From a virus, in the IMG/VR virus record IMGVR_UViG_3300027759_000395, positions 1 to 24,801 of that record: a stretch of DNA of 24,801 nt; one strand, 5' to 3'. The notes beneath the pieces are model-generated. The model saw only the letters and a program-made list of their open reading frames with translations. It was not told where the DNA came from and ran no database searches. Shown one piece after another: positions 1-24,801 of the stretch (position 1 is the stretch's first letter; every line of letters begins with the position of its first letter). A program made the translations under genes and the position numbers.

Positions 1-66
1 GTCTACCGATACGGAGCTAAAACTGGCGTCAGACCCAGAAGCTACGACTTTTTTCCATGATGGCAT
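1..66 (-). CDS. Tail-fibre-like protein, N-terminal fragment (runs off window)
   Basis: An ATG at 66-64 opens a frame that stays open to the window edge and gives 22 residues beginning MPSWKKVVASGSDASFSSV. The N-terminus closely matches that of the 322-aa fibre gene upstream of it (MPATWKKVIVSGSSAELANL), so this is the start of a paralogous fibre or virion-surface protein. Only 22 codons are visible, so the function rests on that similarity alone. A 117-base spacer separates it from the preceding gene and contains one copy of the ATATTTAT motif (172-179). I found no convincing reading frame in the spacer. Confidence 0.7.
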   Translation of the reverse strand, partial: MPSWKKVVASGSDASFSSVSVD

Positions 67-171
67 ATTTTCTTCTAATTACGGTTGGTTACAGTTTGTA
101 CTGCCCACTTCCACTTTCGTGGCCAATAACGAGATTCTATTTCTAGAAACTAATTAACAAGTTTGCTGTAA

Positions 172-179
172 ATAAATAT
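172..179 (-). promoter_or_regulatory. ATATTTAT motif, candidate promoter element
   Basis: The coding strand reads GCAATATTTATTTAC just after the stop of the 80-aa gene and about 105 bases before the next start at 66. It is one of eight identically oriented copies in gene junctions. Function is inferred only from position and recurrence. Confidence 0.4.
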
Positions 180-183
180 TGCG

Positions 184-426
184 CTAATCGGTTAAGCTCT
201 TGTAGTACTCTTGAAGTTTGAATACTAGATTGTACACGTGCTCTACCTGATCGCCCTTAAAAGTGGACTCCTTGATCATTACGAGCAAGGCTTCCACTTC
301 TGGTCTATTAAGTTGTAATTGATTTGTACTGTTCTCAGTAGTATTAGAAGTTGGCATTGATTGTATTGCCTCCATCTCTTTTTGTGGTTCTTTTTGCCCC
401 ACTTTTTTAGAAAAACTAAATCCCAT
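184..426 (-). CDS. Small conserved-looking phage protein, 80 aa
   Basis: The frame is open from 489, but the first 21 codons of that longer version overlap the end of the 322-aa fibre gene. The ATG at 426-424 (MGFSFSKKVGQ) leaves a clean 20-base spacer after the fibre stop, so I chose it. The N-terminal half is polar and probably disordered, rich in K, E, N and T. The C-terminal half (from about residue 41, LNRPEVEALLVMIKESTFKG) looks like a compact amphipathic helical domain with the FKGxxVE pattern seen in small phage proteins that accompany fibre genes. There is no signal peptide or membrane segment. A chaperone or accessory role for the fibres is a guess from context. The ATATTTAT motif lies 30 bases upstream, inside the end of the fibre gene. 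Confidence 0.75.
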   Translation of the reverse strand: MGFSFSKKVGQKEPQKEMEAIQSMPTSNTTENSTNQLQLNRPEVEALLVMIKESTFKGDQVEHVYNLVFKLQEYYKSLTD

Positions 427-446
427 AACGTTTTTTATAAATTTTA

Positions 447-1415
447 TTATGCCCAGATAAATATGTCCGATGTGATTGAGTTCACCCACATGTTACCCAA
501 TCCGTTTGTTGTACTACCCCAAGTTGGAGGAGTTGCATCCGATGGATTACCAGCGTTTATTTTTGAAGTTACCATGTATTCGTCCGCAGCTACTGTTGAA
601 GAGCTAGCGTGTACATTGTATGCTACCGCAAAACGACCGAAAGCTCCGGCTGTTGCAGATTCAATAAAGAAAGCAGATCCTGATGCTCCGCCTGGTGCTG
701 TTGAACTTGCGATAATGAAACCGCCGTCTGTCAATGAAGTAGATCCAGAAGCCAATAAGATGAACTTATCAGCGATTAATACGTTTTCAGTATTTTGGAA
801 GCTAGCTGTACCAGCAACTGTTAAGTCGCCTGTTACAATTAAGTTCTGATTGAATATAGAGTTACCGGTTACATTAATACCACCAGCTGCTACTGTTACA
901 CCTGAAGTAGCGCCTGATCCAATAGTTACTAGCGTACCGTTGTCCGTAATGTTTGAGTTAGAGAATCCAGTACCATTCCACTTAGGAAGCAAGTTGTTTG
1001 TCAAAGAAGCTGCGCCTTGAATGGCAACTGTTGCAGGTAAACTACCAGAGTACGTGAAAGGAACAATACCTACGCCTTGAGTTAAACTAGGTAAAGTAGC
1101 AGATCCTGAGAAAGAACCACTAAATTGTCCAGATAATATAGCCGAACCTGTAAAAGATCCAGAGAAATCTCCGAATGCAGTAGCCGATCCTTTGAAAGAT
1201 CCCGTAGTGCTTCCTGTCATAGCTCCGTAGAAAGATCCACTAAAACTACCCGAAAGGAAAGTAGCATTAAAAGAGCTAGAGATTTGATTAATTACTGAAC
1301 CGGCCGCGTTACTTATTTGTAAAGACGCGCTAGTTACTAATTTGTTATTGACGTTAAGGTTAGCAAGTTCGGCTGATGAACCGCTAACGATGACTTTTTT
1401 CCAGGTTGCCGGCAT
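447..1415 (-). CDS. Tail-fibre-like virion protein, 322 aa, Gly-Ser-Phe repeats
   Basis: The N-terminus MPATWKKVIVSGS is shared with the fragment at 1-66. Residues 55-108 form a low-complexity run of SGSFSGSF/TGSFKGSA units that probably fold as repetitive beta structure in a trimeric fibre. The distal part contains IADKFILLASGS (about 215-225) followed by a DGGFIIASS segment, a pattern I know from fibre-like proteins of marine and flavobacterial phages. The protein ends in VNSITSDIFIWA. There are no enzyme motifs. The start is supported by a 38-base spacer from the previous gene that holds an ATATTTAT motif. It follows two other fibre-like genes, so a role in the adsorption apparatus is the natural reading. 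The exact position in the virion cannot be told. Confidence 0.8.
   Translation of the reverse strand: MPATWKKVIVSGSSAELANLNVNNKLVTSASLQISNAAGSVINQISSSFNATFLSGSFSGSFYGAMTGSTTGSFKGSATAFGDFSGSFTGSAILSGQFSGSFSGSATLPSLTQGVGIVPFTYSGSLPATVAIQGAASLTNNLLPKWNGTGFSNSNITDNGTLVTIGSGATSGVTVAAGGINVTGNSIFNQNLIVTGDLTVAGTASFQNTENVLIADKFILLASGSTSLTDGGFIIASSTAPGGASGSAFFIESATAGAFGRFAVAYNVHASSSTVAADEYMVTSKINAGNPSDATPPTWGSTTNGLGNMWVNSITSDIFIWA
457..464 (-). promoter_or_regulatory. ATATTTAT motif inside the 3' end of the fibre gene
   Basis: The motif overlaps the codons for the last residues (DIFIWA) of the 322-aa gene and lies 30 bases before the ATG of the 80-aa gene. It has the same orientation as the other seven copies. 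Being within coding sequence, it could be coincidental, but its distance to the next start fits the set. Confidence 0.3.
1092..1253 (-). repeat. Degenerate GSFSGSF/TGS coding repeat in 322-aa fibre gene
   Basis: This stretch encodes residues 55-108. Short in-frame units of Ser/Thr-Gly-Ser-Phe repeat with drift, and the DNA shows recurring TTGAAAGATCC-like words on the + strand. The same unit recurs in the two neighbouring fibre genes. Confidence 0.75.
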
Positions 1416-1438
1416 GTGTTTCTGTTTTTAAACTACTT

Positions 1439-1446
1439 ATAAATAT
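1439..1446 (-). promoter_or_regulatory. ATATTTAT motif upstream of 322-aa fibre gene
   Basis: The coding strand reads CACAATATTTATAAGTAG, ending 23 bases before the ATG at 1415, in the 38-base spacer after the 335-aa gene. This copy shares the extension ATATTTATAAG with the copy at 13395-13402. Confidence 0.45.
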
Positions 1447-1453
1447 TGTGACT

Positions 1454-2461
1454 TTAGCTAAATGTAGCCTGATCTAATCCAACATAAACAGATTGACTGG
1501 TAAAGTATATACCGCCGTACTGGGCTGTTGGAACATAATTGTTTTCGAAGACTTTATTTTCTACAGTACCTTCATTGTTTATTTTGAAAACGTTCTTGCT
1601 ACCACTTGTAATTAAAAAGAAGTGTGGAACAGATCCAGTAGCGTTCACTGTTATGCTTCCGCTGTTGCTTAGACTGAATAGGGTGCTACTTGCAGAAGTT
1701 ATTGTGAATACTGTTGGGCCTACGTTAACGCTTGCAGATATGCTTCCTGTGCCTATTCTAAATAGATTCAGGTCATTGATGCTACTAGCAGAGATGTTAG
1801 TAATGCCTGCGCCGTTGCCAAAGAAAGATCCAGTGAAAGATCCTGTCAAAGATCCTAGAGAAGTATTTAGTGTGCTTCCTACGTATTGATAAACAGAGAT
1901 GTAAACGTACTGACTGTTATTAGGCATTACGGCAGAAGAGCTGAACTCTAAAACACCGGTCTTGTAATCGAAGGCATAGTTGTTAACAGAGATTTGATCA
2001 CCTGCAGCTGGTGTGCTCGCATTTGTTGAAACGAATACTTTTGCCAAATAACCGGCAGGGTTGTCTTCCGTATTTGCGTTGGACAAAGATGGAACCGAAT
2101 ACTTTGGAGATACAAAACTGCCTTGTTGACCAGCATCCAATAGCTGAGCACCGATACCAGTACTTGATCCGCTTGGAGTTGTAAAGAACCAAACCTCGTT
2201 GTTTAAGTCGGATTTGGTTAACTTCTTGCGATAGTAATACTTCATTACCTGCTTACCACCAGAGCTGTATACCGATAAATCTTGAGAGCTACCACTAAAA
2301 GGTAAACTGCTAGATGGGATCAAAGCTGCATCCGTATAAACTTCGCTAGAGTTTATGTCCAACGTAGAAGTAAACGCTTCTTGAGAATCTAAGAGCGTTT
2401 CATGAGTATACCTTCTACTTTGTAGGAACCTGGAGGATTTTTTAACGCTATCTATTGCCAT
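1454..2461 (-). CDS. Tail-fibre-like virion protein, 335 aa
   Basis: Residues 1-200 are mixed beta-rich sequence with a basic start (MAIDSVKKSSRFLQSRRYTH). Residues 202-217 carry GSLTGSFTGSFFGNG, and residues 218-260 continue as AGITNISASSINDLNLFRIG. That block is clearly related to residues 30-75 of the next gene to the right (823 aa), so the two share a module. A C-terminal segment (about 279-308) resembles the FxIxNEGxVxN trailer found in fibre repeats, and the protein ends YVGLDQATFS. There are no catalytic motifs. It starts 12 bases after the stop of the 823-aa gene without a visible ribosome site. It is probably a fibre or baseplate-associated surface protein. The N-terminal 200 residues could instead be an attachment domain. 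Confidence 0.78.
   Translation of the reverse strand: MAIDSVKKSSRFLQSRRYTHETLLDSQEAFTSTLDINSSEVYTDAALIPSSSLPFSGSSQDLSVYSSGGKQVMKYYYRKKLTKSDLNNEVWFFTTPSGSSTGIGAQLLDAGQQGSFVSPKYSVPSLSNANTEDNPAGYLAKVFVSTNASTPAAGDQISVNNYAFDYKTGVLEFSSSAVMPNNSQYVYISVYQYVGSTLNTSLGSLTGSFTGSFFGNGAGITNISASSINDLNLFRIGTGSISASVNVGPTVFTITSASSTLFSLSNSGSITVNATGSVPHFFLITSGSKNVFKINNEGTVENKVFENNYVPTAQYGGIYFTSQSVYVGLDQATFS
1811..1858 (-). repeat. GSFTG coding repeat in 335-aa gene
   Basis: Three consecutive units of about 15 bases, with AAAGATCC at their core on the + strand (1824-1856), encode GSLTGSFTGSFFGNGA. The unit is nearly identical to those at 4814-4906. Confidence 0.7.
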
Positions 2462-2473
2462 CTATATTAAATA

Positions 2474-4945
2474 TTAACTAAATGTTACTGTTATTCCCGT
2501 TATTGGAGTCGGGTCTCCGTTGTACTTAACTATAACGTATACTTCGTCGTATTGTGAGTTTAAAATCATTCCATCAGCATTTCTAATCGGTATAGTATAA
2601 GTAGTGCTTGCTAAAGATCCACCAGTATTACCATAAAGAGCTATAGCAGAACCAAATGGATTTTTACCGTCAGTATTTGCTGTAATACTTCCTGAAACTA
2701 AATTCGATAACAAGTTTGCTGGGTCGTAAAATCTAGCGGGCGTGTATATTGAACTGTTTGAAGATTCGAATAGTAATGCTACGGATATTGCTGTCGCAGT
2801 GGTTGCGTCCCAGTTAACCAAAGTTTGACCCAAATTTAAGGTCATCGAAGTCTTAGTTCCAGAAGTCGTGAACTTTCTAACGTAGTATTTGTAAGCGCTC
2901 GCAGAAGATGGATTTGGCAACCAATATCCGTAAGCGCCTCCAGGTTTTACTAAGTATCCAGGTTTTACTTGAAGATCAGTTGCGCCTAAGTTACCATAAA
3001 CAGATCCAGTGTTCCAGAAGGATCCACTAAAAGTTAAAATGCTATCGGTCAATTGTAAACGATAACTTTCACCCAAGAATGATTCAATTAAAGCGGTAGA
3101 AGTATCTGTACCTTGACCTCTACCGAAGTATGCTAAAGATCCGCTGGTTGCGTTTTGACCAAATGATCCAGTAGAGTGATAGTAGATCGTTTGAGTATCG
3201 TAAGTTGAAGCGGCTGCGTTTTTATTGGTAGCATTTGTTGTAACTGTGAAAGTAACAGGAGTTAAACCTATCTGAGCTATATTGGTATTTGTACTAGCAG
3301 CAAATGTATAAAGACCATTTAATTTAATACGGTCTGTTTCAAAAGGAATTGTTGAAGTCGCTCTAGCAGTTACGCCCGTAGAGTCATATACGGCATTTGC
3401 GGTTTGTATAGTTCCACCAGCTGTAGAAATAGTAGTAGTTCCAGAAGTTTGCGTTAATCCAGTTCCTGAAACTGTTTGATATGCTAAGTTGGTGCCGGCA
3501 AAATAAAGAGGATTAAAAGCGCCTGTAACAGAACTAGAAACGTTATAAGTAGAACCACTCAAATAAGGAGCTCCACTTAAAGATCTTGAAACTGCAGATA
3601 GAGAAGCAGAAGCTGCCGCCGCAGTAATTGTATTTGCTGGAACGTTTGTAGATATCGTAGTTAATGGAGCGTAGAATATCTCGGCGTTACTGTTAGTAGG
3701 ATTCGTGTAAGGACTCGATCCACTAGCAATTATAATAGAAGTCGATATGTGATAGTAACCAGAACCGGTATAATCTAAAGAGGCTTGATAAATAGCTGGA
3801 GAAAATACAGAAGCAAATTTACCGTCTTGATACGCAGCTGGAATTACCGCTGGATTAGAAGTATTAATTTTTGCTAAAGTAACTCCTGATGTTGTACCTG
3901 CTCCGGTTTGAGTAATTAAAGTAGCAGAAGAAGACGTGGCGGTCGTTGCTTTAGTGGCGCTATTTAAAAACTTGAAAGAGAAAGATCCAGAAACTTTGAA
4001 ATTAGTTGGAGATCCACTTAATAATGGTCCTAATCCAAATAATTGCGCATCGGCAGAGGAAGTTGCTACAGTACTTCCAGATGCTACGCTAGTGTAAGTG
4101 TATCCGTAACTTGTAGAAGTGTATATAGGCGTTATACCTGCGAATATCGTGCTTCCTGTAGTTGCGAATCCTTTTCCTTGTAGATATATTAGTGTCGCGT
4201 TACTAGTGCTTTGAGGAACGCTACCAGCAGTAACTGTGCCTGTTGTGGTGTTTTGCGCTGTTGCAGTATAAGATCCAAAAGTTCTTGTGTTTGGACTTGC
4301 GTCAGGAGCGGAAGCCGATAGCAATCCGGCCAAAAATCTAAGTATCTCTGACACGTCTGTTTGAGTTGTGAAGTTATTAAAGTAAGATCCGTTTAAACTG
4401 GTTTGCCATTGATTAGAAGTTGGATAGCCTGCGTTTATGTTGTATGCATTTATTGATTGAGAGACAATAAGCCCCGCATTCATTGTTGCGCTACCTGTTA
4501 AATTTAAAGAACCGGAAATATTAACAGAACCAGTAAAAGTTTGTTGATCGGACGTATCGTCTCCAAAAATATTAGAACCTGAACTATAAATTACAGAAGA
4601 ACTAATTGTTTGGACTACTAATCTTTGAGCGGTTATAGTTCCAGTAAATAAAGCATTAGAAGCTGTAATGTTTCCGCTTACCGACAAACTACCTGTGAAT
4701 GAAGCGCTCGTATTAACAACGAATCCATTATTTGGAGATATTGATGCCGTAAAACTACCACTTGCTATTTGAGAAAGATTCAAACCAACGATATTGCTCG
4801 CAGAAATGTTAGTCAATCCGCTACCGTTACCAGAGAATGACCCAGTAAAAGATCCAGTAGCTTGTCCGGTAAAGGATCCGCTAAAGGAACCTGTAAAGGA
4901 ACCCGATAATGGGAAGGATAGCTGTTTATTATAAAATTGAGCCAT
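2474..4945 (-). CDS. Large tail-fibre-like protein, 823 aa
   Basis: The ATG overlaps the stop of the gp15-like gene as TAATG, so the two are probably translationally coupled. Residues 14-41 are a GSFTGSFSG run, followed by GSGLTNISASNIVGLNLSQI (41-60), the module shared with the 335-aa protein. Residues about 80-170 continue with fibre-type FTGSLSVSGNITASNALFTG repeats. From about 195 an EILRFLAGLLSASAPDASPN segment begins, followed by a long Ser/Thr/Ala-rich beta region with few charged residues. The C-terminal 200 residues (LVKPGGAYGYWLPNP onward, ending GITVTFS) look more globular and are a candidate receptor-binding head. No enzymatic site is visible. Length, composition and position right after the neck and tail-terminator genes support a long tail-fibre or baseplate surface protein. 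Confidence 0.8.
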   Translation of the reverse strand: MAQFYNKQLSFPLSGSFTGSFSGSFTGQATGSFTGSFSGNGSGLTNISASNIVGLNLSQIASGSFTASISPNNGFVVNTSASFTGSLSVSGNITASNALFTGTITAQRLVVQTISSSVIYSSGSNIFGDDTSDQQTFTGSVNISGSLNLTGSATMNAGLIVSQSINAYNINAGYPTSNQWQTSLNGSYFNNFTTQTDVSEILRFLAGLLSASAPDASPNTRTFGSYTATAQNTTTGTVTAGSVPQSTSNATLIYLQGKGFATTGSTIFAGITPIYTSTSYGYTYTSVASGSTVATSSADAQLFGLGPLLSGSPTNFKVSGSFSFKFLNSATKATTATSSSATLITQTGAGTTSGVTLAKINTSNPAVIPAAYQDGKFASVFSPAIYQASLDYTGSGYYHISTSIIIASGSSPYTNPTNSNAEIFYAPLTTISTNVPANTITAAAASASLSAVSRSLSGAPYLSGSTYNVSSSVTGAFNPLYFAGTNLAYQTVSGTGLTQTSGTTTISTAGGTIQTANAVYDSTGVTARATSTIPFETDRIKLNGLYTFAASTNTNIAQIGLTPVTFTVTTNATNKNAAASTYDTQTIYYHSTGSFGQNATSGSLAYFGRGQGTDTSTALIESFLGESYRLQLTDSILTFSGSFWNTGSVYGNLGATDLQVKPGYLVKPGGAYGYWLPNPSSASAYKYYVRKFTTSGTKTSMTLNLGQTLVNWDATTATAISVALLFESSNSSIYTPARFYDPANLLSNLVSGSITANTDGKNPFGSAIALYGNTGGSLASTTYTIPIRNADGMILNSQYDEVYVIVKYNGDPTPITGITVTFS
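4814..4906 (-). repeat. GSFTGSFSG coding repeat at the 823-aa fibre N-terminus
   Basis: About six in-frame units of Gly-Ser-Phe-Ser/Thr-Gly encode residues 14-44. On the + strand the recurring word is (G/T)TAAA(G/A)GATCC with drift to GGAACC. Such near-identical units are a plausible substrate for recombination with the two other fibre genes. Confidence 0.75.
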
Positions 4946-6198
4946 TACGCTGAGAATTTACCTATTGCTATGATTAAATCGGTTGGATCAAAACTGTATT
5001 TTAAAATGGCAGGATCTACAATTAAAGTAGAAGTTCCAACGCCGTTGTCTTGCCAGGTAGTTATAGCGGTCTTTTCTAAGTGTTGACCGTTTATAAAGAA
5101 AGTAAAGTTGTCTATGTTATTACTAGGCAAAGAAGTAGGAGCTACTGCCCAACCTTTGTTGAATACGACTTGTGTAGAGTTTACGTAAGATCCAACTACT
5201 TGTAAATTTAAAATCAAATACTGTAAAGTTCCAGTATCTACGCCGCCTAAAGTTACTAAGTTATTAATAGAGTCAGCCGCAAGCACTCTGCTATTTTGTT
5301 TAAATTGTGGTTTTTTCATATTCTCAGTTTGTTGAGCTGTGCTTGAAGCCACTTCCATACCAAAAAGTATTTGTGAGGCTCCAAAGTATCTGGTCGAATT
5401 GGCTAAGCTTTTGTTGATACTCTCTGGTATTAAATATCCGTTTAAAGTCAAATTGAATCTACTCATTACTGCTCTGTCCTCTCCGACTTCGTATGCAATG
5501 TCGTCTGTAAATGTTTCTATTTGACTGTAAAATTGAAATCTATTAGGATCTCCCCAATAAGATCTTGAAGAGAAATTAAGTATCTCAATCAATTTGTCCA
5601 TCTGTTCAACTAGATAAGTCCACATCAAACATTCGAATTCAATAGTAACGTAATCAGGAGTAATTGCTACTACATATTCTTTTTCTGGAGTTCTTTCTGA
5701 TAGTACCGTAAAATTACCATAGTTGTTTCTGCTATTCCATTTCTTTTCAAAAAGCTGTACGTTATGAACTTTATTACCGTCCAATTTATTTCCTAAACCT
5801 CTATTTGGTGTTGTGCTTGTTCTCTTGTACATGATTAACGGAGCAAACATTTTTCCCTCTTGATCTCTATAATAGCCGTCTTCTTGTACGCTCTTCCAGT
5901 TTTCTGGATTTCCGTAAATTACCGGTACTTTTATCTTCGTATTGTTTTGCGTAACGAATAGTTTTAATACGTCGTCGAAATAGTATTGTACAGCATGAGT
6001 AAGATCCTCCATTCCAATCTTGAACTCTTTGTCTTTATCTCCTTTTAAACTGTAGTCTAAAGCTCTATTCTTTTCAGGTTGACCTAATTTTGTAGGCTCA
6101 GAAAACACAGTATTAGGATTGCCGTACTCGGGTGCGTATGGAACAATCAACTTGTTCATGAACTCCTTTCTATTCTGTGGTCTTACTACTTGGTTCAT
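4945..6198 (-). CDS. 15: gp15-like tail terminator / sheath stabiliser with C-terminal extension
   Basis: Residues about 65-262 follow the layout of T4 gp15. First comes a helix ending in YYFDDVLKLFV, then NTKIKVPVIYGNPENWKSVQ (compare the T4 segment IRVPITYASKEHF). Next are ITPDYVTIEFECLMWTYLVEQ and a QMDKLIEILNFSS helix, then DRAVMSRFNLTLNGYLIPES, matching the T4 ending LTFEVNGWMYPPV. In T4 this protein caps the tail tube and sheath and joins the tail to the neck. The protein is 417 aa against roughly 270 for T4 gp15. The extra part (about 325-417) contains FTFFINGQHLEK and DLIIAIGKFSA, a fibre-like beta domain. It overlaps both neighbours as TAATG, and neck genes lie directly upstream. Recognition is by remembered motif pattern, not by alignment. 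Confidence 0.75.
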   Translation of the reverse strand: MNQVVRPQNRKEFMNKLIVPYAPEYGNPNTVFSEPTKLGQPEKNRALDYSLKGDKDKEFKIGMEDLTHAVQYYFDDVLKLFVTQNNTKIKVPVIYGNPENWKSVQEDGYYRDQEGKMFAPLIMYKRTSTTPNRGLGNKLDGNKVHNVQLFEKKWNSRNNYGNFTVLSERTPEKEYVVAITPDYVTIEFECLMWTYLVEQMDKLIEILNFSSRSYWGDPNRFQFYSQIETFTDDIAYEVGEDRAVMSRFNLTLNGYLIPESINKSLANSTRYFGASQILFGMEVASSTAQQTENMKKPQFKQNSRVLAADSINNLVTLGGVDTGTLQYLILNLQVVGSYVNSTQVVFNKGWAVAPTSLPSNNIDNFTFFINGQHLEKTAITTWQDNGVGTSTLIVDPAILKYSFDPTDLIIAIGKFSA

Positions 6199-6692
6199 TA
6201 CAATCTTTGTTGGTTAATACCAAGCTTATCTCCGCTTGTGTAGTGTGTTGTTACTATTATCGAGAACGAACTACCAAATTCATTTAAACCGTCTGAGTAA
6301 GCGTAATTAGGATCTTTACCGAGTATCAATTGATTTTCGTTAACGTTGTCTACTTCGTAATAAAGTTCGTTATACATAATTACATCTCCAATTTCTGGAA
6401 CTACATTAGCGTCTTGCAGATGATCCTTTAAAAACCTAAATGTAGCGTCCCTAATTGAGTCAGGTCCCAAAGACTCTTTTCTTACTACGTTGAATTCTCC
6501 TCTTTCTATTAAACAGTTTATCAATACTGGTCCTACGTAATATCTAGCAGTAGCTTCTCCGTAAACATTTTTTGCAGTATCTCCTAACATGTACTTGTAA
6601 TAACCCACTTGTTGAGAAATTACATTTTCCAACAACTCTTTTGCGATTCCCTTGAAGGTACTCACATCTCTAGAAGATCCAAATAATGCCAT
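6198..6692 (-). CDS. 14: gp14-like neck protein
   Basis: This 164-aa protein contains EIGDVIMYNELYYEVDNVNE followed by QLILGKDPNYAY. The pattern parallels the T4 gp14 region [20 protein letters not shown] with the later LGQN segment. An upstream GPVLINCLIERGEFNVV segment resembles the part of gp14 that ends in the conserved YVPRE-like motif. In T4, gp13 and gp14 complete the packaged head and form the neck to which tails bind. Here the gene sits exactly between the gp13-like and gp15-like genes, the T4 order. It is shorter than T4 gp14 (256 aa). The start is one base past the stop of the gp13-like gene, and its stop overlaps the next ATG, so translational coupling is likely. Confidence 0.75.
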   Translation of the reverse strand: MALFGSSRDVSTFKGIAKELLENVISQQVGYYKYMLGDTAKNVYGEATARYYVGPVLINCLIERGEFNVVRKESLGPDSIRDATFRFLKDHLQDANVVPEIGDVIMYNELYYEVDNVNENQLILGKDPNYAYSDGLNEFGSSFSIIVTTHYTSGDKLGINQQRL

Positions 6693-6693
6693 A

Positions 6694-7860
6694 TTATCCT
6701 AAGTAAACCATCATAGGTACTTCACTTAAAGTACTTGAGATGGATTGATTTTCCGATTGTTTTCTTTCTAATTGCGCTCTACGACTCATGTCTTCAAAAT
6801 CTTGACGAAGTCTTTCACGTAAAGCCTGTTGTTGTGCTTGACCCTTAGAAATTAGGTCAGCACCGTTCAATGTTACTTCAGAACCTGGTGCAGGAACTTG
6901 AGTGTATTTTCCTCTAATCAAACCTAATAGCTCGGAAGCCAATGCCAATGTGTATTCGAATATCCACTGTTTTCCTGGTTGATTTATTTGAACGTAAGTA
7001 ATTGTACCGTAAGGAACGTTAGAAGGATTTGTTACCAAGCTTTTGTTAGTTCCGTAAGGACTATTTTTTGTAGGATCTGAGAAGTCTGACTTTTTAGAGT
7101 ACTTGATCCAAATAACCATATCGTTACTTTCAGGCTTTGGTAAAATTGTAAGCTTGTTATTTGTGACTTCAAAAGAGAACCAAGATCTTCTAACAGTATT
7201 AGACATCTCGATCTCTTGAATTCTTTGAATGTCCCAATAAACCGGGAATAAAGTAAAGTTCAAACCTGGAGAGTAGCTAGACCAACCGAAATTCTCCGTT
7301 GCACCTTGATAGTTGATAGAGCCTCCAATGAATGGATCGTAGTATTGATTTACTGCAGGATTTCCCTTATAAGAAACCTCTTGAATAACAATTCTATCAC
7401 TACCGCTAATATATCCGTTGTCTACAGCCCATTTTTGCATGTCGTAAACTTGGATGCTAGCAGTTAGAGCTAAAGATCCACTATAGTATTCTATGGTACC
7501 ACCAATGCCAATTTGAGCTCCGTAGTTATCCGCAATGGTAACTATAGAATTCAAAGAAGGTACGACTACTGTATTATTTAATTGAGAACCTGTTGGTGCT
7601 CCTTCCAAACCTAGGTAGTTGTCCTTTATTTTAGATTGATAAAGCTCTTCTGAGTATACTGATACGGCCTCTTCAAAACATGTGTAGAAGTTCACGTCCT
7701 GTAATTCCACGTCCATAACCGGGTAACCCAGCTTTCTAGCGCAGTAATTGGCTACTTTTGGTCCGTCCGACTGAAATTGTGCGTCTAAATCGTAGTAACC
7801 GAAGGGGGTGGAACCTGAGATTGGAATAGGTGTTCCGTCGTATATTGATGGATTTGCCAT
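6694..7860 (-). CDS. 13: gp13-like neck / head-completion protein
   Basis: The protein has 388 aa. The N-terminal half includes CARKLGYPVMDVELQDVNFY and a segment describing a virion beta fold (YYSGSLALTASIQVYDMQKW). Near 290-330 is the helix WIFEYTLALASELLGLIRGK followed by YTQVPAPGSEVTLNG, a signature I know from T4-like neck proteins of the gp13 group (helix, then I/V-P-x-P-G-G/S-E-V-T-L-N-G). The C-terminus is a charged, probably helical tail (QQQALRERLRQDFEDMSRRA). It starts 54 bases after PhoH, with an ATATTTAT motif 13 bases before the ATG, and heads the 13-14-15 cluster. It is somewhat longer than T4 gp13 (309 aa). Confidence 0.75.
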   Translation of the reverse strand: MANPSIYDGTPIPISGSTPFGYYDLDAQFQSDGPKVANYCARKLGYPVMDVELQDVNFYTCFEEAVSVYSEELYQSKIKDNYLGLEGAPTGSQLNNTVVVPSLNSIVTIADNYGAQIGIGGTIEYYSGSLALTASIQVYDMQKWAVDNGYISGSDRIVIQEVSYKGNPAVNQYYDPFIGGSINYQGATENFGWSSYSPGLNFTLFPVYWDIQRIQEIEMSNTVRRSWFSFEVTNNKLTILPKPESNDMVIWIKYSKKSDFSDPTKNSPYGTNKSLVTNPSNVPYGTITYVQINQPGKQWIFEYTLALASELLGLIRGKYTQVPAPGSEVTLNGADLISKGQAQQQALRERLRQDFEDMSRRAQLERKQSENQSISSTLSEVPMMVYLG

Positions 7861-7873
7861 TAAATGCTTTCAA

Positions 7874-7881
7874 ATAAATAT
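7874..7881 (-). promoter_or_regulatory. ATATTTAT motif upstream of neck gene
   Basis: The coding strand reads CGTAAATATTTATTTGAAAG, ending 13 bases before the ATG of the gp13-like gene. This copy is nearly palindromic (TAAATATTTA). A weak GGGGTTTTACCC inverted repeat lies just upstream. Confidence 0.45.
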
Positions 7882-7914
7882 TTACGTAATGGGTAAAACC
7901 CCAATAAGCAAAAA

Positions 7915-8586
7915 CTATTCGTGTGCCTTGTATATTTCCAATATGTTTTCCACTATTGGATCTCTGTGGTTGGTCTTCAAAGTGACTACTTCGAATCCTG
8001 GTACCTCTTTGAAATTGGTACATATAAAATGGAAGCCACTCATTTTTCTGTCCTTAAGATCAATTTGAGCCGCGTCTCCACAAACAATCATTTTAGTTCC
8101 AACGCATATTCTGCCCAACAAAAGCTCCATCTGTCTATTTGTAATATTTTGGGCTTCGTCTACTACAACCAAACAATTACTTAAATTGCGTCCTCTCATA
8201 AAAGCCAAAGGAATTACTTCTATGCGACCGTCTGTCAATTCTTTGTCTATCTTTTCTTTATTGTAAAGCCTATACATGTTATCGTATATGGCCGCGGTGT
8301 AAGGTGCTAATTTGTCTTCTTTGGTGCCAGGTAAAAAACCTATGTCCTCTCCAGAAGTTACAGCTGGTCTGGTTAAAATAATTCTCTCTATCTCTTTTCT
8401 AAACAAAAGATCTAAGGCGATCTGTGCAGCTAACATGGATTTACCGGATCCGGCTTGTCCTTTTAAAACTGTTATTTTGTTATCGAGAATTATTGACTTG
8501 GCTTGCTTTTGCTCCTCGTTCAGTGGAATTAAAAACTTAATTGGATTTTTTGGAGACTTTTTTGAAATCGAGTTCGTATCAGTCAT
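7915..8586 (-). CDS. phoH: PhoH-like P-loop ATPase
   Basis: This 223-aa protein is essentially a bare PhoH domain. Walker A is GQAGSGKS at residues 43-50 and Walker B is VVVDEAQN at 140-147. The family segments LTRPAVTSGEDIGFLPGT (71-88), CGDAAQIDLKD and LKTNHRDPIV are all present and intact. PhoH proteins are ATPases linked to RNA metabolism and phosphate stress, and their role in phages is unresolved. The gene sits alone between the capsid terminator and the neck genes. It has one of the few Shine-Dalgarno-like sequences in the window (AGAAAGG about 7 bases before the ATG). An ATATTTAT motif lies 15 bases upstream of the start, suggesting its own transcription start. Confidence 0.93.
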   Translation of the reverse strand: MTDTNSISKKSPKNPIKFLIPLNEEQKQAKSIILDNKITVLKGQAGSGKSMLAAQIALDLLFRKEIERIILTRPAVTSGEDIGFLPGTKEDKLAPYTAAIYDNMYRLYNKEKIDKELTDGRIEVIPLAFMRGRNLSNCLVVVDEAQNITNRQMELLLGRICVGTKMIVCGDAAQIDLKDRKMSGFHFICTNFKEVPGFEVVTLKTNHRDPIVENILEIYKAHE

Positions 8587-8601
8587 TCGCTACCTTTCTA
8601 G

Positions 8602-8609
8602 ATAAATAT
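8602..8609 (-). promoter_or_regulatory. ATATTTAT motif between capsid terminator and phoH
   Basis: The coding strand reads ATGCATATTTATCTAG. The motif begins four bases after the T-tract of the capsid-gene terminator and ends 15 bases before the phoH ATG. A terminator followed at once by the motif is the best contextual support that it starts transcription. Confidence 0.5.
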
Positions 8610-8613
8610 GCAT

Positions 8614-8640
8614 AAAAAAAGACCCAACTTACGTTGGGCC
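8614..8640 (-). terminator. Rho-independent terminator after the major capsid gene
   Basis: On the minus strand, GGCCCAAC, loop GTAA and GTTGGGTC form an 8-bp stem with one G-T wobble, immediately followed by a run of seven T. It begins 28 bases after the capsid stop codon. It should end transcripts from the scaffold/capsid block. The + strand copy is also followed by TTTCTT, so weak bidirectional function is possible. Confidence 0.92.
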
Positions 8641-8668
8641 TTTCTTATTATATAGATCTTAAAATAGA

Positions 8669-10342
8669 TTAAACTACTTGTAAATCTGATACTACTACTA
8701 AACCGTAGAATTCCGGACGGATCATAGTCATCGCGTAACGAGTCATGATACCTTTACGTGGAGTAAATGTATTTGGATCGTACACTAATGGAGTCATGAT
8801 CAATGGAACATATGGAGAGTATACAGCACCTGCTTCTAAGAACTGAGTACCACGGAATCCTAATAAGATTACGTTTTCAGTCATATAAGGGTTTTTGTAC
8901 ACTTTGTAGCGGCTGTTTAAAGCACCTACTTTCTGAACACCGAATGCATATTTCATTGTATCTGCTGCACCGTCAGTATCAGCTGCAAATCCTGGGATTG
9001 ATTCCAAGATTGTAGCTACTGCTGGAGAAACTACCATGAAGTTAGCGCCGCCACGTAAAGTACGTTGGTGGATGATGTTAGAAACTTTTTGTAACTTGAT
9101 ACCAATAGTTTGGAACCAAGTCATTTGGTTGTAATACAAACCACTTGTATTAGAAGTGAACGCAGTTTTAGCAGCGTTGATTTGATCACCAACCTTAGCT
9201 GACCAATACTCTACTATTGGAGCGTTTTGGATTAACATATCTAAGATTTCTAAGTCGATCTCTAAAGAGATGTACTCAGATAATAAACCTGTTAATTCAG
9301 CTTCAGCATCTAAAGAATGATAAGCATTCAAATCTTGTGCGAATTCTGGAGTCCATTGTGCCTTTAACTTTTTAGTCTTAGCGCTGATAGTTTGAGACTT
9401 CATTTGAACGTTGATCTCAGGGATAACGATTGAAGTAGCTGAAGCAGCGTTAGGAACAGAGAAGCCTTGAGTAGCAGTTCTGTCTTCAAAATCACCTCTT
9501 GTAGCGAAATCAGTTGCTTTGTTATAGTTTACTGTCCAAGTTTGAGCAGATCCAGAAAGCACTGTAGAAGAACCAGTTACAAAGAAAGAAATGTTTCCAC
9601 CGTCAATAACTGTAAATTGTTGTAAAGTCTTATCAGAAGCTACAACTGAACCAGAGAAAGTTGTGAACGCACGAATACCATCGATATCGAAATTAGCTAA
9701 AGAAGAAGTAGCGAAGCTAATTTTCTTAATTTCTTGAGCAGCTAAAGAAGCTGTGTAATCGCTATTGAAATCTATTTCTTTAGAAGACGCCGTTGCGAAA
9801 GCACCAGCAGTTGCACTAACCGCTACACCAGCAATTGAAGCTGAGAATTGGTTAGTAGAATATCCAAAACGACCAGCGCCATATAAAGCACCTGCAGCAG
9901 CGTTACCGAAGTTAGCTGTGTTTGTACCGTATAAAGAATCACCAGCAGTGAAAGGAGTTTTAGTATTTCCGTATTGGAAATCTAAATAGAATACTAATCC
10001 AGCAGGTAAGTTCATTGGTTGAACAGAAACGAACTCTTTTGCAGCGATTTGACCGAAGATCTTACGAACTAAAGGTAAAGCTACACCAGCCCATTGTTCA
10101 CCAGTACCAGCTGTGAAAGTTGCGCCGTTTGTGATACCGCCGCCTGTTTGAGAAGACTCAGTTACTAATTGCTTAGCCTGGTTTTCTAGGATCATAGCCA
10201 TAGTAGCTTGGTCGTTTCCTTCCAAACCTTCTAAAAGGCCAGATTTTGCCCACTTCTTAGAAAGCTTCTGAGCTACAGTATACTGAGCTTGTTGAGCGTT
10301 CTGAGCGGACTCATTTAATAATGATTGTACTAAGTTTGCCAT
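8669..10342 (-). CDS. 23: Major capsid protein (gp23-like)
   Basis: The protein is 557 aa, near the 521 of T4 gp23. The N-terminal propeptide region KKWAKSGLLEGLEGNDQ (29-45) and ILENQAKQL (51-59) parallels T4 NKWKPLLEGEG and IFENQEKDF. A protease site is likely at LVTE-SS (E62/S63), equivalent to the T4 cleavage after Glu65, leaving a mature protein of about 495 aa. Residues 87-115 (VALPLVRKIFGQIAAKEFVS) and the C-terminal part (NPYMTENVILLGFRGT, then PYVPLIMTPLVYDPNTFTPR) are family hallmarks. It assembles the icosahedral shell around the gp22 core and is matured by gp21. It lies directly after the scaffold gene and before a strong terminator. ATAACAA directly precedes its ATG, exactly as in the scaffold gene. 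Confidence 0.95.
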   Translation of the reverse strand: MANLVQSLLNESAQNAQQAQYTVAQKLSKKWAKSGLLEGLEGNDQATMAMILENQAKQLVTESSQTGGGITNGATFTAGTGEQWAGVALPLVRKIFGQIAAKEFVSVQPMNLPAGLVFYLDFQYGNTKTPFTAGDSLYGTNTANFGNAAAGALYGAGRFGYSTNQFSASIAGVAVSATAGAFATASSKEIDFNSDYTASLAAQEIKKISFATSSLANFDIDGIRAFTTFSGSVVASDKTLQQFTVIDGGNISFFVTGSSTVLSGSAQTWTVNYNKATDFATRGDFEDRTATQGFSVPNAASATSIVIPEINVQMKSQTISAKTKKLKAQWTPEFAQDLNAYHSLDAEAELTGLLSEYISLEIDLEILDMLIQNAPIVEYWSAKVGDQINAAKTAFTSNTSGLYYNQMTWFQTIGIKLQKVSNIIHQRTLRGGANFMVVSPAVATILESIPGFAADTDGAADTMKYAFGVQKVGALNSRYKVYKNPYMTENVILLGFRGTQFLEAGAVYSPYVPLIMTPLVYDPNTFTPRKGIMTRYAMTMIRPEFYGLVVVSDLQVV

Positions 10343-10361
10343 TTGTTATGGAATTTAATTT

Positions 10362-11501
10362 TTATTTTTTGTTAATACCAGCTAATACTTGCATTCTAGA
10401 GATAAAAGGATCTGATTCGATCGTTTGTGTCTGCTTAGGTGCGATACCAGCTGCTTGAGAAGCAAAACCTTCGTTTATTGATTTCTTTTTAGAAACAGCG
10501 AAAGACTCGTTTAAAGTAGCAAATGTGTTTTTAACTTCTTTAACTGTAGTAGCTCTATCGAAAGCGTTGATAGCTTTGATCTTTTGAGATTCAGTTAATG
10601 ATTTAGCTTTAAACAATTTGTTCATGAATAAGTACTTAGCATTTAATAAGTTAACTTCTTTCAATTGAGTTTGTAAATAAGAGATTGTTTGATTTGCTTC
10701 TTTCAATTGTTTTTCAGTTCCAGGAACTTCCAATTGTTTTTGCTCTTCCATCTCGTCTTTATCAGCTTTCATTTTTTCTTTCTTTTCTTCAACTTTTTCT
10801 TTTGAAGCCTCTTCTAATTCAGCAAAAATTTCGTCTAAGTTAATGTCGTCGGTTGCTTCTTCGCCTTCAGCGCCTTCTGTACCTTCTTCTTCACCTTGAT
10901 ACGGAGCTAAAATGTCTTTTAATTGACCTAAAGTGATAGTGATTACTTTTTCTTCTTCACCTTCAACTTCTTCGCCGTCCATTTCTTCTTCTCCGTCCAT
11001 TTCAACTTCTTCTTCGCCGTCTTCTTCAGACTTTGCTTCGTAGTTCATGTCTTCTTCGCCTTCTTCCATTTCTTCTTCTGTGCCCTCTTCCATTTCGCCG
11101 TCGTGGTTTTCACCTTCGTTAGCTAATGCTTCAAGTTCACCTAAGATTTCTTCTAAAGACGTTTCGTCCATTTCGTCAGCTTCATCCATTTCTTCAGCTT
11201 CGTCCATTTCCTCAGCCTCATCGATTTCTTCGGCTTCGTCCATTTCTTCAGCTTCATCCATTTCGTCAGCTTCGTCAAGTTCTTCAGCATCTTTTTTGTG
11301 CTTCTTTTCCTCGACTTTATGTTTCGCTTCGTCCATTTCTTCAGCTTCGTCCATTTCGTCAGCAGCTTCTTCAACGGTTTTGCGGAACATTTCTTTTAAT
11401 TTAGGTTCAAATGCTTCTTCTAAAGCAGCTTTGGCGTTAGCCATGGCGCTAGCTCTTAGTGCTTTTGCGTCTGCAATTGCCTCTTTGTACAAATTTTCCA
11501 T
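10362..11501 (-). CDS. 22: Prohead core scaffolding protein (gp22-like)
   Basis: This very acidic 379-aa protein lies between protease and capsid genes, the T4 position of gp22. Residues 1-45 are helical with Ala and Lys. Residues 48-59 and 73-114 are tandem EEMDEA hexapeptides. Residues 115-230 are Glu-rich, with ITITLGQLKDILAPYQG (188-203). Residues 232-300 are probably coiled coil (KQLKEANQTISYLQTQL). The C-terminus ends PFISRMQVLAGINKK, a pattern typical of gp22 proteins (compare the conserved SRMDRLAGI-type ending). The scaffold forms the core on which gp23 assembles and is then degraded by gp21. LNE-S (330-333) and SINE-G (341-345) fit the I/L-x-E protease consensus. It is longer than T4 gp22 (269 aa), mainly because of the acidic repeats. 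Confidence 0.88.
   Translation of the reverse strand: MENLYKEAIADAKALRASAMANAKAALEEAFEPKLKEMFRKTVEEAADEMDEAEEMDEAKHKVEEKKHKKDAEELDEADEMDEAEEMDEAEEIDEAEEMDEAEEMDEADEMDETSLEEILGELEALANEGENHDGEMEEGTEEEMEEGEEDMNYEAKSEEDGEEEVEMDGEEEMDGEEVEGEEEKVITITLGQLKDILAPYQGEEEGTEGAEGEEATDDINLDEIFAELEEASKEKVEEKKEKMKADKDEMEEQKQLEVPGTEKQLKEANQTISYLQTQLKEVNLLNAKYLFMNKLFKAKSLTESQKIKAINAFDRATTVKEVKNTFATLNESFAVSKKKSINEGFASQAAGIAPKQTQTIESDPFISRMQVLAGINKK
11160..11285 (-). repeat. 18-bp tandem repeat in scaffold gene (EEMDEA x7)
   Basis: Seven consecutive 18-base units encode EELDEA, DEMDEA, EEMDEA, EEIDEA, EEMDEA, EEMDEA and DEMDET. The DNA units differ mainly at third positions (TTCGTCCATTTCTTCAGC and variants on the + strand). 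Two further units (DEMDEA, EEMDEA) occur at 11325-11360, separated by a basic insert HKVEEKKHKKDA. Copy number is likely to vary among relatives. Confidence 0.92.
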
Positions 11502-11526
11502 TTGTTATAAAATAATGAGTGTTCTG

Positions 11527-11551
11527 ATTGCTTATTGTAATGTGAAGCAAT
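11527..11551 (-). other. Inverted repeat in the leader of the scaffold gene
   Basis: ATTGCTT (11527-11533) and AAGCAAT (11545-11551) form a perfect 7-bp stem with an 11-base loop in the 135-base spacer between protease and scaffold genes. There is no T-tract, so it is not a typical terminator. The same spacer carries a one-base variant of the recurrent motif, GTATTTAT on the coding strand (11603-11610). I see no gene in the spacer. Confidence 0.4.
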
Positions 11552-11636
11552 ATGTAGATATAATTCGATTAGCTACCGCATTAGAAATCGGCGCATGTAC
11601 CAATAAATACGGTAAATTTGACGAAAACGTAAGTTT

Positions 11637-12284
11637 TTATCTAGTTAAACAGCAAACTCCGCTCTGAGAACAGATCAGGTCTGAAATAAGACGGCTTGCT
11701 CTTTCGTACGTATTTGCATTAGCAATCTGTAAATCGATTGATTCTCTAAGACCTGGTGTGCTTGGGTTGGCAACCGGCTTCATATAAGCTCCGTAAGTTG
11801 ATGGGGTAGATACAAAGTCCCAACAAATAAGATCCAAGTCGTCTTCTACTTGAACCAAACCTTCGCCGATAGGAATAACCGATCCTAAAGCTCTTGATGA
11901 AATACCGACTGTAATGTTATTCGCAAAAAGTTGGGTAAGGATATTTCCTGATGGTGTAGGTAGGATTTCTATTTGACCGTAAAGATCTTTGTCTTGCCAC
12001 CAAAGTTTAACGATGTTGTGGCTAACGTTCTTTAAATTGATAATGGTAGATTCTGGATGGTCCAATTCTCCTAAAGCTCTATTTTCTCTGATAGGTCCGT
12101 TGATGTATTTTTCTACTTGCGTAAATAGTACTTCGTAGGGGTATATTCTTTTGTTGGCATTTGGCTTATCGCATGCTTGCACTTGTCCGCTAACTATTAG
12201 GTTACCGTTTGTGTGTCTTCTACTCTCGTTCAATGAAACTGTAGGAGTAAAGTAAGCAGTCTCTATAAGTAATTGTTTTGCCAT
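11637..12284 (-). CDS. 21: Prohead maturation protease (gp21-like, peptidase S80 type)
   Basis: This 215-aa protein is close to the length of T4 gp21 (212). The catalytic His is in GELDHPE (H76), and the nucleophile Ser is in VGISSRALG (S129 or S130). These two blocks, with the acidic segment VEDDLDLICWDFVSTPS (146-162) between them and the C-terminus, are diagnostic of T4-type prohead proteases. The earlier block NANKRIYPYEVL (43-54) is also family-typical. The enzyme sits in the prohead core and trims scaffold, capsid and internal proteins after an I/L-x-E motif, then destroys itself. Its ATG overlaps the previous stop as TAATG, and the scaffold gene follows after 135 bases. All key residues look intact. 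Confidence 0.93.
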   Translation of the reverse strand: MAKQLLIETAYFTPTVSLNESRRHTNGNLIVSGQVQACDKPNANKRIYPYEVLFTQVEKYINGPIRENRALGELDHPESTIINLKNVSHNIVKLWWQDKDLYGQIEILPTPSGNILTQLFANNITVGISSRALGSVIPIGEGLVQVEDDLDLICWDFVSTPSTYGAYMKPVANPSTPGLRESIDLQIANANTYERASRLISDLICSQSGVCCLTR

Positions 12285-13390
12285 TACGCTGCGGTTGTTG
12301 AGGTTGCTGTTTTAATTCCCTTTTGTTTGTACATTTGAGCTTTTTGTTTGCCTTTTCCAGCTGGCACTAAGTCTAAAGTAATATCTTCTCCGGCTGCATT
12401 TTTACCTTTTACGATATCCATGGCCTCGCCTACGTCTGTCTTTTTGTCCTTCTTTAAAAACTTTCTTAACTTCTCAACGATTCCCATAGTTTTCTTTTGA
12501 CGATCGGCGTCTATCTTAGACGGGAAATCTACGACTCCCGCGAATGTTTTTTCTCCTCTTTCTTCCCAATCTGACCACGCTTTGTCTCTTGACGCTTTAT
12601 CGTCAGATTGAGATTTTACGTTTGCCAGCTCTTTGGCCTTGTCGATTACGTTAACTTGTCTATTGATAATTAAAGGCTCTTCTCCTTCTCTTTGTATTTC
12701 TAATTCTAAAGTACCACCAAAAATATCTTTTACAATACCGGTTTTACTTTTATATTGTTTAGCGTCTTCTTCAGGCAATGGAACCTCTTGGCCCATACCG
12801 TAAGTAGGATGCATATCCTCAGTTAATTCAACTTTTTTTTTAGAAAGAAGATCTTTTAAGATATCCAATTGAGAAGACTCTTTCATCATCTTAACTCCTT
12901 TTGGATTACCTCTCTTATTCTCTTTCTTAGAAGCTTTTGTGTTTGACTTAGCATCGTGAAAGCCTTTAACTTTCTTCATGCCATTATGCTTATCTACAAA
13001 ATTTTCGCCTTTAACTGGAGTCATACCTAATTTAGCGTCAGCTTTTTCTATCTTAGCCGAGTTAGAGATATGTAAATCGTCGTAAGCAGTTGGATCTTTT
13101 GCTAATTTCTTTGTAGCCGTTGCAACAGCTTTAGCGTAAGCAAGGTTGGTAATTTCTCCGCCCTTTAACAATTCGGCTTCAGTGCCTCTTTTTAAAGTGT
13201 AAGGATGTATATTGTCTTGAGCACTCGCTTCTTTAACGATACTCTTGTTTTTAAGGATCTTGATAGAGTCTTCGTAAGAGGTCATATTAGTGATAAAAGG
13301 TAACTGTTGGTCCCTTCTAACTTCGTACAAGAATTTCTCCTTGCTGATTTCTCCTGCTCTGTGCTTTTTGAATAGTATTGCTGTTGTCAT
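12284..13390 (-). CDS. Unknown protein, 368 aa, candidate prohead-core component
   Basis: I do not recognise the family. The N-terminus (MTTAILFKKHRAGEISKEKF) reads as a short helical domain. Residues 60-170 are Lys-rich and polar, including HPYTLKRGTEAELLKGG. Residues 175-182 read LDILKDLL, followed by ELTED, echoing the leader peptides of the putative internal head proteins. Residues 193-250 (MHPTYGMGQEV, then SKTGIVKDIFGGTLELEIQR) look like a small SH3/KOW-like beta barrel. The basic C-terminus ends TSTTAA. IVKE-AS (51-55) and LTE-D (189-192) fit the prohead protease pattern. It ends as TAATG into the protease gene, and this tight coupling in the slot before gp21 suggests a role in head assembly. 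Confidence 0.75.
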   Translation of the reverse strand: MTTAILFKKHRAGEISKEKFLYEVRRDQQLPFITNMTSYEDSIKILKNKSIVKEASAQDNIHPYTLKRGTEAELLKGGEITNLAYAKAVATATKKLAKDPTAYDDLHISNSAKIEKADAKLGMTPVKGENFVDKHNGMKKVKGFHDAKSNTKASKKENKRGNPKGVKMMKESSQLDILKDLLSKKKVELTEDMHPTYGMGQEVPLPEEDAKQYKSKTGIVKDIFGGTLELEIQREGEEPLIINRQVNVIDKAKELANVKSQSDDKASRDKAWSDWEERGEKTFAGVVDFPSKIDADRQKKTMGIVEKLRKFLKKDKKTDVGEAMDIVKGKNAAGEDITLDLVPAGKGKQKAQMYKQKGIKTATSTTAA

Positions 13391-13394
13391 GCTT

Positions 13395-13402
13395 ATAAAT
13401 AT
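13395..13402 (-). promoter_or_regulatory. ATATTTAT motif overlapping the stop of the 45-aa gene
   Basis: The coding strand reads TAATATTTATAAGCATG. The first T of the stop codon TAA (13402-13404) is outside the motif and its last A begins it, and the next ATG is only four bases further on. A transcription start a few bases downstream would give an almost leaderless message for the 368-aa gene, so this copy is the hardest to fit to a promoter model. Confidence 0.35.
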
Positions 13403-13539
13403 TATGATCTTCCCTGTCCGCGATATGCTTTTGGTCTTGGACTGCTTTTGTTATAACTTTTTTTACCGCCAGGCTGCCCTGATTTTCTTTTTCCGAAAAC
13501 TAATTTTTCACTGCCTCCTGCTGACTTTATTTTTGCCAT
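13402..13539 (-). CDS. Small basic protein, 45 aa
   Basis: ATG at 13539-13537 opens 45 codons and a TAA, filling the gap between the 82-aa and 368-aa genes exactly. The start lies one base after the preceding stop (TAA-C-ATG), the same spacing seen twice more in this window (6692 and 13789). The peptide begins MAKIKSAGGSEKLVFGKRKS and ends YRGQGRS. It is rich in Lys, Arg and Gly with almost no acidic residues, so it should be disordered and able to bind nucleic acid or the acidic gp22 core. A basic peptide next to a strongly acidic scaffold is suggestive, but no function is shown. I have no family name for it. Confidence 0.8.
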   Translation of the reverse strand: MAKIKSAGGSEKLVFGKRKSGQPGGKKSYNKSSPRPKAYRGQGRS

Positions 13540-13540
13540 G

Positions 13541-13789
13541 TTACTTTTGTCTTAAGTATTTTATAATATAGTCAATTACTCCTCCATTTGGAGCGCAATT
13601 CCAATTATCAATTATAATTTCCATGCCTTCAGCTACTTTTGCTGAATCTTTTGGACTTATTCGCTGTATATGATCGTACACGGATTCGAATCCATTAACT
13701 TTCAATAGTTTTTTAAGTTTAACATCTGAAATAGCAATGTCTTCTTTTGTTATACCTGACAACTCTTGCAATCTTTTAACTTCGTCCAT
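13541..13789 (-). CDS. Small unknown protein, 82 aa
   Basis: This acidic-to-neutral helical protein begins MDEVKRLQELSGITKEDIAI. The pattern LQxLSGIT is common at the N-termini of short phage proteins. The middle (KLKKLLKVNGFESVYDHIQR) and the Trp-containing NWNCAPNGGVIDYIIKYL end look like a compact domain, and Cys is single so no metal site is suggested. It lies one base after the 313-aa gene and one base before the 45-aa gene, so all three probably share one message and coupled translation. The position between portal and protease matches that of T4 gp67/gp68, small prohead-core proteins, but I see no sequence resemblance to them. Confidence 0.75.
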   Translation of the reverse strand: MDEVKRLQELSGITKEDIAISDVKLKKLLKVNGFESVYDHIQRISPKDSAKVAEGMEIIIDNWNCAPNGGVIDYIIKYLRQK

Positions 13790-13790
13790 A

Positions 13791-14732
13791 TTACTTTAAA
13801 CTTTTAACCTTTTTGTAAATTTCAGCTAGTTGTATTTCTAGCTTATTCACAACCTTACCAGTTCTTGGACTATAGTCCTCTTCCAATTCCATTCTCATGT
13901 TGGTAGAGTACTCCATTAACCTGTTTATTTCGTGTAACTTTTTGTTTATTAATTTTAACGCCTCGTGTAAAGCGTCTTTGTTAGGTCTTGTTGCTGCTTC
14001 TCTTTTAAATTTATTGTAAGTCAAAGCTTCGTTTAAATCTTCGCTACCGTATAAATGACTATCGCTAAAATTGTCGCCTATAACTTCGATATCTTGAGTT
14101 CCAAAGTCCATCATCATATCGTATGCCAAATCTTCGTCAGCCGTGTAGTACGTATCAGACCCGTTTAACTCTACGCCTCTATAACTTGGATTGTCTCTAA
14201 GTACGTCTAAAGCTCTTTTTGCGTCCCTAACAGAAACTTTAACGTAGTACTTTTTCTCTTCGTCTTCGGTCTGCATTTCTTGATCAGGCTCTGCTTGCTT
14301 TTTGATATATCTTTTAGAAACGTCGTCAAAGCTCCAATCGTTTTCGTTAAAGTTCTCGTATTTTTGTGCTTGTTGGTATTCCATTGGAGATAGAGAATCT
14401 TTGTCCAGGTTTACTGGTTGAAGTACTCCCTCTTCCATGTCTTCAAACATCTGCTTGTATTGGAATCCGCCTTTAGATGGTCTGTTTGGAATAGATGGTG
14501 CAGGTTTCCATCCCATTTTTTTTTGAGCGTATATCTCTGCTTTGCCTGCGGCTAGTTTTGGTTCTACGTCTTTTACCTCGTTTTTCTTTTTGAAAGCTTT
14601 CTTAGTAGCGTACTGCATACCGTCTCCAGCTTTGAAAGTAGCCTGTGTATTTGCAGGAGCATTTCCTCCAGTTACACTGTCTTCGCTTCTTAGTCTTTGA
14701 GTGGCAAGTTGATTATTGAAAGGTTTCTTCAT
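13791..14732 (-). CDS. Unknown protein, 313 aa, candidate prohead-core component
   Basis: The N-terminal third is basic and low in structure (MKKPFNNQLATQRL, then YATKKAFKKKNEVK). A globular segment follows around 160-225 (YYVKVSVRDAKRALDVLRDN, then a series ending in IEVIGDNFSD). It resembles a small alpha/beta domain in which a Val/Ile strand pairs with an Asp-rich loop. Residues 250-285 form a predicted coiled coil (LKLINKKLHEINRLMEYSTN) of a type I associate with prohead-core proteins of marine T4-like phages. LNE-A at 233-236 fits the protease consensus. It overlaps the stop of the 284-aa gene as TAATG. The function is unknown, and a head-core role is inferred only from its place between portal and protease. 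Confidence 0.75.
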   Translation of the reverse strand: MKKPFNNQLATQRLRSEDSVTGGNAPANTQATFKAGDGMQYATKKAFKKKNEVKDVEPKLAAGKAEIYAQKKMGWKPAPSIPNRPSKGGFQYKQMFEDMEEGVLQPVNLDKDSLSPMEYQQAQKYENFNENDWSFDDVSKRYIKKQAEPDQEMQTEDEEKKYYVKVSVRDAKRALDVLRDNPSYRGVELNGSDTYYTADEDLAYDMMMDFGTQDIEVIGDNFSDSHLYGSEDLNEALTYNKFKREAATRPNKDALHEALKLINKKLHEINRLMEYSTNMRMELEEDYSPRTGKVVNKLEIQLAEIYKKVKSLK

Positions 14733-15586
14733 TATTTAGAGACTCTTTTTAACTCGTCGATTAATTCGTAGTATTGTAATAGTCCTGTAATTGTTTCGTC
14801 TTTAATGGCGATGCCTTCTTTCAATGGCTTAATGAACTTTATAACCTCTTGAGTTTTAATCTTGGTAACCTTGTCTTTTACCTTTTCAGTTTGCTCTATA
14901 AGTTCCTGCTTGATCTCTTTTAACTTTTCGTTTAAAAACTTTCTTAAGTTAGCAGAATCTGAAATGCTTGCTACGTATTCTTTTAAAATGCCCTTTTGTC
15001 TTTCTGAAAGGCTTTGGTATTTCTTATTGAATTTTTCAACCAATAATTTATATGTTAAAATTCTGATCTCTTTGTCTTCGTTCATTAACTCCTCAACCAT
15101 TGATTGTGGAGCTTGCATGTCCTTGATAGATTCATGAGTAATGTGCTCCAATAAATTGATCTTGTTTAGAACTATCTGTTTTGTGTCAGAGTTTGGACTG
15201 CTTTGAGATTCGAATATTGTATAAACAGAAGCGTAAGGCTTGTAGTTCTCTATCTTGGCTTTAAAGAAGTCTTCTAGGTTGTAGGTCTTCTTAATTTCTT
15301 TGATTAGATTGTACTTTGCTTTGCTTAATGTTTCGTGACTTAGTTTCTTATACTGCTCTAAAATAGTAGAAATAAGAATCTCCGCCTTGGCTTCTGAAAG
15401 TTTTGGGCTGGTTACGAATGCACTGTACAGGCTGTACTCTTTTCCCAATTCTGTATTGGTAAAGTGCTTTTTAAGTATTTTGACAGCTTTAGAGTCCTGA
15501 TTGTTCAAAAGGTCTGAAGTTGTCTGTCTTACTAAAAGTTCAAATAAAATACCGGTGTTACGATATTTCGAATGTTTAATTGCCAT
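14732..15586 (-). CDS. Unknown helical protein, 284 aa, adjacent to portal
   Basis: The N-terminus reads KHSKYRNTGILFELLVRQTT (4-23), a motif I recognise as a recurrent opening of uncharacterised proteins encoded next to gp20 in T4-like phages of marine origin. The whole protein is predicted helical, rich in Lys, Glu and Leu, with no membrane segment and no known catalytic motif. Residues 130-220 include LLEHITHESIKDMQAPQSMV and SERQKGILKEYVASISDS. It starts 39 bases after the portal gene, with an ATATTTAT motif 22 bases before the ATG. A portal-associated or core-assembly role is the natural guess. Confidence 0.78.
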   Translation of the reverse strand: MAIKHSKYRNTGILFELLVRQTTSDLLNNQDSKAVKILKKHFTNTELGKEYSLYSAFVTSPKLSEAKAEILISTILEQYKKLSHETLSKAKYNLIKEIKKTYNLEDFFKAKIENYKPYASVYTIFESQSSPNSDTKQIVLNKINLLEHITHESIKDMQAPQSMVEELMNEDKEIRILTYKLLVEKFNKKYQSLSERQKGILKEYVASISDSANLRKFLNEKLKEIKQELIEQTEKVKDKVTKIKTQEVIKFIKPLKEGIAIKDETITGLLQYYELIDELKRVSK

Positions 15587-15608
15587 AGCTATTTTGATCG
15601 GCTTGCTA

Positions 15609-15616
15609 ATAAATAT
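15609..15616 (-). promoter_or_regulatory. ATATTTAT motif between portal and 284-aa gene
   Basis: The coding strand reads TTAGATATTTATTAGCAAGC, ending 22 bases before the ATG at 15586, in the 39-base spacer after the portal stop. The extension TTATTAG is shared with the copy at 19869. Confidence 0.45.
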
Positions 15617-15625
15617 CTAAATATT

Positions 15626-17548
15626 CTAATCTAGATTGTCAATAATGTTGTCTTCGCTTAATAGGTCAGATTGTTCAAAAAGCTGCGTTTTTCTAGTGTT
15701 TTGCTTTTCAAACATCTTTTCTATTGAATTTTTGTTCTGAAAATAGATTGCTTTAGTGCTTTCCATGTTCATAGCGCCTCCTTTAAAACTGACTCCTGTC
15801 TTATCTTCTTTAGTCTCAGCATTCTGAGTAGCCATATCGTAAACTCCGCTTCTGCCAAATGGAGATTCGTCAGTTCCGTATATAGATTTGTACTTTTGAG
15901 GTCTTCCTGGAACCTTCATCGGCTCTTTAGGATCTGTCTCGTCGTAGCCTCTAGGAACGTCTAAAGATCCGTCACCTTTGCCTCCGTAAAGACTGGCAAT
16001 CTGATGAGGAGTACCAAATGCTTGGCCTGTTTCTGCAGGATCGTTTCCTTCCTCGGAGATTTGTTTGTATCTAAATTTGCGCTTTTGATCCTCAACAATA
16101 AGGTCATCAAGCTCATTAAATTCGTCCTCAGAGATATTAAATATGTTCTTCCATATGTAATCTCTAGGTAAAGAAGAGTTTTCAACTGCTTGATTTGCAA
16201 GGTCAATCTTCTCTTTCATCATAGCAATTCTCTCTTGCTCGTATATGATGGAAGGATTTGTCAAGTGAATATCGAAGTTGGTTATAGACTCGTTAGTGTA
16301 GCCATGAGCGTACAAGTGAACCAATGCAACTTTCTTTAATTCTGATACAATGATTCTTTGAATTCTCTCGATTGTTCTGGCAAAACGAATGTCTTCTGCG
16401 GCTAGCGTTGCTTTACCTGTCAAGTCTTTTTCGTATCCCATGAATGCTTTAGGCACCTTTAGAGCAGCGAATAGTTTCTCTCTAAAGTATTGAACGTCTT
16501 CGATAGCGTTGTACTCAAGGCCTTTTGCGGTGTCAATTCTAGTAGATTGATCGTTGCCTCTAACTGGGATAAAGAAGTCCTCCAATAAGTTCTGTTGGTT
16601 GAACTTCATGTTGTATTGACCAGTTTGAGCGTCGATAAGAGAAGTTTTCTTCATCTTGCCGATCATACGTTGAATGTAGTTCTCAACCTCGTTTGGTGGG
16701 ATGGCTCCAACATTAACGTAGAATGTTCTTCTTTCTGGGGCACGAGTAATTCTATGAATCAACATCGCGTCTTCGATTAAAGTGTATTGTTTGAATAGCT
16801 TTCTAGCCGGTTCTAAGTAAGATCTACCGTATGGTAAATAGTTAACGTCGCCCAAGAATCTAAAGTGAGCCATTTCGTACAAATCAAACCAAATTCCTGG
16901 ATCTTGATTGTTGTAAGCCGAAGTGTATCCTGTCGTAGAACTGATAGCAGCGTTAGGATCAAATTTGAATCTTACCTCGTTTGGATTTTTAGGGTTAAAG
17001 CCTTCCTGTCTAACGATATTGTAAGCCGAAAATGGAATTACGTTGTAAACTCCGTACTTCTCTGCGATCTCTAATTTTAAATAGAAATCACCGTATTTAC
17101 ACATGTTTCTAATCCAAGACCATAGATTAAATTCTATGTTCATTACTGAGTAGAACAGGTTTTCTAGTATGTTTTGAATGTTTTCGTCTGCAGAAGTAAT
17201 GTGTAATACTTGACCTTGATCGTTCTTTAAAGTACACTCATCTGCGATAATATCCAAAGCAGAAGCGATGATGGCATCAGTGTCCATTGCATCGTAATCA
17301 GCGTATATTTGTACACGAGATGATTGGTAGTTCTGCGCTAGATTTAGGTTAACTCCATAAGCAGTAGACGTAGTGTATACCTTGTGGAATCTATCGATTA
17401 ACGAGTTAGTTTGAATTACACCAGAAGTCTGGATGTGCTCTGTATCTATTACGCTTAAGTTCTTACCTCCAGAATCTCTGATAATGACATCAGTGGAGAA
17501 TAGTCTTCTTAGTGCCGAAAATAGGTTGTCTTGTTTGTTCTCTGCCAT
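15626..17548 (-). CDS. 20: Portal protein (gp20-like)
   Basis: The protein is 640 aa against 524 in T4. Diagnostic blocks are DYDAMDTDAIIASALDIIAD (84-103), KYGDFYLKLEI (151-161), LIHRITRAPERRTFYVNVGA (263-282), YIQRMIGKMKK (291-301), EDFFIPVRGNDQSTRIDT (323-340) and IEDVQYFREKLFAALKVPKA (349-368). These follow T4 gp20 in order. It forms the dodecameric ring at the unique vertex, nucleates head assembly and is the docking site for the terminase. The last 130 residues, including DPKEPMKVPGRPQKYKS and ending DLLSEDNIIDNLD, are extra and polar, perhaps a disordered tail. It lies nine bases after the terminase gene. The TTATAACAA sequence near the start also occurs before the scaffold gene, and ATAACAA before the capsid gene. 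Confidence 0.94.
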   Translation of the reverse strand: MAENKQDNLFSALRRLFSTDVIIRDSGGKNLSVIDTEHIQTSGVIQTNSLIDRFHKVYTTSTAYGVNLNLAQNYQSSRVQIYADYDAMDTDAIIASALDIIADECTLKNDQGQVLHITSADENIQNILENLFYSVMNIEFNLWSWIRNMCKYGDFYLKLEIAEKYGVYNVIPFSAYNIVRQEGFNPKNPNEVRFKFDPNAAISSTTGYTSAYNNQDPGIWFDLYEMAHFRFLGDVNYLPYGRSYLEPARKLFKQYTLIEDAMLIHRITRAPERRTFYVNVGAIPPNEVENYIQRMIGKMKKTSLIDAQTGQYNMKFNQQNLLEDFFIPVRGNDQSTRIDTAKGLEYNAIEDVQYFREKLFAALKVPKAFMGYEKDLTGKATLAAEDIRFARTIERIQRIIVSELKKVALVHLYAHGYTNESITNFDIHLTNPSIIYEQERIAMMKEKIDLANQAVENSSLPRDYIWKNIFNISEDEFNELDDLIVEDQKRKFRYKQISEEGNDPAETGQAFGTPHQIASLYGGKGDGSLDVPRGYDETDPKEPMKVPGRPQKYKSIYGTDESPFGRSGVYDMATQNAETKEDKTGVSFKGGAMNMESTKAIYFQNKNSIEKMFEKQNTRKTQLFEQSDLLSEDNIIDNLD

Positions 17549-17557
17549 ATTATATTG

Positions 17558-19159
17558 TTATAAAAGCCAAGTTAAATCTTGTTGTTCTAGTCCCATGGGA
17601 GTTGCTATCTCTTGTTTCCATGGATTTTGACCATAATTAGTATAAGATTGGTACATTGGGCTGTCTTCTCCCGCTTTTGTATACGCATTTAAAGTAGCGT
17701 GAGTTAAACTTTCAGCCGTTCTTCTAAATCTCAAAGAAGTTTCTCTCAAATACATAGCGATCGCGAAAGCCATAACCAAGTCATCGTTGTATCCTGACAT
17801 GGCCTGTTGCTTACCGTTCTTCCATATAAATACGCGAAGCTCCTCTAATAATCTAATCGATCTTATAACTACCGTTTTGGTTTCAATAAAATCTCTCATC
17901 TTTTCTAGTACTGAAGGCCTAACCTTGGTGCTCATGGTGAATCCTGGTACCAAAGTAGAGTTTCCGTAATGCACTTGTAAGTAACTATTCAAGTCTGCGT
18001 TGCTATCTGTTCTGTGGCTAAAGTGTATATTGGAATAGCCGCTCTCTACCACGCCTTGAACTACATCCCAACCTATATTTGCGTTTTCAATTACCAATAA
18101 AGCTTGATTGTATCTGGTTGCTATTGCTATCAACTCGTTGGCAAACACCCTGGTATCTGTCTGAGCTTTAAATTCAGCTACTTGTGTTAATGTCTCTGTA
18201 TCTATAACGTGATATGCAGAGTAGTCCATTGCGTCTCCCCTCGCTACGTCAGCTACCACCATATAGTACGTGGTGGGCTTGGGATATTCCCAAATCCAAA
18301 GTGCTTTTTCCTGGCCTTCTCTATTGATTGGCTCGGATATCATATTGGCCTCGTACCAAGTTAAAATTTCTGGAGGAATTACGGTGTTACCTGAGGTTGC
18401 AAAGTCACAATCGCACTCTTGAGCAGCCATTCTAGCTCCCAAATCAGTGTCTTGCTTGTCTCTCCAGTCTTGTGCTCTTTCAGGGTGGACATTCCAAGGT
18501 AACGAAATAGGTAGAAAACTATTCTTTTGTAATTGTGCTTCTGTGTAAGATTTGTGGAACCAGTTACCAACACCGTTAGGAGTAGATAAAGCTATACATC
18601 CACCACCTGTAGCCAAGGTCATCTTAGCAGCGGTGTAGATGGTTTCAATGTTATCGATAAATGCTGCCTCATCAATCACCAGTAAAGATACAGCTTCCGA
18701 ACGACCTGCGTCACCTGCTGCCGATACAGCTTTGATTTGAGAACCGTTTGTTAGTCTTAAACTTAATGCGTTGTTGGAAGTTGCTGCGGCTCCAATCTTC
18801 ATCCAGTTTGGAAGGTTATCGTAAGCAAATCTAACTTTTGTAACCATGTTCTTTGCTGTATCTTGCTTGGTTGCAATTACAAGAACGTTCTTATCTTTTG
18901 AAAATATCATCAACCACAAAGAGTAAGCGGACACTAGAGTAGAGATACCCAACTGTCTTGACTTATTGATTATGGATTCGGGATGTTTTTGAAATAAGGT
19001 TAATACCTTTTCTTGAAATGGATAAAGATCGAACAACATTCTGCCTCTTTGTGGATGTTGGATCATGTAGTACTTCTTCATGAAATACACCGGATCTTTA
19101 GCGCAAGTTATAAACTCATGCTTAATTCTTTCTTTTATATCGATCTGACTGTCTGCCAT
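17558..19159 (-). CDS. 17: Terminase large subunit (gp17-like)
   Basis: The protein is 533 aa, within the usual TerL range. The N-terminal ATPase has the adenine-side segment LYPFQEKVL (45-53), a P-loop SRQLGIST (67-74), Walker B SLLVIDEAAF (158-167) and coupling motif STPNG (192-196). The C-terminal RNase H-fold nuclease has VVADVARGD (D304), LLVIENANIGW (E358) and YNDDLVMAFA (D459/D460). The enzyme pumps DNA into the prohead through the portal and cuts headful ends. The P-loop has Ile where T4 gp17 has its Lys (SRQLGKTT). A deviant P-loop with K66 just ahead of it is known in many terminases and need not mean loss of function. It begins as TAATG overlapping the membrane-protein gene. No small terminase is seen in the window. 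Confidence 0.95.
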   Translation of the reverse strand: MADSQIDIKERIKHEFITCAKDPVYFMKKYYMIQHPQRGRMLFDLYPFQEKVLTLFQKHPESIINKSRQLGISTLVSAYSLWLMIFSKDKNVLVIATKQDTAKNMVTKVRFAYDNLPNWMKIGAAATSNNALSLRLTNGSQIKAVSAAGDAGRSEAVSLLVIDEAAFIDNIETIYTAAKMTLATGGGCIALSTPNGVGNWFHKSYTEAQLQKNSFLPISLPWNVHPERAQDWRDKQDTDLGARMAAQECDCDFATSGNTVIPPEILTWYEANMISEPINREGQEKALWIWEYPKPTTYYMVVADVARGDAMDYSAYHVIDTETLTQVAEFKAQTDTRVFANELIAIATRYNQALLVIENANIGWDVVQGVVESGYSNIHFSHRTDSNADLNSYLQVHYGNSTLVPGFTMSTKVRPSVLEKMRDFIETKTVVIRSIRLLEELRVFIWKNGKQQAMSGYNDDLVMAFAIAMYLRETSLRFRRTAESLTHATLNAYTKAGEDSPMYQSYTNYGQNPWKQEIATPMGLEQQDLTWLL

Positions 19160-19851
19160 TATTTATGCGTTACTGCAAGACCAAGGATTAGAAAACCCAT
19201 TCCAAATTTAGTAAGCTTATTGATTTTATTTTTTCTGTCCAATTTTTTAATGTCGCCTTTTAAGCCTTCAACCATAATTTTATAGTTGTCTTGTTGTTGA
19301 ACTTGCTTTTGTATGATTGATTCGTAGTTGCCCTCTTTAGTTCTTAAGGTTACAATTACTTTATCTTTACCATTTACAGTAGATTCTAAGTTAGTGATTA
19401 AGCTGTCTTGATTTAAAACAATATTTCTAGTTCTATCCAAATCTACTAAGTCAACTACAACAGCCTTAGAAACCGGCACTGGTAGAATCGTTGTGTCTTT
19501 TGTTTCTACTTTGTATTGCTCTGCGTATCTAACAACAAAGAAGCTGTCTATCTCGTGAGGGCGCATTTTAGCTGCCGCCTCTAACTCTGATTTGTCTTCT
19601 TTTAAAGCTTTAATATTGTCTTTTAAAATGTTCGATTTAACAATTAGCACTTTGTTCTTGTACTCTTCGTCAATGATAGCGGTTTCTAAGCTATCGTTCT
19701 GAACATGTAAGGAATCAATATGAACGGCTAAAGAATCGATTGTGTTTTCGTAAGACTCTGTTTTGAATCTAACACCATCAAATTCTTTAACAAGTAACCA
19801 AATTGCTGCCAATAAAAATAAGACGATAACGCCTTTGATTGCTATTTTCAT
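19159..19851 (-). CDS. Membrane-anchored coiled-coil protein, 230 aa, possible spanin-like
   Basis: Residues 5-22 (IKGVIVLFLLAAIWLLVKEF) are a transmembrane helix with a basic N-terminus and no lipobox. Residues 35-95 are strongly heptad-like (TIDSLAVHIDSLHVQNDSLE), and a second coiled-coil stretch lies at 150-205. The C-terminus (KFGMGFLILGLAVTHK) is a second hydrophobic segment followed by a basic residue. This gives an inner-membrane protein with a long extracytoplasmic coiled coil, the general design of i-spanins. The second hydrophobic end is unusual for those. A spanin or other lysis role is suggested also by the nearby endolysin gene, but no defining motif is present. It overlaps the terminase ATG as TAATG, and its own start is preceded by an ATATTTAT motif. 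Confidence 0.8.
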   Translation of the reverse strand: MKIAIKGVIVLFLLAAIWLLVKEFDGVRFKTESYENTIDSLAVHIDSLHVQNDSLETAIIDEEYKNKVLIVKSNILKDNIKALKEDKSELEAAAKMRPHEIDSFFVVRYAEQYKVETKDTTILPVPVSKAVVVDLVDLDRTRNIVLNQDSLITNLESTVNGKDKVIVTLRTKEGNYESIIQKQVQQQDNYKIMVEGLKGDIKKLDRKNKINKLTKFGMGFLILGLAVTHK

Positions 19852-19868
19852 AGTTTTCTAGTTTTCTA

Positions 19869-19876
19869 ATAAATAT
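19869..19876 (-). promoter_or_regulatory. ATATTTAT motif upstream of membrane protein / terminase
   Basis: The coding strand reads GGCATATTTATTAGAAAACT, ending 17 bases before the ATG at 19851. It would serve the membrane protein, terminase and portal genes. Confidence 0.45.
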
Positions 19877-19880
19877 GCCA

Positions 19881-20105
19881 CTAAGCCTCTTCTGCCACAG
19901 AGTCGTAGATGCGCTTTTTACTAATTAATAAAAATTGAGAATGGGACATTCTAAGTCCATTTATGTAGTATTCCTCTTTGCCGTCAGCGTATATCATTGC
20001 AGGGCCTTTCAAATTGTGAGGTTTTCTATTCTGTCCCGGATCTTGAATGTAGTGGATTTTGATGCCATCGATAGTTTTCATGACACCGTACGTAATCTTT
20101 TTCAT
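19881..20105 (-). CDS. Small MORN-like protein, 74 aa
   Basis: The central motif LKGPAMIYADGKEEYYINGL resembles a MORN-type beta hairpin (GPAxxYxDGxxxYYxNG), seen in many short phage and bacterial proteins. The N-terminal half (MKKITYGVMKTIDGIKIHYI) supplies another beta hairpin, and the C-terminus is helical and charged (KKRIYDSVAEEA). There is no signal peptide. It lies between the 672-aa gene (56-base spacer with the related sequence AAATTTATTAAA) and the membrane protein gene. The function is unknown. It is small but well bounded by its neighbours. Confidence 0.75.
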   Translation of the reverse strand: MKKITYGVMKTIDGIKIHYIQDPGQNRKPHNLKGPAMIYADGKEEYYINGLRMSHSQFLLISKKRIYDSVAEEA

Positions 20106-20161
20106 ATAACCAATTTAATAAATTTTCTTGATACTTTTTAACTAAAGTCTATGGTACTCAA

Positions 20162-22180
20162 TTATTTAGTTAAAGAGAAACCTAATTTGCTACTTGTTGG
20201 ATTTAGTGTGCTCAAGCTTGGAATATCAAATTTGAAACTGGCGTTTGGATCGTTGAATGATCTAACATCAAAGCCCATGCTACCATCACCCTTTAAATCA
20301 AAAGTCAAGTACATTTGTTTAACTCCAGTTTTTGAAATCATTTCCTTTAACGCTTGCACAAATTTAGGTTTTGTATTCATTTGATCGGCTACATAATAAG
20401 ATAATGGAGAAGTTATAGCTCCGTAATATCCATTGTCACCAGTTTTTTTCTTCATTGTATCCCATTCAACTCCTCCAGCTTTTCCTGGATTTCTTTTCAT
20501 TTCTGCGAAGAGCTTACCAAACTTTTTAAAGAATACGTCGTTTTTTTGTTTGGCCGTTTTTGCGTTTGTTTTTGCAAAAAGCTTCTTAATATAGTCGTTG
20601 ATGTCTTGTGATGTTAAACTCTTTGGATCAACTCCTATGATATTACCTAATGTTTGAATAGCCGGCATATCTTTTGGAAAGGCAGAAGCTACACGTATGA
20701 AAGCATTCGGACTTGTCTCACTCATCATAGGCAACAATGCTTTGTATAGAGCATATTGATCTTTGTCGCCTTTAATTTGATCTGGTTTAATTGCTTTCAA
20801 CAAATCAGTTAAAGAAGCTGTCGCGCCTTTCTCGTATTTAGAAGATATTTTGTATCCATCAATGTAGAAGTCAACTAATGGTTCGTTTCCTTTAGGGAAG
20901 TTAAGTGATTTTTTAATTCCAACCATTTTACCCAAGAATATTCCTCCAAGAACTTCTCCAAAGTCTTTACCTATTGTATTTTTGTCTTCTTTAGAAATGC
21001 CGCCTAATGCTTGCGTAGTTTGTTTTGAAAGTGGTACATTTGTTTTACCGCTTCTTAATTTAGATAGACCTGATTTTGAAGTAGGCGTATTATTCGCTGT
21101 ATCTGTAACCAATCCTGTCAATATTTTTCCTAAGTTTTTATCTTTTTGAACCGCTCTTGTAGTTGCTTGTACTAGACTGTTTAAATCTTTATAATCTCCA
21201 GCGATTCCTAATTTAACAGGAGTTAAAGCTTTGAAAGTAACTGTTTTATTTTCTTGACCAGTTTGATTTACTATTAAAACAAAATCTCCTTTTTTGAAAT
21301 TTTGTGTAGGTTTCGTTACTGTTACTTTGATAGTTGGGTAACTTCCAGAAGCTGAATCTTTAGATCCCATCTTTACATCAGCCATAGTATAGTTGCCTTT
21401 ACCCAATACTTTATCTGCTGCTTTAGTAATGCTTTTAGCTGGATCGGTGCCTAATTGATATCTTATGTGCGCAGGCTTTTTAGTGCCTTTATCTCCAGGC
21501 AAATTTAATCTTTTCATTTCTGAATTGAAAGCCGATCTTAAGTCAGGAATTGCCGCTTCTTTAATTAAAGCTTTTAGTATGATTGATTCTGTTAGTGGTT
21601 CATTGTCTGAGTCCTCTTCTTCTGCAGCTGGTGTGGTTTCAACTCCAGTCTGATCTCCGCCTCCGTTATTATTTCCACCGCTTAAACTGCCATCGTCTTC
21701 TCCGTCTGGTCTTGTTCCCTCTTCAGCTCCTTCAGGTCCTTTTGTTTTTAATGGACTGCCTTGTTGTAGCAATCGACTAATGCCTTTCATTGCTCTTTCC
21801 TTTTCACCGATAGAAGACAAATAGTGTCTTTTACCTGCTATAATAGCTTCGTATATGCCATCACCCATATAACTTAAATAGAAGTATTGAGTGTTATGTA
21901 AAACAATTTTAAAAGTAGTAGGCTTAGGTGACTGAATGAATATAGCAGTAATGTATTCCTTAAAATCAGGAGTCATTAATTCACTCAATAACTCGTTTAA
22001 TGTGTGATACTTCTTTAGAATAAAACCCATTGGGTCCTTATCAAAAGAAGAGTCGGGTTTGTCGTTTTTTTCGCTAGCTCTGTTGTCAGCTTTTTCTTCC
22101 GCGTCGTTTTTCTCTATTTCCTTCTCGTCGCCTTCGGCTTCTAAAAGAATTGCTTTTAATATGTCTAAGTCTTTATTCAT
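20162..22180 (-). CDS. Large unknown protein, 672 aa, candidate internal head protein
   Basis: The protein begins MNKDLDILKAILLEAEGDEK, an amphipathic leader with a perfect gp21-like site L-L-E/A at 12-15. An acidic linker (16-50) follows, then a folded domain (51-140, including FKIVLHNTQYFYLSYMGDGI). A Gly/Asn/Asp-rich linker (141-195) leads to a second leader-like segment, PLTESIILKALIKEAA (195-210), again with two L/I-x-E sites. The rest, about 460 residues, holds a beta-rich part (YPTIKVTVTKPTQNF) and a Lys-rich helical part ending LNPTSSKLGFSLTK. I do not recognise the fold. The duplicated leader suggests a pro-protein cut into at least two pieces in the prohead, perhaps packaged and ejected with DNA. 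It starts as TAATG overlapping the endolysin stop. Confidence 0.75.
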   Translation of the reverse strand: MNKDLDILKAILLEAEGDEKEIEKNDAEEKADNRASEKNDKPDSSFDKDPMGFILKKYHTLNELLSELMTPDFKEYITAIFIQSPKPTTFKIVLHNTQYFYLSYMGDGIYEAIIAGKRHYLSSIGEKERAMKGISRLLQQGSPLKTKGPEGAEEGTRPDGEDDGSLSGGNNNGGGDQTGVETTPAAEEEDSDNEPLTESIILKALIKEAAIPDLRSAFNSEMKRLNLPGDKGTKKPAHIRYQLGTDPAKSITKAADKVLGKGNYTMADVKMGSKDSASGSYPTIKVTVTKPTQNFKKGDFVLIVNQTGQENKTVTFKALTPVKLGIAGDYKDLNSLVQATTRAVQKDKNLGKILTGLVTDTANNTPTSKSGLSKLRSGKTNVPLSKQTTQALGGISKEDKNTIGKDFGEVLGGIFLGKMVGIKKSLNFPKGNEPLVDFYIDGYKISSKYEKGATASLTDLLKAIKPDQIKGDKDQYALYKALLPMMSETSPNAFIRVASAFPKDMPAIQTLGNIIGVDPKSLTSQDINDYIKKLFAKTNAKTAKQKNDVFFKKFGKLFAEMKRNPGKAGGVEWDTMKKKTGDNGYYGAITSPLSYYVADQMNTKPKFVQALKEMISKTGVKQMYLTFDLKGDGSMGFDVRSFNDPNASFKFDIPSLSTLNPTSSKLGFSLTK

Positions 22181-22779
22181 TATGATAACAATGCGTGATA
22201 TTCTTTGAAATGTTTGATTCTGTCAGGTAATCCGATAGTTCCACCGTTTACTCTTTTTGTGATTGAAGTAACTACTGCATCAGTAGCACCACCATCAGCC
22301 ATTATGTGCAATTTGTTCTTATTAAAAAACCAAGCTGCAGATAATAAAGCATATTTGTCAGCAACCAATGTTGGGTTAGTTGCAATGTCTTCGTTGATTG
22401 ATTTTCCAAATGCTGTGTAGTTGTCTTTACCGGTTAATTGGATGTAACCGCGACCACAATATTTAGCGCCATCTCCAGTTGACTCTGCGCCGTTACCCAT
22501 TCTACCTCCATAAACTTTATTAGCAATTTTCTCAGGTTTTCTTTCATAAGGCAAAGCTGATTCTAATGTTGGAAAGTACTTCTTAAAAATGCCATTCAAA
22601 CCTTTGGCAGAATAGTTTAAGTTTTCTTTTGTCAATCTAAATCCACCAGATTCATGACCGCATTGAGCTAGAAAATGAGCCAATCTCAATGGAGTGTTGA
22701 TTTGGAATTTCTCCATTACTCCAGGAATCTGTTCAATTACTTTATCTGGTATATGACCTTTTAATTTATCTAGATTCAT
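22180..22779 (-). CDS. GH19-type endolysin (chitinase-like muramidase)
   Basis: This 199-aa single-domain enzyme is of the glycoside hydrolase 19 family as used by phages to cut peptidoglycan. The general acid is E43 in CGHESGGF (40-47). The second Glu is probably E52 in KENLNYS (51-57). The hallmark GRGYIQLTGKDNY lies at 109-121, preceded by the GGRMGN motif (91-96). There is no signal peptide or wall-binding domain, so release to the wall would need a holin or equivalent, which I do not see. It is tightly packed between the zinc-ribbon gene and the 672-aa gene, inside a virion-gene operon, so a virion-associated lysin role is possible too. ATTATAAGCATG at its start resembles the junction at 13390. 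Confidence 0.9.
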   Translation of the reverse strand: MNLDKLKGHIPDKVIEQIPGVMEKFQINTPLRLAHFLAQCGHESGGFRLTKENLNYSAKGLNGIFKKYFPTLESALPYERKPEKIANKVYGGRMGNGAESTGDGAKYCGRGYIQLTGKDNYTAFGKSINEDIATNPTLVADKYALLSAAWFFNKNKLHIMADGGATDAVVTSITKRVNGGTIGLPDRIKHFKEYHALLS

Positions 22780-22787
22780 GCTTATAA

Positions 22788-23549
22788 TTATTTCTTTTTA
22801 GCTTCCAAATTACCGCTTGCCATCTGCATTGGTCCTTGAGCGCCTCTAAAAGGTCCAGTCGCTTGACCATTTTTAGTATAACCAAATTTATCTGTACCTT
22901 TTGCTTCGTATACTTCTTGATCAGGCGTTTCGTTTCCTTCTCCAGCTTCGTATTCGTAATATCCGTCGTTTGCTTGACTAATATAATTGTCAGCGTTTGT
23001 AATATGGTCTTGAACCCAAGCTGGAATATCAATCTCTTCGTCACCCATTTTATTCATTAATGCGCTTGCGTTGCTTACTATATTTTGTAGACTGGCTTTT
23101 GCCATTGAAACTTCGTGATCCATTCCTTCTGAATATCCGTCTTTGTCGTCCTTAACTGGGCCACCAATAAGAGCGGCTTCCAAAGAAGTAGCATCTCCAT
23201 CTTCTTCCATATATCCGCACTCTGCGCACATTTTATCTTCGTACATCATAGCGGCTCCACACTCTTTACATATATTATTTCTAGAATCCATTGCTGTCAT
23301 CTCAGATCTTGATAATGATGGCATTGTTTCCATTGGTCGTTCTTCGTTACCAAATCTGATTCCTTCTTTCTTAGGTGCTTGCGTTTTGAATTCAGTTTTC
23401 ATGCTTTTTTCAATAGCGTCGCCTCTTTTCTTTTCATAAGAAGAGATTTCATCGTCTTTATCTAAGTCAGCTAAGTTTGGCTTCTTTAATCCTGAATTTT
23501 TGTAAGAGATTTCGGCTACTGCTTCTTTAAGTAAGTCTTTAAGTTTCAT
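22788..23549 (-). CDS. Zinc-ribbon protein with capsid-targeting-like leader, 253 aa
   Basis: A TTG at 23567 would extend the frame, but the ATG at 23549 gives MKLKDLLKEAVAE, matching the leader of the neighbouring gene (MIKLKDILLEMG), so I use it. The site L-K-E/A at 7-10 fits the prohead protease. A zinc ribbon is formed by C94-x2-C97 and C108-x2-C111 (ICKECGAAMMYEDKMCAECG). Residues 143-200 (MDHEVSMAKASLQNIVSNAS, later IPAWVQDHITNADNYISQAN) form a helical domain I remember as recurring in virion-associated proteins of marine T4-like phages. The C-terminus is basic. It starts 14 bases after the upstream stop. The function is unknown; a head-internal, possibly DNA-binding protein is an inference. 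Confidence 0.8.
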   Translation of the reverse strand: MKLKDLLKEAVAEISYKNSGLKKPNLADLDKDDEISSYEKKRGDAIEKSMKTEFKTQAPKKEGIRFGNEERPMETMPSLSRSEMTAMDSRNNICKECGAAMMYEDKMCAECGYMEEDGDATSLEAALIGGPVKDDKDGYSEGMDHEVSMAKASLQNIVSNASALMNKMGDEEIDIPAWVQDHITNADNYISQANDGYYEYEAGEGNETPDQEVYEAKGTDKFGYTKNGQATGPFRGAQGPMQMASGNLEAKKK

Positions 23550-23563
23550 TATTTGGTATTTTA

Positions 23564-24577
23564 TCAATTTATTTTAACAGTTGCTGTGCATTCGTACCTA
23601 CCGTCTGCTAGCTTGTACATTTTTGTATCTACTATTGAAGTGCTTATTGAGCCTTCTGGTTTTCCTAATTTAGTTGCTAACGCTGCTCGAGCTTTAGTTG
23701 TTGCAACACTTCTTGCCGTATTTTCGTTTGGATGTGCATACGTAGCAGTCGCTGTTTGAGCAGTATCTTGTTGTTGAGATTGAGAAACCGGAGCTTGATT
23801 TTGTGCTTGAGCCACATTTGGAGAACCTGCTAATCCTGCGGCTAACGCTGCTGTTCCTAGCATTTTCTTTAGACTAAGTTCTTCTAGATTACTTTTTTTC
23901 TTTTTAGATTTGCTTGCTTTTTTCCATAAGCCTTTGTCTGCTTTTCTTGCTCCGCCTTTTCCAGTTACAAAAGAATTAACTCTTGCCATTGCCCACTGAT
24001 GCTGTCCAACTCCAGGTCTGTGCCCAGTTTTCCAAGCGGCCAAACCTTTATCGTATACGCCCCTTAAAACTGTTTTTGATATGCCGGTTGCTTTCGCTTT
24101 ATTTGATAGCGCTTTATCTGCGTCGCCTTCGTTAATGCTTTCGTTCTTTCCAAATCTTTTTTCGTAAGCTGAAGTGGCTGCCGATTTTTTAGTTGCGTAT
24201 GGTTTCTTTTTGTCTTTGTCTGCGTAATCTGCGTCCCATTTAGTGTACGCAGAAGGATCATCGTTGCTTAATTTTGCAACTCTATCGATCTCGCCTTTCA
24301 TTGCAGACTTATTCTTAGTAAGATAGGCTTTATTTACCTTTCTTCCAGCTTTAGTTCTTTCTGCTTCTTCTATTTCAACTCCAAGTTCATCTCTAAATTG
24401 AGAGAATTCATTATAATCGAAGCCTTTTAATTCATTTTCTACTTCCGCTTTAGACTTTGTTTTTTTACCTGGAAATAAAGCATTAGAAACTCTTTCGGGA
24501 TTCTGATCGTATAAATCCAAAATAGGCTTGATTGTAATCGAACCCATTTCTAATAGTATGTCTTTTAGTTTTATCAT
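23564..24577 (-). CDS. Composite unknown protein with leader, RPG/QW domain and secreted-type C-terminus, 337 aa
   Basis: The frame is open further upstream, but those codons overlap the end of another conserved gene. The ATG at 24577 gives MIKLKDILLEMG, parallel to the next gene, so it is the likely start. L-L-E (8-10) resembles a prohead protease site, and SINE-G (147-151) is another. Residues 160-222 (TGISKTVLRGVYDKGLAAWK, then HRPGVGQHQWAMARVNSF) are a domain common in uncharacterised phage proteins (DUF5824-like, from memory). Residues 238-258 (MLGTAALAAGLAGSPNVAQA) look like a signal peptide with an A-x-A end but lie inside the protein. Residues 280-337 resemble an LPP20-type periplasmic domain (ARSVATTKARAALATKLG and LADGRYECTATVKI). 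It may be a fusion or a cleaved precursor. Confidence 0.78.
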   Translation of the reverse strand: MIKLKDILLEMGSITIKPILDLYDQNPERVSNALFPGKKTKSKAEVENELKGFDYNEFSQFRDELGVEIEEAERTKAGRKVNKAYLTKNKSAMKGEIDRVAKLSNDDPSAYTKWDADYADKDKKKPYATKKSAATSAYEKRFGKNESINEGDADKALSNKAKATGISKTVLRGVYDKGLAAWKTGHRPGVGQHQWAMARVNSFVTGKGGARKADKGLWKKASKSKKKKSNLEELSLKKMLGTAALAAGLAGSPNVAQAQNQAPVSQSQQQDTAQTATATYAHPNENTARSVATTKARAALATKLGKPEGSISTSIVDTKMYKLADGRYECTATVKIN

Positions 24578-24578
24578 A

Positions 24579-24801
24579 TTACCATGCTTTACAAGACCAA
24601 TAATTTGCTTTCCATCTTGGCCCAGGGTTTTTACATCCATGTCTTGCTCTGTAAGATTTTCTATGTTTAGGCAAATGCTTTTTAATTGCAACTCCTTTTT
24701 GACCGAAATTTACTTTAACTATGTTTCCTTTTGCATTCTTAACGTATACTGATCTCTTTTTAGGACCATCAGGAGTTAAAAATGGTTTACCTAAAGTTAC
24801 T
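24579..24801 (-). CDS. C-terminal part of a conserved virion-associated protein (runs off window)
   Basis: Reading from 24800, an open frame of 73 codons ends at TAA 24581-24579, two bases before the next ATG. It contains GPKKRSVYVKNAKGNIVKVN, then NFGQKG, the RARHGC segment and a C-terminal NPGPRWKANYWSCKAW. I recognise this pattern from memory as a conserved domain at the ends of virion-associated proteins of T4-like marine phages (VYVKxxKGNxxKVxFGD, RxxFxARHxC, KAxYWSC). It holds two Cys that could pair or bind metal. Its function is unknown. The upstream part is outside the window. It is easily missed because the alternative frame of the following gene overlaps it. Confidence 0.8.
   Translation of the reverse strand, partial: VTLGKPFLTPDGPKKRSVYVKNAKGNIVKVNFGQKGVAIKKHLPKHRKSYRARHGCKNPGPRWKANYWSCKAW

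Follow-up and report, generated by a model that had tools for sequence, protein, structure and literature searches.

Probable T4-type head-targeting tags on three unrelated proteins of a T4-like phage, one with a second tag before an exchangeable module, suggest that enzymes are delivered to the host in modular form together with the viral genome

The window analysed here, the whole 24,801-nucleotide stretch of the IMG/VR virus record IMGVR_UViG_3300027759_000395, encodes on its minus strand three neighbouring proteins, denoted P0001 to P0003, each of which starts with a short leader ending in L-x-E. The preliminary description of this DNA had placed these leader-bearing reading frames within 20162-24577, where they are indeed found, at 24577..23564, 23549..22788 and 22180..20162, and the junctions between leader and body read MIKLKDILLE-MG, MKLKDLLKE-AV and MNKDLDILKAILLE-AE, respectively. 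The features of this part of the locus are as follows.

23564..24577, minus strand: P0001, 337 aa, leader-bearing, with a DUF5824 domain at residues 97-213 (PF19141, E 2e-18)
24548..24577, minus strand: leader of P0001 (type A), MIKLKDILLE, with cleavage predicted behind E10 (register of the T4 capsid targeting sequence, CTS: L4 I7 L8 E10)
22788..23549, minus strand: P0002, 253 aa, leader-bearing, with a weak zinc-ribbon-like CxxC...CxxC stretch (Pfam zinc-ribbon matches all sub-threshold)
23523..23549, minus strand: leader of P0002 (type A), MKLKDLLKE, with cleavage predicted behind E9 (register L3 L6 L7 E9)
22180..22779, minus strand: GH19 endolysin without a leader, between P0002 and P0003 (phrog_181, E 1e-68)
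20162..22180, minus strand: P0003, 672 aa, a predicted two-leader chassis with an exchangeable C-terminal module of the alpha type
22139..22180, minus strand: leader of P0003 (type A), MNKDLDILKAILLE, with cleavage predicted behind E14 (register L8 I11 L12 E14)

In the CTS of T4, MKTYQEFIAE, the register has been mapped experimentally, with residues 4 and 7 directing targeting and residues 8 and 10 processing, and leaders of this type are approximately 10-19 residues long (PMC9026906). The leaders of P0001, P0002 and P0003, with 10, 9 and 14 residues, agree with this approximate T4-type range; the residues equivalent to positions 4 and 7 of T4 (P7/P4) are hydrophobic in all three (L/I, L/L and L/I), and the processing site [L/I]-x-E takes the forms L-L-E, L-K-E and L-L-E. 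The mature N-termini predicted earlier, at residues 11, 10 and 15, fit this pattern. When the leaders are aligned across relatives, a check that had been proposed for them, they are better conserved than the downstream sequence in two of the three families: for P0001, which occupies the same place in 16 of the 17 related records, the mean identity is 0.71, compared with 0.38 over the 30 residues that follow; for P0003, it is 0.60 against 0.39, and the leader is kept in relatives whose adjoining acidic linkers differ from one another both in length and in sequence; for P0002, there is hardly any excess (0.53 against 0.47). In the AF2 models, the leaders and the linker of P0003 (residues 142-211) are disordered, with a pLDDT below 50 for the P0003 leader, and the ordered body begins directly behind them. 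The endolysin between P0002 and P0003 provides a negative control within the locus: having no leader, it indicates that the leader is not a general property of this locus.

The similarity to the internal proteins of T4 (IPI, IPII, IPIII and Alt) extends beyond the leader of about 10 residues with hydrophobic positions 4, 7 and 8 and Glu at 10. In T4, as here, the leader is common to unrelated bodies and the phage has its own gene for a gp21-type protease, and the T4 ip genes lie on either side of the lysozyme gene e just as P0002 and P0003 flank the endolysin. However, the leaders described here are of a leucine rather than an aromatic type, have many more carriers, and are accompanied by further types, B and C. 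No family of T4 internal protein bodies (IPI-III, Alt) is found among the Pfam and PHROGs matches of the three proteins.

Further features of probable relevance to head loading lie at lower coordinates.

11637..12284, minus strand: gp21-like prohead protease (PF03420, E 4e-25; phrog_207, E 6e-46)
10362..11501, minus strand: gp22-like scaffold, assigned by position and by a family that includes the immuto and Mel-JY01 genes at the same place
10365..10400, minus strand: C-terminus of the scaffold, SRMQVLAGINKK, where conservation across the family extends to the final residues
10310..10342, minus strand: N-terminus of the gp23-like capsid protein, MANLVQSLLNE-SA, in the same register as leader A
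13742..13789, minus strand: type B leader MDEVKRLQELSGITKE of an 82-aa protein (13789..13541), resembling the scaffold C-terminus

The gp21-like protease that had been reported for this DNA is thus confirmed by both family matches, and its own N-terminus, MAKQLLIE-T, resembles that of T4 gp21, MNEPQLLIE-T. The scaffold gene has no family match of its own. The type B leader copies the extreme C-terminus of the scaffold protein, RMQxLAGI, the copy in the window being a divergent variant with SGI for AGI. This motif occurs 18 times at C-termini, those of scaffolds, 13 times at N-termini and never internally. When N-termini of Flavobacterium phage immuto are ranked by their match to the scaffold tail, its two type B proteins take the first two places and outrank every one of the 1260 internal segments. 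Scaffold-tail copies were not seen at N-termini in Melnitz, HTVC008M or T4, and type B is accordingly clade-specific.

P0003 has a composite organization, with a leader, a small domain, an internal leader and an exchangeable C-terminal module following one another.

21761..22048, minus strand: module 1 of P0003, residues 45-140, present in all chassis variants (27 invariant columns in the alignment; ordered in AF2)
21557..21601, minus strand: second, internal leader of P0003 (residues 194-208), EPLTESIILKALIKE, with cleavage predicted behind E208; module-exchange breakpoint
20165..21556, minus strand: module 2 of P0003, alpha type, residues 209-672, swapped in relatives and well ordered in AF2
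20837..20872, minus strand: candidate nuclease motif of the alpha module, D437-F-Y-I-D-G-Y-K-I-S446-S-K448

The junction of the internal leader, EPLTESIILKALIKE-AA, lies inside the low-confidence linker 142-211 of the AF2 model, and among the relatives near-identical chassis bear different modules behind it, of at least five types. Hence the three leaders originally recognized are real but were an undercount, to be supplemented with the internal copy in P0003, the second type in the 82-aa gene and many families in relatives. In the literature searched, no T4 protein is reported to combine two leaders, an internal cut and an exchangeable cargo. As a general concept, the presumed layout of P0003 resembles that of polymorphic toxins and effectors, which have a constant N-terminal delivery part, a processing site and an exchangeable C-terminal enzymatic part, except that here the delivery part would be a phage-head leader.

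Taken at the sequence level, the leaders are best explained, with a probability of about 0.82, as capsid-targeting propeptides of the T4 internal-protein kind, such that the proteins would be processed and packaged and P0003, with its exchangeable cargo, would be cut twice. Capsid targeting and removal of the leaders had been proposed at the outset, and this part of the proposal is now strengthened by the T4 register, the non-homologous carriers, a predicted cleavage site shared by orthologs whose leaders are unrelated, the finding that leaders are gained and lost, and the mimicry of the scaffold C-terminus; the predicted cleavage by the gp21-like protease after L-x-E is well supported by comparison. 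Under the mechanism that we envisage, the short amphipathic leader would dock the protein to the prohead core or the inner shell during head assembly, the gp21-like protease would then cut after [L/I]-x-E, and the mature protein would stay in the head with the DNA, probably to be ejected along with it. P0003 would be cleaved after both E14 and E208, releasing the C-terminal module as a separate polypeptide, an exchangeable and most likely nuclease-like cargo that is swapped among relatives exactly at the predicted internal cut. No published virion proteomics for immuto or Melnitz was found in the literature searched.

Could the leader be, instead, a permanent docking helix, in the head or in some other phage or host complex, with L-x-E merely marking the end of the helix? 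The residues of the leaders do fit an amphipathic helix, which AF2 draws at positions 3-14 of P0003, and in T4 targeting and processing are separable, an Asp at position 10 still allowing targeting (PMC9026906). An argument to the contrary comes from the beta cargo family, which is found in relatives and is absent from the window: its members carry several unrelated leader types, 10-44 residues in length, each of which terminates in [L/I]-x-E immediately in front of the body. In all 40 distinct leaders, P3 is Leu or Ile and P1 is Glu (P1' being A, G, Q or S), while length and sequence change completely. Furthermore, an internal copy at the junction of a swapped module has no reason to dock, and we therefore consider the permanent helix unlikely.

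The carriers of leader A in this group belong to non-homologous families that include DUF5824, an NT5C nucleotidase, a zeta-toxin-like kinase and further families in which no domain is known, and blastp clustering shows the leader-bearing bodies to be unrelated. In the isolated phage immuto, leaders are present on gp087, gp092, gp076 and gp077 in addition to the two type B proteins. In the THLEHLEDE protein and the cytidyltransferase, leader-plus orthologs (from Melnitz, HTVC008M and C48C1) and leader-minus orthologs (from Synechococcus phages) meet at the body boundary. Some cargo families also occur without a leader, as the delta module does in cyanophages, and thus the leader is not always needed for the function of such families. 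That several leader-bearing genes lie side by side, P0001 to P0003 among them, might be taken to suggest that they are duplicates diverged beyond recognition that retain a common N-terminus by descent; however, given that the bodies are unrelated and represent distinct folds or families (DUF5824, NT5C, the zeta-toxin-like kinase and the restriction-endonuclease fold), and that one body family bears different leader types in different phages, such an origin is highly improbable.

The frequency of the motif was assessed at several levels of stringency. The bare [LI]-x-E is present within the first 18 residues in 86 of 300 families, compared with 67 for the window that follows and roughly 60 after shuffling, and being too common it was rejected as evidence. 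The pattern L..[IL][LI].E is found at the N-terminus in 16 of the 318 families of the phage's own clade against 0-2 per equal internal window, and the T4 register, defined as hydrophobic residues at P7, P4 and P3 with Glu at P1 and an end within residues 8-20, is N-terminal in 32 of the 318 families of the phage group against 0-7 per equal internal window and 6.2 +/- 2.4 families in shuffles (maximum 13 in 200 shuffles). The same test applied to T4 retrieves 8 of 212 proteins, including the known gp21 substrates IPII, IPIII and gp24, with five matches that are not known IP or head substrates; in the whole genome of HTVC008M, the register is not enriched (5 of 140 versus 2-4 per internal window). 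In an unguided all-against-all pairwise comparison of N-termini, the type A leaders of the 174-kb relative G001 are too short to exceed shuffles, whereas the type C leader of immuto does exceed them. Chance occurrence of short hydrophobic N-termini ending in Glu among Glu/Leu-rich small phage proteins, for which the abundance of bare L-x-E and the five extraneous matches in T4 might speak, is just as implausible as common descent, considering that the full register is enriched relative to both internal windows and shuffled sequences, that it is conserved in relatives, and that leader types B and C are independent.

The capsid-targeting propeptides proposed here can also be compared with other substrates of gp21-like proteases. 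The vertex protein gp24 of T4, a gp21 substrate, shares the register of leader A in MAKINELLRE-STTT, where the break presumably marks the exact cut position, but gp24 is a shell protein whereas the carriers of leader A would be cargo. Among the inner-body and ejection proteins of phiKZ and SPN3US, many cargo proteins are likewise cut C-terminal to Glu by a gp21-like protease, gp175/gp245 (PMC9026906); the motif there is S/A-x-E as opposed to [L/I]-x-E, and no relation between the cargoes was seen.

What, then, might be the cargo of P0003? In the alpha module, D437, S446, K448 and E409 are invariant in 33 sequences, down to 24% identity, the motif being D-x8-S-x-K, and the order of elements around it in the AF2 model, helix-strand-strand-strand-helix, fits the core order of PD-(D/E)XK. 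A search with the 672-residue model gave no clear structural match of the alpha module to solved nucleases and for the whole model only weak matches, at the level expected without relatives, namely nucleotidyltransferase-like (residues 211-310, Z ~6) and frataxin-like (module 1, Z 6.2). By its motif and modelled secondary-structure order, the alpha module is most likely a nuclease-like domain. The beta module, as modelled, has the fold of the HinP1I/MspI type II restriction endonucleases (Z 11.0 over 201 residues and Z 10.0 over 206, respectively, the next unrelated matches having Z <5; Foldseek E 9e-4 and probability 1.00 for MspI). Its invariant residues form the pattern D-x8-S-x-K-x12-E, the spacing of which differs from that in HinP1I and MspI. 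The alpha and beta profiles have no match among the sequences of solved structures, and in a comparison of the two profiles the best segment pairs both D...SxK motifs without reaching significance. The C-terminal module of P0003 seems to belong to a group of nuclease-like domains that replace one another, and the initial guess of host-takeover or DNA-binding factors can be sharpened to a nuclease-like function, by virtue of this module, for the 672-aa protein only.

It has long been suspected that the T4 CTS is a general packaging route for diverse proteins of T4-like phages (PMC9026906). The packaged proteins of other lineages are mostly unknown because environmental phages come without virion proteomics, and yet the grammar of the leaders (hydrophobic P7, P4 and P3, Glu at P1 and an ordered body directly behind, or else a copy of the scaffold tail) is readable from sequence and, if reliable, singles out specific unknown proteins as injected factors. 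A more far-reaching scenario, which we put forward tentatively and hold to be less likely than not, is a polymorphic head-delivered nuclease system in two or more lineages of T4-like phages. PD-(D/E)XK-like modules, among them restriction-endonuclease-like ones, would be swapped behind capsid-targeting leaders (on a twice-cut chassis in the group of the window), freed by the prohead protease, packaged, and injected as infection begins so as to attack the DNA of the host, of plasmids or of competitors, with a second leader class that would package by copying the C-terminal docking peptide of the scaffold. If so, the exchange of nuclease-like modules at an internal protease site would parallel in nature what has been engineered in T4, where EcoRI and staphylococcal nuclease were packaged artificially, and one could ask, in a testable way, how the DNA packaged in the same head escapes attack. 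A cognate restriction-modification pair was considered and rejected as not general: a C5 methylase is encoded in Melnitz, and no such partner was found in the 17 other contigs, those from IMG/VR with alpha or beta modules, or in HTVC008M or immuto. Melnitz and HTVC008M strongly avoid certain palindromes (GATC, CGCG, TCGA), which might reflect the packaging of a restriction enzyme; this reading was discarded, since T4 also avoids GATC and G001 shows little avoidance, so that host restriction explains the avoidance equally well.

The window, 24.8 kb from IMG/VR, is a genome fragment of a T4-like phage. Three of its proteins, P0001, P0002 and P0003, begin with short leaders that share the register of the T4 capsid targeting leader. 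The closest cultured phage is Flavobacterium phage immuto (54% identity in the capsid protein), and the relevant genes of the window are all on the minus strand:

P0001, minus strand, 337 aa, DUF5824
P0002, minus strand, 253 aa
GH19 endolysin, minus strand
P0003, minus strand, 672 aa
Terminase, portal and several genes without assigned function, minus strand
gp21-like protease, minus strand
Scaffold-like acidic protein, minus strand
gp23-like capsid protein and tail genes, minus strand

In T4, the first ten residues of IPIII (MKTYQEFIAE) are sufficient for packaging, with targeting dependent on residues 4 and 7 and processing on residues 8 and 10, and gp21 cleaves after [L/I]-x-E (PMC9026906). 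Counted back from the cut, these residues are P7, P4, P3 and P1, positions occupied by L, I/L/I, L and E in the three window leaders, MIKLKDILLE, MKLKDLLKE and MNKDLDILKAILLE (leader A). We called genes in 80 terminase relatives, the 174-kb relative G001 (the record of L042) and immuto, with starts taken from our own gene caller. Among the resulting 318 families, which are blastp clusters of bodies with the first residues left out, may split or merge true families and come from fragmentary, often near-identical contigs, the register motif ends at residues 8-20 in 32, compared with 0-7 families for any other stretch of equal length and 6.2 +/- 2.4 after shuffling. The leader that the preliminary description attributed to the three neighbouring proteins is real and enriched at N-termini; the motif as given there is too weak alone because bare L-x-E is hardly enriched, and it is the fuller register that carries the signal. 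When run on the 212 proteins of T4, the register motif retrieves eight, among them IPII, IPIII and gp24.

Among the relatives, leader A is carried by the DUF5824 protein, the P0002 and P0003 families, small families with CWKGY, KADRCLRIARR or FAxTRxxGA, the nucleotidase immuto gp087, a zeta-toxin-like kinase (L101:5131-5913; PF06414, E 3e-10) and further families; in G001, two carriers are distant from the cluster (115666-116094 and 168364-168690). The leader of the zeta-toxin/CPT-like kinase is MIKLLDLLLE, and this protein is possibly an injected toxin-like enzyme or an anti-defence factor. Those P0001 relatives that lack the 60 post-leader residues retain the leader, fused straight to DUF5824. 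The last 110 residues of P0001 (23564-23900, from LKKMLGTAALAAGLAGSPNVAQAQ on) are an extension found in some relatives only (337 vs 227 aa), the start of which resembles a signal or membrane segment. The gene truncated at the window edge (24580-24801) belongs to a family that carries leader A in relative L007 (MIKLGDILTE); in C48C1, the leader of this family is aromatic (MKKFKQYIDE).

Two further leader types were detected. Type C (FDLKKFLVENKLTxNSxLLxE) is common to four immuto proteins that are unrelated in other respects; their pair scores are 61-90, and unrelated pairs seldom exceed 34. Type B (KRMQxLAGIIxE) is present on several unrelated families, and a divergent example is the 82-aa window protein MDEVKRLQELSGITKE-DI. 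The type B core, R-M-Q-x-L-A-G-I, also forms the very end of the scaffold-like protein, at its C-terminus, in the window (SRMQVLAGINKK), in its relatives, in immuto (SRWQKLAGIIK) and in Mel-JY01 (ERMKKLAGIVK). Because this core occurs only at termini (18 C-termini, 13 N-termini and no internal positions in all proteins examined), and because the best N-terminal matches to the immuto scaffold tail are the two type B proteins of that phage, scoring above all 1260 internal segments, type B leaders look like copies of a predicted docking peptide of the scaffold with a cleavage site behind it. The 368-aa gene adjoining the protease (12284-13390) contains internal leader-like stretches, SIVKE-AS and SQLDILKDLLSKK, and by analogy with T4 gp67/gp68 its product may be a core protein with several cuts. 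Downstream of the head genes (447-4945) are tail-fibre-like proteins rich in GSFSGSFTG-type repeats.

P0003 is a chassis with two tags. Alignment of relatives reveals its layout: the leader and an acidic linker are followed by module 1 (a conserved domain, ~100 residues), a Gly/Glu-rich linker, the internal leader (E-P-L-T-E-S/A-x-I-L-K-x-L/I-L/I-x-E-A) and a C-terminal module. These C-terminal modules are mutually unrelated among relatives: the records L016 and L018 are near-identical as far as the internal leader and unrelated beyond it. A scan with module 1 yielded 116 long fusions. By blastp, their C-terminal parts sort into six groups: alpha, epsilon/zeta, beta, delta and two that are gamma-like. 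In Kyanoviridae, standalone homologs of the modules occupy one locus, between gp41/mazG and cytidyltransferase:

Beta, standalone at this locus in Melnitz and HTVC008M
Alpha, standalone at this locus in C48C1
Delta, standalone at this locus in six Synechococcus phages, without leader
Gamma-like, standalone at this locus in S-SSM7

Across this locus (records L357-L363 and L108-L110), alternative, mostly unrelated nuclease-like modules are found with the leader present or absent. Elsewhere (L267:916-4269, L269:1063-4407), the alpha module is at the C-terminus of a protein of 1.1 thousand residues with a nucleotidyltransferase/ligase-like N-terminal part (EQMDGSRF).

The beta family (~350 residues; standalone in marine Kyanoviridae-like phages) combines a constant predicted cut site with changing leaders, including MQSFKDYLIE, MREYLKQLRFREDFLPAEDRVQNLLSE, MTIKSFTDWDNEGPSLTE and one of 44 residues. 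In 40/40 distinct beta leaders, Leu or Ile is found two residues ahead of the last Glu before the body, and A, G, Q or S directly after it; since this Glu was selected as the last before the body, only P3 and P1' count as free observations. In the AF2 model, an 11-residue leader is disordered and the ordered body starts at residue 12. In the neighbouring THLEHLEDE protein and cytidyltransferase families, the leader is present in some phages and the protein starts at the body in others. The leader is therefore an add-on that can be separated from the body.

The beta module is a good candidate for a nuclease: its model (mean pLDDT 81, >90 across most of the body) matches three restriction endonucleases, HinP1I at Z 11.0, MspI at Z 10.0 (Foldseek E 9e-4, probability 1.00) and HhaI at Z 7.1, no other match in the structure search exceeds Z 5, and D104, S113, K115 and E128 are invariant in the family. 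The alpha module of the window is a likely nuclease, judging from invariant E409, D437, S446 and K448 and a helix-strand-strand-strand-helix order; a structure search with the P0003 model gave no clear match. For the remaining modules, such an activity is a guess; in delta and one of the gamma-like modules, a regular expression picks out similar D...SxK motifs, a weak indication.

The capsid targeting sequence is already known and its generality among T4-like phages has been proposed (PMC9026906). In the open-licence papers covered by the search, we found no description of the leucine-type leader on many families of this clade, of scaffold-tail copies as leaders, of an internal leader at a module-exchange point, or of restriction-endonuclease-like cargo. 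Most likely, the leaders would carry the proteins into the prohead, where the gp21-like protease would then cut the leaders off; the processed proteins, along with the module released from P0003, would enter the host together with the DNA. Should the modules be active nucleases, phage DNA would have to be spared by modification, by absence of sites or by inactivity of the enzyme until ejection. No general methylase partner of the nuclease-like modules was found in 17 alpha/beta contigs, HTVC008M and immuto. Avoidance of palindromes, which host restriction would explain as well, is strong in Melnitz-2 and HTVC008M (L109, L353-L354; L355-L356, L108), with observed vs expected counts of 23 vs 480 for GATC, 0 vs 59 for CGCG and 2 vs 100 for TCGA in HTVC008M.
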